From the IMG/VR virus record IMGVR_UViG_3300034073_005193, positions 1 through 64,000 of that record: DNA of 64,000 bases; one strand, 5' to 3'. The position numbers and the translations under genes were made by a program. Positions 1-64,000 of the stretch are shown in pieces (position 1 is the stretch's first letter; every line of letters begins with the position of its first letter). This DNA comes from a virus. Under the pieces are notes generated by a model, which was not told the DNA's origin, ran no database searches, and saw nothing but the letters and a program-made list of their open reading frames with translations.

Positions 1-15
1 TTTAAAAAAGGTAAT

Positions 16-291
16 ATGGCTTTGAAACATGAAACAATTAAAGATTTAATAGAAACTGTTCATTCTAAAGTTTTAGAATTAGGCGTTGGTAATTGCAAAG
101 TTATTTCAACGGATAATCCTTATACTTTGCAAGTAGGATTTACAATAGCAAGTGATGCAGAGACAGAGGAACATAGCATCAAGCTTACTAAATTAAAACT
201 TGAACCGCTTTGGCATAAACATTTTGACACTCCGATTAATCGTGGTAAGCTAGCCGAAGTTTTAGAATCTGGAACCATGCCAACCTGTTAA
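16..291 (+). CDS. hypothetical protein, 91 aa
   Basis: I recognise no family. It is a small soluble protein with no signal peptide or membrane segment; residues 1-20 look helical and the middle is beta-like. The ATG at 16 follows an AAGG ribosome site at 8-11. It is the first complete gene of a run of small plus-strand genes, and the next gene begins 12 bases downstream, so co-transcription is likely. Confidence 0.7.
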   Translation: MALKHETIKDLIETVHSKVLELGVGNCKVISTDNPYTLQVGFTIASDAETEEHSIKLTKLKLEPLWHKHFDTPINRGKLAEVLESGTMPTC

Positions 292-303
292 AAGTTTTTA
301 ACA

Positions 304-531
304 ATGATCAAATCTCAATCCGAAGAAAATATGCTAGTTAAAATTGTTGAAGAAAACGTTGAGTTAAAATCAAAAGTCTCTTCTTTAGAAAAAGAAAACG
401 AACAATTACGGGCTGCTTTGCTTTGGTACGTTGAAAACGACGAGACTAATGAAACCGCTTATAACGAGCCTTGGTTAAAAGGTAAGCGAAAAGCAATGAA
501 GCTACTTGGAATTTCAGAAGATGACGAGTAA
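304..531 (+). CDS. small coiled-coil protein, 75 aa
   Basis: No family is recognised. Residues 9-42 form a clear heptad-type coiled coil rich in Glu, Lys, Leu and Val; the C-terminal third is acidic and contains Trp residues. This suggests an oligomerising or adaptor protein, which is inference. Its stop codon overlaps the start of the next gene (ATG at 521), so the two are translationally coupled. Confidence 0.7.
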   Translation: MIKSQSEENMLVKIVEENVELKSKVSSLEKENEQLRAALLWYVENDETNETAYNEPWLKGKRKAMKLLGISEDDE

Positions 532-769
532 AGATATTCAAATTTTAAAAAGCTGGCAACCATTTAAAATTATTCCAGCCAAGCAATTGGAGCCAAGTTT
601 AGCTCCCGATCTTTATTATGTAGTGGCAGAGGCTCCAACTTTTGATTCTTATATTGCTTTTGAGGGATATTTGAATCAATGTGAGCTAGCATGTTCTGCT
701 TTAAATAACAGAGTTTCAACTTCGCTTGCTTATCATGTTCAAAAAAGTTTAACAGAAAGATTATCATGA
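521..769 (+). CDS. hypothetical protein, 82 aa
   Basis: I recognise no family. I chose the ATG at 521, which overlaps the stop of the previous gene (529-531), over an in-frame TTG at 506. The protein starts MTSKDIQ and has a mixed alpha/beta composition with no membrane segment. Its own stop overlaps the ATG of the next small gene at 766. Confidence 0.65.
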   Translation: MTSKDIQILKSWQPFKIIPAKQLEPSLAPDLYYVVAEAPTFDSYIAFEGYLNQCELACSALNNRVSTSLAYHVQKSLTERLS

Positions 770-945
770 GCGTATTAAACGGACCTTCCGAGGGAACTTG
801 GTCAGTTATGGCTGGGAAATGGCTTGAAGAACGGGACCAAGCTAAGCAAGAATTATATGAAGCAAAGCTAGAAATTGATCGATTGAAATCTGTTATTAAA
901 AATCTAGAAGATTCTTTGGCAGTTAGTTCAGGAAAGAATTATTGA
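766..945 (+). CDS. small coiled-coil protein, 59 aa
   Basis: The gene is short but well placed: its ATG overlaps the TGA of the upstream gene (767-769) and its stop ends just before the ATG of the next gene at 948. The protein starts MSVLNGPSEG. Residues 20-52 are a charged helix with coiled-coil character (EERDQAKQEL and after). Function is unknown. Confidence 0.6.
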   Translation: MSVLNGPSEGTWSVMAGKWLEERDQAKQELYEAKLEIDRLKSVIKNLEDSLAVSSGKNY

Positions 946-947
946 AA

Positions 948-1169
948 ATGGAAAACGAATGGACAACTTACGAATGTCGAGGCTGCGGTCGGCATGAAGA
1001 AGCTCATTATAGTTCATTGCCTTGCGATTGGTCACGAATCGAAAGAATTGATGGACCAAACGGCATTTGTCCTGCTTGCGTTCATGACTTACTAGATGAT
1101 GTTCTTAATCGACTTCGTGAAGATGGTTATGAAAACGCACATGTTGTACAAGTCTCAGGCTCAAAGTGA
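948..1169 (+). CDS. small zinc-ribbon-like protein, 73 aa
   Basis: The protein begins MENEWTTYECRGCG. It has a CxxC pair near residues 10-13 and a second CPAC pair near 42-45, with His and Cys residues between, consistent with one structural zinc site; no further function can be read. An in-frame TTG at 942 is a weaker start. The last codons and the following bases (1146-1190) form the first copy of an imperfect 45-base repeat. The MENEW start recurs in the gene at 1407. Confidence 0.65.
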   Translation: MENEWTTYECRGCGRHEEAHYSSLPCDWSRIERIDGPNGICPACVHDLLDDVLNRLREDGYENAHVVQVSGSK

Positions 1170-1190
1170 TAGGATAGAACCATGGAAACC
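1146..1190 (+). repeat. imperfect 45-base direct repeat, copy 1
   Basis: This copy spans the last codons and stop of the zinc-ribbon gene and the start of the gene at 1182. It aligns without gaps to 1371-1415, sharing the core TCAAAGTGATAG and an ATG at the same offset (position 37). About three quarters of the bases match. Confidence 0.6.
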
Positions 1191-1370
1191 AAGAAGAGTA
1201 CTTACAAGGTATATATCGGAGACACCATTTCGGGCTCATCCGATATGCGGTACTATAAGACTCTGGCTGCGGCAGAGCGGAGATTTAACGATCTCAGCCG
1301 GAGTTTCCGCAGGAACGGTCATAACAACGTAATTATGGCTGAGAACAACACGGTCATCCGATTCTCCTAA
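1182..1370 (+). CDS. small basic protein, 62 aa
   Basis: No family is recognised. The protein starts METKKSTYKVYIGD and is basic, with an Arg-rich helix around residues 32-45 (AAERRFNDLSRSFRR). Its G+C content is visibly higher than that of its neighbours, which suggests separate acquisition or selection for expression. It lies exactly between the two copies of the 45-base repeat, so it resembles an inserted or duplicated cassette. Confidence 0.65.
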   Translation: METKKSTYKVYIGDTISGSSDMRYYKTLAAAERRFNDLSRSFRRNGHNNVIMAENNTVIRFS

Positions 1371-1415
1371 GTGCAAACTTCAGGTTCAAAGTGATAGTGT
1401 AGAATTATGGAAAAC
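1371..1415 (+). repeat. imperfect 45-base direct repeat, copy 2
   Basis: This is the second copy of the 1146-1190 repeat. Here it is non-coding up to the ATG at 1407 and follows directly on the stop of the gene at 1182. The copy still carries the matching stop-codon region of the upstream gene although it no longer ends a gene, which points to duplication of a gene junction. Confidence 0.6.
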
Positions 1416-1673
1416 GAATGGATTACCAGCGAAACCGGAACCCGAACTTTCCGCCATGAGGGCTGGGAGCTAACGGTTTTTGCACATTGTTCTCATCAGA
1501 TTGATATTTCTGCGCCAAATTCAGATGTAGAAATAGATGTAACGTCAGAAGGTATTAGTTGTTTTGGTGAGGAGTCAAGCTTCTACTCCTTTTCCGGAGT
1601 TCGGTTCACTATTCCTTGGAGAATTATTGAAGAAATTTTAAAATTTAAGGCAAGCCAAAATGACGCCCGATGA
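1407..1673 (+). CDS. hypothetical protein, 88 aa
   Basis: No family is recognised. It starts MENEWITSETG, very like the start of the gene at 948, but the rest differs: it is beta-rich (residues 10-65), has no CxxC pairs, and ends in a helix. The leader is repeat copy 2 (1371-1415), so the start region appears duplicated from the upstream junction. Its stop overlaps the ATG of the next gene at 1660. Confidence 0.7.
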   Translation: MENEWITSETGTRTFRHEGWELTVFAHCSHQIDISAPNSDVEIDVTSEGISCFGEESSFYSFSGVRFTIPWRIIEEILKFKASQNDAR

Positions 1674-1896
1674 CATTGTAGATTTGAAATGTCGAATCAA
1701 AGAACTTGAAGAATTAAATAAAATAGAGAAAATTATGAATCGTTACATTCTTAAAAAAGAAATTGTTAATCGTAATGGAATTGTTGTAACAACTTATTTT
1801 TGGAATGACGGCAGTAGAAGCGTTGATTCTTCTTGTCATTGTTTTGGAATTTCGTTTAGAACTCATTCAAATGATAACTGCCTTAATCGAAAATGA
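1660..1896 (+). CDS. hypothetical protein, 78 aa
   Basis: No family is recognised. Residues 5-27 are a short coiled coil, followed by a beta-rich part with a Cys-His-Cys cluster (SSCHCFG) that could bind metal. The start overlaps the upstream stop by 14 bases, and the stop overlaps the next ATG at 1893, so it is part of a coupled series. Confidence 0.65.
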   Translation: MTPDDIVDLKCRIKELEELNKIEKIMNRYILKKEIVNRNGIVVTTYFWNDGSRSVDSSCHCFGISFRTHSNDNCLNRK

Positions 1897-2225
1897 CCTC
1901 CTCTAAAAAACTTTCAACCAGATCCGATGGCGAACGAGAAAGAGCCAAGCATATCATTTCTCGTTTACGAGGCTGTATTGATGGATTAGAAATAGGTTTG
2001 AGAGATTACTCTGCTCCTATCGGGCTTGAAGCGGGAGAAGCAATCACTCAAACATCTATTGAACTAGATGCTTATATGCGAGCCGAACAAGATCAAAAGC
2101 AATTGCTAAAAATTAAACAAGCCTCAAAAGATTTTATAGAAGTTTACGAAAGAATTAGCGATGATAATAATTGGGGATCTTTAGGAGACGTTGAAGATCA
2201 ATTGAAAGAAGAATTGATAAAATAA
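1893..2225 (+). CDS. helical hypothetical protein, 110 aa
   Basis: No family is recognised. It is almost entirely helical and charged, with a basic N-terminus (residues 1-28) and an acidic C-terminus, and no membrane segment. The ATGA overlap with the upstream gene indicates coupling. Confidence 0.7.
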   Translation: MTSSKKLSTRSDGERERAKHIISRLRGCIDGLEIGLRDYSAPIGLEAGEAITQTSIELDAYMRAEQDQKQLLKIKQASKDFIEVYERISDDNNWGSLGDVEDQLKEELIK

Positions 2226-2250
2226 ACCATCAATTATCTGACATAATTGC

Positions 2251-3012
2251 ATGTCATATATATATAGACTTGTCGCAGGACCAGATCCTATTAATGTTTC
2301 AGCAAGATTGCCTGCCGGATTTTCGTATACTGGCTTTTGGAGCACCTCAAAAACCGAAACTGAAAATTTAATAAATGCACATTTGGAGTTTGTAAGTGAT
2401 TATATGGGTGGCGGCGCATACCCGTGGTCTGATGAACTTACAGTTCTTACTACGGACTTATCAAATGTAGAAACGGTTGATGAATACGAAAAATATCGTA
2501 CTGGACCATATCAGCCTGATTTTGATTCTTCTGAAATTTTTGTAATAAAAATTAAGGATCTATCTAAAATTACAAAAGAGCCTTGGGATTTTTGGAAGTA
2601 CGGTAGGAAATTTTATTTTCATCGAGATGATGATCCACAGACCGAAGCTAGATTAAAAACATATGAAAAAATAAAAGAACTTTCTTTAAAAGAAGATCTT
2701 TCTGAAAACGATATCAATTCACTGAACTTGTCCCTAAGAGAACTAAGGGCGCTCGAACAACAAAATCTGGATCTTGCAGTTGCTCATCCAGATAAGAATC
2801 AAAAAGAAAAATCTTTATATGTGGCAGAAGATAATAAGGAGAACAATGATAGGCTTGAGCAGCTAATTAACAGATTAATACAAAATAAAAACAATATCTC
2901 AAAAGCTTTTTTGCATGAAAAATTTCAAAAAACGTTATCAGCTGAAGATATTGAAAAAAAAGCAATTTATTTTTATTTTCTTTGCAAAACGTCCTTCTTA
3001 AAAAGATCATGA
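2251..3012 (+). CDS. hypothetical protein, 253 aa
   Basis: I recognise no family. Residues 1-130 are a globular part rich in aromatic residues and glycine (the YMGGGAYPW segment near residue 50); residues 130-225 are long charged helices with coiled-coil character; the C-terminus is basic. The N-terminal part could be an enzyme or binding fold, but no catalytic motif is evident. The stop overlaps the ATG of the next gene at 3009. Confidence 0.8.
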   Translation: MSYIYRLVAGPDPINVSARLPAGFSYTGFWSTSKTETENLINAHLEFVSDYMGGGAYPWSDELTVLTTDLSNVETVDEYEKYRTGPYQPDFDSSEIFVIKIKDLSKITKEPWDFWKYGRKFYFHRDDDPQTEARLKTYEKIKELSLKEDLSENDINSLNLSLRELRALEQQNLDLAVAHPDKNQKEKSLYVAEDNKENNDRLEQLINRLIQNKNNISKAFLHEKFQKTLSAEDIEKKAIYFYFLCKTSFLKRS

Positions 3013-3287
3013 AATTAAATATTGAAGAATTATCCCGTGATAAAAACAAATCATTAAGCTCTCAGCCAATAATTAAATCCGGCTCCAACAAAGGCTTTAG
3101 ACAGATTGAGAAAAATGGAAACTGGATCTATTTAGATGGCTATGATTACCATTGCCGTCAACAAGAAAAATCCATTCATTTTAATTACGTTAAAACATTA
3201 ATTAATTTAGGCTTCCGAATCGGATCTTGTGATTTGGATGGCGTAAAATCTTTTTATATTTTCAAAAGTAAGGAAACAAATCCATGA
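3009..3287 (+). CDS. hypothetical protein, 92 aa
   Basis: No family is recognised. I chose the ATG at 3009, which overlaps the stop of the 253-residue gene, over an upstream in-frame start at 2982. The protein is basic and mixed alpha/beta with many aromatic residues in its second half. Its stop overlaps the next gene's ATG at 3284. Confidence 0.65.
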   Translation: MKLNIEELSRDKNKSLSSQPIIKSGSNKGFRQIEKNGNWIYLDGYDYHCRQQEKSIHFNYVKTLINLGFRIGSCDLDGVKSFYIFKSKETNP

Positions 3288-3535
3288 GCGATAACGAAAA
3301 ATATTGGCAAGAACGTCGAGCCGATTTACAATTCTGCCTAGATAATAATCTAGTTTTTAAAATTACTCATCAAGACTTAGAACAAGAGAACATCTTTCTC
3401 AAAGAAGAAAGGCAAAGATTAATTAAAAAATTAGAAGAAATAGAAAATCTCTCTAAATATGCCTGGGAACAAGTGGATCGCAACCCAGAAGAAGCAAAAG
3501 AACTATTTAAAATGATTTTTACAAAAAGCAAATGA
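3284..3535 (+). CDS. small coiled-coil protein, 83 aa
   Basis: No family is recognised. It is almost wholly helical, with a coiled coil around residues 30-60 (QENIFLKEERQRL and after). It is the last gene before the tandem Ntn-hydrolase genes, 18 bases upstream of the first, and may share their transcript. Confidence 0.7.
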   Translation: MSDNEKYWQERRADLQFCLDNNLVFKITHQDLEQENIFLKEERQRLIKKLEEIENLSKYAWEQVDRNPEEAKELFKMIFTKSK

Positions 3536-3553
3536 ACCCAGGAGAAAATATAC

Positions 3554-4153
3554 ATGACTTGCATTGCCGCATTAGTTGAAAACAATACAGTTTATATGGG
3601 AGGCGATTCTGCTGGAATTGCCGGATTATCTATTACCGTTCGCTCTGATGAAAAAGTTTTTATTAATGGTCCATTTATCATTGGAATTACTGGATCGTTC
3701 AGAATGTCCGATCTCCTGAGGTATAAACTCGACCCACCAAAACAAACCGTTCATCGAGATGATCGAGCTTATCTTGTTACCGATTTTGTTGATAGTCTGA
3801 GAAAATGTTTCTCTGCCAATGGTTTTGGAGATAAAGATGCTACCGTTGGAGGGACTTTCCTCCTAGGATATAAAGGAACACTGTATTCCGTTCAAAAGGA
3901 TTATCAAATTGGAATTCCCAGCACCCAATATGATGCCGCTGGTTGCGGAGCAGATTTAGCTCTAGGTTCTCTTCATTCTACAGCTAAACTTAATCTTAAG
4001 CCAGAACAGCGCATTACTATGGCTTTAGAAGCTGCTAGTACCTTTAGCGCAGGAGTTTCTCCGCCATTCTTGGTTATGAAACAAGAATATAAAGATCCGG
4101 AAGCACCAAAGAAAAAATCACAGCCTGCCGCCCCAAAGAAAAAGAAAAAATAA
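3554..4153 (+). CDS. proteasome/HslV-like Ntn hydrolase, paralogue 1
   Basis: The protein starts Met-Thr. If the Met is removed, Thr becomes residue 1, and a conserved Asp falls at 17 (GGDS) and Lys at 33 (SDEKVF). Thr1, Asp17 and Lys33 are the catalytic residues and exact spacing of proteasome beta subunits and HslV. A Gly-Ser turn near 46-47 and a glycine-rich AAGCGADLALGSL segment match later parts of that fold. The expected role is an N-terminal-threonine peptidase, possibly a ring. From memory, single proteins of this type occur in bacteria and phages, but their substrate is not known to me. The last 25 residues are Pro/Lys/Ala-rich and end in six lysines. A close paralogue follows at 4246. 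No ATPase partner is adjacent. Confidence 0.85.
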   Translation: MTCIAALVENNTVYMGGDSAGIAGLSITVRSDEKVFINGPFIIGITGSFRMSDLLRYKLDPPKQTVHRDDRAYLVTDFVDSLRKCFSANGFGDKDATVGGTFLLGYKGTLYSVQKDYQIGIPSTQYDAAGCGADLALGSLHSTAKLNLKPEQRITMALEAASTFSAGVSPPFLVMKQEYKDPEAPKKKSQPAAPKKKKK

Positions 4154-4190
4154 ATAATTAACATAACCGCCAATATACATTGCAATTATT

Positions 4191-4199
4191 TTGCATATA
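4191..4199 (+). promoter_or_regulatory. candidate TTGCATATA promoter element
   Basis: TTGCATATA lies 47 bases before the ATG at 4246, in the 92-base gap between the two Ntn-hydrolase genes. The same string with small variation occurs at 19339 and 62306 in gaps before genes. No good -35 box is present, so it could be a phage-type or extended -10 promoter. This is inference from repetition only. Confidence 0.3.
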
Positions 4200-4245
4200 C
4201 TTACGGCGCAAGAGGTAAGTCAACAGCAAACCCAAAAGGAGCTTC

Positions 4246-4917
4246 ATGACTGCTATCTCCGGAGTATCGATAAATAACACAGTGTATATCGGCGGTGATT
4301 CCGCTGGAATTTCTGGTCTTTCTGTAACAATTCGATCTGATGAAAAGGTCTTTACAGTTGGACCATTTTTATTTGGAATCGCTGGCAGCTTTAGAATGGG
4401 AAACATTCTTCGTTACAAATTCAAAGCTCCCAAACAAAAACCAAATCAAACCGATATGGCTTATTTGGTAACTGACTTCGTAGATTGTTTACGTGCATAT
4501 TTTGCAGCCAATGGATTTGGAGACAAAGATGCTACCATTGGAGGAAACTTTTTGCTTGGGTACAAAGGCAATCTTTATAACATTGATGCTGATTTTCAAG
4601 TAGGAATTCCCAGCACTCAATACGATGCCATTGGTTGCGGAGCAGAATTAGCATTGGGATCTTTGCATACCACTTCGCAATTTGATATTACCCCAGAGGA
4701 AAGACTTCGTTTATCATTGGATGCGGCAAGCAAATTCAATGCAGGCGTAGCTCCTCCATTTGTTATTCTTTCTCAAAAATACGATCCTAAAAAAGAAAAA
4801 CTAGAAGCTAAAGCAAAAGCCAAGGCAAAAAGCAAAGAACCCAAAGCCAAAGCAAAATCCAAAGCTAAAATTGAAGTAACAATGGAAAAACAAGCTTCGG
4901 CAAAAAAGAAAAAATAA
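4246..4917 (+). CDS. proteasome/HslV-like Ntn hydrolase, paralogue 2
   Basis: This is a close paralogue of the gene at 3554, again with Met-Thr start, Asp17 and Lys33 in proteasome register, and the shared segments ANGFGDKDAT and IPSTQYDA. The globular part ends near residue 183. The remaining 40 residues are an Ala/Lys repeat tail (AKAKAKAKSK, then similar), ending in KKKK, much longer than in paralogue 1. Such a tail could bind nucleic acid or anchor the protein in the phage particle or nucleoid; this is inference. A GAGCTTC stretch precedes the ATG; the ribosome site AGGAG is at 4237-4241. The two copies could form a mixed ring, as in alpha/beta proteasomes, but both look catalytically intact. 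Confidence 0.85.
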   Translation: MTAISGVSINNTVYIGGDSAGISGLSVTIRSDEKVFTVGPFLFGIAGSFRMGNILRYKFKAPKQKPNQTDMAYLVTDFVDCLRAYFAANGFGDKDATIGGNFLLGYKGNLYNIDADFQVGIPSTQYDAIGCGAELALGSLHTTSQFDITPEERLRLSLDAASKFNAGVAPPFVILSQKYDPKKEKLEAKAKAKAKSKEPKAKAKSKAKIEVTMEKQASAKKKK

Positions 4918-4940
4918 TTCGTTCTTAATTAAAAAGATTC

Positions 4941-4975
4941 AGCCCCTTGACAGGATTTGTTCGAGGGGCTATTCT
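4941..4975 (+). promoter_or_regulatory. sigma-70-like promoter inside an inverted repeat
   Basis: TTGACA at 4947-4952, a 17-base spacer and TATTCT at 4970-4975. The arms AGCCCCT (4941-4947) and AGGGGCT (4964-4970) form a perfect 7-base inverted repeat that spans the region from -35 to -10. It may act as terminator for the upstream gene or as operator, and it would drive the gene at 5016 and the MTW genes. Confidence 0.7.
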
Positions 4976-5015
4976 CTTTGTGGCGGCAGAGGATTGTGCT
5001 GCAAGGAGTTAAAAA

Positions 5016-5195
5016 ATGACCTACGAAGATCATCAGAAATTTAAATGGCTTTCTATTTATGGGGCATATGTCGCAGTTCAATGCCATCAAAGAATGATAG
5101 ATGGTCATGGCGGCGATTTGTCAGATGTTATTGAAAGCATTAAAGCAGATGCAGAAGCTGTTGCCGATTGGGCACTTGAAGGAGAAGCAAAATGA
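5016..5195 (+). CDS. small acidic protein, 59 aa
   Basis: The gene starts MTYEDHQKFKW and has a good AAGGAG ribosome site at 5004-5009. It is the first gene after the promoter at 4947. The protein is helical and acidic with His residues; no family is recognised. Its TGA overlaps the ATG of the next gene at 5192. Confidence 0.7.
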   Translation: MTYEDHQKFKWLSIYGAYVAVQCHQRMIDGHGGDLSDVIESIKADAEAVADWALEGEAK

Positions 5196-5641
5196 CTTGG
5201 GTAATTAAAGAAACTTATTCCGATTCTAAAAAGAAAATTTCCATTTACTGTTGCAATGTCCATTGTACCAAATGGAGCACGAGTCAATCGGAAGCCTTTA
5301 AATTCAAAGGTAAAGATTCTGCTTATAAAGCTTTGAATCGTTTAAAGAGTCTTGGTTCCAATGCAAAATTGGTTCGCCTCAAGCCAAAGCAAGAATTAGT
5401 TCATCCTGAGAATGGTACGGTGTTTCTGGACTTGACAATGCCAACTCCAGAACCTAATATCGTGGTGTGCGTCTATGAGGAGCTTGGTGAAGATTTTGGA
5501 GAAGAAGCAGGAGATAATGTTTATTATGTCTGTACGGTAAACTCCATGTCTACCAAAAGCGAAGATATTTTCTGCGAGCTTTCCGAGTATCATCAATTTT
5601 TGCGAGAAGGCAAGATTCAAGTAATCTGGGAACCGACATGA
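5192..5641 (+). CDS. MTW-family protein 1, 149 aa
   Basis: First of three consecutive paralogues that share an N-terminal module: MTW[IV][IL]K, then about 30 residues later a (S/H)Q.EA..F segment, then a helix. Here residues 1-60 form the module, and the rest is a beta-rich acidic part ending KIQVIWEPT. The end resembles that of the second member (RIKILWER), so these two align over their full lengths. Function is unknown. Confidence 0.75.
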   Translation: MTWVIKETYSDSKKKISIYCCNVHCTKWSTSQSEAFKFKGKDSAYKALNRLKSLGSNAKLVRLKPKQELVHPENGTVFLDLTMPTPEPNIVVCVYEELGEDFGEEAGDNVYYVCTVNSMSTKSEDIFCELSEYHQFLREGKIQVIWEPT

Positions 5642-6096
5642 CTTGGATATTAAAAAATAAAAACGGCTATTATTACAAATCAGGAATGGATATTATTCCT
5701 TTGAATTTTACCAATGTTAAATCTTCTGCATCACAAAAAGAAGCATGTCGTTTCGAGCAAAAAACAAATGCCGAACTGACAAAAAATTGTCTTAATGCCA
5801 GCTTTGTTAAAGCAAACGCTGAGGAATACAAAGTTATCAAACTTAAATCGCCCGAAGATAGCGAGTCTTTGTTGCCGCAAGTAGATACTGTATTTTACGA
5901 TGATGTTTTTGGAATTCCGCACCTTGTATGTAAGGTTAACAAAGATCCTAAAAACTCTTCTGAGTATGAAATTTGGACGGCATGTTCTGCTAACAAAAAT
6001 TATTATTGGGGCAGTGATAAAGATTGGCGCACCTTTTTAAATAAAGGCAGAATTAAAATTTTGTGGGAGCGGGATCAAAATGACTTGGATTGTTAA
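5638..6096 (+). CDS. MTW-family protein 2, 152 aa
   Basis: Second paralogue; the start MTWILKNKNGYYY and the SASQKEACRFEQ segment align with the gene at 5192, and the C-terminal GRIKILWER aligns with GKIQVIWE there. It overlaps the upstream stop by four bases and the downstream start by 17 bases. The function of the family is unknown. Confidence 0.75.
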   Translation: MTWILKNKNGYYYKSGMDIIPLNFTNVKSSASQKEACRFEQKTNAELTKNCLNASFVKANAEEYKVIKLKSPEDSESLLPQVDTVFYDDVFGIPHLVCKVNKDPKNSSEYEIWTACSANKNYYWGSDKDWRTFLNKGRIKILWERDQNDLDC

Positions 6097-6781
6097 ATTA
6101 AGCGATGGAAGATATTACGTTAGGAAATATCTTGAAGCTCCGGGATCTGTTCCTGAAATTAGCTTTACTTACCATCAAGCCGAGGCTTTCAAATTTCCTA
6201 GCGCAATAGATGCTCATTCTACTAAAGAATGGCTTGAATCTACTCATTCAAAAGCTGAAGTTATTAAATTTTCGGATAAAATTATGAACAAAAAAGAATT
6301 AAATCGAAAAGCTGCAATTGCCGTAATTAGTGACCTCATTGAAAAGATTTCTCTCTCATATAGAGATCAAGTCTCTCAAGCATTAGATGTTTTGGGAGCC
6401 ACTACAGACGAAAGAGTTTCCGTTTTAGGCAAGCTAGATAGCGCAGTTGAAGGCGCTCACAAATTATTTAGGCGAACAACACATGTTGATTCTCAAACTC
6501 TTTTAGCGAAAATTGATAGCTGTCTTTTTGAGGATGACTGGGACTTTGATAGCGTGATCATTAATCACGATGATTTCATTGAGTTGTTTGTAAAAAATCT
6601 TGACAAAGTTCGTAGCAGGTATAATGAAAACTCATCAGATGATGAGGTTCTAAAGCATCTAGAACCGATGAAAACTGGTCGTGGCGGAACCTTGAGGAAT
6701 CGTCATGGAAATGTCAGTAAAACAATTTATTGGAGCTACGAAATAGATCGTGGCGAAGTTCTTGGCTGTAAGAAATTTTGA
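6080..6781 (+). CDS. MTW-family protein 3 with extra C-terminal domain, 233 aa
   Basis: Third paralogue. Residues 1-65 carry the shared module (MTWIVKLSDGRYYV and HQAEAFKF). The remaining 165 residues are unrelated to the other two: a helical part (about 75-150) and an acidic then basic end. This is a fusion of the common N-terminal module with another domain, which suggests the module is a targeting or binding unit. Confidence 0.75.
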   Translation: MTWIVKLSDGRYYVRKYLEAPGSVPEISFTYHQAEAFKFPSAIDAHSTKEWLESTHSKAEVIKFSDKIMNKKELNRKAAIAVISDLIEKISLSYRDQVSQALDVLGATTDERVSVLGKLDSAVEGAHKLFRRTTHVDSQTLLAKIDSCLFEDDWDFDSVIINHDDFIELFVKNLDKVRSRYNENSSDDEVLKHLEPMKTGRGGTLRNRHGNVSKTIYWSYEIDRGEVLGCKKF

Positions 6782-6784
6782 ATC

Positions 6785-7009
6785 ATGAAGCAAAAACATA
6801 TCTATATGTGGTTTGATGGCGATGTTAAGCGTCACTACTTTTCCAGCAAGCTAACTTATAACAAATGGTTAAGGGAGTTTGTTTCTGAATTAATGAGCGA
6901 TCCAACATTTCCATCTTTCTACGGGAATCTAAAAAACAAATCAAGGAAAGATGTGATGAGTTATTTTTCTTCAAATCTTTACCTAGAAAAAATTAAATTA
7001 GATCAATGA
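6785..7009 (+). CDS. hypothetical protein, 74 aa
   Basis: No family is recognised. It is basic and aromatic-rich (MWFDGDVKRHYF near the start), with a helical middle. It begins three bases after the upstream stop and belongs to the same transcript. Confidence 0.65.
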   Translation: MKQKHIYMWFDGDVKRHYFSSKLTYNKWLREFVSELMSDPTFPSFYGNLKNKSRKDVMSYFSSNLYLEKIKLDQ

Positions 7010-7033
7010 CCACCAGCACAAGGCAAGAAAATC

Positions 7034-7333
7034 ATGAAAATCTCTACAGAAATTAATAAGATTAAAAAGCGAATCAAATCAAGAATTGACGATCATGTTA
7101 ATTATTTAATGATTGGAATTGAATTCGTTAAAGAATCTAAAGAATGGCATGTTACCCCTTGCTTTGAAGGGGGAGGGGATGGTCATACATCATATATCGC
7201 TTTGGATGACCCCGGAATTCTGAACCCCGGACCATTTCAAGGAGTTGGCGAAACGCTACCAAAAGCTATTGCTAATATTAAAAAAGCACTGGATAACGCT
7301 GAGCAAAAAGATTATTGTTTTTACCGTTGGTGA
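7034..7333 (+). CDS. hypothetical protein, 99 aa
   Basis: No family is recognised. A basic N-terminal helix (residues 1-25) is followed by a beta-rich part with a glycine-rich loop (FEGGGDGHTS) and a C-terminal helix. This pattern could be a HicB-like partial RNase H fold, but the resemblance is weak. Confidence 0.7.
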   Translation: MKISTEINKIKKRIKSRIDDHVNYLMIGIEFVKESKEWHVTPCFEGGGDGHTSYIALDDPGILNPGPFQGVGETLPKAIANIKKALDNAEQKDYCFYRW

Positions 7334-7339
7334 TTAACC

Positions 7340-7579
7340 ATGAGTTATTCCTGCAAAAATAGAGGTCCCCGCAGTTACGAATGGATTTGCCTCTGCCCCG
7401 ACAAAGGCAAATCAGCTAAAGAAACCATTCCAAATCTTTGGAATAGTTATGTTCAAAATTTAATCATCTCCCTTCAAAAGAAAGTCGATTCTCTAACCGA
7501 GGAACAAGCATTGAAAGAATTGACAAAAATAGAAGACGAAGCAAATCTTCGATTCCAACTATGGAGAGATTCATGTTAA
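7340..7579 (+). CDS. hypothetical protein, 79 aa
   Basis: No family is recognised. The N-terminus has three Cys residues (positions 5, 18 and 20) that could bind metal; the rest is a charged helix. It starts six bases after the upstream gene. Its last codons contain the start of the next gene. Confidence 0.65.
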   Translation: MSYSCKNRGPRSYEWICLCPDKGKSAKETIPNLWNSYVQNLIISLQKKVDSLTEEQALKELTKIEDEANLRFQLWRDSC

Positions 7580-7773
7580 AAAGTAAATATGACGCAGAAA
7601 TTAATGCCAGAGAACGACTTCAGCTTTGGAATTGGATTAACGAATATGTTGTGGCTTGCGGAGGAGATCCTTCAGACGCTACAGTTAGCAATCGTCGAAT
7701 GGAAGCAGTTTCTAGAATTGAAGGAACGATTTTTGAAATCGCCAATCGTCATTACAAGGCTTGCCGATCATGA
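7573..7773 (+). CDS. hypothetical protein, 66 aa
   Basis: I chose the ATG at 7573 because a GGAG ribosome site (7563-7566) lies six bases upstream; an in-frame ATG at 7561 is possible. The protein is helical and starts MLKSKYDAEINARERL. No family is recognised. Its end overlaps the next start. Confidence 0.6.
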   Translation: MLKSKYDAEINARERLQLWNWINEYVVACGGDPSDATVSNRRMEAVSRIEGTIFEIANRHYKACRS

Positions 7774-8006
7774 TTCCTGGTAATAATAATTGGCTTGCTT
7801 CGCCAGGAAATTATAATCAATTAGATGCTATAGTTGGTCGCATGGTGCAAGATTTGTTTAAATTTGAAAGGCAGCCCTTTACATTTAAAACAAAGATGGC
7901 TATGCAAGCTATAGTTGACCGAGCCATATCAGATGCTCGTCAATATGGAATTGACCCTTCTCAAATAATGGAAGTAGCAAACAGAATTACAGTAATAGAA
8001 AGATAG
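7770..8006 (+). CDS. hypothetical protein, 78 aa
   Basis: I chose the ATG at 7770, which overlaps the upstream stop, over an in-frame TTG at 7761. The start MIPGNNNW is followed by a helical protein with no recognised motif. Confidence 0.65.
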   Translation: MIPGNNNWLASPGNYNQLDAIVGRMVQDLFKFERQPFTFKTKMAMQAIVDRAISDARQYGIDPSQIMEVANRITVIER

Positions 8007-8010
8007 TAGA

Positions 8011-8196
8011 ATGATTAAAAACCGTTGCATGTTTGGTAATGGCTCTTGCCCTAAAGAACAAGAATGGCATTGTCATGTTTGGTTAAAAGATTGGTCAAGC
8101 GGCGACAGATCGCTTTGCGAAGAACATGCTGATAGCTATATGAAAGCCAATATTCGAGCAGGTCATGGAACTTTTGCAGTAAAGGTAAAAAAATGA
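8011..8196 (+). CDS. small Cys/His-rich protein, 61 aa
   Basis: Cys at 6, 13, 21 and 36 and His at 20, 22 and 39 suggest one zinc-binding fold of treble-clef or similar type. The C-terminus is basic (AVKVKK). No named family is recognised. Its stop overlaps the ATG at 8193. Confidence 0.65.
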   Translation: MIKNRCMFGNGSCPKEQEWHCHVWLKDWSSGDRSLCEEHADSYMKANIRAGHGTFAVKVKK

Positions 8197-8813
8197 GCAT
8201 TGATTCTGAACTACAGCTAATTAAAGAACTATTCGATATTGAATTTGGAGTTACCGTCAAAGGGGATGAAATCAAAGGCTATAATAATGGTAAAATCTAT
8301 CTTGATTCTACCAATTGCATTGAACTATCTGAGGCTTTTCTCAAGATTTCTAATTTCTTAAAAAGCTCTCATCCTAATTACGATCCAGTAAAAGCTCAAA
8401 AGGATGATATGGAACGACTGTTTCCAAATCCAAAAGAGCTAGAAAGCCTCCTTGCTCCATTTATTCAAGAAAGCGATTATATCAGCGATCCTGCTCATGC
8501 GGAGCCCGTTTTTAATTATACAACTTGCATTAAACGAGTAGTTGCATCTCTCTTAAAACAACAAGAACTAAATCAAGAAATTGCTTGTGGTCATTCTAAA
8601 GGCGACCTTTGGACAGAACTTCACGCAAATGCCAAACCATATTGCACAATCTGTAGGCTCTACGAAGAAATTGAAGGAAATGCAGCTGCCGCAGTAAAAT
8701 GGAGAGAAATTGTAGAATCAGCTTTAGGAATAGAGCCAGATCCAGAAAATCACACCCCAGAATGGGCGCATGAAGTTATTTTAAACATTAGGGAAATTGG
8801 AAACAAGAAATGA
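8193..8813 (+). CDS. hypothetical protein with Cys/His cluster, 206 aa
   Basis: No family is recognised. The first half is mixed alpha/beta; a helical middle is followed at about residues 130-155 by a cluster (ACGHSKGDLW then YCTICRL) that could bind zinc. The C-terminus is helical. It sits in an ATGA-coupled series of small genes. Confidence 0.75.
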   Translation: MSIDSELQLIKELFDIEFGVTVKGDEIKGYNNGKIYLDSTNCIELSEAFLKISNFLKSSHPNYDPVKAQKDDMERLFPNPKELESLLAPFIQESDYISDPAHAEPVFNYTTCIKRVVASLLKQQELNQEIACGHSKGDLWTELHANAKPYCTICRLYEEIEGNAAAAVKWREIVESALGIEPDPENHTPEWAHEVILNIREIGNKK

Positions 8814-9310
8814 ATAATCACGCCGGTTGGAGTCAAGATGGTCGCTGTGTTTGGTGCTTTTCCAATGATGCATCATCTCCTTGCATTGATCCTACTTCCG
8901 ATGAGTTTAGAATGAAGGTTATTAATCTAGAGCAAGCCTTGAAACAAGCTCAAGATGAATGTAAGTGGTGGCAGAAAAAACATTGGGAAGATGGTCTGAC
9001 CATGCGTTATATCGGACGCAGAGAAGGTGCCCATGAAATGCAAAGGAAGATCCGAGATTTAGTTTGGGCGGCTCGGTTTGATGAATTTCTAGATTCTGAA
9101 ATTGGTGCTATAGAATACAAAGAAGAACATGCAGTGAATTGCAAATGGTGGCGAGATTGGCATGATTGCAGTTGCGGAGCTTTTGACAAACAACAAAAGG
9201 ACTCTGAGAAAATTCAAACCGGATTTGACAAATATCTTGAAGAACAACTTGAAGACCCAGAATTTGCAAAAGAATATCAAAAAGCCAAATTGAAAATAAG
9301 CCATGAGTGA
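8810..9310 (+). CDS. Trp/Cys-rich hypothetical protein, 166 aa
   Basis: No family is recognised. An N-terminal CVWCF pair with a later Cys, and a second group NCKWWRDWHDCSCG near residue 120, suggest two metal sites. Between them is a long helix with many Trp residues. The C-terminus is charged and helical. The stop overlaps the next ATG. Confidence 0.7.
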   Translation: MNNHAGWSQDGRCVWCFSNDASSPCIDPTSDEFRMKVINLEQALKQAQDECKWWQKKHWEDGLTMRYIGRREGAHEMQRKIRDLVWAARFDEFLDSEIGAIEYKEEHAVNCKWWRDWHDCSCGAFDKQQKDSEKIQTGFDKYLEEQLEDPEFAKEYQKAKLKISHE

Positions 9311-9710
9311 ACATTCTAAATTAGTTAACTCTCCAGAATGGCAAGAGATGCAAGAAAATGCTGACAAAGCTCAAAAAGCATTTGAAGCAGAATGTGATCG
9401 AGCCTGGAACTCTTTAGATCAAGAAACCAAGCTAAAACTATTCTGTGCTGTTTGTACTCGCCTTTATAAAGGAGAGCTAGAGGACAAGGGTAGTTATCGC
9501 CATGTTTTGTATGAGGTCTTTGGATTTGGTCCAGAGGCTTATGGAACTGCTCAAGCCGCAGGATTTCTGGCGCTTCACAATGCTATTATTGACGAAGATC
9601 AAGAACTGGCTACTGCTAAAAAACTAGCAGAGCTTGCCAAAGAATATAATATTCCAAAAGAACAACTAGAAGGCTTGCTTGGCTGGAATCTTGTCAATCT
9701 TTATCTTTAA
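9303..9710 (+). CDS. ThyA-flanking paralogue A, 135 aa
   Basis: This protein is clearly related to the gene at 11888: both contain a WNSL segment, then (L/V)FCAV..RLY.GE and KGS(Y/F)R..LY.VF.FGPEAY. The shared core covers about residues 33-95. The core is helical. Function is unknown. The two copies lie on either side of thyA and three other genes. Confidence 0.75.
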   Translation: MSEHSKLVNSPEWQEMQENADKAQKAFEAECDRAWNSLDQETKLKLFCAVCTRLYKGELEDKGSYRHVLYEVFGFGPEAYGTAQAAGFLALHNAIIDEDQELATAKKLAELAKEYNIPKEQLEGLLGWNLVNLYL

Positions 9711-9712
9711 CT

Positions 9713-9952
9713 ATGACCCAATTTAAAAATATAAATATTTCTTGCATTGAAAATCTTATTTCCGAAGAGATAAATATCTCTTACGGAAATATTTCTATTG
9801 AATCTTCTGATGGACATTGGGTAATAGAATATGAATCATATTTTAACCCCCATGCCAAGCCTTACTCTTTAAAAGATAAAAAAGTTTTTGATAATGCATT
9901 AGATGCTGCTAAATTTTTCTGTTCTTATATTCAAGAACGTAACCAGGATTAG
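9713..9952 (+). CDS. hypothetical protein, 79 aa
   Basis: No family is recognised. It is small, beta-rich in the middle (residues 20-45) and ends in a helix. It starts two bases after the upstream stop and so belongs to the same operon. Confidence 0.65.
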   Translation: MTQFKNINISCIENLISEEINISYGNISIESSDGHWVIEYESYFNPHAKPYSLKDKKVFDNALDAAKFFCSYIQERNQD

Positions 9953-9955
9953 ATT

Positions 9956-10393
9956 ATGAATTTTAAACAAAACCAACTATCATCTCAAGAAGCGACCGAT
10001 GGCGAAATTTACAACAGGGGTCGTTCAGAAGGTCATGCTGATATTGCAGCTAAACTCAGAGCCATTCTTGATCCCGAAGATCAGCAGCATCTAAATCTTG
10101 ATGGTATTTTAAAAGAAATCGAATGGCTGGTTAAATATAAAGAACAAGCCGCAGAAGTTATTACTTATATCCGAGAAGCCGATGCCTTAAAAGAATTTGC
10201 TTATTCTAATGATGATGGTCCTTCTATTGCCGAACTACTGAGGGAATGTTATTATTTAGGCAAGGGATATAAGAATAACTTATCACTTAGCGATAGAAAT
10301 GAGAATAGACAACAAAAATTAAAACAACTTGGCTTCGAGGATTTGACCGAAGACCAAAAAGCTAATATTCAACTTGGTCGCAACTTAACATAA
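9956..10393 (+). CDS. helical hypothetical protein, 145 aa
   Basis: No family is recognised. It is helical throughout, acidic, with an Arg/Gly-containing N-terminal segment (YNRGRSEGHADI). It lies immediately upstream of thyA, 18 bases away, and is probably co-transcribed with it. Confidence 0.7.
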   Translation: MNFKQNQLSSQEATDGEIYNRGRSEGHADIAAKLRAILDPEDQQHLNLDGILKEIEWLVKYKEQAAEVITYIREADALKEFAYSNDDGPSIAELLRECYYLGKGYKNNLSLSDRNENRQQKLKQLGFEDLTEDQKANIQLGRNLT

Positions 10394-10411
10394 TGCCTTA
10401 AGAGATTTAAA

Positions 10412-11293
10412 ATGAACCACGAAGAAAACGCATACTTAGACTTATTGAAAAATATCCTAGATAATGGGACAACCAAACAAGACCGCACTGGAGTTGGTAC
10501 GATTGGAATTTTTGGCTCCCAGTTAAAATTCTCATTGGAAAATAATACTCTTCCCTTACTTACCACTAAGAAAATGTTTCTACGTGGAATTGTGGAAGAG
10601 CTATTGTTTTTTATTCGTGGCGAAACGGACACTAAAAAACTAGAAGCGAAAGGCGTTAATATCTGGAAAGGTAATACCAGTCGAGACTTTCTTGACAAGC
10701 GGGGTCTTGGATATTTGCCCGAAGGTGATATGGGTAAAGGATATGGCTTTCAATGGCGCAATTTTGGCGGAACAGCCAAGTCTTATGATTATAAGAATCA
10801 TCCCAGAGATGGTGTAGATCAGTTGTCTAGAGCATTGGAAATGATTAGAAACGAACCGAATAGTAGGAGAATTATAGTATCGGCTTGGAATCCAGTACAG
10901 TTAGATGAAATGGCTTTGCCTCCCTGTCATTGGAACTTTCAAATGCAGGTAGAAAATGGAAAATTGAATTTAATGTGGGTACAAAGAAGCTGGGATATTT
11001 TTCTTGCTGGCGGATTCAATATTTGCAGCTATGCAATTTTGACTATGCTTTTAGCTAAAGCTGCTAATTTGCAACCAGGAAATCTTATTTGTTCAGTAGG
11101 CGATACTCACGTTTACCTCAACCATATTGATCAGGTAAAAGAGCAAATCACAAGAACTCCCTATCCATTTCCACAGCTATCAATAGATAAGCCAATCAAT
11201 TCAATTGAAGACATGGAAAATCTTTCGTATGAAGATTTTGAACTTCACAATTATCAATGTCACCCAGCAATTAAAGCAGAAATGGCGGTTTAA
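10412..11293 (+). CDS. thyA: thymidylate synthase
   Basis: It converts dUMP to dTMP using methylene-tetrahydrofolate. All main features are present: Arg25 (QDRTGVGT), the double Arg at 152-153, the catalytic Cys172 in LPPCHW, the QRS phosphate-binding turn at 191-193, Asp195, Asn203 and the THVYLNH segment with His233 and Tyr235. Asn203 argues for dUMP rather than dCMP as substrate. At 293 residues it is a little longer than the E. coli enzyme (264). Two positions differ from the usual consensus: Trp194 after QRS, and AGG instead of GLP before FNI. These could affect substrate choice, for example toward hydroxymethylation. Expected role: thymidine supply for viral DNA. Confidence 0.93.
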   Translation: MNHEENAYLDLLKNILDNGTTKQDRTGVGTIGIFGSQLKFSLENNTLPLLTTKKMFLRGIVEELLFFIRGETDTKKLEAKGVNIWKGNTSRDFLDKRGLGYLPEGDMGKGYGFQWRNFGGTAKSYDYKNHPRDGVDQLSRALEMIRNEPNSRRIIVSAWNPVQLDEMALPPCHWNFQMQVENGKLNLMWVQRSWDIFLAGGFNICSYAILTMLLAKAANLQPGNLICSVGDTHVYLNHIDQVKEQITRTPYPFPQLSIDKPINSIEDMENLSYEDFELHNYQCHPAIKAEMAV

Positions 11294-11295
11294 TT

Positions 11296-11901
11296 ATGAA
11301 ACATCCACATATCGCATTTAACGATTGCAAAGTAAATAATATTTATATCCTTCATTCTAGGAATTTAAAATTCGGAGTTTTTACTTCATCTGGAACTTTT
11401 ATCGGCTTACGCACCAAGTTTGATAACGTTTTTCTTGACAAAGAATTGCATATTGAACGAGGCGGAACAGCTACTCCAATGTATCGTTTTGGCAGCATAC
11501 CTGATAACATTCCATTAGTTACTTCACTAGGCACTTATGATGAAATGACTGGTAAAATAGTAGAATTTGATAAACCCATTGTGGATGGTGGTAAGGGCTG
11601 GTATTTTGCAGATACTGGGGCTTCATCTACTGAAATTAAACCATACAACAAAAACAATACTGCATTATTTGATTATTTAAAGAACCTTGAATTAACGGTT
11701 GAAATGATTGAGCAATATTCTAGTTTAACTAATTGGAAGAATGATAATCTTGGTTTTGTTCCGGGCACTCTTAGCCCTGTAAGATTGATTGACTTGCCTG
11801 ATAATCCAACAATTGTAATTGACGAAGAATCTTCCAAAGCAAGAAAAGCTGCCATTATTGAATGGATGACACGAGGAAACATGGATCATGGAAACAAATA
11901 G
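11296..11901 (+). CDS. hypothetical protein, 201 aa
   Basis: No family is recognised. It is beta-rich in the first 130 residues with many glycines, then helical. No signal peptide is present. It follows thyA by two bases and its end overlaps the paralogue at 11888, so it is in the thyA operon. Confidence 0.75.
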   Translation: MKHPHIAFNDCKVNNIYILHSRNLKFGVFTSSGTFIGLRTKFDNVFLDKELHIERGGTATPMYRFGSIPDNIPLVTSLGTYDEMTGKIVEFDKPIVDGGKGWYFADTGASSTEIKPYNKNNTALFDYLKNLELTVEMIEQYSSLTNWKNDNLGFVPGTLSPVRLIDLPDNPTIVIDEESSKARKAAIIEWMTRGNMDHGNK

Positions 11902-12220
11902 CAATTTAGAGATTGAAAAGAAATCTGAAGAAACTTGGAATTCTTTAACCCAAGAACAGCAGTTAGATGTTTTTTGCGCTGTTGCTCGAAGGTTATATCA
12001 AGGGGAGATAGTCGATAAAGGATCTTTCAGATATATTTTGTATGATGTTTTTAAATTTGGTCCCGAAGCCTACACGCCAGCTTATGACGCTGGTTATATG
12101 ATGATTCATAATGCTATTTGCGATCAACAAGATTATGATGATTTAATTATTAAAGTTAAAAAGTTTGCTGAAGAAAATAATCTTGACCAGAAAATCATAG
12201 AAAGTTATTTTAAATTTTAA
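11888..12220 (+). CDS. ThyA-flanking paralogue B, 110 aa
   Basis: Paralogue of the gene at 9303; the shared core runs from WNSLTQEQQL to about residue 75 (FGPEAY). It is shorter at the N-terminus and in the C-terminal tail. It ends four bases before the stop of the convergent gene at 12224, so it is the last gene of this operon. Confidence 0.75.
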   Translation: METNSNLEIEKKSEETWNSLTQEQQLDVFCAVARRLYQGEIVDKGSFRYILYDVFKFGPEAYTPAYDAGYMMIHNAICDQQDYDDLIIKVKKFAEENNLDQKIIESYFKF

Positions 12221-12223
12221 AAA

Positions 12224-13207
12224 TTACCACAAAACTATAACCTTACCAACTAACCAATCAAGATATTGCTTAATGTCTTTTTCAACTTCGCCAAATATTT
12301 TTACTAATTCTCTTCTTATATTTGGAATGTCTTCATTTCTAGGTTTTAATGTATAATTAAAACTGTCTTTTTCATATATAGAAAGCTTAGACAAAGCATT
12401 ATTAGCATACAGAGTAACGCCTTTTAAATTAATATTTTCAAGAGATTCCCCAGATTGATTGTACAAAACTAGCAAATCAGAAAGAAAATCAATCAAATTT
12501 TCATTTTTTAAATTCATCTCTGACACAGATCCCTTAATTATATTGCTATTTGCTATTATTGTAGTTAAAATAACAAACGCTGCTCTTTGATAATTATACA
12601 AGTAATCATCAAAAGGAACTGTTAAAATTTCTCCAAGATCAGAAATTTTCTTTACTTCATAATCATCGTTAATGGCTTTGATAAAATTATCAGCTTTAAA
12701 TAAATTTTCATATTTATCTAAAATTGCATGACCTAAATCATGATCAATTCCTTTAGGTCCCGTTAAATCTGAAGATTCAAATTTGTTTGCAATAATGTTA
12801 ATTGCATCTGGTTTGAATATATCATTAAAATTTTGTAATAAAAATTTACCTTCTTTTACTGTATCTTCTTCAAGTTCTTTCGAGTTTATGATTGATTTAA
12901 TTTTTTCTTCATACTCTGTAAGAGCGATAGGCTTTCCAGATTTTAATCCAAATATTTTTTCAGAGTAAATAATTCTATATTTTACGTTTGTATATTGATA
13001 ATGGCTTTTGAACTCTTCAATTGAAGGAAGGCTCATTATATAATCACTTTTTTTTCTACTTCTTCTAGAATCTGTTAATCTAGTTGTATCTGAACCATAT
13101 TCAGAATAAGGAGTTATAATAACATCATCTAGCGGAGCCGCTCTTTTGATTAAAAAATCAAAATAATCGACTATACTAGCTATATTTTTAATTTTCTTTG
13201 AAGCCAT
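12224..13207 (-). CDS. hypothetical protein, 327 aa
   Basis: No family is recognised. I chose the ATG whose complement ends at 13207 (MASKKIKN); in-frame upstream starts exist up to 13249, but they would add a hydrophobic stretch of unclear meaning. The protein is mixed alpha/beta and AT-rich. A short HDLGHA segment near the middle looks metal-binding, but it does not fit the HD-phosphohydrolase pattern. It is one of nine isolated minus-strand genes in the window and diverges from the gene at 13252. Confidence 0.7.
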   Translation of the reverse strand: MASKKIKNIASIVDYFDFLIKRAAPLDDVIITPYSEYGSDTTRLTDSRRSRKKSDYIMSLPSIEEFKSHYQYTNVKYRIIYSEKIFGLKSGKPIALTEYEEKIKSIINSKELEEDTVKEGKFLLQNFNDIFKPDAINIIANKFESSDLTGPKGIDHDLGHAILDKYENLFKADNFIKAINDDYEVKKISDLGEILTVPFDDYLYNYQRAAFVILTTIIANSNIIKGSVSEMNLKNENLIDFLSDLLVLYNQSGESLENINLKGVTLYANNALSKLSIYEKDSFNYTLKPRNEDIPNIRRELVKIFGEVEKDIKQYLDWLVGKVIVLW

Positions 13208-13251
13208 GCGATTATGTAAAAATATTAGCATCAATATAGAAAGCAACAATA

Positions 13252-13638
13252 ATGATCAAGTCAAATCAAATAGAAATTAGCTCAAAAGAATTAACCATAG
13301 AAGAATTAAAAAAAAGATTAGCCTGGACAGAGGAATGGTACGCCGTTCGCTTTCAGCATTTCAGAAAGTTATGCGAAGATCATAATCTTTTAACAGAGTT
13401 TTGCAATATTGCCGCCAATGGGAGAGAAGATATAACTTCCCCTCCCACATTTCAAAATTTATTAAATCTAGCTAATCTTGAAAAAGAAAAGGCTATTAAA
13501 GCAGCTAAACAAACTGCCAAAAACATGGAAGAGATGGAGCGAGATCTCTATCTTAAATTGAACGAAAAAGAAAAGGCAATTGAAGATCTAAAAGATCTAT
13601 TGGTAGAACTATCAGAGAAAATTCAAAGATTTCTTTAA
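13252..13638 (+). CDS. coiled-coil protein, 128 aa
   Basis: No family is recognised. Residues 10-45 and 75-125 are strong coiled coils; between them is a short loop with prolines (TSPPTF). The protein is probably an oligomeric scaffold or inhibitor, by inference. It is a single plus-strand gene between two minus-strand genes, with a start only 45 bases from the divergent gene start. Confidence 0.7.
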   Translation: MIKSNQIEISSKELTIEELKKRLAWTEEWYAVRFQHFRKLCEDHNLLTEFCNIAANGREDITSPPTFQNLLNLANLEKEKAIKAAKQTAKNMEEMERDLYLKLNEKEKAIEDLKDLLVELSEKIQRFL

Positions 13639-13648
13639 ATCTATATTT

Positions 13649-14485
13649 TCATCTTTCTAAAGTTGACCTGACGACCCAGAAATCCATTGCATATTGAGTG
13701 TTTTTAATAAAGTCGTAAGGCATCCAGAAATAACCTTTCTGCCCCCAGCTTCTGCCCCAAGAGTTTCTAATTTTAAAAGCCCCTGTGGTAATTTCACCAT
13801 TTCTATTTCTAAGTTTTCTAGAATCTTCATAACCAACCATGGTTAAAGCATGACCGCCTTCTGCAATATCTTTGGGTCCAGGTAAACCATAAACTGCACT
13901 CTTAGATGTTTCAGGGTCCATTAAATGAGTAAAAGCAATAGCTCCGAAAGCAATTAAATATCCCGTAGCCAAAGCTGCTTTCATAGTAGTAATGTCGCCA
14001 TTGTTAATTCTATAATAGTCAACAATTTTATGGAGCTTAGCGTTATCATAAACATTTTGAGAAGGTTTAACTAAAAATTTAGTTATGTCATAACCCCAAA
14101 ATGATTCATCAACTGTCCCAAATGAGTTTAATGATTTGATGGCATTTCTCATGGTAGCGCCAGAATCTTGATTAATAGTGCCTTCCATTTCACGAGTTAC
14201 ATAATATTGAAATAATCTTGAAAGGTTTTTGTATCCTTTCTTGACGCCAAATCGATTATCGTTATATTCTAGAATGGCTGTAGTAACATGAGCGGTACAA
14301 GAGCCAATTGAACCTTGGTCGTCAATTGGAGAACAAAATTTGCTATTGTCAATCATGACCGGGGCAGCATGTAAAATATCCGTTGGATTAGTTTTTAAAA
14401 TAAAATCTCTTTCATCGGGCTGATCAACTTTCCAGCTTTTTAGATGCACGGATTTATTTGACCCTAATAAAATATGAGTTGACAT
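13649..14485 (-). CDS. papain-like (C1A) cysteine protease
   Basis: The protein has the complete papain triad and oxyanion Gln: Gln57 (DDQGSIGSC), catalytic Cys63, His212 in GGHALTMVGYED, and Asn241 in RNSWGRSWG. The order and spacing match the mature C1A domain, which covers almost the whole 278 residues. An N-terminal stretch of about 45 residues is too short for a classic inhibitory propeptide. There is no signal peptide, so the enzyme would act in the host cytoplasm or in the virion. A GGAG ribosome site precedes the ATG (complement near 14493). It is a lone minus-strand gene, which suggests separate acquisition. Target is unknown. Confidence 0.9.
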   Translation of the reverse strand: MSTHILLGSNKSVHLKSWKVDQPDERDFILKTNPTDILHAAPVMIDNSKFCSPIDDQGSIGSCTAHVTTAILEYNDNRFGVKKGYKNLSRLFQYYVTREMEGTINQDSGATMRNAIKSLNSFGTVDESFWGYDITKFLVKPSQNVYDNAKLHKIVDYYRINNGDITTMKAALATGYLIAFGAIAFTHLMDPETSKSAVYGLPGPKDIAEGGHALTMVGYEDSRKLRNRNGEITTGAFKIRNSWGRSWGQKGYFWMPYDFIKNTQYAMDFWVVRSTLER

Positions 14486-14535
14486 AGTTTGCTCCTATCT
14501 TAATGCGATATAGTTGATATATTTAAGGAGGTTTT

Positions 14536-14766
14536 ATGAGCCACGTTAACATTCAAATTAATCAATTTTTTAAAGAATTAATCAAATATGGTCTAGGAGA
14601 AGAGGTTCATTTTTGGGGTGTCAGCAAAGATTTTGACCCTGAACAATTAGAAATCCTCATCTCTAACATAGAGGAAATGGATCGAGTCATGTCGGATCTT
14701 AGACCTATTGTTATTAATGCATTAAAACAAATTGCCGAAGATTACAAGAAAGAAAAATCTAAATAA
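14536..14766 (+). CDS. hypothetical protein, 76 aa
   Basis: No family is recognised. It is helical, starts MSHVNIQINQFF and has a very strong AAGGAGG ribosome site at 14525-14531. A start MSHV also occurs in the gene at 19517. The stop is followed at once by a hairpin that overlaps the next promoter. Confidence 0.7.
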   Translation: MSHVNIQINQFFKELIKYGLGEEVHFWGVSKDFDPEQLEILISNIEEMDRVMSDLRPIVINALKQIAEDYKKEKSK

Positions 14767-14799
14767 CTGTCAGACCCTAGAAGAATTAGGGGTTGACAG
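14767..14799 (+). terminator. hairpin that may end the gene at 14536
   Basis: CTGTCA (14767-14772) pairs with TGACAG (14794-14799), and an inner CCCTA pairs with TAGGG, with one mismatch and one wobble between the two blocks and a 7-base loop. No T run follows, so termination is uncertain. The right arm contains the -35 box of the next promoter. Confidence 0.5.
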
Positions 14800-14820
14800 T
14801 ATAAAATGACGAGCTAAGCT
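14793..14820 (+). promoter_or_regulatory. sigma-70-like promoter
   Basis: TTGACA at 14793-14798, a 16-base spacer, and TAAGCT at 14815-14820. The -35 lies in the right arm of the hairpin at 14767-14799. It would transcribe the gene at 14887 and those after it, with a leader of about 60 bases. Confidence 0.65.
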
Positions 14821-14886
14821 GTGGCTCAATGACTTCGCATGGATCTACGGAAGAAAAATAATTTTGATTAGCTCCAAGGAGGAATT

Positions 14887-15213
14887 ATGGATGATGTTAA
14901 ATTTAGAGATGCACTAGAGGCAGTTCAAACGCTTGCTAAAATGTATGTCGCTAAATCAGCTAATTTTTCGAAATATATAAATACATATCTTGATGAGCCA
15001 GTACCAGATAAGAAAAAAATCTTATGGTATAAGGTTGGTCACGATAATAAAAATCATTTTTATCTAGGAGTAGACCCCAAAGGCAATATCTTTTTACGAA
15101 CTTATCCTGAAAAAGGATGGGATATGGAAAAGAAAGAGCCTATTTATGGCAAGGGTAAAACTACCAAAGTTAAAGATAACGAACTAACTGGAGTATATTT
15201 CGGCAGCTGGTAA
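14887..15213 (+). CDS. hypothetical protein, 108 aa
   Basis: No family is recognised. An N-terminal helix (1-30) is followed by a beta-rich basic part ending GVYFGSW. A strong AAGGAGG ribosome site (14876-14882) precedes the ATG. It is the first gene after the promoter at 14793. Confidence 0.75.
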   Translation: MDDVKFRDALEAVQTLAKMYVAKSANFSKYINTYLDEPVPDKKKILWYKVGHDNKNHFYLGVDPKGNIFLRTYPEKGWDMEKKEPIYGKGKTTKVKDNELTGVYFGSW

Positions 15214-15234
15214 ACAACATATAAAGGAGGAGCG

Positions 15235-15720
15235 ATGAGATTAGACAAGTGCCTTGTAGTAGAATCTGTATCTGTGGAAGAATTGAAGAATTCATATTCT
15301 ACTTGCTCAAAAGCTTTTCCTCAATATGCGATTACTATGCAGTTTCCTTGCGAATTTATGGAAACTGTAGACAATCCAAGACCTATTGGGTTTCGAGATG
15401 CTGAAGAATCAAATCTGCAAAAAGCAGATTGCGGATTCTTATTTGAGCTTAAAAATTGCAACCATCAAAATTTTAATGTCAAGTTAATTCATTTTAATGG
15501 TAAAATTTATATTTTTAAAGGTGTTTACCAATACGCCAACTATGTTGCTGATCAAGTGGCAAACTTCTTGAATAGCTTAAAAAATTTATCTCCAGATCAA
15601 GTTTTTGTATCGGAGCCTTATAAATCTTGGTGTGATGAAGAGTTTAAAAAAGAAAGTTTAGTTCTTCATAATTATAAAGTTGATAAAGAAGATTTAAACA
15701 AACTTGGATTATCTGTTTAG
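15235..15720 (+). CDS. hypothetical protein, 161 aa
   Basis: No family is recognised. It is mixed alpha/beta with five or more Cys residues scattered through the first 85 residues and no paired CxxC. The ribosome site AAGGAGG (15224-15230) is strong. It lies 21 bases after the previous gene. Confidence 0.75.
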   Translation: MRLDKCLVVESVSVEELKNSYSTCSKAFPQYAITMQFPCEFMETVDNPRPIGFRDAEESNLQKADCGFLFELKNCNHQNFNVKLIHFNGKIYIFKGVYQYANYVADQVANFLNSLKNLSPDQVFVSEPYKSWCDEEFKKESLVLHNYKVDKEDLNKLGLSV

Positions 15721-15735
15721 GAGTAAGAAATAGTT

Positions 15736-15993
15736 ATGACAACTTGGAAAGTTTCTTTTAGTCAGCCTGTTAATATTCATGTCGATGTAGATAATGTGGA
15801 AAAGTCACCTTCTAAAGAAAGTATTCTTAAAAAGTTAGAAGAGTCTAATTTGTCAAGGTATGATAAACTTCGTGCCAAAAATTGTCTGCACAGTTTAACT
15901 GTACCATGGATTGTTACGGAGAATTCTCCAGTTTATTTTCATTCCAGTCATCCTGATCTTGGAAATGTTTCCATTACTGTTAAAAAAGCATGA
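15736..15993 (+). CDS. hypothetical protein, 85 aa
   Basis: No family is recognised. The short beta-rich ends flank a charged helix (residues 25-48). The stop overlaps the ATG of the kinase-like gene at 15990, so the two are coupled. Confidence 0.7.
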   Translation: MTTWKVSFSQPVNIHVDVDNVEKSPSKESILKKLEESNLSRYDKLRAKNCLHSLTVPWIVTENSPVYFHSSHPDLGNVSITVKKA

Positions 15994-16532
15994 TTTATCA
16001 TCAGAAATCATCAGAGCGTGAAGTAATTATTACAAGAACTTCTGACGGCAAGATTAAAAAAGAAGTTTATTGCTTTTCTCCTTATATGTTTGGTAAGTCT
16101 TTAAAGCTTAGACTTGCTGCCTTTTCTCATTTTTTGGACTGGATCAAAGCCAATCCTGTGCCGGGATTGGTAACAATTTATGATAGCTCTACAAATTTGC
16201 CTGAGAACTATTACTCTTATATTATGGAAGAGCTTAAAGAACTCAATAGAAGCGAGGAGAATCTAGTAGATGATTATTATAAGTATCACAACGGAGATTT
16301 ACCAAAGAAAGAAGAGCGAGAATATAATTCGCTTATTAAAAGGCATTATAAGCTCTATTGTTTCTTAGAAGAAAATTCTGGACTATATGATGACATCCAT
16401 GGTGGAAATATTGGAATTTCTAAAGATGGAAATTATAAATTCATGGATCTGGAAGGATCTTCTTGGGATTTTGATGCCAAACAAGATTCTATTTGGGTAA
16501 AATTTAAAAATAAAATTATTTTTCAAGGTTAA
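15990..16532 (+). CDS. kinase-like protein, 180 aa
   Basis: The C-terminal half contains DIHGGNIG (residues 135-142) followed by KFMDLEG (150-156). This matches the DxHxxN catalytic loop and the later metal-binding DxE/DFG position of small-molecule and Ser/Thr kinases of the aminoglycoside-phosphotransferase type. The N-terminal lobe is short: no clear glycine-rich loop is seen, and the total length is well below that of a full kinase. It could be a minimal phage kinase that modifies host proteins or small molecules, or a pseudokinase. No neighbour points to a substrate. Confidence 0.6.
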   Translation: MIYHQKSSEREVIITRTSDGKIKKEVYCFSPYMFGKSLKLRLAAFSHFLDWIKANPVPGLVTIYDSSTNLPENYYSYIMEELKELNRSEENLVDDYYKYHNGDLPKKEEREYNSLIKRHYKLYCFLEENSGLYDDIHGGNIGISKDGNYKFMDLEGSSWDFDAKQDSIWVKFKNKIIFQG

Positions 16533-16536
16533 AATT

Positions 16537-16725
16537 ATGAAAGCTTCAGTTGGGTTTGATGGCATTTCTTTGTTTACTCTTGAATCAAAGAAAACATTTG
16601 TTCATATAGGATTGTTCCATCCTTTTCAAGTTTGGGGTCGAGGAGAATATTGGCATAATGATTTAGTTTTTGATTTTGGATTGGGTCCATTTTTTAGAAT
16701 TATTAAATTTGATATTAAGGAGTAG
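16537..16725 (+). CDS. hypothetical protein, 62 aa
   Basis: No family is recognised. It is beta-rich and strongly aromatic (many Phe, Trp, His), with no clear membrane helix. It starts four bases after the kinase-like gene. Confidence 0.6.
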   Translation: MKASVGFDGISLFTLESKKTFVHIGLFHPFQVWGRGEYWHNDLVFDFGLGPFFRIIKFDIKE

Positions 16726-16728
16726 AAT

Positions 16729-17148
16729 ATGAATATTGGAGATATTGTTGAAGTTCATTGTGATTTAGAAGGTCAGCCGGTCAATTACCCGCAAAATTAT
16801 TCTTTTACAGTTAATAGAAAATTCAAAGTCGTTGGAAAATCTAACAAAGAAGATCTTTATTTGCTAGATTTGCATTATGCCTCTCCTTTTGGAGTTAAAG
16901 CTTCTAGAATGGACTTGAATAATTTTGAACTAATGTCCGGAATTGATTCCACTAATCTTCCATTGATGAAATTTTTTCCTGTAACTTCCAATGCTTTTCT
17001 AAAAAAGGCAGAAGTTAAATCCTCTGGTGGAAATTGCATACATTGCGGAGAGCATTATCCTTATGCCGAAGTTAAGAGACAGGATAAGAAATTTCTTTGC
17101 TATTCTTGTCGAGCCTCGGTAGCAGGAAGATATCCTGAGTTTGCGTGA
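16729..17148 (+). CDS. zinc-ribbon protein, 139 aa
   Basis: The first 90 residues are a beta-rich domain of unknown type that opens MNIGDIVEVH, like small SH3-type barrels. The C-terminus carries a zinc ribbon: CIHCG near 102 and CYSC near 125. The combination suggests nucleic-acid or protein binding; this is inference. Confidence 0.7.
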   Translation: MNIGDIVEVHCDLEGQPVNYPQNYSFTVNRKFKVVGKSNKEDLYLLDLHYASPFGVKASRMDLNNFELMSGIDSTNLPLMKFFPVTSNAFLKKAEVKSSGGNCIHCGEHYPYAEVKRQDKKFLCYSCRASVAGRYPEFA

Positions 17149-17169
17149 AAACTTTGATCTTTTACTCTC

Positions 17170-17197
17170 TTGACCTGCAATCTTGGATGGCTATGTT
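17170..17197 (+). promoter_or_regulatory. sigma-70-like promoter for the deaminase gene
   Basis: TTGACC at 17170-17175, a 16-base spacer, and TATGTT at 17192-17197. The bases after the -10 (CTATGTTGCTTCA) are identical to those of the sigma-factor promoter at 27152, so the two promoters probably respond together. Confidence 0.65.
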
Positions 17198-17225
17198 GCT
17201 TCATGCCTGAGGAGAGGTGTATAAC

Positions 17226-17618
17226 ATGGACAAGAAGATTTTTCAGTATCTGCGTGTTGCGGCGAACATGGCTCGTAAGAAGAAGGACCAGCGAACCTTT
17301 TTCTTGGGAGCCGTTGGCATTCGTAAGGATGGCGCATTCGTTCAAAGTTTTAATGCCCCTTCTTTTCAGCCCGCCCCCTGTGGTCATGCCGAAGCTCGTT
17401 TGGCTCGAAAGCTAGACCGAGGAGCCGTAGTTTATGTGGCTCGTATTCGGGCGGACGGATCTTTTGGTAGTGCCAAGCCTTGTGCTAATTGCGAGAAGGT
17501 TTTGCGCCAGAAGGGAGTGAAGAAGGTTTATTATAGTCTCGCAGATGAAGAGTATGGCGTTCTTTGTGTGAATAAGAATTATGAACCTGTTTTGAAGCAA
17601 GCTCGTCACGTTCGCTGA
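17226..17618 (+). CDS. zinc-dependent cytidine-deaminase-fold protein, 130 aa
   Basis: His54-Ala-Glu56 (CGHAEARL) and Pro85-Cys86-x2-Cys89 (KPCANCE) are the zinc and proton-shuttle motifs of the cytidine/deoxycytidylate deaminase superfamily. Substrate cannot be read: dCMP, a free nucleoside or a base in nucleic acid are all possible. A link to ThyA (dCMP to dUMP) would be logical. I chose the ATG at 17226, which has a GGAGAGG site upstream, over an in-frame GTG at 17217. The gene has visibly higher G+C than its neighbours and its own promoter. Confidence 0.75.
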   Translation: MDKKIFQYLRVAANMARKKKDQRTFFLGAVGIRKDGAFVQSFNAPSFQPAPCGHAEARLARKLDRGAVVYVARIRADGSFGSAKPCANCEKVLRQKGVKKVYYSLADEEYGVLCVNKNYEPVLKQARHVR

Positions 17619-17640
17619 GAGTAAGATATAGGAGATTACA

Positions 17641-17937
17641 ATGGCTAAAAGAGCGGAAAAAGACCTTAAAGATTTTAATTATTCGCTGGATGAACTTGGA
17701 AATCTAAATTTGTCTTATATTGATTTGCGGGATGGCAATCGCAAAATGCAATACAAGTTGGCTGTAATTTTGCCTGATGGTATCAGGTTTGGAGCACATT
17801 TCTTTCATTGGGCAGAGTGGAACAAAGTTATTGCAGATGTTAAGAAAGGCAAAGCCAAACTAGAAGAAATTCAAGCTCATAAAGATGCAGTTGCGCTTTC
17901 GGTGAAAGTCCTTAATGATAAGGTAGAGGAGAAATGA
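17641..17937 (+). CDS. hypothetical protein, 98 aa
   Basis: No family is recognised. It is basic at the start, then has a beta-rich middle, and ends in a charged helix. A GGAG ribosome site lies at 17630-17633. The end overlaps the next start at 17934. Confidence 0.7.
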   Translation: MAKRAEKDLKDFNYSLDELGNLNLSYIDLRDGNRKMQYKLAVILPDGIRFGAHFFHWAEWNKVIADVKKGKAKLEEIQAHKDAVALSVKVLNDKVEEK

Positions 17938-18170
17938 TTATGTCAGAACCCATGGTAACAATTTTTTTAAAACCCGAAGCTCTTAATGATATTTCTTATG
18001 CTTTAGTTAAATATCGAGATGGAGTTTCTCTTAAGCACAATGTTAATCTTTCAATTGGAGAGGATTGTTTAAAAGTTGAAGTTGAACCAAGTGCTTTGAG
18101 TCAGTCTCTTGCAATTGAACTTAATTTCTGCAACGATAGAGGCTGCTCTGTTTATAAGACGGCAATTTAA
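17934..18170 (+). CDS. hypothetical protein, 78 aa
   Basis: No family is recognised. It is beta-rich, with in-frame starts at 17934 and 17940 that cannot be told apart; GAGGAG lies shortly upstream of both. The stop overlaps the ATG of the tiny membrane protein at 18170. Confidence 0.65.
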   Translation: MIMSEPMVTIFLKPEALNDISYALVKYRDGVSLKHNVNLSIGEDCLKVEVEPSALSQSLAIELNFCNDRGCSVYKTAI

Positions 18171-18256
18171 TGAGTCTTTTAACAACAATTTTTATCGGAA
18201 CTATTGTTTTTGTTTTTTTATCATTTTATTTAATAAATAAGATGTTTGAAGATTAA
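18170..18256 (+). CDS. 28-residue single-span membrane protein
   Basis: The ORF reads MSLLTTIFIGTIVFVFLSFY and ends NKMFED: one hydrophobic segment (residues 3-22) and a short charged end. The ATG overlaps the upstream stop, and the RNA-ligase gene follows two bases after its stop, so the position is that of a real coupled gene. It could be a small membrane-active peptide; length and hydrophobicity are the only evidence. Confidence 0.5.
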   Translation: MSLLTTIFIGTIVFVFLSFYLINKMFED

Positions 18257-18257
18257 T

Positions 18258-19292
18258 ATGCAAGATTTGGCAAATATAAAACAAATATCTCAAATTATAC
18301 CGCACCCTAACGCTGACGCTTTAGAAATTGCCATTATTGAAGGCTGGCAATGTGTAGTTAAAAAAGAGCAATTTAAGACCAATGATTTGGTAGTTTATAT
18401 TGCTATTGATACGTTGCTTAATAGCAAACCTTCTTGGGCTAGCTTTCTTGAGCAACGCAATTGGAGAGTTAGACTAATTAAGTTGAGAGGCGAATTGTCT
18501 TATGGACTAATTTTGCCTCTTTCTGTTTTGCCAGAAAACACACCAATTGAATTAGACTCTGACGTTTCTAATCTACTAGGAGTAGTTAAATATCAGAAAC
18601 CGGAATCAAATGCTGGCAAACATTCTCCAGGAAAAACTAAGCTTAATTCGTTTCCATCTTTTACTGGAATGCATGTTACTGATGAGGTTAATCTTCAGTC
18701 AAAGCTAAGAATGTTAAATGAGTTGCTTGGCAAGCCATATTATATAACTACAAAGTGGGATGGAAGCAGCATGACAGCAATTTATACTGCTACCCCATCA
18801 AATCCTGATGGAGAATTTGTACTTGCCTCTAGAAATCGTTGGTTGGAATTTTCTGACGAAGCCACTGATAATTGGAGCAAAGCAGCTAAAAAATATAATC
18901 TTCCAGAGATTTTAAAGAATTCTAATTATGGATTTCAATGTGAGTTAGTAGCTCCTGGAATTCAATCAAACCGTGCAGGGCTATCAGAGGTAGAAATTAG
19001 AATTTTCAATTTATTTGATAAGACTACTAGAAAATATGCAAGCCTAAAAGAGTTGCAAGATTTTTGCAGTTCTACTGGATTGCCCATAGTAACTTTACTA
19101 GAATCTGGTGAGAGTTTTAATTACAGTTTAGAACAATTGCTACAATTAGCCAAAACAGTTAAATATCCAAACAATTTTCCAGCAGAGGGCATTGTGTTGC
19201 GTCCTCAGGTTGGATTTTATAGTGAAACTTTAAAAGATAAATGGTCTTGTAAAGTTTTGAACAGTGATTATCTTTTAAAGTTTGAAGAGTGA
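18258..19292 (+). CDS. RNA ligase with N-terminal OB-like domain
   Basis: It joins RNA ends through a lysyl-AMP intermediate. The nucleotidyltransferase motifs are present: KWDG with Lys166, the motif with SRNRW at 191-195, CELVAPG near 228-234, EGIVLRP at 310-316 and WSCKVLN with Lys332. The first 110 residues form an extra domain (HPNADALEIA at 16-25 resembles the tRNA-binding OB fold). This architecture recalls the Deinococcus RNA ligase (Rnl5) group. At 344 residues it has the expected size. I chose the ATG at 18258 rather than a TTG at 18246. It fits an RNA-repair set with the Thg1-like protein at 43605. Confidence 0.85.
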   Translation: MQDLANIKQISQIIPHPNADALEIAIIEGWQCVVKKEQFKTNDLVVYIAIDTLLNSKPSWASFLEQRNWRVRLIKLRGELSYGLILPLSVLPENTPIELDSDVSNLLGVVKYQKPESNAGKHSPGKTKLNSFPSFTGMHVTDEVNLQSKLRMLNELLGKPYYITTKWDGSSMTAIYTATPSNPDGEFVLASRNRWLEFSDEATDNWSKAAKKYNLPEILKNSNYGFQCELVAPGIQSNRAGLSEVEIRIFNLFDKTTRKYASLKELQDFCSSTGLPIVTLLESGESFNYSLEQLLQLAKTVKYPNNFPAEGIVLRPQVGFYSETLKDKWSCKVLNSDYLLKFEE

Positions 19293-19338
19293 CATTTTTG
19301 TTAAAAATTTAATGCTAATTAAAATTCAAACAATTAAA

Positions 19339-19349
19339 TTGCATATAAT
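19339..19349 (+). promoter_or_regulatory. candidate TTGCATATAAT element
   Basis: TTGCATATAAT lies in the 224-base gap after the RNA-ligase gene, about 170 bases before the next ATG. It matches the elements at 4191 and 62306. It may be a second, AT-rich promoter upstream of the sigma-70-like one at 19426. Confidence 0.3.
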
Positions 19350-19425
19350 TGATGATTAAAACGATTATATTATTTAGTATTTTGAATTTAGTCAGAGAGT
19401 GGGTAATTTATCAAGAAAATCGAGA

Positions 19426-19454
19426 TTGACAAGTAAAAGATCTTGCACTATGCT
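19426..19454 (+). promoter_or_regulatory. sigma-70-like promoter with leader hairpin
   Basis: TTGACA at 19426-19431, a 17-base spacer, and TATGCT at 19449-19454. A short hairpin (GGGCT-aga-AGCCC, 19465-19477) lies at the expected 5' end of the transcript and may protect it. It drives the gene at 19517. Confidence 0.7.
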
Positions 19455-19516
19455 AGTTGTGTAAGGGCTAGAAGCCCCATTAACTATTATTAACAACATT
19501 ATTATTGGAGGAAGTT

Positions 19517-19831
19517 ATGAGCCACGTTAGAATCAAGTATGTTCGTGATATGAAGCGTAATCCCGTTGGTTGCATTGCATATATAGTTTCAGATAATCAA
19601 ATTTCTATTGGAGTTGCTTCGTGCAATCCATGCGATCCTTTCAAGAAGGAAATTTCACGATCTCTGGCAATTGGTCGACTGGTAGCCTCGCCAGAAAAGG
19701 GAACGGCTCCAAATGAGCGCTCAGTCCGAGCACTTACCCGAGCAGTTCTAGAAATGGCAGCTTCTAGCGATCATGCTTCTAGCCGGGTTGTTCGACTAGC
19801 GAACCGAGAAGTTAAATCAACACAGGCATAA
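19517..19831 (+). CDS. hypothetical protein, 104 aa
   Basis: No family is recognised. The start MSHVRIKYVRD is like that of the gene at 14536, but the rest differs: it is basic, with an Arg/Ser/Ala-rich C-terminal half. I chose the ATG at 19517, which has a GGAGG site at 19506-19510, over the TTG at 19505. It has higher G+C than its neighbours and a strong promoter, so it is probably well expressed early in infection. Confidence 0.75.
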   Translation: MSHVRIKYVRDMKRNPVGCIAYIVSDNQISIGVASCNPCDPFKKEISRSLAIGRLVASPEKGTAPNERSVRALTRAVLEMAASSDHASSRVVRLANREVKSTQA

Positions 19832-19834
19832 TCT

Positions 19835-20038
19835 ATGCATAAAATCGATAAAGTATATGTTGTTTTTGATGAATTAGATGAACCATGCATGGTGGCTAAT
19901 ACTAAATCATCGGCACAATCTTATATTAATTGGTTTTTAGATAAAAGTAAAAAATATTATATTGATTATTTTTTAGTGGACACATTAAAAATGAATCAAG
20001 AAGAAATAACAAGAATGTTAAAGGAGTTTTCGCCATGA
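19835..20038 (+). CDS. hypothetical protein, 67 aa
   Basis: No family is recognised. Small, aromatic-rich, alpha/beta. It starts three bases after the upstream stop and overlaps the ATG of the lipoprotein gene at 20035. Confidence 0.65.
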   Translation: MHKIDKVYVVFDELDEPCMVANTKSSAQSYINWFLDKSKKYYIDYFLVDTLKMNQEEITRMLKEFSP

Positions 20039-20373
20039 AGCGTTATATTATACTTTGTTTTTTAGCAGCCTGTTCAGATTCTGAACAACCATTGCCATCA
20101 TGTCAACCTCATACTTGTGCCGAATTTCACCATGAAACGGTTCCAGTTTGTGGAAAAGTTTATGATGGCTGTGGAAAAGATCTAGATTGTGGACCTTGTG
20201 ATACCTCTGATTTAGGGGGTGGAGGAGCCGAAGGAAATAGCTGTGTAGTATCTACATCTTCTGTATCTTCAAGTTCTTCTGCATCATCAAGTTCTACCAC
20301 AGTTTCATCTGGATCTGGAGATCAAGGCGAAGGCGGAGCCAATATGTGCGAAGACTTAACGTTTGATAAGTGA
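20035..20373 (+). CDS. lipoprotein with Cys-rich domain and Ser linker, 112 aa
   Basis: Residues 1-13 are a lipoprotein signal (MKRYIILCFLAAC) with the lipid-carrying Cys at 13. Next comes a Cys-rich module with the pattern C..H.CAEF...VCG...DGCGKDLDCGPC, about residues 23-60. It is followed by a Gly and Ser/Thr-rich flexible linker. The pattern CG..DGCG..LDCG.C is, from memory, very common in secreted proteins of myxobacteria and relatives, so this gene was probably acquired from such a host. It would sit on the outer surface of the host, where a role in blocking other phages or in adhesion is possible; this is inference. Confidence 0.75.
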   Translation: MKRYIILCFLAACSDSEQPLPSCQPHTCAEFHHETVPVCGKVYDGCGKDLDCGPCDTSDLGGGGAEGNSCVVSTSSVSSSSSASSSSTTVSSGSGDQGEGGANMCEDLTFDK

Positions 20374-20394
20374 AAATTAAATATTGATTATTTT

Positions 20395-20426
20395 AATGGC
20401 TGCACTATTACTTTAGTGCAGCCATT
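20395..20426 (+). other. perfect 13-base-pair hairpin
   Basis: AATGGCTGCACTA (20395-20407) pairs perfectly with TAGTGCAGCCATT (20414-20426) around the 6-base loop TTACTT. There is no T run after it; instead GGAG, the ribosome site of the next gene, follows directly. It is either an RNA-processing or stability element, or a weak terminator. Confidence 0.7.
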
Positions 20427-20434
20427 GGAGTTTT

Positions 20435-20587
20435 ATGGATAATAAATTCATTCTTCTAGAAGAAAAATTAAAAGATTTAAAAAAATACAGAAAAGATAAA
20501 ATTAAAGAAATAGAAATTTTAGATACAGAAATTAATTGGATTAAAATTCAATTAGAAAAATTAGCAGAGAAAAATATTAATTATTAA
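20435..20587 (+). CDS. small coiled-coil protein, 50 aa
   Basis: The ORF starts MDNKFILLEEKLKDLKK and is a continuous charged helix with a good heptad pattern. GGAG at 20427-20430 is a suitable ribosome site, directly after the strong hairpin. Function is unknown. Confidence 0.6.
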   Translation: MDNKFILLEEKLKDLKKYRKDKIKEIEILDTEINWIKIQLEKLAEKNINY

Positions 20588-20597
20588 TTATATATTC

Positions 20598-20840
20598 ATG
20601 GTTCCCTTTTTGTTGGTTTTAATTGAATCCGACAAAATTTTCTATTCTGCTATTAGATGTTATTTAAAACTTGACATTAAAGGCTATGATTATCATATGC
20701 GATTATATCGTTGTTTTTTAAATGCCTGCGGCTACACCGAGCGTGAGTTTGATTCTAAATTGTTAGAATGGGTAGACGAGCAGTGGCATATTATCGCATA
20801 TAGTAGCCATGGACAAAATAGAATTTCATATTGGAATTGA
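20598..20840 (+). CDS. hypothetical protein, 80 aa
   Basis: No family is recognised. The first 20 residues are hydrophobic but interrupted by charges, so a membrane anchor is doubtful. The rest is aromatic-rich. It overlaps the next gene by 32 bases, and its own ribosome site is weak. Confidence 0.5.
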   Translation: MVPFLLVLIESDKIFYSAIRCYLKLDIKGYDYHMRLYRCFLNACGYTEREFDSKLLEWVDEQWHIIAYSSHGQNRISYWN

Positions 20841-21276
20841 TTGTCCATTTTGCTTTCAACAAACCCATAATACCTTAATGGGTTCTAAAAATTTTTCATA
20901 CAATCATATTTATTGCACTCACTGTAGATTAACAGATATTGACAGCGAATTATTTGATTCAAAATTTGAAATGTGGTTTTTGGATGAAAAACTAATTTCA
21001 GTTATTATTTCTGATAATATAGGAGATAAATATTATCATTCTGAATTTTCTCCAATTCAACAAGAAGTCAATTTGTTTCAGGATGATGATGGCAGCAGAC
21101 ACGATGTTTCATTAAAAAAATGGAACTTAAGAGATCATATTGATATTCTTTATTCTCATATTGATTTTACGTCGCTGCCTATGAAGCCTGGAATTTCTTT
21201 AAAAATTAAAGAAATTTTAGATAATCCATATGTTGATTCAAATTTAAAATTTAAAATATTTAAAACTAATATTTAG
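20809..21276 (+). CDS. zinc-ribbon protein, 155 aa
   Basis: Residues 12-15 (CPFC) and 37-40 (CTHC) form two CxxC pairs with spacing typical of a zinc ribbon. The remainder is acidic and alpha/beta with no other recognised motif. It could bind nucleic acid. Confidence 0.65.
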   Translation: MDKIEFHIGIDCPFCFQQTHNTLMGSKNFSYNHIYCTHCRLTDIDSELFDSKFEMWFLDEKLISVIISDNIGDKYYHSEFSPIQQEVNLFQDDDGSRHDVSLKKWNLRDHIDILYSHIDFTSLPMKPGISLKIKEILDNPYVDSNLKFKIFKTNI

Positions 21277-21313
21277 AAATAATATTTAGAAATAATAAAA
21301 GCTAAAGGTCATT

Positions 21314-21796
21314 ATGGAAATAGTTCAACCTACTTATGAGGCAGCATATAAGTTTTTTGATAAATATAAAAAATATAGAAATGAGTATAAAAATTCTTTT
21401 TCTTTAGCAGAAAAAAAGAAGTCATTTAATGAACATTATGGACCTGATTCTATGCCTAGTCCAAAGATGTTTGGATCAAAAGAAACAATAGCTGAAGCTG
21501 AAAATTCTATTGATAATGAAAAAAAGCATTTTACAGAATTGTTAGACTACACTGAAAATGAAGCAAAAAACGCTCTTATGGAATCAGAATGGGAATATCT
21601 TAATGAGGTGGGAGATGTTCTTGGCGAATTTGTGCTAGATGATCATGTAAATTACGTAATATCAGAGTTTAAACAAGAATTATACCAAGATTTAGAACAT
21701 AGTAGCGCAGACTCATCTTCAACAAAGATAGCAAAATTAACAAAAATAGTAAATGCATTTCACAAAAGTTGTAAAAAATTAAAAAATAGCCCTTGA
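21314..21796 (+). CDS. helical hypothetical protein, 160 aa
   Basis: No family is recognised. It is helical and highly charged throughout, with Lys-rich and Glu-rich blocks. It precedes the promoter of the SpoU-like gene; its stop codon overlaps the -35 box of that promoter. Confidence 0.7.
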   Translation: MEIVQPTYEAAYKFFDKYKKYRNEYKNSFSLAEKKKSFNEHYGPDSMPSPKMFGSKETIAEAENSIDNEKKHFTELLDYTENEAKNALMESEWEYLNEVGDVLGEFVLDDHVNYVISEFKQELYQDLEHSSADSSSTKIAKLTKIVNAFHKSCKKLKNSP

Positions 21797-21820
21797 CATT
21801 TAATGTCAGAGCGTTATACT
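21793..21820 (+). promoter_or_regulatory. sigma-70-like promoter with palindrome over the -35
   Basis: TTGACA at 21793-21798, a 16-base spacer, and TATACT at 21815-21820. The perfect palindrome TGACAT-tta-ATGTCA (21794-21808) covers the -35 box and could be an operator. A leader hairpin CTCTCA-ggt-TGAGAG (21822-21836) overlaps the ribosome site of the next gene. Confidence 0.7.
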
Positions 21821-21846
21821 TCTCTCAGGTTGAGAGGAGCGCCTTC

Positions 21847-22413
21847 ATGACTTTTGATATTGAAAAAGCAAGCCCAACGCTTACTAGTTGGATGTTTAAC
21901 GTAAAGCCTCATCTCAAGGCTTTATCAACAGAGCAAATTAGAGAGCATTGTAAGAAAAATAGCAAGCCATATGCTGTCATGATGGCTCAAATTATGGGTG
22001 ATTTTAATTTTGCCTCTGTAATTCGTTCTGCCAATGCTTTTGGTGCAGAAAAAGTTTTTTATTTTGGAAAAAAGCGTTTTGACCGTCGAGGAACATGCGG
22101 AACACATCTTTATATTGATGTGCAATATCTTTCCACTCAAGAACAAATTCAAGAATTGAAACAAGAATATACTTTTGTTGCTCTTGAAAATGTCAATCGC
22201 ACACACTATCTTAGCGATTTTACTTGGAACACTGACAAAAAGCCACTGATCATTATTGGTGAGGAAGGGACTGGTATTCCTTCTGAAGTGTTGTCTTTGT
22301 GTGATGTTCAAGTAGAAATTGAGCAATTTGGAAGCGTACCATCGGTAAATGCAGCAATTGCTGGTTCAATTGCAATGAATGATTTTGTAACTAAATATAA
22401 GAAGGGGCTTTGA
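21847..22413 (+). CDS. SpoU/TrmH-family RNA methyltransferase
   Basis: It would methylate ribose 2'-OH in tRNA or rRNA using S-adenosylmethionine. The three family motifs are present: N54-x-ASVIRSANAFG, IIGEEGTGIP near 136-145, and SVPSVNAAIAGS near 163-174; these form the trefoil-knot cofactor site. I chose the ATG at 21847, downstream of the promoter, giving 188 residues, a normal size for the catalytic domain without an extra RNA-binding domain. The specific target cannot be read. Confidence 0.88.
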   Translation: MTFDIEKASPTLTSWMFNVKPHLKALSTEQIREHCKKNSKPYAVMMAQIMGDFNFASVIRSANAFGAEKVFYFGKKRFDRRGTCGTHLYIDVQYLSTQEQIQELKQEYTFVALENVNRTHYLSDFTWNTDKKPLIIIGEEGTGIPSEVLSLCDVQVEIEQFGSVPSVNAAIAGSIAMNDFVTKYKKGL

Positions 22414-22415
22414 TT

Positions 22416-22862
22416 ATGATTCACATTCATACATCGAAATATGACATTGATTTTGATAAAATGAGTTTTCTTGGACCTTGTTTTAAATTTCCAGAGCATA
22501 AAGTTCATTGGACTAAGCAAGGCTCAATTGCTTCAGAAATTTTAAAACTGCATGAATCTGGAAAAGATGTTCATGTAATTACTTTATCTGGCTATGTATT
22601 TTGGTCAATTATTGAGCAGGGTCTTACAAGAAAAACTTTGCACCGCAATGATTTGAAGATTCATTATCACCGATCAGAAGATGTGATTAATATATCTGGA
22701 ATTGGTCCCAATCTAGAGCTATCAGCAGAATTAAATTCTCACTGGGATGGCGGCGGACATCACATTGCCAATATTCGTAGTATGCTTGGTTTCTATAAAG
22801 GAGATCAAGTAAACAAATATACATTTGATGATTTTGTTTCCTTAAACAAAAATTGTGCATAA
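22416..22862 (+). CDS. hypothetical protein, 148 aa
   Basis: No family is recognised. It starts MIHIHTSKYD and is rich in His and aromatic residues. A WDGGGHH segment near residue 110 with several histidines could bind metal. I chose the ATG at 22416 over the TTG at 22410. It is coupled to the methyltransferase gene. Confidence 0.65.
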   Translation: MIHIHTSKYDIDFDKMSFLGPCFKFPEHKVHWTKQGSIASEILKLHESGKDVHVITLSGYVFWSIIEQGLTRKTLHRNDLKIHYHRSEDVINISGIGPNLELSAELNSHWDGGGHHIANIRSMLGFYKGDQVNKYTFDDFVSLNKNCA

Positions 22863-22883
22863 GGTCAGTTTAACCAATAATTT

Positions 22884-23867
22884 ATGGAAGAAATAAATAC
22901 AGTACTTTCAAATCTAAATCTAGATGCGCAATGCATTGATTATCAATCAACTAACTCTTCGGAGTTTTATGATATCAAACTTGGCTATAAATGCTCAGTA
23001 AAGAAATTTTCAAATTCTCTCAAAGAGCTTGAATTTAGACTAGGTTCTCATAATTCATTGTTTTTAACTTTACTGCCTAAGAGCGGTTGTGTAAGAATTC
23101 AAAATTTGAAAAATAATCTTCAGATTAAATTTGAAGATGTATATTCCAAAAAAGAAGGGCTTCTCCCAGTAATCCTAGGCAAGGATTACTATGACAATAT
23201 TATTTTTTCAGATTTTTCTAATCATCCCCATACTTTAATTTCTGGAACAACTGGATCTGGAAAAAGTATGGCTCTGCATAACATTATTTGTAATTTATTA
23301 CTAAAAAATAATACAGAACTATATTTATCTGATTCTAAAGGAGTAGAATTTATTCCTTATGAACGTTTTTCTAAAATTTCAGAAATAGCTAAAACATATG
23401 ATGAAAATATATATATGCTTAAAAAAATCCATTATATTATGGAGAGTAGGTTTGCAATAATGCGCTCTAAAAATCAAAATAATTTCCAAAAATTATTTGG
23501 AATCAATCCAATTGCGATTATAATTGATGAACTTTCGGATTTATTGATTCAAGATAAAGATTCTGAATTAAAAAATATTTTACTATCCATTGCTCAAAAA
23601 TCTCGAGCTGCTGGAATTTTTTTAATTGCGGCAACACAGCGTCCGTCAGTTGATATTCTATCTGGGACCATCAAAGCCAATTTCCCGGCTAGAATAGCCC
23701 TTAAAGCAGCCTCCCCAGTTGATTCCAAAGTAATCCTAGACCAGACCGGAGCTGAAATGCTGAAAGGATATGGTGATGCAATTATTAACAATGAAAAATA
23801 TCAATTTCTTAGATTTAAATTTCCACTAATTAATCATCAATCAATAATTCAAAAAATTAAAAAATAA
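22884..23867 (+). CDS. FtsK/SpoIIIE-like ATPase
   Basis: It is a P-loop ATPase of the DNA-pumping FtsK/HerA type. Walker A is GTTGSGKS (121-128), Walker B AIIIDE (211-216), and TQRP (251-254) is the typical sensor segment, followed by ILSGTIKANFPARIA as in FtsK proteins. At 327 residues it has a short N-terminal domain and no membrane segments, so it is a soluble motor domain only. Roles could include DNA translocation, packaging-related or segregation-like functions. Confidence 0.85.
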   Translation: MEEINTVLSNLNLDAQCIDYQSTNSSEFYDIKLGYKCSVKKFSNSLKELEFRLGSHNSLFLTLLPKSGCVRIQNLKNNLQIKFEDVYSKKEGLLPVILGKDYYDNIIFSDFSNHPHTLISGTTGSGKSMALHNIICNLLLKNNTELYLSDSKGVEFIPYERFSKISEIAKTYDENIYMLKKIHYIMESRFAIMRSKNQNNFQKLFGINPIAIIIDELSDLLIQDKDSELKNILLSIAQKSRAAGIFLIAATQRPSVDILSGTIKANFPARIALKAASPVDSKVILDQTGAEMLKGYGDAIINNEKYQFLRFKFPLINHQSIIQKIKK

Positions 23868-23871
23868 AAAT

Positions 23872-24495
23872 ATGATTTTTCACGATAGTTTTGTAAATAA
23901 AACAAAAAATATTTTAAATTTAAAATGCTCGGGTTCAAAAACTCTCTTTAAAAGAGAGCTAGTAAAAGAGCTTGGATTTAATATTCTTGATAAAAAAGAA
24001 TTAAATCTAGGCTTGAATATAGTGTCAAGCATGTTTAGTTTAAATTATTTTCCAGAATGGGAAGTAATTACTGGAAAATTTGGCGGAATCAAACATAAAT
24101 CAAATCTTAAAAAGAAAAATGTTAAAATTTTTCCAAACAATTTCTTAGAAATACTGTTTCAAGTTTTGAATACTCATTGTAATTCGGTTCCAATTTCCAA
24201 AAATAAAATTGTTCAATTATTGAATTTATCACTGCCCAATCAAGAAGTTAGCAATTTGATTAGTGTTGCTATTCAAAAAAAATATATTATTGGATTTCTT
24301 GGAAAGAGAGGCAAAAAAGGAGGAATTGTAAAAGATCCTCTTATTACGCCTAGGATTATGATTGAAGGATTAGCCATAGATGGCACAGAAGATTTGCCTT
24401 TACCAGCTAGACAAGATAAAAAAGAGGCATTATACTGGTCAAGTGCAGATGACTTAGAGCATCTTAACTATCAAGCAGTTCCTAACCAACTTTAA
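23872..24495 (+). CDS. basic hypothetical protein, 207 aa
   Basis: No family is recognised. It is Lys-rich, with a helix-turn-helix-like helical segment around residues 100-140 and a glycine/lysine loop (GKRGKKGG). This suggests DNA binding. It follows the FtsK-like gene by four bases and may be its partner. Confidence 0.7.
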   Translation: MIFHDSFVNKTKNILNLKCSGSKTLFKRELVKELGFNILDKKELNLGLNIVSSMFSLNYFPEWEVITGKFGGIKHKSNLKKKNVKIFPNNFLEILFQVLNTHCNSVPISKNKIVQLLNLSLPNQEVSNLISVAIQKKYIIGFLGKRGKKGGIVKDPLITPRIMIEGLAIDGTEDLPLPARQDKKEALYWSSADDLEHLNYQAVPNQL

Positions 24496-24500
24496 ACGCC

Positions 24501-24950
24501 ATGATATCCAAAGAAGAAAAAAAGATAATCTCTTCTTACTCCAAGGAGATTAAAAAAGCAATAATCACTTTAGTAGAAGAGAATGATTTTTTATATGACT
24601 ATATTGATTTGACAGATTATTGCGGAGCTTGTGGAATTGCTTCTTTAGCTTTATATGAAAAACTAAAGAAAGATAAAGTAAAATGCAATTGGTTTTATGG
24701 ATATCATCAAATTCAATACCCTCATCTTGGGGAGCGTCATTGCTGGGTAGAAGTTAATAATCAAATCGTAGATGTTACTTACAAACAAATATCTGAAAAA
24801 AGTAAAAACATTTATATCTCTCCAATAAAATATGTCAAACTAAAAACAAATCCGCCTCATCAAGTCTTTAATAGATATTGGAGATGGCAAAATCCTTTTA
24901 AATATCATTACGACTGGTCAAACAACAAACTAGAAATTATTATTAAATAA
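24501..24950 (+). CDS. transglutaminase-like cysteine enzyme, 149 aa
   Basis: A Cys in GACGIAS (Cys44), His80 in RHCWVEV and Asp91 in IVDVTY have the order and spacing of the Cys-His-Asp triad of small transglutaminase-like or papain-fold enzymes. The pattern H.W.E...(I/V)D.T is typical of that fold. Such proteins act as proteases, amidases or cross-linking enzymes. There is no signal peptide. Which reaction applies is not clear. Confidence 0.6.
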   Translation: MISKEEKKIISSYSKEIKKAIITLVEENDFLYDYIDLTDYCGACGIASLALYEKLKKDKVKCNWFYGYHQIQYPHLGERHCWVEVNNQIVDVTYKQISEKSKNIYISPIKYVKLKTNPPHQVFNRYWRWQNPFKYHYDWSNNKLEIIIK

Positions 24951-24960
24951 AGAAAAATAT

Positions 24961-25194
24961 ATGGAAGTTCAACCTGAAATTTTATTGTGCTCTTGTCAAT
25001 CTCTAGAAGAAGCTCAATGGGTCCGAGGAGAGCTAATCTCTTTCAACCCCAGAGATTATTGGTTTTATGTATTTAATGACTTTACTATTAAAGTTGCTAA
25101 TGATTTCGGAGGGAAGATCTCTCAAGATAAATTTGATAAGGTTAAAGTCAAATCAGAGGAATTAATTAAAACTTTTCGTTCTAAAAAGAAATAG
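24961..25194 (+). CDS. hypothetical protein, 77 aa
   Basis: No family is recognised. Alpha/beta, with LLCSCQS near the start and a Lys-rich C-terminal end. Its 3' end overlaps the convergent HNH gene by 14 bases. Confidence 0.65.
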   Translation: MEVQPEILLCSCQSLEEAQWVRGELISFNPRDYWFYVFNDFTIKVANDFGGKISQDKFDKVKVKSEELIKTFRSKKK

Positions 25195-25585
25195 CACTCT
25201 TGGCTTTTAGTTTCTTGATATTATCATAATAATCTTTCATAGCTTTAACGCACTTTCTGCATCTGCACTTATACTTTTTGTAGCGCCAGATGGTTCCATG
25301 CGATGAAAGTTTACCGTATTCTCTTTTTTCTAAAGTTTTTTCATGATGACATGCTTTACATAGCAACTGACATTTATTAACTTCATCTAGTAAATTAACA
25401 TCGGCTCGGTCAATAAACTTAGAAATAATAAATTTTTTTTGTTTTGGCTTCAAGTGATCAAATTCTAGATTTTTAGTCGAACCACAGCGCTCGCATTTTC
25501 CACCTAATAATTCTATCAGGCGCAATTTACGAGACTTTCTACGTTCTTTACGAGCAAGTGATTTTTCTGGAGTCCAAACTGACAT
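25181..25585 (-). CDS. HNH endonuclease, 134 aa
   Basis: Motifs: KCERCGSTKNLEFDH, then LLCKACHH, the ββα-metal HNH fold with its structural Cys pairs. The N-terminus is strongly basic. A C-terminal CRCRKC pair may form another zinc site. It is a lone minus-strand gene, typical of a free-standing homing-type nuclease. Its start lies only 11 bases from the divergent gene at 25597. Confidence 0.85.
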   Translation of the reverse strand: MSVWTPEKSLARKERRKSRKLRLIELLGGKCERCGSTKNLEFDHLKPKQKKFIISKFIDRADVNLLDEVNKCQLLCKACHHEKTLEKREYGKLSSHGTIWRYKKYKCRCRKCVKAMKDYYDNIKKLKAKSAISF

Positions 25586-25596
25586 AGCATATAAAT

Positions 25597-25896
25597 ATGA
25601 AATTATCCAATGATGACGAGTTAATTTCTAACATCTTTTTAACTATCTTATTTTTTCTTGGAACTATAATCCTGTTAAAAATAGGTTTTATTTATTGGAT
25701 TATTTGTTGTTCTATTGTTTATTTTTTCATAGTTTCTGACAATAAATTTATAAATTTCATCTCCCCTGCAGAAGAATTTCAAGATAATAGTTATTACATT
25801 TTGCTTTGGTTTTTGGCATTATTAATGCCAATTGCATTGTTTTTAATGTATATTTCTGCTCGAGCCAGTGGTTATAGTAAAGATAACCATGATTAA
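25597..25896 (+). CDS. membrane protein with about three spans, 99 aa
   Basis: Hydrophobic segments lie at about residues 10-29, 31-48 and 67-87. The first part is short and charged, and the C-terminus is polar. It may be a holin-like or other inner-membrane protein; no family is recognised. Its end overlaps the next ATG at 25889. Confidence 0.7.
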   Translation: MKLSNDDELISNIFLTILFFLGTIILLKIGFIYWIICCSIVYFFIVSDNKFINFISPAEEFQDNSYYILLWFLALLMPIALFLMYISARASGYSKDNHD

Positions 25897-26101
25897 TTTG
25901 CCAGAAGTAGGGGAAAAAATCGTAGTCAATAATATTAGATATGCAACCGCCATGGTTTCCGATGTCGTTTGGGATGAAAAACAATTTGATTTTGTAATTA
26001 ATTTACAATGGACAAATACTAATGGCGAATATATAGGTACATCTAGAGTCTACTATCGAGATCAAAATAAATCTTGGTTCAGATTCTCCAACAACAATTA
26101 A
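25889..26101 (+). CDS. hypothetical protein, 70 aa
   Basis: No family is recognised. It is beta-rich, opening MINLPEVGEKIVVNN, like a small barrel domain. I chose the ATG at 25889, which overlaps the upstream stop, over an in-frame ATG at 25868. Confidence 0.65.
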   Translation: MINLPEVGEKIVVNNIRYATAMVSDVVWDEKQFDFVINLQWTNTNGEYIGTSRVYYRDQNKSWFRFSNNN

Positions 26102-26119
26102 CAAATAATTAGGTGAAAT

Positions 26120-26347
26120 ATGAGCGAATCTTGTGTCAAAAAAGTAAAAAATGCATGGCATCGAGCTAGGAACTTTAATAAAAAGAAAAGTGCAGATGGC
26201 GTAGTAACAAAATCAAATAGCCCAGGAATGACTTTGAAAAAATGGGCAAAGCACCAGGTTGAGACCGGCAGCTCTTTAGCAGAAGAATGTAGCCAATGGC
26301 TAAAGAATAAAAAAACACTAGCTCAAAAGTCACGAACTAAGAAATGA
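26120..26347 (+). CDS. small basic protein, 75 aa
   Basis: No family is recognised. It is very Lys/Arg-rich, with a helical Trp-containing C-terminal half, so nucleic-acid binding is likely. The stop overlaps the ATG of the membrane protein at 26344. Confidence 0.65.
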   Translation: MSESCVKKVKNAWHRARNFNKKKSADGVVTKSNSPGMTLKKWAKHQVETGSSLAEECSQWLKNKKTLAQKSRTKK

Positions 26348-26688
26348 ATTATATTTTAATATTGTTAGTCCTTATTTTTTTACTAGCATTTATGCTTTTG
26401 AAAATGATTAGGTCTGAACAATTTGTTAAATCTTATTGCTTGAATATTTTTCAACAAAGGCAGAAAGTATTTTTACAAGAATTTAAGTCTCATTATAAAA
26501 TATATGGCTCTGAAAATTCTAACAAAAAACAAGCCATGATTGAAGTTTTACAAGATTATCTGTGGTCTAAGTCCCAAGATTTGGACCGCAATATCTCCAA
26601 TAAAGTTTTTAACTTAGATTTAATTCTTGATATTGCCCATATTGTTTGGTTAATTTATTTTATTGAAAAAAACAATGATGTTAGTTGA
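26344..26688 (+). CDS. single-span membrane protein, 114 aa
   Basis: Residues 3-20 are a hydrophobic N-terminal anchor followed by positive charges, so the remainder is probably cytoplasmic and is helical. A second hydrophobic stretch occurs near residues 92-107. No family is recognised. Confidence 0.65.
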   Translation: MNYILILLVLIFLLAFMLLKMIRSEQFVKSYCLNIFQQRQKVFLQEFKSHYKIYGSENSNKKQAMIEVLQDYLWSKSQDLDRNISNKVFNLDLILDIAHIVWLIYFIEKNNDVS

Positions 26689-27031
26689 TGTAAAAAAATT
26701 AAAAGAAATTATCAATCCAATCGAGAATCCTCCATGGAAAGAAATAAATTCAAAAATTTCTTACGAAGAAATATTAAACTCTAAAGAAATAGAAATCTCT
26801 AAAGAATATGACGCACTAAATCCAATAACAAGAGAACAGCACATTGCAAAAATAGCGCATTTTGTAAAAAATGGATGGAATGATGAACCAATTACAATTG
26901 TCTTTAACAAGGATTTATACCCCATATACGATGGCAATCATAGATTTTGTGCTGCCATTCTTCGTAATGATGATTACGTTTTTGCAAACGTAGAAGGAAG
27001 TCGAGAGATGATCAAAAAAATATCATATTAA
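26675..27031 (+). CDS. ParB/sulfiredoxin-like domain protein, 118 aa
   Basis: The segment PITIVF...YPIYDGNHRFCAAIL has the features of the ParB N-terminal (ParB/Srx) fold: a hydrophobic strand, a loop, and D-G-N-H-R in the nucleotide-binding region. There is no DNA-binding helix-turn-helix domain. It could be a nucleotide-binding or modifying enzyme. I chose ATG 26675 over TTG 26663. It lies just before the tRNA-Gln gene. Confidence 0.65.
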   Translation: MMLVDVKKLKEIINPIENPPWKEINSKISYEEILNSKEIEISKEYDALNPITREQHIAKIAHFVKNGWNDEPITIVFNKDLYPIYDGNHRFCAAILRNDDYVFANVEGSREMIKKISY

Positions 27032-27056
27032 TTGATATAGTTAATGTGATATTCGT

Positions 27057-27129
27057 TGGGGAGTCGCCTAGTGGTTATGGCAGCGGACTTTGAATCCGCC
27101 ATTCGTGAGTTCGAATCTCACCTCCCCTG
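27057..27129 (+). tRNA. tRNA-Gln (anticodon TTG)
   Basis: Cloverleaf: acceptor TGGGGAG with CTCCCCT (first pair T-T, as the weak first pair common in tRNA-Gln), anticodon arm GCGGA-CTTTGAA-TCCGC, and T arm GTGAG-TTCGAAT-CTCAC. The anticodon is TTG. G73 matches Gln identity, and CCA is not encoded. Confidence 0.88.
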
Positions 27130-27151
27130 CTAACTTTCTGCAATTAAAGCG

Positions 27152-27179
27152 TTGACACCTATAAGATCGTAGCTATGTT
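27152..27179 (+). promoter_or_regulatory. sigma-70-like promoter of the sigma-factor gene
   Basis: TTGACA at 27152-27157, a 16-base spacer, and TATGTT at 27174-27179. A leader hairpin GGCGGG-tagt-CCTGCC (27191-27206) precedes the AGAGAGG ribosome site. The -10 and the following bases match the deaminase promoter at 17170. Confidence 0.7.
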
Positions 27180-27224
27180 GCTTCACATGCGGCGGGTAGT
27201 CCTGCCCAACAGAGAGGTAATATA

Positions 27225-28022
27225 ATGTCTACGTATCTTGATAAGATCAAAAACTGCGAGATTCTTTCCAATGATAAGCTTGTTGCTCTGTTTGCCCAAT
27301 ATTCTTTGACGGGTGACATTCAAGCTCGAAATAAAATCATCAACTCTACGCTTAGGCTCGTTGTAAAAATTGCAAGCCAGTATAAGCATTATGGAAAGTT
27401 TGACGATCTCATCCAAGAAGGTAACTGTGGTCTTTTGAAGGCTATTGACAAGTTTGATTTTACCCTTGGAGTTCCCTGGAGTAACTATTCTGCTCAGTGG
27501 ATTCGAGCTTATATTCTTCGCTTCACATTTAACAATCAAACCATGGTAAAGCGAGGAACCTCTCCCGAGGAGAGAAAGTATTACTGGAAACTTCTTCGAC
27601 TGCGGTCGAAGCTGGAAGCCCAGGGCAAAGACGCCAATGCCGAGGCTTTGGCTACCGAAATGAACCTAACCAAAGAACAGGTTGAGTTCATTCTTAGCAG
27701 GTCTACGGTCGATTCTAGTCTTCAATCAATCTCCTGCAACAGTTTCGATGAAGATCCTTCTGAGGAAATTCTAGACCCCATCTCTTCAAACGCAGAAGAT
27801 AATATTGTCGATGCTATGTCTAATTCTCTAATCGAAGAAAAAATGAATCTATTTGCTGATAGCCTTACCCCTCAGAAGAGGCTAGTATTTATGAATCGCT
27901 TTATGTCTGATGAATACCAAACTTTTGCTCAGCTAGGCGAGCAACTAGGAGTCACACGTCAGCGTGTCCAGCAAATTGAATCAGAGCTTAAGAAGCAATT
28001 TATTTCTAAAATCAAAATTTGA
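27225..28022 (+). CDS. sigma-70-family RNA polymerase sigma factor
   Basis: Region 2 is clear (LRLVVKIASQY, then FDDLIQEGNCGLLKAIDKFD and WIRAYI, residues 43-97), which contains the core-binding and -10-recognition parts. Region 3 follows, and region 4 forms the C-terminal helix-turn-helix (QLGVTRQRVQQIE) for -35 recognition. There is no region 1.1, so it resembles the RpoH/alternative type at 265 residues. It would redirect host RNA polymerase to phage genes, presumably later ones. It has its own strong promoter and higher G+C than its neighbours. Confidence 0.92.
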   Translation: MSTYLDKIKNCEILSNDKLVALFAQYSLTGDIQARNKIINSTLRLVVKIASQYKHYGKFDDLIQEGNCGLLKAIDKFDFTLGVPWSNYSAQWIRAYILRFTFNNQTMVKRGTSPEERKYYWKLLRLRSKLEAQGKDANAEALATEMNLTKEQVEFILSRSTVDSSLQSISCNSFDEDPSEEILDPISSNAEDNIVDAMSNSLIEEKMNLFADSLTPQKRLVFMNRFMSDEYQTFAQLGEQLGVTRQRVQQIESELKKQFISKIKI

Positions 28023-28417
28023 ACAGGAATGACTTTTAAATTAATCTTTAATAAGATTATGAGTCAAGACCAGGCTCAAGTCTAAAAGCAATTAGAATCA
28101 TAAATTTTATTTAAACACATTTAAATAATTGCCAACCTGCCCTTGCAGGATTCATCTTACCGCCAACTTGCCAAAACAATTTCAACGAAGATTTCACTTT
28201 AACTCCTTATATTACGCGCGTAACGGGTGCGCGGGGGCGGGCGCGCGATATATATTTATAAATAATATATAATATATTATCCTATTTGGATAACTTTATT
28301 TCACTAACGTTCATAAAGTTATCGGGAAAATTTTTTTTCAATTTAAAAAATGTAGGCGACTATGCTACAAAATTAATATTCATTCTGTTTTTTAAACTAT
28401 TTTTTTTGCATATAGTT
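28023..28417. other. 395-base non-coding region with GC-rich/AT-rich junction
   Basis: No convincing gene is present; a 17-codon ORF at 28030 is too short to support. A small hairpin CCTGC-cctt-GCAGG is near 28137-28150. At 28213-28248 there is a run of CG-rich, partly alternating purine-pyrimidine sequence (GCGCG, GGGGGCGGG, GCGCGCG), extreme for this AT-rich genome. It is followed directly by about 35 bases of pure A/T (28249-28281). This arrangement is typical of an unwinding element at a replication origin or a strong regulatory site. No repeated initiator boxes were recognised. Confidence 0.5.
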
Positions 28418-28735
28418 ATGAAAACATTATCTGTGTTATTTCTCTTTTTAACCGGATGTATGGAAGTAAATAGCTGGGAGTCTCAAGAAGAGACAGAAGA
28501 AGACTCTTCTTTTGAAGAATCTCAATATTATGAAGATTTTGAATTTGATGATTCTTATGAAAGAAATAATTGCCCAGTTTATTATCAAAAATTTGAATTT
28601 AAAAACAATCAATATGTAATTGAAATTCCTTCAGAATGTCATTTAAATTATTTTGAAACTGGTCGACCTACACCAGATAAACAATATAATCAAAATATTC
28701 TTTTAGAAAATTCAATTATTCATCAGGAATATTGA
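28418..28735 (+). CDS. acidic lipoprotein, 105 aa
   Basis: The start MKTLSVLFLFLTGC is a lipoprotein signal with lipid Cys at 14. The mature part is extremely acidic (runs of Glu/Asp and Ser/Tyr, residues 20-50), then carries two Cys. It would be anchored in a host membrane. I chose the ATG at 28418; longer in-frame starts only add hydrophobic residues. TTGCATATAG lies three bases upstream. Confidence 0.7.
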   Translation: MKTLSVLFLFLTGCMEVNSWESQEETEEDSSFEESQYYEDFEFDDSYERNNCPVYYQKFEFKNNQYVIEIPSECHLNYFETGRPTPDKQYNQNILLENSIIHQEY

Positions 28736-28995
28736 TGAATAATTCTTGGTTAAATTATGGCTGGATTGATGATGATGAAGACGTAGAGAATATTCAAACC
28801 GCCGATACTTTACGACCAGAAGATTTAGAAAGATTATTAAAAGAAAAATCCAAAGATCCAAAAGAAGATGGAATTAATTGCAAAATTTGCAAAGATTGGT
28901 TTCATCTATCTGAACCCAACGAATCTGATGGAACATTTATTTGCAGAGAATGTCGAATAAGACCTTGGAGAAATTCTCCAATTAATAATGATTAA
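28735..28995 (+). CDS. zinc-finger protein, 86 aa
   Basis: An acidic N-terminal half (DDDEDVE) is followed by a zinc-finger pattern CKICKDWF at about residue 48 and CREC at about 71. No named family is recognised. The ATG overlaps the upstream stop by one base. It lies just before the tRNA-Ser gene. Confidence 0.7.
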   Translation: MNNSWLNYGWIDDDEDVENIQTADTLRPEDLERLLKEKSKDPKEDGINCKICKDWFHLSEPNESDGTFICRECRIRPWRNSPINND

Positions 28996-29015
28996 TTTGA
29001 TATAGATATTGAAAT

Positions 29016-29103
29016 AGAAGGGTGCCAGAGTGGTCGATCGGGCTTGATTGGAAATCAAGTGTACGTGAATAGCGTACCGGGGGTTCGAATCCCCCCTCTT
29101 CTG
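29016..29103 (+). tRNA. tRNA-Ser (anticodon GGA)
   Basis: Acceptor AGAAGGG with CTCTTCT (one G-T pair), anticodon arm CTTGA-TTGGAAA-TCAAG with anticodon GGA, long variable arm typical of serine tRNA (GTACG...CGTAC-like), and T arm GGGGG-TTCGAAT-CCCCC. CCA is not encoded. The stop codon of the convergent protease gene begins at the next base. Confidence 0.88.
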
Positions 29104-29925
29104 CTAATTTTTAAGTAAATTATTAATTGTTACTGCATCAACAAAGAATGACATATTTGGAACTGCCGGTCTAAAAAAAGAACATATTCCAATTAATTTC
29201 CCATCTATGTCAAAAGCTCCGCCTCCAGAGTTGCCCATATAAATCGGAGCTGTAATATGAACTAATTTTTGTTGATATCCTGTGGGATTTATTTCAGTTC
29301 TAAAACCTGAAATAATTCCAGTAAAATATGTAAATTCAACTCTTGCAGGATGCCCAACAATATGAACTTTTTCACCAATTTTTCCATTAGATCCAGATAC
29401 TTCAACAAAACTATCTGAGCTGTAATCTAATGTTTTTAAAATCATAATATCGTTATTATTGTCAAATTTTATTATTTTTGCTTTTTTAGTTGGTGGATTT
29501 TCTAAATTATAAGAATTTGATATTTCACCAAAAGTTTTAAATGAAACTTCTAACCCAAGCATATCATCAAGGTTAGGAGTGTAACTTAATGCTTTAATTA
29601 TTTTAATTAAATCTTCTAATGTTTTTTCTTCTTTTTTAATAATTTCTTCGCTAATTTTAGCATCTTCTGGTTCTGGAATTAAGCTTTCTCCACAGTGCCT
29701 TGCGCTAATAATTATTTCTGGAGAAATAAAAACTCCTCCACAAAAAGTAGAATATTTTTTATTTTCTTCTGACGGGCGTAAAAACGCAACAGAGCTATTC
29801 TCTAATTTATAAACTAGATTTGTATTTTGCTGTTGCTCTATAGATGCAACTTTTACATGCGACGGAATTGAACAACAACCAAGTAAGAAAAACAAACAAA
29901 AAAGAAAAGATATCTTGTTTTTCAA
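29104..29925 (-). CDS. trypsin-like serine protease lipoprotein
   Basis: The start MKNKISFLFCLFFLLGCC is a lipoprotein signal with lipid Cys at 17. The trypsin-fold catalytic residues, numbered from the TTG start, are His77 (SARHC), Asp159 (NNNDIMIL) and Ser233 (MGNSGGGAF). There is no PDZ domain. I chose a TTG start at 29925 because a GGAG ribosome site has correct spacing to it; a GTG two codons upstream is too close. The enzyme would act outside the cytoplasm, attached to a membrane. A phage-encoded, membrane-anchored serine protease is unusual; roles in envelope remodelling or exclusion are possible. Confidence 0.85.
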   Translation of the reverse strand: MKNKISFLFCLFFLLGCCSIPSHVKVASIEQQQNTNLVYKLENSSVAFLRPSEENKKYSTFCGGVFISPEIIISARHCGESLIPEPEDAKISEEIIKKEEKTLEDLIKIIKALSYTPNLDDMLGLEVSFKTFGEISNSYNLENPPTKKAKIIKFDNNNDIMILKTLDYSSDSFVEVSGSNGKIGEKVHIVGHPARVEFTYFTGIISGFRTEINPTGYQQKLVHITAPIYMGNSGGGAFDIDGKLIGICSFFRPAVPNMSFFVDAVTINNLLKN

Positions 29926-30055
29926 AGCCACTCCTATGTTCGTCGCTTACACGCCTAATGATATACGTTATATATGCTTATATTCTTTGTGCAGTATCAA
30001 AAATAGTAAAAATATGTAAGTTGATGTATTACAAAAAAAGCATATAATTTAGCAT

Positions 30056-30382
30056 ATGAATATGGAGATCGTATATCAAACAGAGTTTGAAACTTTAGCA
30101 ACAGATATCGCTTCAATTTACAATCTGTTATACGACACTCCTAATTATTATAAATCTTCTCATGTTCAAATTTTAATATCTTTATCAGACTATGGAGATG
30201 GATTTCATAGATTAATTAGTCGAGCCTGTATCAAAAACCCTCAAGAAGAAATCTATGACATGGTTGTAGATATTCAAGGTCAACCCATTGACGCGCTAAG
30301 AAAAATGCACGAAGATCTATTAAACCTTTTAGAGGAAGAGCTTCCTGACGAAGCTAAAAGAAGACAGTATCGTTACAATTAA
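30056..30382 (+). CDS. hypothetical protein, 108 aa
   Basis: No family is recognised. It is alpha/beta, with acidic and helical C-terminal residues 75-108. The sequence AGCATATAAT ends only eight bases before the ATG, so it might be read as a leaderless transcript or start further downstream (ATG at 30062). Confidence 0.65.
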   Translation: MNMEIVYQTEFETLATDIASIYNLLYDTPNYYKSSHVQILISLSDYGDGFHRLISRACIKNPQEEIYDMVVDIQGQPIDALRKMHEDLLNLLEEELPDEAKRRQYRYN

Positions 30383-30442
30383 TGATTTTTCAAATTATTA
30401 TTTTAATAATTCAAATTATTTGTTTAATTAAAGGAAAAGAAT

Positions 30443-31471
30443 ATGATTAAGACCGATGTAGTTACCGATCTGCTATGGGGAGATAATGGTAAAGGAAAAA
30501 TTACTCATTCGCTAATGAAAAATAATAAATATGATTATTGTCTGAAATTAGCAGGTTCTGCTAACGCAGGACATACCATTTATCATAATGGTGATAAATT
30601 TGTCACTCATTTGCTTCCAGCTGGAATATTTTTTAATATTCCCTCGATTATTGGCAGAAACTGCTTGGTTCATCCAGAAACTTTGTTTGCAGAAATTGAA
30701 CAGCTGCAAAATCAATTTAATAAACATGAAGATCTGAAATCTATTGATATTCAATCTTTAGTGAAGATTGATAAAAATACTTGTATTATTACAGACGATC
30801 ATATTTACGAAGATTCTAAAGATACTATTATTGGATCAACTAAACGTGGGGTCGGTCCTGCTGCTCGTGATAAATATGCTAGAACGGCAGTTCAAGTTCA
30901 AAATGTTGATTCATTAAAGGGATTCGTTGTAGATTTTCCAGAAATAATCTATCAAGAACAAAATGCTTCTATCCTCGGAGAAGGAGCTCAAGGTTTTTAT
31001 TTGGATGTTAATTTTGGTGATTATCCTTATGTAACTAGCACTCACTGCTCTTTAGCAGCTGTTCCGTTGAGCGGAATTCCAATTCGATCAATTGACCGAA
31101 TTTTTGGAGCAATTAAAATTTATGCTACTTATGTTGGAAAAAAATCCTTTCAAGGAGAAGATTCTAGATTCGACATGATTGCTGAGGCAGGGTCTGAGTT
31201 TGGTTCTACTACTGGAAGAAAAAGACAAGTCAACTGGTTAGACTTAGACAAGTTAATTTATGCTATTAAGGCTAATGATGTAACTGATTTGATTATTTCT
31301 AAAATTGATATTTTTAGAAAATTAAATATCTTTGTCTTAGTTAAAGATAATAAAATCATTGAGTTTAATAACGAAAAAAATATGAAAACATACATTCATG
31401 ATGTCTTGTACGATTCAAGATGTAATTCCATTAAGAATATAGTGTTTTCAGAATCTCCACATGACATCTGA
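30443..31471 (+). CDS. adenylosuccinate synthetase family protein (PurA-like)
   Basis: Family motifs are complete: WGDNGKGKI (12-20) with the catalytic Asp14, NAGHT with His44, GSTKRGVGPAARDKYAR (131-147), GEGAQG with Gln183, YPYVTST (195-200), and the GTP/aspartate loop GSTTGRKRQ (254-262). It joins IMP and aspartate with GTP in AMP synthesis. At 342 residues it is shorter than bacterial PurA (about 430) and lacks the usual C-terminal part. Phage relatives called PurZ use dGMP to make 2-aminoadenine, but they replace this Asp; here it is kept, which argues against a standard PurZ. An intermediate subgroup is possible. Confidence 0.85.
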   Translation: MIKTDVVTDLLWGDNGKGKITHSLMKNNKYDYCLKLAGSANAGHTIYHNGDKFVTHLLPAGIFFNIPSIIGRNCLVHPETLFAEIEQLQNQFNKHEDLKSIDIQSLVKIDKNTCIITDDHIYEDSKDTIIGSTKRGVGPAARDKYARTAVQVQNVDSLKGFVVDFPEIIYQEQNASILGEGAQGFYLDVNFGDYPYVTSTHCSLAAVPLSGIPIRSIDRIFGAIKIYATYVGKKSFQGEDSRFDMIAEAGSEFGSTTGRKRQVNWLDLDKLIYAIKANDVTDLIISKIDIFRKLNIFVLVKDNKIIEFNNEKNMKTYIHDVLYDSRCNSIKNIVFSESPHDI

Positions 31472-31486
31472 CAAGGTAACGATCTG

Positions 31487-31526
31487 CAATAACCCTGCTT
31501 GACATTGTTTCTTTCGGGGTTATTGT
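31487..31526 (+). promoter_or_regulatory. sigma-70-like promoter inside an inverted repeat, before rIIA
   Basis: TTGACA at 31499-31504, a 16-base spacer, and TATTGT at 31521-31526. A perfect 9-base inverted repeat CAATAACCC (31487-31495) / GGGTTATTG (31517-31525) brackets the -35 and covers the -10, so it may serve as operator or as terminator of the purA-like gene. Confidence 0.7.
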
Positions 31527-31572
31527 ATGGGGGATGCCTCTAGGTGGGGCTAGTTGTTTAGAGAGGAAAAAA

Positions 31573-33750
31573 ATGTCAAAGCTAATTGTTCAAAAAGTTC
31601 AGACTCAGACGGACGGATCAATTAAGGATCACCAATATGGGATTGGTGATGTGGGTCTTGTTTTGGAAATTCTTCGAAATAAGCTTTATAAAGATCCTAT
31701 TCTCGCTGTAGTTCGTGAGTATATCACCAATGCTCGTGATGCTCATGTGGAAGTAGGAAAAGCAGATGTTCCAATTGTGGTTCATTTGCCTTCTTATGAA
31801 TCCATGTATTTCAAAGTCCAAGATTTCGGTCCTGGTCTTTCACCTGAGCGAATTGAAAAGATTTTTTGCAATTATGCATCTTCTACTAAGCGCAATTCTG
31901 AAGACCAAGTAGGTTATTTCGGAATTGGCAGCAAGAGTGCATTTGCTTATTCTGACTCTTTTACCATTACATCAGTGGTAGATGGTAAGATTCGAACTTA
32001 TTCATCTTATATTGATGAGTCTCGGCGTGGCAAGATTTCTTGTCTTTATGAAGCTGATACCGATCAGCCCAATGGAACAACTATTATTATTCCTGTAAAA
32101 AAATACGACCAAGATCGTTTTCTAGACAAGCTTCGATTTATTACGGAATTTTGGAGTGTTCGTCCCAGCGTTTTTAAGGATGATTCGGAGTTTAAGATTT
32201 CATATGTAAATGAAAAGACGGTTTTTTCTGGCGATAATTGGAAACTTGCTCGCAATCCCGATTATGATTTTCGAGGAACCTATGCAATCATGGGCGGAAT
32301 TCCCTATGCTATTGATATGAATACTCATTTCGAGTCGCATCCTGCCCGTAATTTCTTCAATTATTCTTGCGTCCGAATTAATTTTAATAATTCTGATCTT
32401 AGCCTTGCCGCTTCTAGAGATTCACTTCACTATGATGCTAGAACGATCAGGAACATTAATGATAAGCTTGATTCAATCATCAGCGAAATTAACATCAGGA
32501 TTTCGGAGCAAATCTCACAGGAACCATCTTATAAAGATGCCCTCATCAAATACAATGAAGCCTTGGACGCATTTCCTGAACTAAATAGAATCATTGGAAA
32601 TGTAATCTACGATTCAAAACCAGTTCATAGGAATCCCAAGATTTCTATGTTTGGGAACAATTCTAGACTTACTTGGTATTCAAAAGTTGTAATGTCCAAT
32701 GGCTTCAAAGACATTAAAGTCAAAACTGTTAATTATAAAAATCCAGGCGCAGACGCAGATTTTGCTAATATCTTGTCTAGAAAAGATACGGTAATCATTT
32801 TTAATGACCTAGCCGTTACTGACCTGAAAAAGTATGCAACAACATTGTTCAATGATTCTAACGCATTGAACAATGTTGTTGTCCTGAGCATCGCAGAAAC
32901 CAAAGATGATGTATCTAAGCACAAACATCTTTGGTTTGCAGAAGATATTTGCTATGCAAAAATCTCAGAAATTACTCCAGGCAAGACGGTTCGACAAAGC
33001 AATCGCAGGTCTCTAACTCATAAACAAAATCTATTTCTTTATAGCTTTGATCCCTCATCTTCCAGGGTAGATTGTGGTCGTCATCTTGTGGAAGTTTCTC
33101 CAAATGAAACAATTGCATATTTTCTTTATGACCTAAAGACAAATGCGCCTGTTAATCTAAGCAAAAATATTCTATCTTGTATTAAAAGTCTTGAATCCGC
33201 TTTGGGAATGAGGGTTTTTGCAGTGGCGACATCAAAGTCTGAAAAGATTCCATCAAATTGGAAATATATTGATGATGTTGTGACTGAGAAATTCAATTCC
33301 ATCATGGAGCAATACGGTCTTTCTTCCCTTCAAGATTACTTGAATTGCATGGCTATTAGGGAAAAAGTAGAACATTACAATGTTAATATCTTTAAGTCTC
33401 TTTTTAAAGACCAAATGAATAATAATAATTTTATTTCCTCATACCTGAATAAGGTTCAATTTGCCCAAGACAAGTTCTCTTATGTCTGGGATAATTGCAA
33501 TCTTAAAACTTTGGCAAAGCATATTAATAAATACCATTACCTTGAAACGGCTTCTATTCCAGCCTCAGAGGATTATGACTTTAATATTTTTTTCAATTCA
33601 GCAATTCAACAATATCCTATGCTTAAATTCTGTCCAGTAAGTTCATATACTTCTGAAAAAGACATTAAAAGCGTCAATGATTACATTGAAATGGTCGATC
33701 GTCTTAACAAAGACGCGCATGTGTGTATTCATATGCCTTTGTGCGCTTGA
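31573..33750 (+). CDS. rIIA: rIIA-like GHKL ATPase
   Basis: The N-terminal 250 residues form a GHKL (Hsp90/MutL/histidine-kinase) ATP-binding domain: N box EYITNARDAH, G1 box DFGPGLSPE, G2 box GYFGIGSKSAF and a G3-like GTTIIIP. From the ATG at 31573 the protein has 725 residues, the size of T4 rIIA, and an rIIB homologue follows. In T4, rIIA and rIIB act at the host membrane against exclusion by the lambda rex system. An AGAGAGG ribosome site precedes the ATG. Higher G+C and a good promoter suggest early expression. Confidence 0.87.
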   Translation: MSKLIVQKVQTQTDGSIKDHQYGIGDVGLVLEILRNKLYKDPILAVVREYITNARDAHVEVGKADVPIVVHLPSYESMYFKVQDFGPGLSPERIEKIFCNYASSTKRNSEDQVGYFGIGSKSAFAYSDSFTITSVVDGKIRTYSSYIDESRRGKISCLYEADTDQPNGTTIIIPVKKYDQDRFLDKLRFITEFWSVRPSVFKDDSEFKISYVNEKTVFSGDNWKLARNPDYDFRGTYAIMGGIPYAIDMNTHFESHPARNFFNYSCVRINFNNSDLSLAASRDSLHYDARTIRNINDKLDSIISEINIRISEQISQEPSYKDALIKYNEALDAFPELNRIIGNVIYDSKPVHRNPKISMFGNNSRLTWYSKVVMSNGFKDIKVKTVNYKNPGADADFANILSRKDTVIIFNDLAVTDLKKYATTLFNDSNALNNVVVLSIAETKDDVSKHKHLWFAEDICYAKISEITPGKTVRQSNRRSLTHKQNLFLYSFDPSSSRVDCGRHLVEVSPNETIAYFLYDLKTNAPVNLSKNILSCIKSLESALGMRVFAVATSKSEKIPSNWKYIDDVVTEKFNSIMEQYGLSSLQDYLNCMAIREKVEHYNVNIFKSLFKDQMNNNNFISSYLNKVQFAQDKFSYVWDNCNLKTLAKHINKYHYLETASIPASEDYDFNIFFNSAIQQYPMLKFCPVSSYTSEKDIKSVNDYIEMVDRLNKDAHVCIHMPLCA

Positions 33751-33774
33751 CATGTTATTATTCTGAGTTATATA
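33747..33774 (+). promoter_or_regulatory. sigma-70-like promoter of rIIB
   Basis: TTGACA at 33747-33752, a 16-base spacer, and TATATT at 33769-33774, lying across the rIIA stop codon. It would give rIIB its own transcript in addition to read-through from rIIA. Confidence 0.7.
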
Positions 33775-33812
33775 TTCACTGTTGGGTTCCAAAAAAACAA
33801 GGAGTTTACTAT

Positions 33813-34697
33813 ATGAAAATGCCATACACAATTACAAACAATTCTGTTACACTCGTTCGCAACGGTATGCCAGTTACTGTTTTGCGAGAGCATCCTTCTT
33901 TTGATTTTATTCTTGAAGCCATTAAAGCAGATGATTGGAATCAGGTAATTGATGCACTTGATCGCAAAACAACTGTAAAAGTTATTACAGAAGGAGAAAT
34001 GGAAGAGAGGAATGGAAGCCTTTTTGTAAAGCTTGATAATGATTCTTGGTGGCAAGTTCCTGTCGACCTTGGCAAACACATTCTTGATTTTTATTATAAG
34101 AAGCTTCCGTATCAGCCCTGGGTAGCTTTTGCCAAAAAGCTTCAACAAAATCCATCATATCGATCAGTTCAAGAACTTTTTCGATTCTTGAATGCAAATC
34201 AATTTACGCTTTCTGATAATGGCAACTTTATTGCCTATAAAAGGGTAAAAGAAGACTTTAAAGACATCCATTCTGGAACATTTGATAATTCTGTTGGTAC
34301 TACAGTTTCAATGTCCAGAAACGAGGTTGATGAAGACTCTGATAGAACTTGCTCTAATGGATTGCATGTAGCTGCGTTTGATTATGCTTGCAACCATTTT
34401 GGAAGCAGCAATAACACTACGGATAAGCTTCTTTATGTGGAAGTAAATCCCAAAGATGTAGTTGCAGTTCCCAAAGATTATAATAACCAGAAAATGAGGG
34501 TATGCGAATACACGGTGCTTGGAGTTTGTGATTATGAATTCAAGGCTCCACTATATTCTCACTCTGATGGTTTTTATGATCCGTCGGAAAGGTATAATGA
34601 GGAATATGAAGATTGGGGATCATATCACAGTGAATGCGAAGAATGTGATGGATGCGATGAGTGCGATGATTGTGATGATTGTGACTGTCAGTATTGA
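33813..34697 (+). CDS. rIIB: rIIB-like protein with Cys/Asp-rich tail
   Basis: The central segment (about 130-235) carries the rIIB signature: DNGNFIAYKRVK, DIHSGTFDNSVG, SMSRNEVDED and NGLHVAAFDYA. It lies directly after rIIA, as in T4-like phages. The C-terminus is unusual: after an acidic, aromatic stretch it ends with seven Cys residues in 21 positions, mostly in C-D-x repeats (CDGCDECDDCDDCDC). That tail is a plausible metal-binding site and is not part of T4 rIIB as I know it. I chose the ATG at 33813 with GGAG at 33801-33804. Confidence 0.85.
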   Translation: MKMPYTITNNSVTLVRNGMPVTVLREHPSFDFILEAIKADDWNQVIDALDRKTTVKVITEGEMEERNGSLFVKLDNDSWWQVPVDLGKHILDFYYKKLPYQPWVAFAKKLQQNPSYRSVQELFRFLNANQFTLSDNGNFIAYKRVKEDFKDIHSGTFDNSVGTTVSMSRNEVDEDSDRTCSNGLHVAAFDYACNHFGSSNNTTDKLLYVEVNPKDVVAVPKDYNNQKMRVCEYTVLGVCDYEFKAPLYSHSDGFYDPSERYNEEYEDWGSYHSECEECDGCDECDDCDDCDCQY

Positions 34698-34719
34698 TCG
34701 AGGGTTTTAAGGTCTAACT

Positions 34720-35166
34720 ATGAAAAAAATTTCAGCCTCTTTAGCTGTGGCATTTATTGGAATGATGGGATTGTTGCCATCTGTGGAGTCTAAGGAGATT
34801 CCATGTCCCGAATGGAGACCGACTGGAGAATTGAAGAAAATTCCGTTCTATTATGATTGCTCTATGACAAATGGCGATATTGGAGTAGCTAGGAGTGATG
34901 GAATTTATTGGTGTAAAGAGGTTGAGGATAGGGTGGAAAGAAAATTTCCAGGAGCTTCTCACTTTTATTTTGTACATGAGTATGGTCATTACGTAAAAGG
35001 ATCGGACGAGGGCGAGACAGATTGCTGGGCTGCCCAACAGTTAGCAGGAACTTGTTATATTAATATCGCCGTTAATCATCTCATGACTTACGCAGACGAG
35101 TATAAGCCCAGGCACGGATATATGCGTGACCGTGCCATTCGCATCAGAAAATGCGCAGGACAATAG
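34720..35166 (+). CDS. secreted zincin metalloprotease-like protein, 148 aa
   Basis: Residues 1-24 are a signal peptide (hydrophobic MKKISASLAVAFIGMMG). The zinc motif HEYGH lies at 86-90 with the catalytic Glu87; the downstream ETDCWAAQ (99-106) provides an acidic third ligand, as in several small metallopeptidases. Six Cys residues suggest disulfides, consistent with export to the periplasm or outside. The substrate is unknown. Confidence 0.8.
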   Translation: MKKISASLAVAFIGMMGLLPSVESKEIPCPEWRPTGELKKIPFYYDCSMTNGDIGVARSDGIYWCKEVEDRVERKFPGASHFYFVHEYGHYVKGSDEGETDCWAAQQLAGTCYINIAVNHLMTYADEYKPRHGYMRDRAIRIRKCAGQ

Positions 35167-35173
35167 GAAATTT

Positions 35174-35545
35174 ATGTTTAAATGTTTGAACAGATCTGTT
35201 GTAAAAAAAATATCAAAATGGTCAAAGCCATGTGAAGCAGTTTTTGAATTTCTTTCCTTGGAAGATCCAAAATCTCTTGCAAAGATTATCCAAGAAGAAC
35301 CTTTGGAAGCATCAGATCTAACTTTTGCAGCTGAGCATATGGGCAATTGTGAAGATACTGCTCTTGTAAAGAAAACATTGATTCCGCTCTTGAATCATAA
35401 TGAAGCTGTAGTAAGAGAAGGAGCGATCTATGGGCTAGCAAATCATTTAGATTCGGTTGTAAAATATAAATTATTTAAGATTTCTAAGATTGACAAATCT
35501 ACGGCTGTCAGAGAAGCTGCATCTAATATTGTTTTTAGAAAATAA
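35174..35545 (+). CDS. HEAT-repeat-like protein, 123 aa
   Basis: Repeated helical units with the pattern AVVREGAIYGL and AVREAAS suggest two or three HEAT-like repeats, used for protein binding. I chose the ATG at 35174, as it is placed eight bases after the upstream stop with AGGAAA at the site. No partner can be named. Confidence 0.65.
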   Translation: MFKCLNRSVVKKISKWSKPCEAVFEFLSLEDPKSLAKIIQEEPLEASDLTFAAEHMGNCEDTALVKKTLIPLLNHNEAVVREGAIYGLANHLDSVVKYKLFKISKIDKSTAVREAASNIVFRK

Positions 35546-35638
35546 AACAGGTAATAATTAGATATATATTTTACAAAGAAAATTATTTATCCGTTAAAAA
35601 TTTTTAAATATTCGGGTAAATATAATATTAAAACGATA

Positions 35639-35685
35639 TATCACTTGCAAAAAGTAATGTTTTGTGTTACTTTCTGCAAGTGATA
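35639..35685 (+). other. long, nearly perfect hairpin
   Basis: TATCACTTGCA (35639-35649) pairs with TGCAAGTGATA (35675-35685), followed after a single A-C mismatch by a 7-base inner stem (AAAGTAA with TTACTTT) and a 9-base loop. It lies 11 bases upstream of tRNA-Thr. It may be a bidirectional terminator between the plus-strand operon and the convergent gene, or an RNA-processing signal. Confidence 0.7.
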
Positions 35686-35696
35686 CATCACTATTT

Positions 35697-35769
35697 GTCG
35701 TTTTAGCTCAGCTAGCAGAGCACCTCATTGGTAATGAGGAGGTCATGGGTGCAACTCCCATAAACGGCT
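35697..35769 (+). tRNA. tRNA-Thr (anticodon GGT)
   Basis: Acceptor GTCGTTT with AAACGGC (one G-T pair), D arm with GCTC...GAGC, anticodon arm CCTCA-TTGGTAA-TGAGG with anticodon GGT, and T arm ATGGG-TGCAACT-CCCAT. The T loop starts TG rather than the usual TTC, a small deviation. Its last base touches the stop codon of the convergent gene. Confidence 0.85.
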
Positions 35770-36521
35770 CAAAGTTCTAGTTCTTCTTCTAGTTTCATTA
35801 AAACTAGCCTAGACATTCCAAGATTGCTTTTTTCTTTGTCTAGAACGACATAGATAAATAGATTATCTTGTTTTAATACGAAGGTAACTATGTGATAGTT
35901 GTTATTTAAGTTAATAACAATATCTTCAATTTTATCTTTAATGTTTAAGTTAGTTAAGAACTTCTTGTGAGATTTAACTACTTCAACCATGTAAGCGCAA
36001 TATAATTCAAATTCAGAGGATTTATCTGAGTTTTGAATTATAGGCATTCCAGTTGTTATGTCTACAATGGAAGCGGCTAGTACGCCATCAAGCTCCATAA
36101 TGGTGTTAAATTTTTCTTTTATGCTTTTAAAATAAGAAGAGCTTGGTTTTCTTGATGTAGAGCCTGATGAAGATTGTTCAGCTTCTGGCTCTAAGGCATA
36201 ATTTTTAATTTTTCCCTCATCTAACAAGACGTAATATTCTAGAATAAGTTCGGTCCATAATTTGTTAATTGACTCTACTTCTGGTAAAACATTGGGAGAA
36301 ACTTTAAAAGTTCCATCCTCCCAAGTTAACATTTCATAAAAAGCATCAATTCCAAAATTATTGGTAGTGGTAGCGTGAAGAACTCTTCCAGTAGAAACCC
36401 AAACTTCACCAGAAAATTTCTTATGAGTTATAGTTATATGAGCAGATGCTTGACTTAGTATGTAGAATTGAATTATATCTACCAGTGTCTCGGTAGAAAT
36501 CTCGCCTTGAAATTTATTCAT
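35769..36521 (-). CDS. DUF4388 (PATAN-like) plus Roadblock/LC7-like protein
   Basis: Residues 1-75 match the DUF4388/PATAN domain: GEISTETLVDIIQFY, then SGEVWVSTGRVLHA and WEDGTFKVSP. A Ser-rich linker (about 115-130) leads to a C-terminal Roadblock/LC7-like domain (about 135-250: LDGVLAASIVDITTGMPII, with a final helix). Both domains are frequent in Myxococcota and related bacteria, where Roadblock proteins such as MglB regulate small Ras-like GTPases that set cell polarity and movement. A phage copy could bind a host GTPase. It is an isolated minus-strand gene ending against the tRNA-Thr gene. Confidence 0.75.
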   Translation of the reverse strand: MNKFQGEISTETLVDIIQFYILSQASAHITITHKKFSGEVWVSTGRVLHATTTNNFGIDAFYEMLTWEDGTFKVSPNVLPEVESINKLWTELILEYYVLLDEGKIKNYALEPEAEQSSSGSTSRKPSSSYFKSIKEKFNTIMELDGVLAASIVDITTGMPIIQNSDKSSEFELYCAYMVEVVKSHKKFLTNLNIKDKIEDIVINLNNNYHIVTFVLKQDNLFIYVVLDKEKSNLGMSRLVLMKLEEELEL

Positions 36522-36591
36522 TTTAGCCTTGTTAAGAGTGATTTCCGCAACTTACTCTTACTATAATATGTAATTTTATTCGGAGAAATTT

Positions 36592-36951
36592 ATGAACAAT
36601 AATTATCAAATCGTTAAAAATGAAGTAGTTAATGCATACTCTGATTGCAATGAAATCAGTAATTCTTCAAGAAACTTAGATTTTTTAGCCTCTAGACCTG
36701 TTTCGGTAAAAGAAGCTGAGGAAATTATGTCTCTTGCCGTTGAAGGGGGGTATAATAATTTTTCATCAGAGCTAATTTCCTTGCTCCCTCAAGATGCTAA
36801 AGTTTGGATTGCAAGAGAAGGGAGCGTCTGTGTTTACTTAGATAAACCATTAGATGAAGAAGCTTTAAGCGAATTAGGATGCGATGAATACGATCAGGTA
36901 TCATCGGACAATGATACCGCTTGTGGAAATTACCGAATCTGGTGGGATTGA
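36592..36951 (+). CDS. acidic hypothetical protein, 119 aa
   Basis: No family is recognised. It is acidic and helical, with a beta-like segment AKVWIAREGSVCVYL near residues 70-85. A GGAG site at 36581-36584 precedes the ATG. It is the first gene of a new plus-strand run. Confidence 0.7.
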   Translation: MNNNYQIVKNEVVNAYSDCNEISNSSRNLDFLASRPVSVKEAEEIMSLAVEGGYNNFSSELISLLPQDAKVWIAREGSVCVYLDKPLDEEALSELGCDEYDQVSSDNDTACGNYRIWWD

Positions 36952-36960
36952 GGAGCAAAT

Positions 36961-37674
36961 ATGACTTTTCCTGTAGACCTATCATCTAGAAATAAATATA
37001 TTCTAGATTCAATAAAGATTAAACAATATGACGCTGAATGGATTCCGCTCAGAACTTCCAATGGCAAACACGATGCTACGTTTTATGTTAGCGGTGACGC
37101 TATTAAAGTAAAGGGTGTTCGTGTTAATGTATCTGCAGCAATGCAGCAGCAAATCGCTGATATGTTAGATTGTATGTTGCTAACTCCCAAGTTAGCAGAT
37201 TTGAGGTTTGCTCAGGCAGATATTCAATTAGAACCATTGCCTAGGCAAATTACTAGCAGCACTCAAGCAATGGTAGAGCAATCAGAAAAGATAGATAATC
37301 TTTTGAAAGGCAAAGATACCAAGGGAAAGATTATTGATTCCGTTGGAAAACATTGGTGCATAGGTAATAAGCTAAAAAATTCTATCAAGTCTATGAATTA
37401 CGGTTGGCATTTTAAATCAAAAACAGGATCCTTTAAGGGAATTAAAGGTTATCTTTCAGATTCTAAAATTACAGAAACTTATGTTATTCAACCCTCTGCG
37501 CTAGCCCATGATAAAAATCATACTGATTATTCTCAGGTTTGCGTCTTAGTTAAACAAGATTGTTTGGTTAATTGTAATAAAATGAGTCTAAAAGATGTTT
37601 TGTCAGATCCGGAGTATGCAGATTTAGCTTCACATGAGGGTGTTGTATCTGTTTTGCGTCAGCCTGGAACTTAA
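36961..37674 (+). CDS. unnamed-family protein with HDxxHxDYSQ motif, 237 aa
   Basis: Residues 25-75 are a conserved-looking N-terminal part; the C-terminal half includes NYGWHF near 150 and AHDKNHTDYSQVCVLV near 178-193, then SDPEYADLASHEG and RQPGT at the end. I recall similar unnamed proteins in bacteria ending SHEG...RQPG. The His/Asp motif looks catalytic or metal-binding, but I cannot name a function. Confidence 0.65.
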   Translation: MTFPVDLSSRNKYILDSIKIKQYDAEWIPLRTSNGKHDATFYVSGDAIKVKGVRVNVSAAMQQQIADMLDCMLLTPKLADLRFAQADIQLEPLPRQITSSTQAMVEQSEKIDNLLKGKDTKGKIIDSVGKHWCIGNKLKNSIKSMNYGWHFKSKTGSFKGIKGYLSDSKITETYVIQPSALAHDKNHTDYSQVCVLVKQDCLVNCNKMSLKDVLSDPEYADLASHEGVVSVLRQPGT

Positions 37675-37676
37675 AT

Positions 37677-38171
37677 ATGACAGAAGATAAAAAGAAAGAA
37701 TTTTTGTCACAAGTAAAATCGAAGGCATTGTTAGCAGTTTGGAGTTTACCAAACAAGCCTACAAAACCAGAGCCACCATCACCATTTCAAGAATTTCACT
37801 GTTCATTAGATGAATTAATAAATAAATTCATTGAAGAAAATGATTTTGCAGAGATTAAAAATGGAAAATTCCTCCATGCAGAAGAATTCTTCTTATGGTT
37901 AAGCAAGCTAGCAGCTTCTGATAAGTTAGTCTTAAGATGTTTTAATGATCCAGGTCAAAATCAAGTAGAGGATTGCGACCTTTACATGAATATGGATTCA
38001 TCTCAATTTGCTTTTCAGCAGACAGAATATGAAAAAAATCTTTTAAAATACGAAAAAGATTTATCTGAATACGATGAAAAGTGCTTAACAATTATTGATG
38101 AAAATATTAATAATTTGCAAAAACATATTAATTCTATGCTTGAGGCTAAAGAAGCTTTATTAAAAAAATAA
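37677..38171 (+). CDS. hypothetical protein, 164 aa
   Basis: No family is recognised. It has a Pro-rich segment (residues 26-38), a globular middle and a C-terminal coiled coil (120-160). It starts two bases after the upstream stop. Confidence 0.7.
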   Translation: MTEDKKKEFLSQVKSKALLAVWSLPNKPTKPEPPSPFQEFHCSLDELINKFIEENDFAEIKNGKFLHAEEFFLWLSKLAASDKLVLRCFNDPGQNQVEDCDLYMNMDSSQFAFQQTEYEKNLLKYEKDLSEYDEKCLTIIDENINNLQKHINSMLEAKEALLKK

Positions 38172-38195
38172 AGAATAATTTCACATGATTATGTG

Positions 38196-38675
38196 ATGCT
38201 TAAATTCTCTAAAATAAGCCTTGATAAAGGTGAAAGTTCTCACTATTCGTCCAAAGTGGCAAATATCTTGCTCTATTGCGAAGATGACGAGACTGTTTTT
38301 TTAATCAAAAGGTCTGATAATGTTAGTCATCCTGGTCGATGGTGTGCTCCGGGCGGGCATGTAGAAAATGATGAGTCTTTTGCAGAGGCTGCTATTCGCG
38401 AATCTAATGAAGAAGTAGGTGGGCTTCCAAAGATACAAAAGAAGTTAGATCAAAATATCATCATTGATGATAATAAGAAAATTGTTACTTATGTTTGCTT
38501 GGTACCTTTAAAATATAAAGAAAAATGGACACCAGTTCTAAACGATGAATCTGAAGAGTGCAAATGGTTTCATGTTAATGAAATTCCAGAGAAGGCATTT
38601 GATACTATTAAAAATATAATTTCCGACTTGCCTTCTTTGCTTAGGAAAGCAAAATACGCATCTTATCTTAAATAA
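38196..38675 (+). CDS. Nudix hydrolase
   Basis: The Nudix box is complete: GGHVENDESFAEAAIRES then NEEVGG (about residues 52-75; Gx5Ex7REUxEExGU). It hydrolyses nucleoside diphosphates linked to other groups. Substrate cannot be read; possibilities include oxidised or unwanted nucleotides, NAD-type cofactors or RNA 5' ends. I chose ATG 38196 over GTG 38193. It overlaps the convergent kinase gene by 13 bases. Confidence 0.88.
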   Translation: MLKFSKISLDKGESSHYSSKVANILLYCEDDETVFLIKRSDNVSHPGRWCAPGGHVENDESFAEAAIRESNEEVGGLPKIQKKLDQNIIIDDNKKIVTYVCLVPLKYKEKWTPVLNDESEECKWFHVNEIPEKAFDTIKNIISDLPSLLRKAKYASYLK

Positions 38676-39211
38676 GATAGAACGCTTCTGATTAATCTTA
38701 CTCTTTCTTGCATAGATTCGCTGTTAATTTGAATGTAGTTCAAATTAAATAACTCAAACATGAATTTAATATTGGCATCAATGGCTACCATTTGGTCCCA
38801 GTTAACAGATTCTCTGACTCCATCGTTTTTCATTGTGGCTTTGCTGGGCTTGACTAAGAAGATGACTACATCTTTATCTTTTAAGGATTTAATGTAATTT
38901 TGGCACTTCTCATCATTGATTAATTTATGGAGTTGAGTGCCATGCTGAGCCATGTAAGCTAAATTATCGAAGCTTCTATCTGAAACAAATGATAAATGTT
39001 TTGATTCTTCATTAATTTGGCGATAGAAAACTTCTGTTTGATATTGGTCAATGGCTTCTAAATTGACTCTTAAGGTTTCTAAGGATATTTCTTTCTCAGC
39101 TAAAACAGTTCTAGCTACTTCACTGAGGAATGGAAGATTATATTCTTTAGAAGTAAGCCTAGCTAAGGTAGATTTTCCTGAAGCGTGGCAACCGGTGAAA
39201 TAAATTCTCAT
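38663..39211 (-). CDS. P-loop nucleotide kinase-like ATPase (AAA_28/NadR-like)
   Basis: The start MRIYFTGCHASGKST is a P-loop (residues 7-15), followed by FLSEVART and DRSFDNLAY, which matches small kinases of the NadR C-terminal or AAA_28 type. At 182 residues it is a single domain. It may phosphorylate a nucleoside, nicotinamide riboside or another small molecule. It lies next to Nudix and HAD genes, consistent with nucleotide or cofactor metabolism. AGGAGA precedes the ATG. It is a lone minus-strand gene. Confidence 0.75.
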   Translation of the reverse strand: MRIYFTGCHASGKSTLARLTSKEYNLPFLSEVARTVLAEKEISLETLRVNLEAIDQYQTEVFYRQINEESKHLSFVSDRSFDNLAYMAQHGTQLHKLINDEKCQNYIKSLKDKDVVIFLVKPSKATMKNDGVRESVNWDQMVAIDANIKFMFELFNLNYIQINSESMQERVRLIRSVLSYLR

Positions 39212-39259
39212 GTTTCTCCTAATATTTTTTCATATTAATTGAACTAGTCTGGCTTAACT

Positions 39260-40009
39260 ATGAAAAAATTAATTATCTTTGATTTGGACGGCACACTTGC
39301 CGAATCTAAATCTCCTATAACTAAATCTATGAGCATTGCTCTAAAGAAATTACTGCAAAATTATTCAGTTGCAATAATTTCAGGTGGAGCATTTCTTCAA
39401 TTTGAAAAGCAATTTTTAAATAATTTATCTGTACCCGAAGATTTATTATATAATTTATACTTGTTTCCCACTTGCGCCACATCATTCTTTAAATTTAAAG
39501 ACAAACAATGGCAAAAAGTTTATTCTGAAGAGCTTTCAATTGAAGAAAAAGAAAAAATACTACAATCTTTTAAATTTACTTTTGAAAAAGTAGGTTTTGA
39601 AATTCCTAAAAAATTACTTTATGGAAACATTATTGAAGATCGAGGAACTCAAATTACTTTTTCTGCTCTAGGGCAAGATGCCCCTGTAGATCTTAAAAAG
39701 ACTTGGGATCCATCGCATTTAAAAAGATTAAAGATGATTGAAATATTACAAGAGTATTTGCCTGATTTTGAAATTAGATCGGGCGGCTCAACTTCTATTG
39801 ATATTACTAAAAAAGGAATCGATAAAGCTTATGGAATTGCTAAAATTCAAGAATATTTAAAATTTTCTATTGACGAGATGCTCTTTATAGGTGATGCTAT
39901 ATTTCCAGGCGGCAATGATTATGCTGTAGTTTCAACGGGGGTGGAGTGCATTTCAACTCCAAGCCCAGAAGAAACGCAATTCATAATTTTAGAGCTATTA
40001 AAGAATTGA
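39260..40009 (+). CDS. HAD-family phosphatase (phosphomannomutase-like subgroup)
   Basis: HAD motif I is IIFDLDGTLAES with Asp8 and Asp10; motif II is IISGG near 40; motif IV is FIGDAIFPGGND near 213-224. The segments DRGTQITFSALGQDAP and GGSTSIDITKKGIDK are typical of eukaryotic-type phosphomannomutases of the HAD-IIB group. It could act on sugar phosphates, fitting the RmlD-like gene at 41517. The 3' end contains the promoter of the helicase gene. Confidence 0.85.
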   Translation: MKKLIIFDLDGTLAESKSPITKSMSIALKKLLQNYSVAIISGGAFLQFEKQFLNNLSVPEDLLYNLYLFPTCATSFFKFKDKQWQKVYSEELSIEEKEKILQSFKFTFEKVGFEIPKKLLYGNIIEDRGTQITFSALGQDAPVDLKKTWDPSHLKRLKMIEILQEYLPDFEIRSGGSTSIDITKKGIDKAYGIAKIQEYLKFSIDEMLFIGDAIFPGGNDYAVVSTGVECISTPSPEETQFIILELLKN

Positions 40010-40034
40010 CGCCAGCTCTCATCGGGGCTATGCT
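40006..40034 (+). promoter_or_regulatory. sigma-70-like promoter of the helicase gene
   Basis: TTGACG at 40006-40011, a 17-base spacer, and TATGCT at 40029-40034, with ATG at 40066. AGAGCT (39991-39996) and AGCTCT (40014-40019) form an inverted repeat around the -35 box. Confidence 0.65.
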
Positions 40035-40065
40035 GTCAACTAATGTTCCTACTAACAGGGGATTT

Positions 40066-41520
40066 ATGATTAAAACTTGGTCAAAATATCAATCAGATAT
40101 TTTTAATTTTATTAAAAATAATTCAGACAATTTAATTGTTGAAGCTTTGGCAGGCAGTGGAAAAACTTCTACAGCTGTTGAAGCATTAAAATATGTTTCT
40201 CCAGGCGAGAAAAGTATTTTCGTAGCATTTAATAAGAAGATTGCTGACGAATTACGAACTAGGGTTCCTGATTATGTCTCTACAGGAACGCTTCATTCTG
40301 TCGGATTAAAACATATTTCTAAGACTTATAAATCTGCTGTCGTGGCAGATAAGATGACTTTAATTTACAAGAAAGTCCTAGGAGAAGATAAAGAAAAAAA
40401 CGAATTAATTTATCTTTTAACCAAAGCCGTTTCACTTTGTAAGTCATCTTTGGTTGATAAATATGAAGATATTGATGATTTGTTAGATCGTTTTGACATT
40501 GAACCTCCACACGACGTTGAACGTGCAACTTTTATTAATCATATTATTTTCGGGTTAGATGCCTGTTTAAGGAAAACATCGTCTATTGATTTTGATGATA
40601 TGATTTATTTTCCAGTAAAATTGAATATTCCAATTGATCAATATGATAATGTCTTTGTAGATGAGGCGCAGGACTTAAATCCTGCGCAAATTGAATTCGT
40701 GCTTAAATTAGTTAAGCAACCAATTCCATCAAAAAGAAAATCTAAGAAAAATGATGGCAGTAAAGGTCGTTGCGTTGTCTTTATGGACCGCAACCAAGCA
40801 ATTTATGCCTGGAGAGGAGCTGATTCAAATTCCTATGACAAGTTCAAGGAAAGACTCAGTGCGAAGGCGCTCCCGCTGTCGATCACATACCGATGCCCCC
40901 ACAGCGTAGTAAGAGAGGCACAGAAGCTTGTACCCCATTTAGAAGCTGCTCCAGGAGCATCAGAAGGCTCCGTAGACTGGCAAGAGTATGACAAGCTAAT
41001 TTCTAACGCTCCAATCGGCTCTTATATTATTTCTAGGACTAATGCTCCTTTGATTAGGACTGCTTTAAAGTTGATTAGGCAGAAAACTCCTTGCGCAATT
41101 CTAGGCAGGGACATTGGTGATAACATTAATAATTTAATTAAGGCTTCAAAAGCTAAAAAAGTAGATAAGCTACACGCTTATATTGAGAAATGGAAAAATA
41201 AAGAGATGTCGAGACTGCTAAGTGTAGGCAAAGATATTAATCATATTTTAGATAAGTATGAATGTCTGGAGGCTTTGATGGAGGGTTGCGACACAGTAGA
41301 TCAAGTTAAACAAAATATCGCCTCTCTCTTTATAACCAAAGACCCTAATCGCATTGTTACTCTGGGATCTACCCATCAAATGAAGGGTTTGGAATCAAAA
41401 GAAGTGTATATGTTCATTAATACATATAATGAATCTTCTCAGGAAGAAAAAAATCTTAAATATGTAGCAATTACTAGATCAAAAAACAATTTACATTACG
41501 TTAAATATCCTAAAAAATGA
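40066..41520 (+). CDS. UvrD/Rep-type SF1 DNA helicase
   Basis: Motifs: Walker A LAGSGKTST (29-37), Ia/Ib TGTLHSVG, Walker B VDEAQDLN, motif III FMDRNQAIYAWRGAD, motif IV ITYRCP, motif V/VI THQMKGLE and VAITRSKNNL. The order is complete for a superfamily 1A 3'-5' helicase. At 484 residues it is compact, without the extended 1B and 2B insertions of UvrD. I chose the ATG at 40066, downstream of the promoter, as longer starts overlap the HAD gene. Likely role: DNA replication, recombination or repair. Confidence 0.9.
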   Translation: MIKTWSKYQSDIFNFIKNNSDNLIVEALAGSGKTSTAVEALKYVSPGEKSIFVAFNKKIADELRTRVPDYVSTGTLHSVGLKHISKTYKSAVVADKMTLIYKKVLGEDKEKNELIYLLTKAVSLCKSSLVDKYEDIDDLLDRFDIEPPHDVERATFINHIIFGLDACLRKTSSIDFDDMIYFPVKLNIPIDQYDNVFVDEAQDLNPAQIEFVLKLVKQPIPSKRKSKKNDGSKGRCVVFMDRNQAIYAWRGADSNSYDKFKERLSAKALPLSITYRCPHSVVREAQKLVPHLEAAPGASEGSVDWQEYDKLISNAPIGSYIISRTNAPLIRTALKLIRQKTPCAILGRDIGDNINNLIKASKAKKVDKLHAYIEKWKNKEMSRLLSVGKDINHILDKYECLEALMEGCDTVDQVKQNIASLFITKDPNRIVTLGSTHQMKGLESKEVYMFINTYNESSQEEKNLKYVAITRSKNNLHYVKYPKK

Positions 41521-42491
41521 ATAAAAAAATACTTATATTGGGCAATGGATTTATAGCTTCTGAGTTTTCTAGGAGCTATTCTCCTTATTTATATAATTTC
41601 GATCCTGATTCCTTGGTGAAGGCAAGTGATTCTTCTCCTCCTGAATATATTGGAGCCCTGATACAGGTTCCTTTATTATCATCAACGGATGATAAAGTGG
41701 CTCAGTACTTTGATAAAATTCCAGTAAACCACGATTCTATCATGGAGATTGTTAGCAGATATCAGCCCAATGTAATTATTAATTGTATTGGTAAAACTGG
41801 AAAGCCAAATGTAGACTGGTGTGAAACTCATCAAGATGAAACAGTTGAAGCTAATTTAATATTTCCTACATTATTAGCTCAGATTTGTAATAAGCAGTCT
41901 ATTCATTTAGTTCACATTGGTAGCGGCTGTATAAATTACGGAGCATCGCCTCGCAGCATTGGATGCATGTATGAGCCTGGATGGAGGGAGACGGATTTTT
42001 CAAATCCTAAATCTTTTTATTCAAAAGTTAAATATGCGGCTGATTTGGCTTTATCAGGTTATGATAATGTCACCATTTTCAGAATTAGAATGCCAATTTC
42101 ACCAATGCCCAACCCTAGAAACTTGATTACTAAGTTATTGGGCTATAAGAAAATCATTCAAGAGCCTAACTCAATGACTTTTACAGTAGACGTTTTAAGA
42201 GCTTGCAAATGGGCAATTGACAATAATAAATTTGGTATTTATAATTTGGCTCACAAGAATCCTTTGACGGCTTATAATATTGTAAAAGAATATTGTAAAT
42301 ATAATCCTTCCCATCAATTTGAGTCTTTGAGTTTGTCAGGGCTAAGTTCTTTGACTACGGCTACAAGATCTAATTGCATCTTAGACCTGTCTAAGATTGA
42401 AAATGACGGATTTATATTTTCAGATCTAACCTTGGAATCTTGTATACGTCAATATTTTAACAATGAAAACATTCAAAGAGGTAATTCATGA
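41517..42491 (+). CDS. RmlD/SDR-like NAD(P)-dependent sugar-nucleotide reductase or epimerase
   Basis: An extended short-chain dehydrogenase: the nucleotide-binding motif is GNGFIASEF, a degenerate form of GxxGxxG; NCIGKTGKPNVDWCE and VHIGSGCIN follow; the active-site YxxxK is YSKVK near residue 172. It resembles dTDP-4-dehydrorhamnose reductases. It may alter glycans of the host surface or phage nucleotides. The ATGA overlap with the helicase suggests one transcript. Confidence 0.75.
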   Translation: MNKKILILGNGFIASEFSRSYSPYLYNFDPDSLVKASDSSPPEYIGALIQVPLLSSTDDKVAQYFDKIPVNHDSIMEIVSRYQPNVIINCIGKTGKPNVDWCETHQDETVEANLIFPTLLAQICNKQSIHLVHIGSGCINYGASPRSIGCMYEPGWRETDFSNPKSFYSKVKYAADLALSGYDNVTIFRIRMPISPMPNPRNLITKLLGYKKIIQEPNSMTFTVDVLRACKWAIDNNKFGIYNLAHKNPLTAYNIVKEYCKYNPSHQFESLSLSGLSSLTTATRSNCILDLSKIENDGFIFSDLTLESCIRQYFNNENIQRGNS

Positions 42492-42862
42492 CTTACATTC
42501 CTAAATATACAGAAGATTTTGTAAAAACCCCATCAAGTCATTTACTTAATAAACAAGAAAATCGTATTTTGACCTCGGTAATTGTTTCTACAATTCAAAA
42601 GCCTGGAAAAATGGAATCAACTCCATATGCTTTTGATCTTAGTGTCTTTTCAATGCCTCAAGATATGCAGAAGTGGTGCTTTGTTTTGACATTTGACGAG
42701 GATTCAAATATTATTGCTGGTTCATGGTTCTCTGAATATGAAATAACAAAAATTTCTCCAATCTCAAATGATTCAAATGAGAAATTCGTTTTTGATAAAT
42801 GCCTTGAAAGATATGAGACTTTTATGGAAAAATTAAAAATAGAATCAGATTACGAGATTTAA
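42488..42862 (+). CDS. hypothetical protein, 124 aa
   Basis: No family is recognised. It is beta-rich in the middle (WCFVLTFDEDSNI) and acidic at the end. It is coupled by an ATGA overlap to the upstream gene. Confidence 0.7.
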   Translation: MTYIPKYTEDFVKTPSSHLLNKQENRILTSVIVSTIQKPGKMESTPYAFDLSVFSMPQDMQKWCFVLTFDEDSNIIAGSWFSEYEITKISPISNDSNEKFVFDKCLERYETFMEKLKIESDYEI

Positions 42863-42863
42863 A

Positions 42864-43313
42864 ATGAAAGATAGCATCCTTAAAAATATTAAAAAGGGTA
42901 TCTTTTCAGATTTTAAAGAAGAAAAAAGTAAACCTAAGAAAAAACAACTTTCTTTTGATAAAGAAATTAAATTTTTAGATTGGGATGATAGAAATCATAT
43001 ATCTAGAATTATTCTTCTTCAAAAAGAAGTCACTATAGTTACTCCTCAAAAAGATTTAGCTACTTCAAAAGACGCTAGACATATTGTTTATGTGACAATT
43101 GATAATCATAATGCATGGATAGAGGTTGATTTTGGATGTCTAACTATGCTAAATGATATTCCATCGCTTCAAGTTTCTGTTTGGAACAAATCAAACTTAT
43201 CTTATTTGAAGCATTGGTTAAGCAAGGTATTTGATGAAATTTATATTCAGCAAGCTGATAGGATTGTTGTTAGGGCGAGAGGCAACTGGAGATCTAAAAT
43301 TGAAGAAAAATGA
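42864..43313 (+). CDS. hypothetical protein, 149 aa
   Basis: No family is recognised. A Lys-rich N-terminal 35 residues precede a mixed alpha/beta region. It overlaps the next gene by 14 bases. Confidence 0.7.
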   Translation: MKDSILKNIKKGIFSDFKEEKSKPKKKQLSFDKEIKFLDWDDRNHISRIILLQKEVTIVTPQKDLATSKDARHIVYVTIDNHNAWIEVDFGCLTMLNDIPSLQVSVWNKSNLSYLKHWLSKVFDEIYIQQADRIVVRARGNWRSKIEEK

Positions 43314-43602
43314 TACAAGTAAATATAAGGTTGGAGATTTTTTAAAAATAAAAACTGCAGTAATAGATAATTTTGAAAGAATAGTTGTTAAAGACTATGA
43401 GGAAGAACATCAATTAAAGCTTTTTGAAATTATTGCTGTTTATTTTGTCCATAAAGAATCTCCTCCTTCTTATATGATTTTAATAGAGCCTAATATGATA
43501 GGATGGAATGTAAGCAAATCTCATCAGTTGTATTATGATTTGAATGAAGGGTTGCTGGGTCGTAAATTCTATGATGTGACTGATGATTTTATAGTTGAAT
43601 AA
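43300..43602 (+). CDS. hypothetical protein, 100 aa, TTG start
   Basis: No family is recognised. I chose the TTG at 43300 because GGAG (43288-43291) has correct spacing and the overlap with the upstream gene is small; an in-frame ATG at 43231 would overlap by more than 80 bases. The protein opens MKKNDTSKYKVGDFLKIK, resembling a small beta-barrel. Confidence 0.6.
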   Translation: MKKNDTSKYKVGDFLKIKTAVIDNFERIVVKDYEEEHQLKLFEIIAVYFVHKESPPSYMILIEPNMIGWNVSKSHQLYYDLNEGLLGRKFYDVTDDFIVE

Positions 43603-43604
43603 AT

Positions 43605-44405
43605 ATGCAATCTTTAAGTGAAAGACAGGAACATTATAAATCTCCTTATGATTACGAGATCATGAGGAGATTGCCTATTATCATCAGCATTGATGGTAGA
43701 AATTTTTCTAAACTATCAAAGAATTTATCAAAGCCTCATTCTACTCATTTAAGCAAAGTGATGTCAGATGCCTTGCTATATACGATTACAGAGGTCCAAG
43801 GTGCTGTTTTTGGATTTACTTTTGCAGATGAAGTTTCTATTATTGTAAGAAACGATCAAAATTTTGAAACTGAGCCATGGTTGAATAATAAAATACAGCA
43901 AATAGCATCTTCTGCTTCTTCTATTTTTACGCTGGCTTTTTACAAACTAGCTTTGTCTTTAGAGCTGGAACTACTGGGAGATTCAATTTTTAAATCTCAT
44001 GTTTGGGCAGTGCCAACTCTGGTAGAAGCCTCCAATTATATTATATACAGACAGCAAGAATGTTATAAGTCTGCTTTGAGATTAGCTGCTAATCATGAAA
44101 TATCTAAAAAAATAGGTCCAAAAAAAGCTTTTGATTTAATTCAGGGAAAGTCTATTGAAGACAAGATTGATTTGTTATTAAAATATGCAGGTATAAATTT
44201 TCATGAATACTATCCATCTTATTTTTATAATGGAATTGCGGCTTATCGAGCACCCATTTTAATAGAAAGCTCAGAAGAAACTTTTGCCAGGAACAAATGG
44301 ATAATAAACTCTGAAATACCTTATTTTTTAAATAATAAAGATTTCTTATTTAATATTCTTTTAAATGGCAAAGATATTATTAGAGTTTCAGGCTCTGATG
44401 ATTAA
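43605..44405 (+). CDS. Thg1-like 3'-5' nucleotidyltransferase
   Basis: The family adds nucleotides in the 3'-5' direction, for example G-1 to tRNA-His, or repairs damaged tRNA 5' ends. Motifs: SIDGRNFSKL with Asp30, then TFADEVSI with Asp75-Glu76, forming the metal site, and NYIIYRQQ near 144-151. The length (266) is normal. Together with the RNA ligase at 18258 and the phage tRNAs it points to tRNA repair or protection against host tRNA-cutting defences. Confidence 0.88.
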   Translation: MQSLSERQEHYKSPYDYEIMRRLPIIISIDGRNFSKLSKNLSKPHSTHLSKVMSDALLYTITEVQGAVFGFTFADEVSIIVRNDQNFETEPWLNNKIQQIASSASSIFTLAFYKLALSLELELLGDSIFKSHVWAVPTLVEASNYIIYRQQECYKSALRLAANHEISKKIGPKKAFDLIQGKSIEDKIDLLLKYAGINFHEYYPSYFYNGIAAYRAPILIESSEETFARNKWIINSEIPYFLNNKDFLFNILLNGKDIIRVSGSDD

Positions 44406-44506
44406 ATTATTGTCGATAGATATATCTGTCTGATATAGTTTAAACGTGACTTGGGTTATTCAAGTTGCATTTCAGTTAAAATAATTTATTATAAATTGGA
44501 GAAAAT

Positions 44507-44986
44507 ATGTCAAATTTTAAAATTGAACTAGACCCTAGAGAAGATAAAGATAGCCAGATTTATTATCTGAGTAAAAAATCTGGTCCACTTATTCTAAATT
44601 TAAGAAAAGGAGTTGCTTTTTTAATTTTTACCTCAGAAGACGGTAACGAGGAACTGCAAATTGCCAATTTAGACAATGATAATGGTCATTATTCTACCTT
44701 CTACAGGAAAGATGACCGTCTTAAAATTCGTTTAGATAAACGCCAAGATTCTTATGGTAAAAGCTTTTACGTTGCTAAAATGAAAGCAAATTTTAATATT
44801 GACTGTTCAGATGTAAGTTTTTTGGCTTTCCTATCAAAGGACGGTAAAGAAGAACTTCAAATAGTTGGTAAGCTTGATAATTCTTCTCGCCAAGAAAGAG
44901 TTTCTAAAAAAAGAAAAATGGTACCAGTAGCCACAGCTACGGTATCGGTTAATTCTGAGTCAGAACCAGTTTCAGCAGCCAGTTGA
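44507..44986 (+). CDS. internally duplicated protein, 159 aa
   Basis: Two repeats of about 55 residues are visible: residues 5-56 (IELDPRED ... FTSEDGNEELQIANLDN) and 72-127 (IRLDKRQD ... LSKDGKEELQIVGKLDN). Each is beta-rich. The C-terminus is Lys/Arg then Ser/Val/Ala-rich and probably disordered. No family is recognised. A GGAG site precedes the ATG. Confidence 0.75.
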   Translation: MSNFKIELDPREDKDSQIYYLSKKSGPLILNLRKGVAFLIFTSEDGNEELQIANLDNDNGHYSTFYRKDDRLKIRLDKRQDSYGKSFYVAKMKANFNIDCSDVSFLAFLSKDGKEELQIVGKLDNSSRQERVSKKRKMVPVATATVSVNSESEPVSAAS

Positions 44987-44994
44987 TATAAATA

Positions 44995-45228
44995 ATGAAA
45001 TTTTTTAAGTTTGAAGATTTGTGGAATTATTCTGAAAAAATATCATCTAATGATCAAATCTCATTGGATGATTCAGAATCTAAAATTTTAGAATCTTTAA
45101 AATCAGGAAAGTATGGAGAGGTATTATATTATCTTTCTAATATTTCCAGAGACAAAAATATTAATATTTTTGTCGAGTTGCAGAAGGCTGTGACCGATCA
45201 TTTCGTTGCACAGCAGGAAGACGATTAA
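44995..45228 (+). CDS. acidic hypothetical protein, 77 aa
   Basis: No family is recognised. It is helical and acidic, ending EDD. It starts eight bases after the upstream stop. Confidence 0.65.
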   Translation: MKFFKFEDLWNYSEKISSNDQISLDDSESKILESLKSGKYGEVLYYLSNISRDKNINIFVELQKAVTDHFVAQQEDD

Positions 45229-45259
45229 GTCAAAATTTTTTGAATTGACAAGATCGATG

Positions 45260-45308
45260 CCAGGTATTACCACCCTATAGGAGGTGAATCGCAATGTGGA
45301 ATACCTGG
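45260..45308 (+). promoter_or_regulatory. hairpin enclosing the ribosome site and start codon
   Basis: CCAGGTATT (45260-45268) pairs perfectly with AATACCTGG (45300-45308). The 31-base loop holds the ribosome site GGAGGTG (45280-45286) and the ATG at 45294, and CACC (45271-45274) can pair with GGTG (45283-45286), hiding the ribosome site. It looks like a translational switch for the zincin gene. TTGACA lies at 45245-45250, but its -10 is poor. Confidence 0.65.
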
Positions 45309-45854
45309 TTCTTCTTTTTTTTACTATTCAATCCTGAGCCGCCTGCTACTTCAATTTTGGATTTAATTAATCCAATCCCTTTAGAGGGGTCTTGTAAAGG
45401 GTCTGCCATTATTGAATGGCAAGGAGACTCTAAAAAAGAGTCTATTCAAATTGTTAACGAAACATGCAATAATGCAGTTTTAAATTTTAAAAAGTTTTTA
45501 GATTATAAAAAAATTTCTTATGATGAAAATTTAAATTTATCAGTAAATATATCCGTTTTAGATTCTGGATTTAAAAATAAAGCGTTAAACGATCCTAAAA
45601 GATTTACAAATGGTATTGTTCCAAGGGATAGTGAAGGATATGTTTTAATTGCACATGGCTATTATAGCTTAAAATTAAAGCAGATTTTTATATTTAATAA
45701 AATATTTATCAATAATAAGTCTAATAAATTTTTTAAAAACGCATTATCTCATGAAGTATTTCATGCTTTAATACATCAAAATAATATTAAACTTCCCTCT
45801 GAGCAAGAGGAAGTTTTAGCTATTCAATTTTCTAAATTTTTAGGATTGTGGTAA
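45294..45854 (+). CDS. zincin-type metalloprotease-like protein, 186 aa
   Basis: The start MWNTWFFFFLLFNPEPP is a short hydrophobic export signal or anchor. The zinc motif is HEVFH (153-157), with Glu154 catalytic, and a downstream Glu (172 or 173 in SEQEEVL) may be the third ligand, as in gluzincins. The middle part is beta-rich. Probably exported. The start codon is enclosed in a hairpin, suggesting controlled translation. Its 3' end overlaps the convergent Dps-like gene by 15 bases. Confidence 0.75.
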   Translation: MWNTWFFFFLLFNPEPPATSILDLINPIPLEGSCKGSAIIEWQGDSKKESIQIVNETCNNAVLNFKKFLDYKKISYDENLNLSVNISVLDSGFKNKALNDPKRFTNGIVPRDSEGYVLIAHGYYSLKLKQIFIFNKIFINNKSNKFFKNALSHEVFHALIHQNNIKLPSEQEEVLAIQFSKFLGLW

Positions 45855-46292
45855 AGAGGATTTTAATAAATACAATCTCTCTTCAGAAGAATTTGCCTGC
45901 GCTGCAAGCAAATCATCTATACCCAAAGATAATTTATCTTCTTCATCCAACACAGTTCTTAACTTTTTAGAAAGTTTTAAGAAAGATTCCTCTGCTCGAA
46001 CTGCATTTTTAAAACAATTAATTGGAATAGAAGCATCTAATTTGACATTTTCTGAGATGTGATTTATAATTTCACATTGCTTTTCAAAGCTTACTAATTT
46101 AGTATCAAATACTCCTATAATTTTTTCTGCGGTAGCATCTACGTCTTCTACTATTCCTTCATACAGTCTTTGAAATAGCAAATGGTCTTGATAAAATGAA
46201 AGACCAGCGCATTGCCAATGACAATTCTGATACATCAGATATAGAAATCTTAGGTGCCCTAAATACCATGGTAATAATTTTTCACTATTCAT
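45840..46292 (-). CDS. Dps/ferritin-like protein, 150 aa
   Basis: The segment NCHWQCAGLSFYQDHLLF followed by YEGIVEDVDATAEKI matches the second-helix region of Dps, which carries ferroxidase ligands (His in HW, His in QDH, and acidic residues in EDVD). One usual Asp is replaced by Gln (LLFQ), so iron oxidation may be reduced. Dps protects DNA by binding and iron storage. It is a lone minus-strand gene that diverges from the phosphatase at 46309. Confidence 0.75.
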   Translation of the reverse strand: MNSEKLLPWYLGHLRFLYLMYQNCHWQCAGLSFYQDHLLFQRLYEGIVEDVDATAEKIIGVFDTKLVSFEKQCEIINHISENVKLDASIPINCFKNAVRAEESFLKLSKKLRTVLDEEDKLSLGIDDLLAAQANSSEERLYLLKSSLPQS

Positions 46293-46308
46293 ACTAAAAT
46301 GTTCAATT

Positions 46309-47055
46309 ATGGATAAAACGCTAAATATAAAATTAGATCTGGACGTTAAATTGTTGTGTGTTAGCGATATACACGAGCATCCAGACCAATTTTTTGAAAT
46401 TGTTAATAAATTTCCAATCTCAGAAAAAATGAGATTAGTTGTTTGTGGTGATATTTTTGATAAAGGATATGGCTTTTCTGCAGCAGAAAAAATTATTAAT
46501 AAATTAAAATATCACATGGATCTAGGTCAAGCCTACTTTATTAAAGGCAATCATGAGCTAAAAAATATTAAAAAAAGCAGACAGGCTGGTTCACTATCTC
46601 CATTAATGAAATGGGTAGATAATCAGCCTATTTCTTTGTCTTTTATTTATAATAATTCATCTAGATATACCGTTGTTCATGGGGGAGTTGATGGTTATAT
46701 GGGATGGGATGATTTAGTTTATGATCTGAGCGTTTGTTATATTCGATACTTATCTAATAGTCATAAAAAAATGATACCCATTAAAAAAGAGCAAAAAGAT
46801 GGACTTATTGTCTATACTCCAAAAGATCCGGAAAATTCTTTGTGGCATGAAGTATATGATGGTAGATTTGGTTATATTATTTCAGGTCATAATAGCAATC
46901 CTTCTGGTCCAAATTTTTATAAATATTCTTGTAATATTGATACGGGAGTATTTGACTCTGGCAAATTAACAGCTGCAATCTTTTCTTCTAAAGGGCGAGA
47001 AGAAATTTATCAAGCAATAGGGAAGGCTTATAAAGATGAGCAAGTTATTACCTGA
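46309..47055 (+). CDS. calcineurin-like metallophosphoesterase 1
   Basis: Metal-binding motifs in order: SDIHEHPD (near 19-26), CGDIFDKG (near 45-52), KGNHEL (near 79-84), VHGGVDG and SGHN. These define the PP1/PP2A-lambda phosphatase type. It may remove phosphate from proteins or cleave dinucleotides such as diadenosine tetraphosphate. A second member is at 54204. Confidence 0.87.
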   Translation: MDKTLNIKLDLDVKLLCVSDIHEHPDQFFEIVNKFPISEKMRLVVCGDIFDKGYGFSAAEKIINKLKYHMDLGQAYFIKGNHELKNIKKSRQAGSLSPLMKWVDNQPISLSFIYNNSSRYTVVHGGVDGYMGWDDLVYDLSVCYIRYLSNSHKKMIPIKKEQKDGLIVYTPKDPENSLWHEVYDGRFGYIISGHNSNPSGPNFYKYSCNIDTGVFDSGKLTAAIFSSKGREEIYQAIGKAYKDEQVIT

Positions 47056-47341
47056 TATTTATTCTTATCTCAAGAATGTAAGAAGAATTGTTGACGTATC
47101 AGGATCCGAGGAGTTAGTTTATAGAGTCTCCGCTTATACGGGAAAAGAATATATAATTTCAAAAGAAATATTAGAAATTACTTTTGAAGAGCTTATTAAT
47201 ACAATGTTAGACGATTACGGTCTTTTATTTAGTTTTGGAATTTTAGTTATAAATACTGAAACCTCTAAATACACTTGTAAAACTCATTCAAAATTTAAAA
47301 GGTTCTATGGATCTAGAAGAAAAAATAAAACTAATACCTGA
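47036..47341 (+). CDS. hypothetical protein, 101 aa
   Basis: No family is recognised. Alpha/beta with a basic C-terminus (RFYGSRRKNKTN). It overlaps the upstream gene by 20 bases and the next gene by 35 bases. Confidence 0.65.
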   Translation: MSKLLPDIYSYLKNVRRIVDVSGSEELVYRVSAYTGKEYIISKEILEITFEELINTMLDDYGLLFSFGILVINTETSKYTCKTHSKFKRFYGSRRKNKTNT

Positions 47342-47594
47342 AATGTCTGTACAAGCCTTGGCATCTCACATAGTATTGTATAAATCTCTTGGTTTATTTA
47401 GAGATTTTGCAATTAAATGTATGGAAGAGCTGGCTAAGAGAAAAGCTAATGGAGAAACTTTTGACTATGATTCTTTTATAAAAGAAGAATTGAATAAAAT
47501 TCCAAAGCTTAAAGAAGGCACGGGGGCGATGGATGCTTTTTCAATGATTAAATCTATTTCCAATGACGCTTCTATCTTGGGTAAGAAACAATGA
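47307..47594 (+). CDS. hypothetical protein, 95 aa
   Basis: No family is recognised. Entirely helical. A long overlap with the upstream gene and a four-base overlap with the next suggest tight coupling. Confidence 0.65.
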   Translation: MDLEEKIKLIPEMSVQALASHIVLYKSLGLFRDFAIKCMEELAKRKANGETFDYDSFIKEELNKIPKLKEGTGAMDAFSMIKSISNDASILGKKQ

Positions 47595-48010
47595 AATTAA
47601 TTGAAGGATTTTGTGAATATTTCTATGAGACATTTAAACCTGCAATGGACGCAGATTTTGAGAGGGGAAAATTTCCAATTGAATATGAAAACTCGAAAGT
47701 AATTGAGCATAAAATTTATAGTGCAGAATGGTCATTGCTACTTCAGCCTATAAAGATAAATGCTTTATTTATTGACCTGTCATATGAAGAGTTAAATTGG
47801 ATATTGTTATTAGAAAATAATAATTTTTCTTTTTTGTTTAAGTTTGTTGATGGAGAATATTCTATTTTAGACAAGTCAGGAAAATTAATGCCAGTAGAAT
47901 ATACCGCCTCCTTAGTTTCTAATTTTGAAAAAATGATCAATCTTGGATTTGGTTGGACCCCTCAAGAAAAATCTAATGAATTAATTAAAATTATTATTAA
48001 CAATATTTGA
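47591..48010 (+). CDS. hypothetical protein, 139 aa
   Basis: No family is recognised. It is alpha/beta with many aromatic residues; no signal or membrane segment. Coupled on both sides. Confidence 0.7.
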   Translation: MKLIEGFCEYFYETFKPAMDADFERGKFPIEYENSKVIEHKIYSAEWSLLLQPIKINALFIDLSYEELNWILLLENNNFSFLFKFVDGEYSILDKSGKLMPVEYTASLVSNFEKMINLGFGWTPQEKSNELIKIIINNI

Positions 48011-48021
48011 AAGGGCAGAAA

Positions 48022-48501
48022 ATGAATTATTTAAACGATTTTATGAATGAATGTATTTCTTCTGGTAGATCGTCCGTTCAAGACATTACAGAAGCAGCAA
48101 AGCAAAAAATTAAATATATTGAAATTGAAATTGAAAAAATAGATTCTTTAAAAAAAGAAGAAAAGGCTCTTAAATCTTTGTTGAAGCAATTGGGAGGTGA
48201 TACAGATAAAAACTTCGTAGAAAGAATTATCTTGTCTCAAGATTTTAACTTATTAAATTCTGATATAAAAAATATAAGTCATTCAATTATTGAATTTGTA
48301 AGTGAACATAATGATGTTTCTGTTCAGAATATTATTGAAGCAACTTCTGGTTTAGAAAATTCTAGACTGGTTTTAACTGCTTTAAAATGGTTAATTGATA
48401 ATAAAATAATTTCCAGAAATGAAAAATCTAGAAAAATATCTAGGGGCGAACAATGGGATTTAAAAGAAAAAAAACTCAATCTCATAAATTTAAAAAGTTA
48501 A
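48022..48501 (+). CDS. coiled-coil plus winged-helix-like protein, 159 aa
   Basis: Residues 15-65 are a coiled coil; residues 85-145 resemble a winged helix (VSVQNIIEATSGLENSRLV, then LKWLIDNKIISR). I chose the ATG at 48022 over the TTG at 48007. It could be a DNA-binding regulator; it lies upstream of the HU-like gene and overlaps it. Confidence 0.65.
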   Translation: MNYLNDFMNECISSGRSSVQDITEAAKQKIKYIEIEIEKIDSLKKEEKALKSLLKQLGGDTDKNFVERIILSQDFNLLNSDIKNISHSIIEFVSEHNDVSVQNIIEATSGLENSRLVLTALKWLIDNKIISRNEKSRKISRGEQWDLKEKKLNLINLKS

Positions 48502-48821
48502 GAACTAAAAAAAAGAAAAAACCAATATATTCTTTCTTAAGAAAAGAATATACAATTAATCCAGAAATAATTATGAATAATGTTTGGGCAAGGATGGGAA
48601 AGTCTTTAGACCAAAGAATGCTTCATGATATTTATAAAATTATAGATGAATTTTTATTTGAAAAATTAGCATATGAAAAAAAATGCACTGTACAAGGATT
48701 CGGGTCTTTACAGCTAGTGGAAGAGCCTTATATTAAGGCTAATGGCGATCCAGAGATCAGAATTGATTTTATTCCAGATTTAAAATTAAAAGAAAAAATT
48801 AAATTATTAAAAAGGAGATAG
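48453..48821 (+). CDS. HU/IHF-like DNA-binding protein with basic N-terminal tail
   Basis: Residues 35-122 match the HU/IHF fold: two helices (MGKSLDQRMLHDIYKIIDEFLF split around 55), then VQGFGSLQL, the conserved GFG turn, and a beta arm leading to a C-terminal helix with lysines. It is preceded by a Lys/Arg-rich tail of about 30 residues not found in plain HU. Likely role: compaction of phage or host DNA. AGGGG precedes the ATG. Confidence 0.75.
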   Translation: MGFKRKKTQSHKFKKLRTKKKKKPIYSFLRKEYTINPEIIMNNVWARMGKSLDQRMLHDIYKIIDEFLFEKLAYEKKCTVQGFGSLQLVEEPYIKANGDPEIRIDFIPDLKLKEKIKLLKRR

Positions 48822-48823
48822 TT

Positions 48824-49285
48824 ATGTCGCGAGGAAGAAAAGAAGGATCTGTTTCAGGTAAACGACCTATATTTTGGGTATGTATTTCTAATTCTAGTGA
48901 ATTAATTGTAGAAAAAATTTATTCTCCATCAGATGCTTCCGATGAAGATATTAAAAATTTTACAGACGAAATGGCTGCTAAAATATATTTTAATCTTCAC
49001 GGAGAAGAGCCAGAGCGCATCATTGGTCCATGTTATGATGTTAAATCATTGAAAATATCTTCTAACAATGAAGAAAAAGAAGAAGTTTTTAACTTGAAAA
49101 AGCTAAAAATATCTTCGACATTGGGTCCCGCGACATATAATGGTTGGAAGGGAACGGTTTTTGAAATAGCTGGAAAATCGGACGAAGTTTTATTTATAGC
49201 CTCTGAAAGAGCGGATTCTAATATGAATAAAATTTTACCAAGTGCAACTCCTGTTAAAAAAGAATTAATTAAATTTTTAATGTAA
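48824..49285 (+). CDS. hypothetical protein, 153 aa
   Basis: No family is recognised. The basic start MSRGRKEGSVSGKRP is followed by a beta-rich domain; the middle is acidic (NNEEKEE). AAGGAG precedes the ATG (48813-48818). It is in the HU-DksA-ClpP run. Confidence 0.7.
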   Translation: MSRGRKEGSVSGKRPIFWVCISNSSELIVEKIYSPSDASDEDIKNFTDEMAAKIYFNLHGEEPERIIGPCYDVKSLKISSNNEEKEEVFNLKKLKISSTLGPATYNGWKGTVFEIAGKSDEVLFIASERADSNMNKILPSATPVKKELIKFLM

Positions 49286-49340
49286 TAGTTAAATATTAAT
49301 CAAAGAATAATAATATTAACAAAACTAAGGTATTAGGATT

Positions 49341-49703
49341 ATGATGAGTCTTTCAAAAGAAAAGTTAATTAAATTTAAAGAGTTTTTTATGATTGAGCAT
49401 GAAAAAATTGTAAAGAATTCGGCAGCAAGATCTTTGGACGAAACAGACGTTGGAGGAGATGAAGCCGATATAGTTTCTTTAGGTCAAATTAAAAATTTGG
49501 CTGAATCTCTTTCTGCAAGAGATAAGGCTGCGCTTAATCGCATTGAAAACTCTCTAATAAAGATTGCTAAAGGTACTTTTGGTCAATGTGAAGAATGCGA
49601 AGAGCTTATTTCGGAAGCAAGATTAAAAGCAATTCCTGATTGTTCTTTTTGCATTTCTTGTGCAGAGCAATATGAATTAAATGTAAAAAGGGGAATGGCT
49701 TGA
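49341..49703 (+). CDS. DksA/TraR-type zinc-finger regulator
   Basis: A coiled-coil N-terminal half with an acidic tip (residues 30-45, DETDVGGDEAD) is followed by the zinc finger GQCEECEELI...CSFCISC. This matches the DksA/TraR layout: the coiled coil enters the RNA polymerase secondary channel and the acidic tip acts near the active site. The protein (120 residues) lies between DksA (151) and TraR (73) in size. It could adjust host transcription without ppGpp. It is next to clpP. Confidence 0.88.
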   Translation: MMSLSKEKLIKFKEFFMIEHEKIVKNSAARSLDETDVGGDEADIVSLGQIKNLAESLSARDKAALNRIENSLIKIAKGTFGQCEECEELISEARLKAIPDCSFCISCAEQYELNVKRGMA

Positions 49704-49717
49704 GCTAGGAGCCTGTT

Positions 49718-50314
49718 ATGGACGATGAATTTCAATTGGGACCTCATAGGTTAGACGCTGAAATATATAAAAATTTATTTGAAAGCCGTTCAATTTTCCT
49801 ATTAGGAGATATTCACGTTCAATCCGCTGCTAATCTAGCGGCTCAATTGTTATGGCTCAATGCAATCAAGCAAGATGAGATTACTGTTTATATCAATTCT
49901 CAAGGAGGTGATATTGATAGTGGTCTTTTTACAATTTACGATACTATTCAATGGATAACCTCTCCAGTATCTACCGTTTGTATTGGAGAGGCTTATTCTA
50001 GTGCAGGCTACATATTAGCCTCTGGTTCTAGAGGAAAGAGATACGCCTATCCTCATTCTAAAATTATGATTCATGGGGTACAAACTTCTGAGCTATCTGG
50101 AACTCAAGAGGAAATTGAGGCTGAAAGCAAAAGAATAAAATTATTAAATCAATCTTTAATGGAAGTGATGGCAAGGCATTCAAAGCAATCTTTTTCCAAA
50201 GTTAAAAGAGATTTTAAAAAAGATAAATATTTTACAGCAGAAGAAGCTTTAAAATACGGTCTAATTGATGAAGTTATTGAGCCTACAAAAAAGATTCCAC
50301 CTCTAAAAAGATAG
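49718..50314 (+). CDS. clpP: ClpP-type serine protease
   Basis: Catalytic residues: Ser94 in GEAYSSAG, His119 in KIMIHG, and Asp169 in KKDKYFTAEEA, in the same order and spacing as ClpP. YINSQGGDIDSG (58-69) is the conserved oxyanion and substrate segment. At 198 residues it is full length. It forms barrels that degrade proteins fed by ClpX/ClpA-type ATPases; none is seen here, so host ones may serve. In phages, ClpP-like enzymes also mature heads, but no capsid genes are near. Confidence 0.92.
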   Translation: MDDEFQLGPHRLDAEIYKNLFESRSIFLLGDIHVQSAANLAAQLLWLNAIKQDEITVYINSQGGDIDSGLFTIYDTIQWITSPVSTVCIGEAYSSAGYILASGSRGKRYAYPHSKIMIHGVQTSELSGTQEEIEAESKRIKLLNQSLMEVMARHSKQSFSKVKRDFKKDKYFTAEEALKYGLIDEVIEPTKKIPPLKR

Positions 50315-50333
50315 AATATTTTGCTATAATGAC

Positions 50334-51983
50334 ATGGATAAATTAGCCAGAAAAAAATCATCCGATCCAAAGCAAGAAGCTTTGCGTCAAGAAAAACAGG
50401 ATTGGAATGAGCAAACAAGTGAATTAATTAGCGAGCTTATTTCTTTAAAGCGTGGATTAAATGGAAAAGGAGACTCTTCAGAGGGGTTGCCTCCTTCTTC
50501 TATTAAAGACCCAATTCCGCCTCAAATAGGAGCTTATTTAAATGAGGTAGCCTCTAGCGCAGCCAAAGTAATAGAAGAGGCTCGCAACATTATTAACAAG
50601 CAAGAAAACTACTCTTCTTCTAGAAAAAAAAGAAGCATGTCAAAGGAAGAAGAGGAAATAATTAAATTGGCGGGATTTATTTCTGAGGCTTCGTGGGCAG
50701 GCTCTCGCCTTCTGGCTAGATATTGGACATTGAGAAATTTACCAGAAAAACAAAAAGCCTTTGTTTTGGATTTAATGTATTCATTAACAGATATTAATGA
50801 TAAATTAAAAATTTTTGAAGAAAAATTAATAGAGCCCAATCAAAAAAGCTTAGCAAAAGCTTTTATAGATAGCTTGGCAGTATTATCCTTGTATAGGAAT
50901 AATATTCTTAACAAAACCAATTATTTTTTAGGTAGACCTGCATTACCAAATATTAGTCACAGTGAGAGACCAGAAAAACCAGAAAAACCAGAAAAACCAG
51001 AAAAACCAGCTCGGCAGCAAGCACTTACAGATGAATCTAAAAGAAGTGTAGAAGAAAATCTATCAGCTGCGCAGCAGAAGGAAAAGGATGAGGCAAAACA
51101 AACTTTTCTTAAAATGGATGCGGATTTGGGATATGCAGAAAGATTAAATAAATTTACAAAAGAAATAAAAGGTAAGACAATACTAGTTTCAAAAAAAGGA
51201 ACTCCTGATGATTTCAATAAAAAATTGCAAGCAATAATTGCTGAAAGAGACAAAATTAAATCAAGTATTTCTAGGCGACAACCCATGTATAATATAATTC
51301 TTTCTATTGGGTCATTTAAAAACCAATATGAGTCATTAATTAGTTATTTTATACAAGATTTTTCTATTAATGGAACCGAAGAAGACGCATGGGACTCTTT
51401 AGGCAAAGACACATCAAAAACTCCATTTAACGAAATGGAATATGAAATTGATCCTGTTTTGAATTCAACTACATTTGCTAATATTTATATGAAGCTTCCA
51501 CTTTCTTCTGATGCGTTTGCTACGATTAACATGGATATTGATGAAGAAGAAGGTGCGCCAGAAAGTAATGAGTCAAATAAAAATACAGAAGATAGTCGGC
51601 AATTGAGTCTTTTCGTTAGCGATGGCTCATCTTTTGTTAAAGACGCGGGTTTCTTCAGAAGATTTATTAGAGAAAAAATTTTACAATTTAAAACACCAAC
51701 AGCAACAGAAATTGAACAAAAAAGAGCACTTCAAGCATCAAAAGACTTGAGAGTTTCAATAGATTCTTTTTTAGATTTATTAGAAAATTCAAATACGTCT
51801 ATAAATTCTATTATAGAAGAATTAAATCAATTAACTAAAAATTTTAAACTTCTTGGTTCTATTATGAGGAATCTCGGAGAATCATTTAGAATCCTATCTT
51901 GGGGAGAAGGTGTTAAAGAAATTTCAAAAGAAGAAATGACCGCCTATGATAGAGTTTTGAACTCCATACCGGATAAAATTTAA
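50334..51983 (+). CDS. large helical protein with EKP repeat, 549 aa
   Basis: No family is recognised. It is mostly helical and charged. Near residue 213 a Pro-rich linker contains four EKP units encoded by a perfect nine-base tandem repeat. A central globular part and C-terminal coiled-coil helices (about 450-520) follow. The size and helicity fit a structural or scaffold protein, but this is not certain. Confidence 0.75.
   Translation: MDKLARKKSSDPKQEALRQEKQDWNEQTSELISELISLKRGLNGKGDSSEGLPPSSIKDPIPPQIGAYLNEVASSAAKVIEEARNIINKQENYSSSRKKRSMSKEEEEIIKLAGFISEASWAGSRLLARYWTLRNLPEKQKAFVLDLMYSLTDINDKLKIFEEKLIEPNQKSLAKAFIDSLAVLSLYRNNILNKTNYFLGRPALPNISHSERPEKPEKPEKPEKPARQQALTDESKRSVEENLSAAQQKEKDEAKQTFLKMDADLGYAERLNKFTKEIKGKTILVSKKGTPDDFNKKLQAIIAERDKIKSSISRRQPMYNIILSIGSFKNQYESLISYFIQDFSINGTEEDAWDSLGKDTSKTPFNEMEYEIDPVLNSTTFANIYMKLPLSSDAFATINMDIDEEEGAPESNESNKNTEDSRQLSLFVSDGSSFVKDAGFFRRFIREKILQFKTPTATEIEQKRALQASKDLRVSIDSFLDLLENSNTSINSIIEELNQLTKNFKLLGSIMRNLGESFRILSWGEGVKEISKEEMTAYDRVLNSIPDKI
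50970..51005 (+). repeat. perfect nine-base tandem repeat, four copies
   Basis: The unit CCAGAAAAA occurs four times in a row and encodes the EKP repeats of the protein at 50334. Such a run can change length by slippage without shifting the frame. Confidence 0.9.
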
Positions 51984-51985
51984 TT

Positions 51986-52378
51986 ATGGATTTAATTATT
52001 ATAGGTAAATATAAGTTCCCAGTGGAGATAGCATTATCTGCCGAGGAGCAATCTAGGGGATTAATGAATTGTTATGAGCCTAAAATTATGGCTTTTCCAG
52101 GAAAGAAATCAATTAAAAGCTTTTGGATGAAGAATACTCCTATGCCTTTGGACTTGATCTTTGCCTGCGATGGAGCTATAGTAGATCGCAAAAAGGGATC
52201 GCCTTTTTCTCTTGGAAATATTTCATCCGATTATGAATCTGACTTAATAGTAGAGTTTCCAAGAGGAGTATTAGACCATTTTCCAATTAACATTGGCGAT
52301 GATATTTGCTTAAATTATTCTATAAAAACTATTGCTAAAAAATTCAATTTTACCCTAAACAAATTAGGAGATTTATGA
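51986..52378 (+). CDS. DUF192-family protein
   Basis: It matches DUF192: RGLMNC near 24-29, KSFWMKNTPMPLDLIFACDG near 44-63, and the later VEFPRGVLDHFPINIGDDI. The family occurs widely in bacteria and archaea and its function is not settled. At 130 residues it is a single domain without signal peptide, unlike many bacterial members that are exported. Confidence 0.85.
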   Translation: MDLIIIGKYKFPVEIALSAEEQSRGLMNCYEPKIMAFPGKKSIKSFWMKNTPMPLDLIFACDGAIVDRKKGSPFSLGNISSDYESDLIVEFPRGVLDHFPINIGDDICLNYSIKTIAKKFNFTLNKLGDL

Positions 52379-52381
52379 TTT

Positions 52382-53773
52382 ATGGATGTCATTCAAGAAA
52401 TTTCTCAAAATGCCGACAATTTATCTGAAAAAGATTTATCTTGGATAATTCCCAAAATAAATGATAAATATAATTATGTTATAAAAAATTTCTCTGTTGC
52501 CGCCAAACAGAATAATGAGATCTCCAAGGCAGCTTTTCAAGCTGCCGCACACCAGGCTTTAGAGAAAGCAATTAACACTTTTCTTTTTAAAAAGCAGCAC
52601 TGGAAGAAAAAATATAATTTACATTATTATCTTATTAAGACTTTATCAAATTTAAAATCAGAAAAATTAATTGAAAATTCAGGAACGGAAAATGTTAATC
52701 TGCCTATCTGCCCGCTTTGCAAGAGCGAGGGATATAAAGAATTTTTAGAGAGCAATGATAATTTTTATCATTGTAAAAGATGCTCTAACCTTCTTGAAAA
52801 TATGGAGCATTCAAATCTTAAATATGAATTAAGAAAAATATTTAGCAGTCACTCTAAAAAAGGAGTTAGATGCCCGGACTGTAAAGGTTGGGCTCCAGAT
52901 TCTGCATTTGACGGTGGAATCTTTCCCTGTCTATATAATTGTGGTTTTATTGGAAATTATAATGAATATTATTCAGGAGCACATCCTGTATCTTTAACTT
53001 TTCGAAAAATTAAATCATTGAATGAAAATCTTGACGATGATTTTTCTTTAGAAAAAGTTTTAAACTCCTCGTCAATTACAGAACAAGAAGAACTAATCTT
53101 CAATGAAGATCTTGAAAATCAATATAAGTTAGTCAAAGAAGTATTATTTCAACAACAAAAATCTCTTAATAATACCGCTACATCTGCCACTATTATTCAA
53201 AAGCAATTAATGTACCAAGCATTCATTAATTGCTTAGAGATGTTTCCATATGAAATGACTCTCTATTTGGCTCATCAAAAAAATGTTTCTAAAGAACCTC
53301 TCCAATGTAAAATATTTCAAGAATATGCAGATTTAATGTTAAACTATATGCCATTTAGTATTGTTAAAGGAAAAAATAAATTTGAAATTTTAGATCCTTG
53401 CGATCCCAAAGCTTCTTTGTTTCTTGGAATTTCTGAATATTCTTCTGTGGTTAGCAGAGATGGCTGCATCCCGAATGAGACTAAAGAAAATTATATTGGC
53501 GGTAAACAGGTTAAAGATTATGGTCCCTGTTTTCTTGGTAAATTAATTTCTGTTACGTCAGATGGTATAGATGTTACAGAATCTGTTAAATATTATACTT
53601 TTAATGAAATTAAAACTTCCCTACCTGAAAACACGGAAGTTGAAGTAAAACACTTTAGAATCGCTTCCCATTACGAAATGCACTCTTTGGTCTTTCTTCA
53701 AAGAATTCGAAGGTCTGTAGTGGATAAGGTTTATTTTGTCTTAAATAAAGAAAAAAGAAAGGTTAGATCATGA
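52382..53773 (+). CDS. protein with two zinc ribbons, 463 aa
   Basis: Residues 108-140 (CPLC ... CKRC) and 162-190 (CPDC ... CLYNCG) form two zinc ribbons. The N-terminal helices (AAFQAAAHQALEKAINTF, then KKYNLHYYLIKTL) recall sigma region 2 in outline, but the key residues are not convincing. The C-terminal 230 residues are unknown. It may be a transcription factor or nucleic-acid-processing protein; this is inference. Confidence 0.7.
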   Translation: MDVIQEISQNADNLSEKDLSWIIPKINDKYNYVIKNFSVAAKQNNEISKAAFQAAAHQALEKAINTFLFKKQHWKKKYNLHYYLIKTLSNLKSEKLIENSGTENVNLPICPLCKSEGYKEFLESNDNFYHCKRCSNLLENMEHSNLKYELRKIFSSHSKKGVRCPDCKGWAPDSAFDGGIFPCLYNCGFIGNYNEYYSGAHPVSLTFRKIKSLNENLDDDFSLEKVLNSSSITEQEELIFNEDLENQYKLVKEVLFQQQKSLNNTATSATIIQKQLMYQAFINCLEMFPYEMTLYLAHQKNVSKEPLQCKIFQEYADLMLNYMPFSIVKGKNKFEILDPCDPKASLFLGISEYSSVVSRDGCIPNETKENYIGGKQVKDYGPCFLGKLISVTSDGIDVTESVKYYTFNEIKTSLPENTEVEVKHFRIASHYEMHSLVFLQRIRRSVVDKVYFVLNKEKRKVRS

Positions 53774-54207
53774 AAAATTTTGATTTAAATGAATTATTAA
53801 GTTCTTCTATGAAGAACATGGCTGCTAATTATAAAACAGAGGCTCCAACTTGGTTTATGCCAGGTCAGCTTTCTTTTAATGCATCAGAAAGCTTATCTCT
53901 TTTTCATTGTTTAGAATCTCAGATGATTCAGTTTGCCATTTTTCATGGAAAAACTGTGCATAGATTTTATATTTATTTACCAGAAGATAAATACGAATTA
54001 TCTAATTTAGATGACGTAGTTAAAGTTATTAATGCTGAAGAAAAATCTTTGAAGCTTGTATATAGAGGAGAATCTTGTTTATTGTTCATCTCCCAAGATA
54101 ATATGTTATTTTTTGATTCAAATCTAGATAAAATTGAAGTAGCTTCTTTTACTGGTACAAAATTAGCCTCTTTAAAAAACAATTTAAAATCTTTGAGTAA
54201 AAAATGA
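53770..54207 (+). CDS. hypothetical protein, 145 aa
   Basis: No family is recognised. A helical N-terminus, then a beta-rich part. It is coupled by ATGA overlaps to both neighbours. Confidence 0.7.
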   Translation: MKNFDLNELLSSSMKNMAANYKTEAPTWFMPGQLSFNASESLSLFHCLESQMIQFAIFHGKTVHRFYIYLPEDKYELSNLDDVVKVINAEEKSLKLVYRGESCLLFISQDNMLFFDSNLDKIEVASFTGTKLASLKNNLKSLSKK

Positions 54208-55034
54208 GTAAGTGGAGACCTTCCGACAATTGCATTTATGTCATACCAGACATTCACGGCGCCGTTGATTTGTTAGAAAAGTGTTTAGTTAGAATTTTGC
54301 CACTAAGAAATAAGAATGGAAAAAAAGATAAAATAATTTTTTTAGGAGATTATATAGACCGGCACGAAGATTCTTGCTTGGTTATTGATGTTTTAATTGA
54401 ATTAAAGAAAAAATACCCAGACCAAGTAATATGTTTAAAGGGAAATCATGAACATATGCTATTGATGGGTTTAGAAATGTATCCTAATTATTTACCATTT
54501 GAATACTCTTCACAGTGGAAGATGTGGCTGCATAATGGTGGTGACGATACTCTTAGAGGATATTTAAAAAATAATAAAAACAATTTAATGTTATCAAGTG
54601 TAAATTCTCTGGCAGTTAGAAAATTTAATATTATTCCTGATGAGCACTTAGAGTTTATGATGAACTGTCTTGATTTTTATGAAACAGAAAACTTTTCTTT
54701 TATTCATGGAGGTGGAAATCCGCAACTGCCATGGAGCAAGCACTCTCCGGAAGTTATTTATTGGGACAGGAAACTTTTTGAATTCGTTAAGCATTCAATG
54801 GCGTATAACGAGCCTGTCCCATGGAATAAAACTATAATAACCGGTCATAATGGACCGGTTCCACTATTTCATGATAAATTTATGATGCTTGATGCGGGAA
54901 GCCCTAAAAGACTTTTAATTTTAGAAGCTAATTCAAGGGAAGCATTTATAGCAGAAAATGACAAATCAAAATTATTAAAATTTTCTACTTCCAATAGCAT
55001 TGTAAAAAGAAGCCCTTTTCGCAGAAACTCTTAG
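54204..55034 (+). CDS. calcineurin-like metallophosphoesterase 2 (Ser/Thr phosphatase type)
   Basis: Motifs: PDIHGAVD (15-22), LGDYIDRHED (47-56), KGNHEHM (79-85), IHGGGN and TGHNGPVP. The DYIDR form is that of lambda-type bacterial/phage protein phosphatases. It may reverse protein phosphorylation in infected cells or hydrolyse Ap4A. The 3' end overlaps the convergent gene by 60 bases. Confidence 0.88.
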   Translation: MSKWRPSDNCIYVIPDIHGAVDLLEKCLVRILPLRNKNGKKDKIIFLGDYIDRHEDSCLVIDVLIELKKKYPDQVICLKGNHEHMLLMGLEMYPNYLPFEYSSQWKMWLHNGGDDTLRGYLKNNKNNLMLSSVNSLAVRKFNIIPDEHLEFMMNCLDFYETENFSFIHGGGNPQLPWSKHSPEVIYWDRKLFEFVKHSMAYNEPVPWNKTIITGHNGPVPLFHDKFMMLDAGSPKRLLILEANSREAFIAENDKSKLLKFSTSNSIVKRSPFRRNS

Positions 55035-55397
55035 GTCTTTTACTACTGAGGGATAAAGATCGGCAAGCTCTTCAAATAATTTCCATTGCTTCTTAAGTAA
55101 AATATAGCAAGAATAGTAAGAGTTTTGAGCTAAAGCATTGTAATATTTGTCTTCAGCTCCTTTTAGATGCCCAGGCATATAAACTTGGCAAAATAAAATC
55201 CAATCTCCCAATGATTGATATAAATGAAAATTATAATTATTTTGAGCTTCAATATATTTTAAAGTTAAACTATTATTAGAATAATTTTCTAGTTTGTTAG
55301 AATTTATTAATAGATTTAATAGATAAGAATTCAACTCATTGCTATAAGCAAGTTTGTCGATCGTTGGCTTGAAATATTTCATTAATATTTCATCCAT
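54975..55397 (-). CDS. hypothetical protein, 140 aa
   Basis: No family is recognised. It is helical, rich in Asn, Tyr and Leu, with a basic C-terminus. I chose MDEILMKYF (55397) over the more upstream MNFFLYYY (55421). It is a lone minus-strand gene that overlaps the phosphatase end by 60 bases. Confidence 0.65.
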   Translation of the reverse strand: MDEILMKYFKPTIDKLAYSNELNSYLLNLLINSNKLENYSNNSLTLKYIEAQNNYNFHLYQSLGDWILFCQVYMPGHLKGAEDKYYNALAQNSYYSCYILLKKQWKLFEELADLYPSVVKDLRVSAKRASFYNAIGSRKF

Positions 55398-55421
55398 ATA
55401 ATAATATAGGAAAAAATTCAT

Positions 55422-57386
55422 ATGTCCAGCATACTTCTAATTGTAGAATCTCCAACAAAAGCAAAAACTCTTTCTAAATATTTAGGAAAAGAATATAAAA
55501 TACTTTCTAGTTTTGGTCACATGTTTGACTTGGATACTAAAAAAGCAATGTGGGGAATTGATGTTAAAAATAATTTTGAAACTTATTATTCTTTGTTGCA
55601 AGACAAGAAGAATCAATTAGAAAATATTAATAAAGCTGCTAAAGAAGCCGATCTAATATTATTAGCCTCCGACCCTGATCGAGAGGGGGAGGCAATTTCT
55701 TGGCACCTGTCAGAAGAATTAAAAAAATTTAAAAAACCAATTAAAAGAGTCTTATTTAAAGAATATACTAAAAAAGCAATTCTTGAATCTATTAAATCAT
55801 CTAGAGAGTTGGATGAACAGCTTTACAATGCACAGCAAGCAAGAAGAGTTATTGATCGAATTGTTGGATTTGGTGTTTCTGGCTATCTTAGAAAAGTTGA
55901 AGATTCTAAGACTTCTTTGTCGGCAGGGAGAACTCAATCTGTTGCCCTTAAATTAATTGTAGAAAGAGAAAAAGAGATAGAAGAATTTAAACCAGAAACT
56001 TATTATACGGTCACAGCTTCGGGTACAAAAGATAAAATTGAATTTGAAATTAAATACTCTGACAAGATTACAAATTCTAAAAAAGCTGAAAAAGTTTTAG
56101 AATCTTTAAAATCTGGTGTTAAAGTTTCAAAATTAGACAAATCTCAAAAAAATAAAAGCCCACTTCCACCTTTTGACACAGCTTCTTTGATGGGTACGTC
56201 TTCATCTATGCTTGGCTTTGGCAGTGCCAAGACTATGCAGCTAGCTCAAGCATTGTATGAAAAGGGTATGATTACTTACATGAGGACTGACTCTTTTAGA
56301 GTTTCTTCGGAATCAATCACCCAGGCTAGAGATTATTTGTCTGCTCAGCATTATGCATTACCTACCAAGCCTAATTTATATGGCGCATCTGCCGAGGCTC
56401 AAGATGCACACGAAGCAATTAGACCAACAGATATAAACGCCACTCCAGATGTATCTAATCTTCCTCAAGATGAAGAAAAATTATATGATTTAATTTGGAA
56501 AAGATTTCTAGCTTCCCAATTGAAGCCTGCTATTTATGATGCTACCGTTGTAACATTTAAATCTTCAGACGGTACTGAATTTAAATCTCATGGAAGGATA
56601 TTAACATCCGAAGGATGGCTATCTCTTTTTAAAGACACAGAGGATAAATCATCAGATAGTATACTTCCAAGTTTAGAAGTTGGAGACTGCCCAAAACTTA
56701 AAAATGAAAAATTTACAGAAAAACAAACCAAACCACCTTCCAGATATTCTGAAAAGGCAATTCTAGAAGAACTTAAAAAAAGAGGAATTGGTCGACCCAG
56801 TACTTATTCAGCTATAGTTTCTAAAATCCAAGAAAGAAATTATGTTGAAAATAAAGGAAAGGTTCTAGCTCCAACTTCGCTTGGGTTTGAAGTTTTCAAT
56901 CATTTAAATTCAAAATTTAGCTTCATGAACTATGATTATACTGCCAGTATGGAGCAGTCTTTGGATAAAATTGAATCGGGCTCATTATCTTATGTTGATT
57001 TTTTAAATAATTTTTATAAAGATTTTTCTATAGAATTAGTTAAAACAGAAAAAGAAATTAATAAATCAGCAATAGATAAATGCCCTAAATGCAGCTCTGA
57101 TAATAAAGAATATATATTTGGCTCAACTCATTATGTATATTGTAGTACATTTCCAAAATGTGGATATAAATCGAGTTATTCTAAGCAAAATACTGATATA
57201 GTAGCTAGTGAAGATAAATTTACTGCGTTTCAAAGTTGCCCAAAATGTAGTGGGTATCTGAGAGCGTACCACTCAAACAGTCAGTGGTCACTTTCATGTG
57301 TAAGGAAAGAATGTGATGGTAAATTATCTCCAACAGAAAAACAAGTAAATTTCTATAATAATTTATTAAAATTTAAGAAAGGTTAA
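55422..57386 (+). CDS. topA: DNA topoisomerase I (type IA)
   Basis: It relaxes negatively supercoiled DNA by cutting one strand. The TOPRIM domain has Glu9 (VESPTKAKT) and SDPDREGE (83-90); the catalytic Tyr286 is in GMITYMRTDS, with Arg288. DAHEAIRPT and KKRGIGRPSTYS follow. The C-terminus has two zinc ribbons (CPKCSSDN, CPKCSGYL). The length (654 residues) is a little below that of bacterial TopA. Confidence 0.95.
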   Translation: MSSILLIVESPTKAKTLSKYLGKEYKILSSFGHMFDLDTKKAMWGIDVKNNFETYYSLLQDKKNQLENINKAAKEADLILLASDPDREGEAISWHLSEELKKFKKPIKRVLFKEYTKKAILESIKSSRELDEQLYNAQQARRVIDRIVGFGVSGYLRKVEDSKTSLSAGRTQSVALKLIVEREKEIEEFKPETYYTVTASGTKDKIEFEIKYSDKITNSKKAEKVLESLKSGVKVSKLDKSQKNKSPLPPFDTASLMGTSSSMLGFGSAKTMQLAQALYEKGMITYMRTDSFRVSSESITQARDYLSAQHYALPTKPNLYGASAEAQDAHEAIRPTDINATPDVSNLPQDEEKLYDLIWKRFLASQLKPAIYDATVVTFKSSDGTEFKSHGRILTSEGWLSLFKDTEDKSSDSILPSLEVGDCPKLKNEKFTEKQTKPPSRYSEKAILEELKKRGIGRPSTYSAIVSKIQERNYVENKGKVLAPTSLGFEVFNHLNSKFSFMNYDYTASMEQSLDKIESGSLSYVDFLNNFYKDFSIELVKTEKEINKSAIDKCPKCSSDNKEYIFGSTHYVYCSTFPKCGYKSSYSKQNTDIVASEDKFTAFQSCPKCSGYLRAYHSNSQWSLSCVRKECDGKLSPTEKQVNFYNNLLKFKKG

Positions 57387-57396
57387 GGGTACGATT

Positions 57397-57732
57397 ATGG
57401 CAGCTCCAGGAGACCTCCTTCATTTTAGAGGATTAGAAGTTAAAGTTCACGATAATGATTTTGAAGATGCTTTCAGAAAATTTAAATCATTAGTTCAAAA
57501 AGAAAAAATCATTTCAGAATATAAAGAAAAACAAAGATATGAAAAACCTTCTGATAAAAAAAGAAGAAAGCATCGAGAAGCAATACAAAAACTTATGCTA
57601 GCTAAATTACGAGAACAGCAAGTTTTAAGTGGAGAGTGGGATAAAATTCAAGCTAGAAAAGAAGCTCGCAAAAGTAAAAAGATGGAAGAGCGCAAACGAA
57701 AAACATCAGATGGCTCCAGCGAGTCCCAATGA
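57397..57732 (+). CDS. rpsU: ribosomal protein bS21-like, with C-terminal extension
   Basis: Residues 12-60 match bS21: EVKVHDNDFEDAFRKFKS, then EKPSDKKRRKHREAIQK (the EKP[ST]..KRR.K signature). E. coli bS21 has 71 residues; here an extra Lys/Arg-rich tail makes 111. bS21 binds the small subunit near the anti-Shine-Dalgarno sequence, so a phage copy could favour phage mRNA; such genes are known from huge phages. It follows topA by ten bases. Confidence 0.88.
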   Translation: MAAPGDLLHFRGLEVKVHDNDFEDAFRKFKSLVQKEKIISEYKEKQRYEKPSDKKRRKHREAIQKLMLAKLREQQVLSGEWDKIQARKEARKSKKMEERKRKTSDGSSESQ

Positions 57733-58358
57733 ATAATAAAAAAGAAGTCTTTATAAGAAATCCAGCCAGACATATTCAAGCGCAAAGCGTTCAAGAAAAT
57801 TATATTCCCGAATATGTACGTCTTATGGCAGAAGGCAAGCTTAAAGGTTTACCTCAAGCAGATGAATTGCCAGAGCATCAGGCAAAAATAAGAAATCAAG
57901 CTATTAAAGATTTGCAAATGGCTCCTAAAATTACAGTTCCATCTGTAGGTCAGCAAGATTTGGGTTGGAACAAAAGAGCTTCTTTTTATGATGAGGCATT
58001 ATCCGATCAGCCTGTATATGATCATAATGTGGTTAGAAATGACTTAACATCGGAAGAGCTAGAAGCATTGCATGATCAAATTTCTAAAGAAAGAATTGAT
58101 TTTGCAAATAAAAATGCAAATAAAGAAGCGTATCAATCTTTAAAAGAAGAAAAAATATACAATCCTCCTAGCTCCTTAGACCAAGTAAGCAACAATGAAA
58201 TTGTTGTTATTTCTCAGGGAAAAGTAGTCTTTTCTTCCTTAAAAGAAGAAGAGGTTAAAGAAAAATTGGCTCATTTAATTTTTGAACAAAATATTAACCC
58301 TGATGATGTTGTAGTAATTAAACGACTTCCAATATCTATTTCAATTAACTTAGGTTGA
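57729..58358 (+). CDS. hypothetical protein, 209 aa
   Basis: No family is recognised. The N-terminal 110 residues are polar and partly disordered, with short motifs; the last 55 residues are alpha/beta (EIVVISQGKVVFSS). It is coupled by ATGA to the bS21-like gene. Confidence 0.7.
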   Translation: MNNKKEVFIRNPARHIQAQSVQENYIPEYVRLMAEGKLKGLPQADELPEHQAKIRNQAIKDLQMAPKITVPSVGQQDLGWNKRASFYDEALSDQPVYDHNVVRNDLTSEELEALHDQISKERIDFANKNANKEAYQSLKEEKIYNPPSSLDQVSNNEIVVISQGKVVFSSLKEEEVKEKLAHLIFEQNINPDDVVVIKRLPISISINLG

Positions 58359-58360
58359 GT

Positions 58361-58903
58361 ATGGAAAGAAAAGCTACAGACATTTTATTAGAATTAGAAG
58401 AAAAACTTGAAAAAGTTTTATCCTATGTTGTAAATATGGATAATAATTATAAAATAATTATTTCAAGGTTAGATTCTATTAAAAATAATAATTTGCCTGT
58501 AGCTAATCTTAGCGTTAATACTTCGGAAAACATAAAATCTATAGAGAAAAATACATCATTAAATGACACTTTTGTAGAGGTCAATTCTATTGATGAAAAA
58601 TCTAAGCATGAAAAAGTAAGAGTGAGTCAAGTTGTTAAGTATCCTAAAAGTAAAAATGTCAAACAAAACAATGTTGTTTTAGCTCTGGTAAAAATATACG
58701 ATTCAAAAGGCTTAGACGCCGGGACAGTTGTCGCAGAGAACAGAACAGATCAAAACGGAAGATGGAAAGTTGATTTATCTCCAGGTCAGTATCATGTTCA
58801 CATTACAAAGCCAGCTTCTACTCAAAAGCCCCAAATAGATCATTATTTTCCCATCTCAGTAGATGGAGAAAAATCTTCTTTAGACTTAGAACCTATTGGA
58901 TGA
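58361..58903 (+). CDS. coiled coil plus Ig-like (carboxypeptidase-regulatory-type) domain, 180 aa
   Basis: Residues 5-45 are a coiled coil and residues 105-175 resemble a beta-sandwich of the carboxypeptidase regulatory type: VLALVKIYDSKG, then TDQNGRWKVDLSPGQYHVH. Such modules often decorate phage particles or fibres. I chose ATG 58361 over TTG 58355. Confidence 0.7.
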   Translation: MERKATDILLELEEKLEKVLSYVVNMDNNYKIIISRLDSIKNNNLPVANLSVNTSENIKSIEKNTSLNDTFVEVNSIDEKSKHEKVRVSQVVKYPKSKNVKQNNVVLALVKIYDSKGLDAGTVVAENRTDQNGRWKVDLSPGQYHVHITKPASTQKPQIDHYFPISVDGEKSSLDLEPIG

Positions 58904-58912
58904 TTGGACATT

Positions 58913-59275
58913 ATGAAGAAGAATACAAAATGGAAATCTTCTAAAGAAGTTTTAAATAAAAAAAAAGCTCTAAATAAACTCTTAGATGATAAGAAAAAAA
59001 TAGAATTAGAAATTAAAAAAACATCTTCAACATTAGAAGAGATTGAAAATAAAAAATTCTCAGAAGATGCAATGAATAAATTACCAATAGAGTCATTGCA
59101 AGACTTGTATCATAAAAATGAATCGCCAACTGAGGTCATTGAGAATCATTCTAAAGAAAGAAAAAAACAATTAAAGTTTTTTGATGAAATCTCAAGCTTA
59201 GAGCATGAAATTTATCAAGCAAAAATTGATTTAACTATTGAAAAAATTAATAATTTACTAGAAAAAATAAATTAA
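58913..59275 (+). CDS. coiled-coil protein, 120 aa
   Basis: No family is recognised. Lys/Glu-rich helices with coiled-coil character cover residues 10-50 and 80-120. I chose the ATG at 58913 over the TTG at 58904. Confidence 0.7.
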   Translation: MKKNTKWKSSKEVLNKKKALNKLLDDKKKIELEIKKTSSTLEEIENKKFSEDAMNKLPIESLQDLYHKNESPTEVIENHSKERKKQLKFFDEISSLEHEIYQAKIDLTIEKINNLLEKIN

Positions 59276-59279
59276 AATT

Positions 59280-59969
59280 ATGAATAAATATAATATAATT
59301 TGTATTGATTGTCCCTGGAGCTTTTCTGATAAGCTAGAGATGTCAGACGTAGCTCGCAGCTCTGAATCTCAATATCCAGTATTAAATATTGAAGAATTAA
59401 AAAAATTAAGAATTAATGACATAGCAGCAGAAGATGCTTTAATAGTATCATGGACGCCATCTTCTTTATTACAAGAGGGGCTAGACTGCTTAAAAAGTTG
59501 GAATTTTAGACAGACCCAAATGGTCGTTTGGAATAAAACAAATAAAGATCCTTTTAAAAGTATTAAAAATAAGTTGAAGAAAATAGATTTAAACGATAAA
59601 TCTAATATTGATAAAATTTTTAATGATTTTAATTACAATGATTTAATGGGATTTGGGATGGGTAGGATGTGGAGGAATTGTCATGAAATTGCTCTAGTAG
59701 GCGTTAGAGGTAAAATTTATAAGCACTTAAAAAACAAATCTCAAAGAACTGTTCATTTTGGAATTAATGAAAAACATTCTAAGAAACCAGAACATATCCA
59801 AGATCAATTAGATTTAATGTTTCCAGATCCATCTCTAAAAAAGATAGAGGTTTTTGCAAGAAGATTAAAAGAAGGTTGGACATGTATTGGAAATGAAGTA
59901 TGCTCTGGCAAAGATATACGAGAATCTATAAATGAACTATTATTTGATAAGGTTTGCGATAGCATATGA
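59280..59969 (+). CDS. MT-A70-family adenine methyltransferase
   Basis: The segment IICIDCPWSF (7-15) carries the catalytic [DNS]PPW-type motif in the variant DCPW. KPEHIQDQ, EVFARRLKEGWTCIGNE and an RMWRNCHEIALVGVRG segment follow, all typical of MT-A70. The enzyme methylates adenine N6 in DNA or RNA. It overlaps the HNH gene by four bases, so the pair may act as a modification/cleavage unit. Confidence 0.83.
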   Translation: MNKYNIICIDCPWSFSDKLEMSDVARSSESQYPVLNIEELKKLRINDIAAEDALIVSWTPSSLLQEGLDCLKSWNFRQTQMVVWNKTNKDPFKSIKNKLKKIDLNDKSNIDKIFNDFNYNDLMGFGMGRMWRNCHEIALVGVRGKIYKHLKNKSQRTVHFGINEKHSKKPEHIQDQLDLMFPDPSLKKIEVFARRLKEGWTCIGNEVCSGKDIRESINELLFDKVCDSI

Positions 59970-60466
59970 ATGCTTTGTTGTTAAGTTATTCATATGAGCC
60001 AATTTCTTTTATTTCCGAAAGAAAAGCATTAAAAATGCTTTGTTTGGGAAAAATTGAAATTTTATCTTCATGGGAAGATCAAACTATCATTTCTAATAAC
60101 AAATTAAATTATCCATCAGTGGTTAGATTGGTTTATAAAAATAGATGGATGCCAAAAATTGCAAAATTTAATAGAAAAGCAATCTTAAAAAGAGATTATT
60201 ATATTTGTCAATATTGTGGATATGCAGGGACTTCAGCTCAATTAAGCATAGATCACATTGTTCCACGTTCTTGTGGAGGTCCCAACTCTTTTGATAATTG
60301 TGTAACTTCTTGTCACCCGTGTAATTCAAGAAAAAAAAATAGAACACCAGAGCAAGCAGGAATGAAATTATTAAATAAGCCAGAGGCTCCTAAACGTTTT
60401 ATTGTAAACGAATATAGGAGCCTCTCTATTGTGCATCCAGATTGGAAATTTTATTTAGGAGCCTAA
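59966..60466 (+). CDS. HNH endonuclease, 166 aa
   Basis: The C-terminal half has YICQYCG, then LSIDHIVPRSCGG, NCVTSCHPCNSRK: HNH motif with two zinc-binding CxxC pairs. The N-terminal 60 residues resemble those of McrA-like bacterial HNH proteins (RKALKMLCLGKIEIL). It overlaps the methyltransferase gene start-to-stop and ends next to the convergent gene at 60463. Confidence 0.88.
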   Translation: MNALLLSYSYEPISFISERKALKMLCLGKIEILSSWEDQTIISNNKLNYPSVVRLVYKNRWMPKIAKFNRKAILKRDYYICQYCGYAGTSAQLSIDHIVPRSCGGPNSFDNCVTSCHPCNSRKKNRTPEQAGMKLLNKPEAPKRFIVNEYRSLSIVHPDWKFYLGA

Positions 60467-61191
60467 ATTTCAGATGGCTTCCACCTATATCCTGAAGGCG
60501 CAGATGGATAGCCTTCTACCCATTCAGGACCGCCCGATTCACCAGCGTCAGTAGCAGATTCTCCAGCCCCCGTGTTTCCAGTTCCTGTTAAACTTTCCAC
60601 CCTTTGTACTTTTTCAGATAGCGATTGTTCTTTCCGGAAATCATCGGAAGGACCAACTGTATCTTCCTCCAAATTTACTGACTCAGTTTTATCGTTTGTT
60701 GTAGGCACTCTGCTTCTATATGCTTTAAGTTTTGCAGCCTCGTTTGCAGCATCTCTTGCTGCTGCCGATTCGCTCTGAGGACCCATATCCATTGGTACAA
60801 CCTGACCCAAGGCTGCTGTAATAGCCTCTACATGTTTCATGTAGTTTTTGAAATTTGGAGAAGAATAAGCCATGATACTTAAATCATTTAATTGAGATTT
60901 AATACCTCTGCCTCTTGCATCTAATCTATCCTTCATTATAGTAGCACTCATTCCTTGAGTGAATAAAGTATTTGTAAATATAGCTAATGAATTTAGCAAT
61001 GTATTGCATTTATTTCTGAACGCAATAATGTCGTCTGATCCGCCCGTCTCATCGGCAGGAGACACTGAGCTTTTTACTTTGCTACATAATTCTTTAGCTG
61101 CGTTATGCGCCAAGATTGCATATCTATAATTTGCTTTGGCGTTCATTGCTAATTTGACTTGATAATAATTTGCGACTTTTAAAATACTCAT
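60463..61191 (-). CDS. hypothetical protein with disordered tail, 242 aa
   Basis: No family is recognised. An N-terminal helical domain (1-140) is followed by an Ala-rich helix (AAARDAANEAAKL) and a Gly/Ser/Glu-rich disordered C-terminus. I chose MSILKVANYY (61191); an in-frame ATG at 61251 would add 20 residues. Neither has a strong ribosome site. The G+C of this gene is higher than that of its neighbours, and it lies alone on the minus strand. Confidence 0.65.
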   Translation of the reverse strand: MSILKVANYYQVKLAMNAKANYRYAILAHNAAKELCSKVKSSVSPADETGGSDDIIAFRNKCNTLLNSLAIFTNTLFTQGMSATIMKDRLDARGRGIKSQLNDLSIMAYSSPNFKNYMKHVEAITAALGQVVPMDMGPQSESAAARDAANEAAKLKAYRSRVPTTNDKTESVNLEEDTVGPSDDFRKEQSLSEKVQRVESLTGTGNTGAGESATDAGESGGPEWVEGYPSAPSGYRWKPSEI

Positions 61192-61264
61192 GTTCTTATG
61201 TTTATTAATGCATATGATTATAGAAAAAATATTATTTTTTTCATCTAACATTTAAGGAATAATT

Positions 61265-62290
61265 ATGAACAGTGAAAAGATAGATAAGACAAAAATAATT
61301 TTAATAGCTTGCATCCTATTTTTATTAGGAATTTTAATTTTTTTGACGTGTTCCGTTAGAGAAATTAAACAATCCTTAAAAGAATCTCAAGAGAAACTTG
61401 CTACAAATACTATTCAAATGAAAGATCTTGAGGATTCTATTAAACGTAGCCAATCTTCTTATGTTACTCAAGGATCTTTAGAAAAATCACTTTCAGAACT
61501 GGGAATGGACAAAGTAAAAGAAGATTTGGATTCTTTAGATGCTAAGTTGGTGGCAATAAATAAAATTTTGACAAAAACTCCAGGTCTTTACATTACAAAC
61601 GTTCCAAGCACTGGAAGTAAGCCAAAACCTCCAAGCGAGCCTTTTATTCCCCCTCAATTACCATGTGTTTCTGGAACTTGCCCTAACCCAGATGTATATG
61701 GATACTTGAACAATGAAAAAATCCTATCTATTGATGAACCTTTTGAAAATATGGCTGTGCCTTTTGGTAAAACTTCATTTAAGGCATGGCAAGAAAAGCC
61801 TTGGACTTTACAGATATTTCCAAGGGGCTATCATGTAAGCAATGTATTAAGTCAAAATGAAGATGGTCAATATATTGTTCATAATAAGTTTGAAATTGAA
61901 GTAGAGGGTAAAAAATATCCAGTTAAAATTTCAGAGTCTACCACCACTCAAGAGGTAAATGATTCTGAATTTTGGTTTAATCCTAAATTGTATTTAGGCA
62001 TAGGGGCTGGCGTTACAGTCACGCCAGAATTAAGAGCAGAAGTAGTTCCGTCATTGAATGTTTCAATGTTTTCTTATGGACCTAATAAAAAAGAATCTAC
62101 ATTTAGTATGTTGGGTGTGGGAATTTCTGCTCATACTCAAAATTTAGCACCCGCTATATCGATTTCTCCAGTCAATTATAATGTCGGAGAAGTTTTGCCG
62201 TTGATAGATAATTTATTCATTGGACCGACAGTCGCTATAGATACAAATGCAAATGTTTCAATCTCTGGTTCCGTCCAAGTCGGTCTTTAA
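61265..62290 (+). CDS. membrane-anchored protein with beta-rich C-terminal domain, 341 aa
   Basis: Residues 11-30 form one membrane anchor (IILIACILFLLGILIFLTC), followed by a coiled coil (35-105), a Pro-rich linker with a Cys pair (SKPKPPSEPFIPP), and a beta-rich domain (180-341) with repeated short strands. It could span the host envelope. No family is recognised. AAGGAATAATT precedes the ATG. Confidence 0.7.
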   Translation: MNSEKIDKTKIILIACILFLLGILIFLTCSVREIKQSLKESQEKLATNTIQMKDLEDSIKRSQSSYVTQGSLEKSLSELGMDKVKEDLDSLDAKLVAINKILTKTPGLYITNVPSTGSKPKPPSEPFIPPQLPCVSGTCPNPDVYGYLNNEKILSIDEPFENMAVPFGKTSFKAWQEKPWTLQIFPRGYHVSNVLSQNEDGQYIVHNKFEIEVEGKKYPVKISESTTTQEVNDSEFWFNPKLYLGIGAGVTVTPELRAEVVPSLNVSMFSYGPNKKESTFSMLGVGISAHTQNLAPAISISPVNYNVGEVLPLIDNLFIGPTVAIDTNANVSISGSVQVGL

Positions 62291-62305
62291 TTTCAATCAA
62301 TGAAA

Positions 62306-62317
62306 TTGCATATTAAT
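62306..62317 (+). promoter_or_regulatory. candidate TTGCATATTAAT element
   Basis: TTGCATATTAAT lies 26 bases before the ATG at 62343, a suitable distance for a -10-type element. Similar strings occur at 4191 and 19339. It lacks a -35 box. Confidence 0.35.
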
Positions 62318-62342
62318 GTAAGCTTTCCTCTAAGGAGTTACT

Positions 62343-62471
62343 ATGAATCAATCAGATCAATTTCAACATCTCTACTTAGAAGAATATTGCGTAAATTATA
62401 GAAAAGAGAAAGAAGAACTTAATGAAGAGAAAAGAGTCGAAGTCATCCAGGTCTTCGGTCAAGAAGAATAA
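62343..62471 (+). CDS. small acidic protein, 42 aa
   Basis: The gene starts MNQSDQFQHLYLEEYC and has a strong AAGGAGTT site at 62332-62339. The second half is a charged helix. It overlaps the next gene by 50 bases. Function is unknown; the ribosome site and position are the main evidence. Confidence 0.6.
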   Translation: MNQSDQFQHLYLEEYCVNYRKEKEELNEEKRVEVIQVFGQEE

Positions 62472-62772
62472 ATCCAATGCTTCGCCCAATAGATTTCTGT
62501 TAAAGAAAGGCAAGGATTTATTTATTATTAATAAATTCATGTTAGATTCCTTGCCTTTTCAAGAAGTTTTAATTATGGCAGAACATACATATGAAGAAGT
62601 AAAAAAACAATTATACTTAGATGCAATCTCTGGAGATCATTTCATTCAAGAAATGAAAGTTGTCGAGGCTTTACATCAAGGGCTGATGGAGCTATACTCT
62701 AGGCACCCGATCTTGGAAAATTACGTACAAGATCAAAGCAAATTCAAATCAATTAAAGAAAATTTAGCATAG
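62422..62772 (+). CDS. hypothetical protein with basic N-terminus, 116 aa
   Basis: No family is recognised. The Lys/Ser-rich first 25 residues overlap the upstream small gene; the real start might be downstream (Met40, within FMLDSLPF), though AAGAACTTA near 62415 is acceptable. The remainder is helical. Confidence 0.6.
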   Translation: MKRKESKSSRSSVKKNKSNASPNRFLLKKGKDLFIINKFMLDSLPFQEVLIMAEHTYEEVKKQLYLDAISGDHFIQEMKVVEALHQGLMELYSRHPILENYVQDQSKFKSIKENLA

Positions 62773-62790
62773 GAGTTAATTTTAAATTAT

Positions 62791-63333
62791 ATGAAAAATA
62801 CTTTGGAGCGGGATCGTGAGCGTTGGTTCGTTAATTCGGCTATTCGAGTGCCAAAAGTCATTTGTATCAATTCAGATGACAAGAACTTAGGCGCTCTCAT
62901 CACTAGGGATGCTTTGAAGCTTGCTCAAGAGCAAGGCTTGGATTTAGTTCAACTGAGCCCGCCATCAAAAGATAAGCCGCCCACTTGTAAAATTATGGAC
63001 TTTAGCAAGTTTAAATATGAAACTTCTAAAAAGAAAAAAGAAGCTGATAAAAAGCAGCGAGAATCCATTGTCAAAGTTAAAGAAATTAAATTCAAACCAA
63101 CTACAGGCGCTCACGATTTAGAGATTAAAGCTAAGCAGGCAGAAAAATTTCTTCAAGAAAACATCAAGGTTAAGATTGCTATTCTATTTGTTGGTCGAGC
63201 AATCACTCATCAAGAACTTGGCACTCAAACTCTTGAGCAATTTTTAAGCTTTCTTCCAGAAAATTCATTTAAAATTGATGGAAATATTTCTTGGGAAGGA
63301 AAAGAACTTACATTGATAATTATGAAGCCATGA
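62791..63333 (+). CDS. infC: translation initiation factor IF-3
   Basis: It binds the 30S subunit and controls start-codon selection. Both domains are present: the N-terminal domain (GLDLVQLSPPSKDKPPTCKIMDFSKF spread over about 50-75), a Lys-rich linker, and the C-terminal domain (KEIKFKPTTGAHDLEIK, then KVKIAILFVGRAITHQELG). At 180 residues it equals the E. coli length. A GGAG site precedes the ATG. A full-length IF-3 in a phage is rare but known in huge phages. Confidence 0.92.
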   Translation: MKNTLERDRERWFVNSAIRVPKVICINSDDKNLGALITRDALKLAQEQGLDLVQLSPPSKDKPPTCKIMDFSKFKYETSKKKKEADKKQRESIVKVKEIKFKPTTGAHDLEIKAKQAEKFLQENIKVKIAILFVGRAITHQELGTQTLEQFLSFLPENSFKIDGNISWEGKELTLIIMKP

Positions 63334-63779
63334 TTCTTACAGATGAAGAAACGGTAAGATCTTTAGGTCTTGCGGCTGAAGAAGTTTATAAGAATGAAAT
63401 TGAAGATCTAAAAAGTATCTTAGAAAAAGAACTTCTTCTCTCTGAGAAGAGTGGAGTACCAGGAATAGGATTAGCATGCCCTCAAATTGGAATTCCTAAA
63501 AAAATGGCTATAATTAGAATGCCTGGAAAGACTTTTTTTTATGCAGATTTAGTCAATCCAGTTATTGAAGAGAAATATGATTTAAGTATATTTGATGGGG
63601 AGGGGTGCTTATCTTTTCCTGGTCTTTCTGGAAGAACTCAAAGATACCAAGAAATAAAAGTAAAAAATTTACTAGGATTTCCTAAAAAATTTATTGCAAC
63701 TGGATTGCCAGCAGTATGCATTCAACATGAAATAGATCATTTGCACGGAATAGTACTGCCCGATTTAATTAAAGGATAA
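63330..63779 (+). CDS. def: peptide deformylase
   Basis: It removes the formyl group from new proteins. The three motifs are present: GIGLACPQ (45-52; the usual GxGLAAPQ with Cys at 50), EGCLS (91-95) with the metal ligand Cys93, and QHEIDHLHG (132-140) with His133, Glu134 and His137. I chose the ATG at 63330, overlapping the infC stop, over a more upstream start at 63291. It is coupled to infC. Confidence 0.92.
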   Translation: MILTDEETVRSLGLAAEEVYKNEIEDLKSILEKELLLSEKSGVPGIGLACPQIGIPKKMAIIRMPGKTFFYADLVNPVIEEKYDLSIFDGEGCLSFPGLSGRTQRYQEIKVKNLLGFPKKFIATGLPAVCIQHEIDHLHGIVLPDLIKG

Positions 63780-63780
63780 T

Positions 63781-63957
63781 ATGCAGAATAATAATGATAA
63801 TTTACTTTTATTTAAAAATTTATTAATTGAAATGGCTGTGCGAGTAGCTACTTTAGAAAAAGTCTTATTAGATAAGGACCTCATCTCATTAGATGACTTA
63901 TCATCTGCAGACGAAAAACTAAATAAAGAAATAACCAACATTATTAATGAAAAATAA
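63781..63957 (+). CDS. small acidic protein, 58 aa
   Basis: It starts MQNNNDNLLLFKNLL one base after the deformylase stop codon, and is helical and acidic. TAAAGGAT (63773-63780) gives a ribosome site. No family is recognised. Confidence 0.6.
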   Translation: MQNNNDNLLLFKNLLIEMAVRVATLEKVLLDKDLISLDDLSSADEKLNKEITNIINEK

Positions 63958-64000
63958 TATTACTTTAATATGTGAAAATTTAAAAAATAAAAAAATAAAA
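63947..64000 (+). CDS. start of a further gene, cut by the window end
   Basis: An open frame starts at the ATG at 63947, overlapping the end of the previous gene by 11 bases, and reads MKNNITLICENLKNKKIK to the edge of the window without a stop. Only 18 codons are visible, so it may be a real gene start or chance. Confidence 0.35.
   Translation, partial: MKNNITLICENLKNKKIK

Follow-up and report, generated by a model that had tools for sequence, protein, structure and literature searches.

Proteasome homologues encoded by phages are known from a survey published in 2021 (Fuchs, Alva and Lupas), which added 22 new homologues, including the phage-borne AAH and PPH (PMC8665760). The range of AAH includes phages, Firmicutes and Bacteroidetes, and PPH is a protein of about 140 residues in which helix H2 is missing. 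The survey found neither a co-occurring AAA+ partner nor a genomic context hinting at function for these homologues; in its main text, the words "tandem" and "paralog" are absent and "duplicat" appears once, in relation to the proteasome alpha and beta subunits. Some homologues of the superfamily are not proteases or do not form rings; connectase, a monomeric protein ligase that misses helices H1 and H2, is an example (PMC8665760). The bacterial BPH makes up double rings and binds epoxomicin, and its description names no known unfoldase (PMC5777263). A literature search, with preprints and most subscription papers outside its scope, retrieved no study of paired proteasome homologues in a phage or of what the family does.

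The locus studied here lies in a window of 64,000 nucleotides (positions 1 to 64,000 of the IMG/VR virus record IMGVR_UViG_3300034073_005193) and encodes two such proteins side by side, P1 and P2. Since phage proteasome homologues of this type were catalogued in 2021, the enzyme is of a known kind and the pairing is what is new. The preliminary description of this DNA had mentioned single unexplained proteins of this sort in bacteria and phages; single-copy relatives do exist in phages, but "unexplained" holds for their function only, as the family itself had been catalogued (PMC8665760).

Layout and predicted fold of the two genes

The features of the locus, in window coordinates, are the following:

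3554..4153, + strand: P1, proteasome-like threonine peptidase subunit of 199 aa, class A (intact ORF)
4246..4917, + strand: P2, paralog of P1 of 223 aa, class A, faster-evolving (intact ORF)
3557..3559, + strand: P1 Thr1 codon, numbered after Met removal (sequence, conservation)
3605..3607, + strand: P1 Asp17 codon (sequence, conservation)
3653..3655, + strand: P1 Lys33 codon (sequence, conservation)
4249..4251, + strand: P2 Thr1 codon (sequence, conservation)
4297..4299, + strand: P2 Asp17 codon (sequence, conservation)
4345..4347, + strand: P2 Lys33 codon (sequence, conservation)
3540..3544, + strand: AGGAG, ribosome-binding-like sequence of P1 (direct reading)
4236..4241, + strand: AAGGAG, ribosome-binding-like sequence of P2 (direct reading)
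4154..4245, + strand: 92-nt spacer between the P1 and P2 genes, with one promoter-like site (9/12)
4091..4150, + strand: lysine-rich C-terminal tail of P1, net charge +7 (sequence)
4783..4914, + strand: lysine-rich C-terminal tail of P2, net charge +12, with one predicted helix at residues 181-221 (sequence, AlphaFold2)

The listed starts of both genes are the first ATG, GTG or TTG codons of their frames. The proteins are 62% identical and begin with MTC (P1) and MTA (P2), and both ORFs confirm the earlier reading of a Met-Thr start with Asp at position 17 and Lys at position 33 from that Thr. This register is beyond chance, as the family profile, the fold and the conservation described below rule out a fortuitous motif. 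A promoter in the gap between the genes was also considered and rejected, for the region 2900-5300 contains 6 promoter-like sites against 7.0 expected. Downstream of the pair, at 5192-6781, three adjacent ORFs each begin with MTW and share 25-30% identity with the first of them; this small tandem family has no Pfam match.

The source virus record measures 120,839 bp and contains two peptidase copies. Another virus record, 301,007 bp long, which also has two copies according to the phrog_1040 profile and was the sole match when related loci were searched with P2 only, is identical to window positions 1246-7914, P1 and P2 included. Both records may represent the same virus population; an assembly artefact is nevertheless an unlikely source of the pair, given the identity of the second record over the compared stretch.

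The preliminary description had proposed searches with HslV and proteasome profiles, and their outcome is mixed. Both proteins match phrog_1040, the "peptidase HslV family" (E = 6.5e-24 for P1 and 2.2e-25 for P2), but no HslV model of NCBIfam is matched at E values up to 10, where proteasome models appear below threshold only, and PF00227 (Proteasome) gives P2 15.4 bits against a gathering cut-off of 22.4 and does not match P1. P1 as a single sequence finds nothing meaningful among the PDB sequences, and a profile of 76 sequences retrieves BPH (1.8e-11) and HslV (3e-11). The proteasome-type (Ntn hydrolase) fold, for its part, is upheld by AlphaFold2 models of each protein and by structure comparison. 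These models, predicted as monomers from alignments of the window and locus proteins, have mean pLDDT values of 95.1 (P1) and 94.5 (P2), and the best solved structure is BPH in both cases (P1: Z = 21.7, rmsd 2.3; P2: Z = 22.4, rmsd 2.2; 172 residues each), followed by HslV (Z of about 19 to 20.7) and the 20S proteasome subunits (about 18 to 19.6). The nearest viral predicted structures include phage proteins annotated as HslV or proteasome. P1 and P2 are thus predicted to have the proteasome/HslV fold. BPH, the best match both in structure and in sequence profile, is yet only about 20% identical to them. The AlphaFold2 models delimit a core of about 178 residues with helices at 49-57/58 and 70-88; this size and the presence of helix H2 exclude membership in PPH. 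P1 and P2 most likely belong to the AAH type of phage group-I proteasome homologues, to which they correspond in size, in their presence in a phage and in having a compact fold.

Peptidase pairs in other viruses

The distribution of these genes was studied in 83 other virus records with the 76-sequence profile: 74 have one copy and nine have two or more. The sample, which retains near-identical records, draws 50 records, mostly the longer ones, from the 79 that came from other viruses among the best 80 of 269, and adds 33 further records (24 from the best 80 of 191 and nine class B records). Multiple copies occur in two of the 74 records that were chosen solely for their similarity to class A and in seven of the nine chosen for carrying class B. 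All nine multi-copy records have a class A gene adjoining a divergent class B gene ("VWLGGDRAATDGG", "CGLPKVM"), and this two-gene unit is found at loci L120, L121, L123 and L125-L130. Class B is present at 12 loci, nine of them with the adjoining class A. Class A was not found in the records of two others (L124 and L131) and the contig of L122 stops right after class B; a thirteenth candidate, L132, is assigned to class A by its score. An additional match, weak and partial, is present in each of two records (3e-6 and 7e-6).

The gap between both genes and their identity were measured at eight of the nine loci, L128 being left out as it is alike L127. Class A and class B proteins are 27-35% identical. 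The gap ranges from -4 to 6 nt at six loci, is 28 nt at L123, where the gene order is reversed and a third member lies about 2 kb further on, and 452 nt at L130. The near overlap at six of the eight loci suggests a matched production of the two proteins. Class B forms one clade (SH-aLRT 100) in a quick tree made from the 109 of 124 rows that remained after an 80% identity filter. Many of the genes around the A+B pair are common to these loci, which therefore look like one phage clade. The A+B pair is older than the duplication that produced P1 and P2 and has a separate origin. A tight co-evolution of both partners was considered, but the identities among class A and among class B proteins correlate weakly (r = 0.22, over 28 non-independent pairs), which lends no support to it or to mixed A+B rings; in the two closest pairs, class B is more conserved than class A (91 vs 64 and 87 vs 61). 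Upstream of the pair, an ORF of L120 and L125 weakly resembles thymidylate synthase, and a thymidylate synthase gene is separated from the peptidase by no more than several kb both in the window (10412-11293) and in three named phages (L005, L010 and L014).

Side-by-side peptidase pairs look uncommon in phages. A tblastn search of annotated phages with P1 (E up to 0.01) found 172 records with one place each, a result that omits distant copies, since it did not pick up the neighbouring copy in the Aeromonas phages described below. Escherichia phage 121Q (L013) has a second weak phrog_1040 match elsewhere in its record, and a ClpP-like protease gene (2065-3597) two genes upstream of its HslV-like gene.

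Duplication, divergence and possible partners

In the phylogeny, P1 and P2 come out as sister sequences (bootstrap 98, SH-aLRT 95), with L146 (93/98) as their closest outside row; L146 is single-copy in a record of 361 kb. This topology indicates that the duplication is confined to the lineage of the window phage and is younger than the split of that lineage from its nearest relative. Of 80 loci of the nearest relatives (the best 80 of 191), the own locus and the A+B locus L170 are the only ones at which another copy is present within 2.5 kb. No synteny links the window pair to L020-L022: beyond the peptidase, there are only weak matches to far-off window ORFs. The window encodes a tRNA-His guanylyltransferase (Thg1-like) homologue (43605-44405, phrog_4717, 1.7e-40), and L021 and L022 have distant homologues of it close to their peptidase genes.

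P2 has evolved roughly three times as fast as P1 (branch lengths of 0.59 and 0.20). At sites where L020 and L021 agree, there are 22 P2-only changes against 10 that are P1-only; the former include C2A, T45A, positions 60-65 and three changes in helix H4. Alanine at position 45 occurs in four of the 134 class A proteins. In proteasomes, helices H3 and H4 make the main contacts between rings (PMC8665760). One reading of this divergence is that each protein assembles into a homo-oligomeric peptidase of its own, with its own substrates, and that the tandem is a duplication for specialisation rather than a two-subunit particle. The P2-only changes C2A, T45A and those at positions 60-65, which are located in loops and close to the active site, fit this idea, as do the ribosome-binding sequence that each gene has to itself, the 92-nt gap and the single copy with which 74 of the 83 other records manage. 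Yet recent duplicates of ring proteins usually still share interfaces, the 62% identity of P1 and P2 is a level at which this generally applies, and the older A+B genes nearly overlap at most of the measured loci. We therefore hold separate homomers for a tentative alternative that has perhaps a third of the plausibility to itself.

The next question concerns the partners of such a particle. The earlier observation that no unfoldase gene is adjacent to the pair is upheld, and it extends to the whole of the own and the 301-kb records, in which no HslU/ClpX-type unfoldase was found. AAA_2 has no match in these two records and ClpB_D2-small has none in 13 records, the nine A+B records included, although the records may be incomplete in both cases. 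The search for an unfoldase of the phage itself led instead to an FtsK-like protein (window 22884-23867, phrog_1358) and to a 239-aa protein of the 301-kb record, which match AAA (PF00004) above the cut-off; the latter is presumably DnaC-like. A further AAA match at 39092-39205 of the own record is below the cut-off. The lack of a phage unfoldase, together with HslV being the second-best fold match (Z up to 20.7), could be explained if the particle were an HslV substitute that docks on the host HslU, or on another host unfoldase, and redirects it. This seems unlikely, as no HslV-specific NCBIfam profile is matched at E values up to 10 and the 2021 survey found no co-occurring AAA+ partner for such homologues (PMC8665760).

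Other window genes were also recorded. The protein encoded at 35769-36521 contains DUF4388 (PF14332, 1.8e-14), which seems unusual in a phage and is a possible hint at the host. An adenylosuccinate synthetase homologue is present at 30443-31471 (PF00709, 1.8e-68; phrog_1211, "2-aminooxy adenylosuccinate synthetase"), and homologues of papain-type (PF00112, 2.2e-14) and trypsin-like (PF13365, 1e-13) peptidases are encoded at 13649-14485 and 29104-29931 (- strand).

The long branch of P2 and its presence, among the records searched, in the window phage only might also be expected of a recent neutral or decaying duplicate without a role of its own. We regard this as improbable because the P2 protein is complete, retains the invariant glycines along with Thr1, Asp17 and Lys33, is preceded by a good ribosome-binding sequence and has a tail even longer than that of P1. 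Tails of at least 12 residues with at least 30% Lys/Arg are found in 12 of 107 proteins, including those of L020, L021 and L022 (one truncated protein was left out and identical tails were kept, three of the 12, those of L046, L047 and L049, being the same).

The catalytic residues are conserved well beyond the pair. The survey of the active site covered 145 unique relatives of at least 150 aa (134 class A and 11 class B, from 196 before identical sequences were removed). Residue 1 is Thr in 139 of them, Ser in four and a gap in two; position 17 is Asp in 144 and a gap in one; position 33 is Lys in all 145, even if the class B Lys sits one residue later by plain counting. Some relatives start with a codon read as L, V or I. 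The accessory residues of the family differ from those of proteasomes, which counts against the explanation favored below. The column that we take to be Ser129 of proteasomes, placed through the 76-sequence profile alignment, is Cys in P1, P2 and 117 of the 134 class A proteins and Ser in all 11 class B proteins. In the oxyanion-glycine column, 94 of the 134 class A proteins have Ser and 13, P1 and P2 included, have Gly, as do all 11 class B proteins. The Cys in the Ser129 column of most class A proteins, and the precedent of connectase as a ligating relative (PMC8665760), could indicate Ntn hydrolases with a job other than protein degradation, for instance a connectase-like specific ligase or an amidase, but this is hardly probable given that the nearest folds are the ring peptidases BPH and HslV and that H1 and H2, missing in connectase, are predicted in P1 and P2.

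Proposed assembly and comparison with known systems

The explanation that we favor as a whole, with somewhat better than even confidence, is that P1 and P2 are duplicated phage group-I homologues: active, ring-forming threonine peptidases without a phage unfoldase. From established biochemistry, the host methionine aminopeptidase would remove Met1 of both proteins, because Thr is small, and the exposed Thr1 would act as the N-terminal nucleophile assisted by Asp17 and Lys33. In Vibrio phage henriette 12B8 (L010), a peptide deformylase gene (2633-3130) lies three genes upstream of the peptidase and could help to expose Thr1. The stacked subunits would enclose their active sites within a BPH/HslV-like ring or double ring, and the basic tails probably lie on the outside and bind something acidic. 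Since no HslU/ClpX-type phage ATPase was found, the particle probably either acts independently of ATP, degrading or trimming small or unfolded proteins, or makes use of an unfoldase of the host. The faster change of P2 may tune the substrate pocket, the loops or the partners.

P1 and P2 inherited the same interfaces, so that mixed P1/P2 rings are plausible; for a pair that is 62% identical, we give them about an even chance. Mixed rings would be somewhat likelier for the near-overlapping A+B genes than for P1 and P2. The pairing of the genes suggests, as an indirect pointer, a heteromeric proteasome. It is conceivable, if a little short of even odds, that some large phages have a true two-subunit proteasome, made of two active threonine peptidase subunits that co-assemble, and that it arose at least twice, in the old A+B pair of one clade of large phages and in the recent duplication to P1 and P2. 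Such pairs of seemingly active paralogs in phages offer a concrete case for a two-component, self-compartmentalising viral protease without an unfoldase, one kind of which (A+B) has been kept together over deep divergence. They may also be seen as a natural replay of the way in which one-subunit proteasome rings turned mixed. With the P1 and P2 tandem and the separately formed A+B pair at hand, the two-subunit viral proteasome becomes a testable question.

The comparison with known systems defines the place of this pair. AAH, PPH and the phrog_1040 proteins are, like P1 and P2, phage-borne and compact, have Thr1, Asp17 and Lys33 and are without a known AAA+ partner; in its main text, the survey of AAH and PPH describes no pair, whereas the window has two adjacent paralogs that keep their catalytic residues. 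BPH (5ovs, 5ovt and 5ovu) is the best structural match and likewise has no known companion unfoldase, but it is bacterial, distant in sequence and, in the particles of known structure, encoded by a single subunit gene. HslV (ClpQ) shares the fold and the Thr1/Asp17/Lys33 register, but differs in its HslU-type ATPase, of which none was found in the phage, and in the NCBIfam models that P1 and P2 do not match. Two HslV-like genes are also reported in the Salmonella jumbo phage pSal-SNUABM-04, with HslU described as undetected (PMC7823757); these are ORFs 1 and 116 and thus, as numbered, do not form a tandem, unlike the genes of the window. A comparable arrangement is that of the Aeromonas phages 4L372D and 2L372X (Plateaulakevirus), which have two adjacent genes annotated as "peptidase HslV family", the second of these phages with a third match elsewhere in its genome. 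Their pair is made up of a class A-like gene and a distant PPH-like neighbour with a long C-terminal part, and in this it differs from the two class A paralogs of the window.
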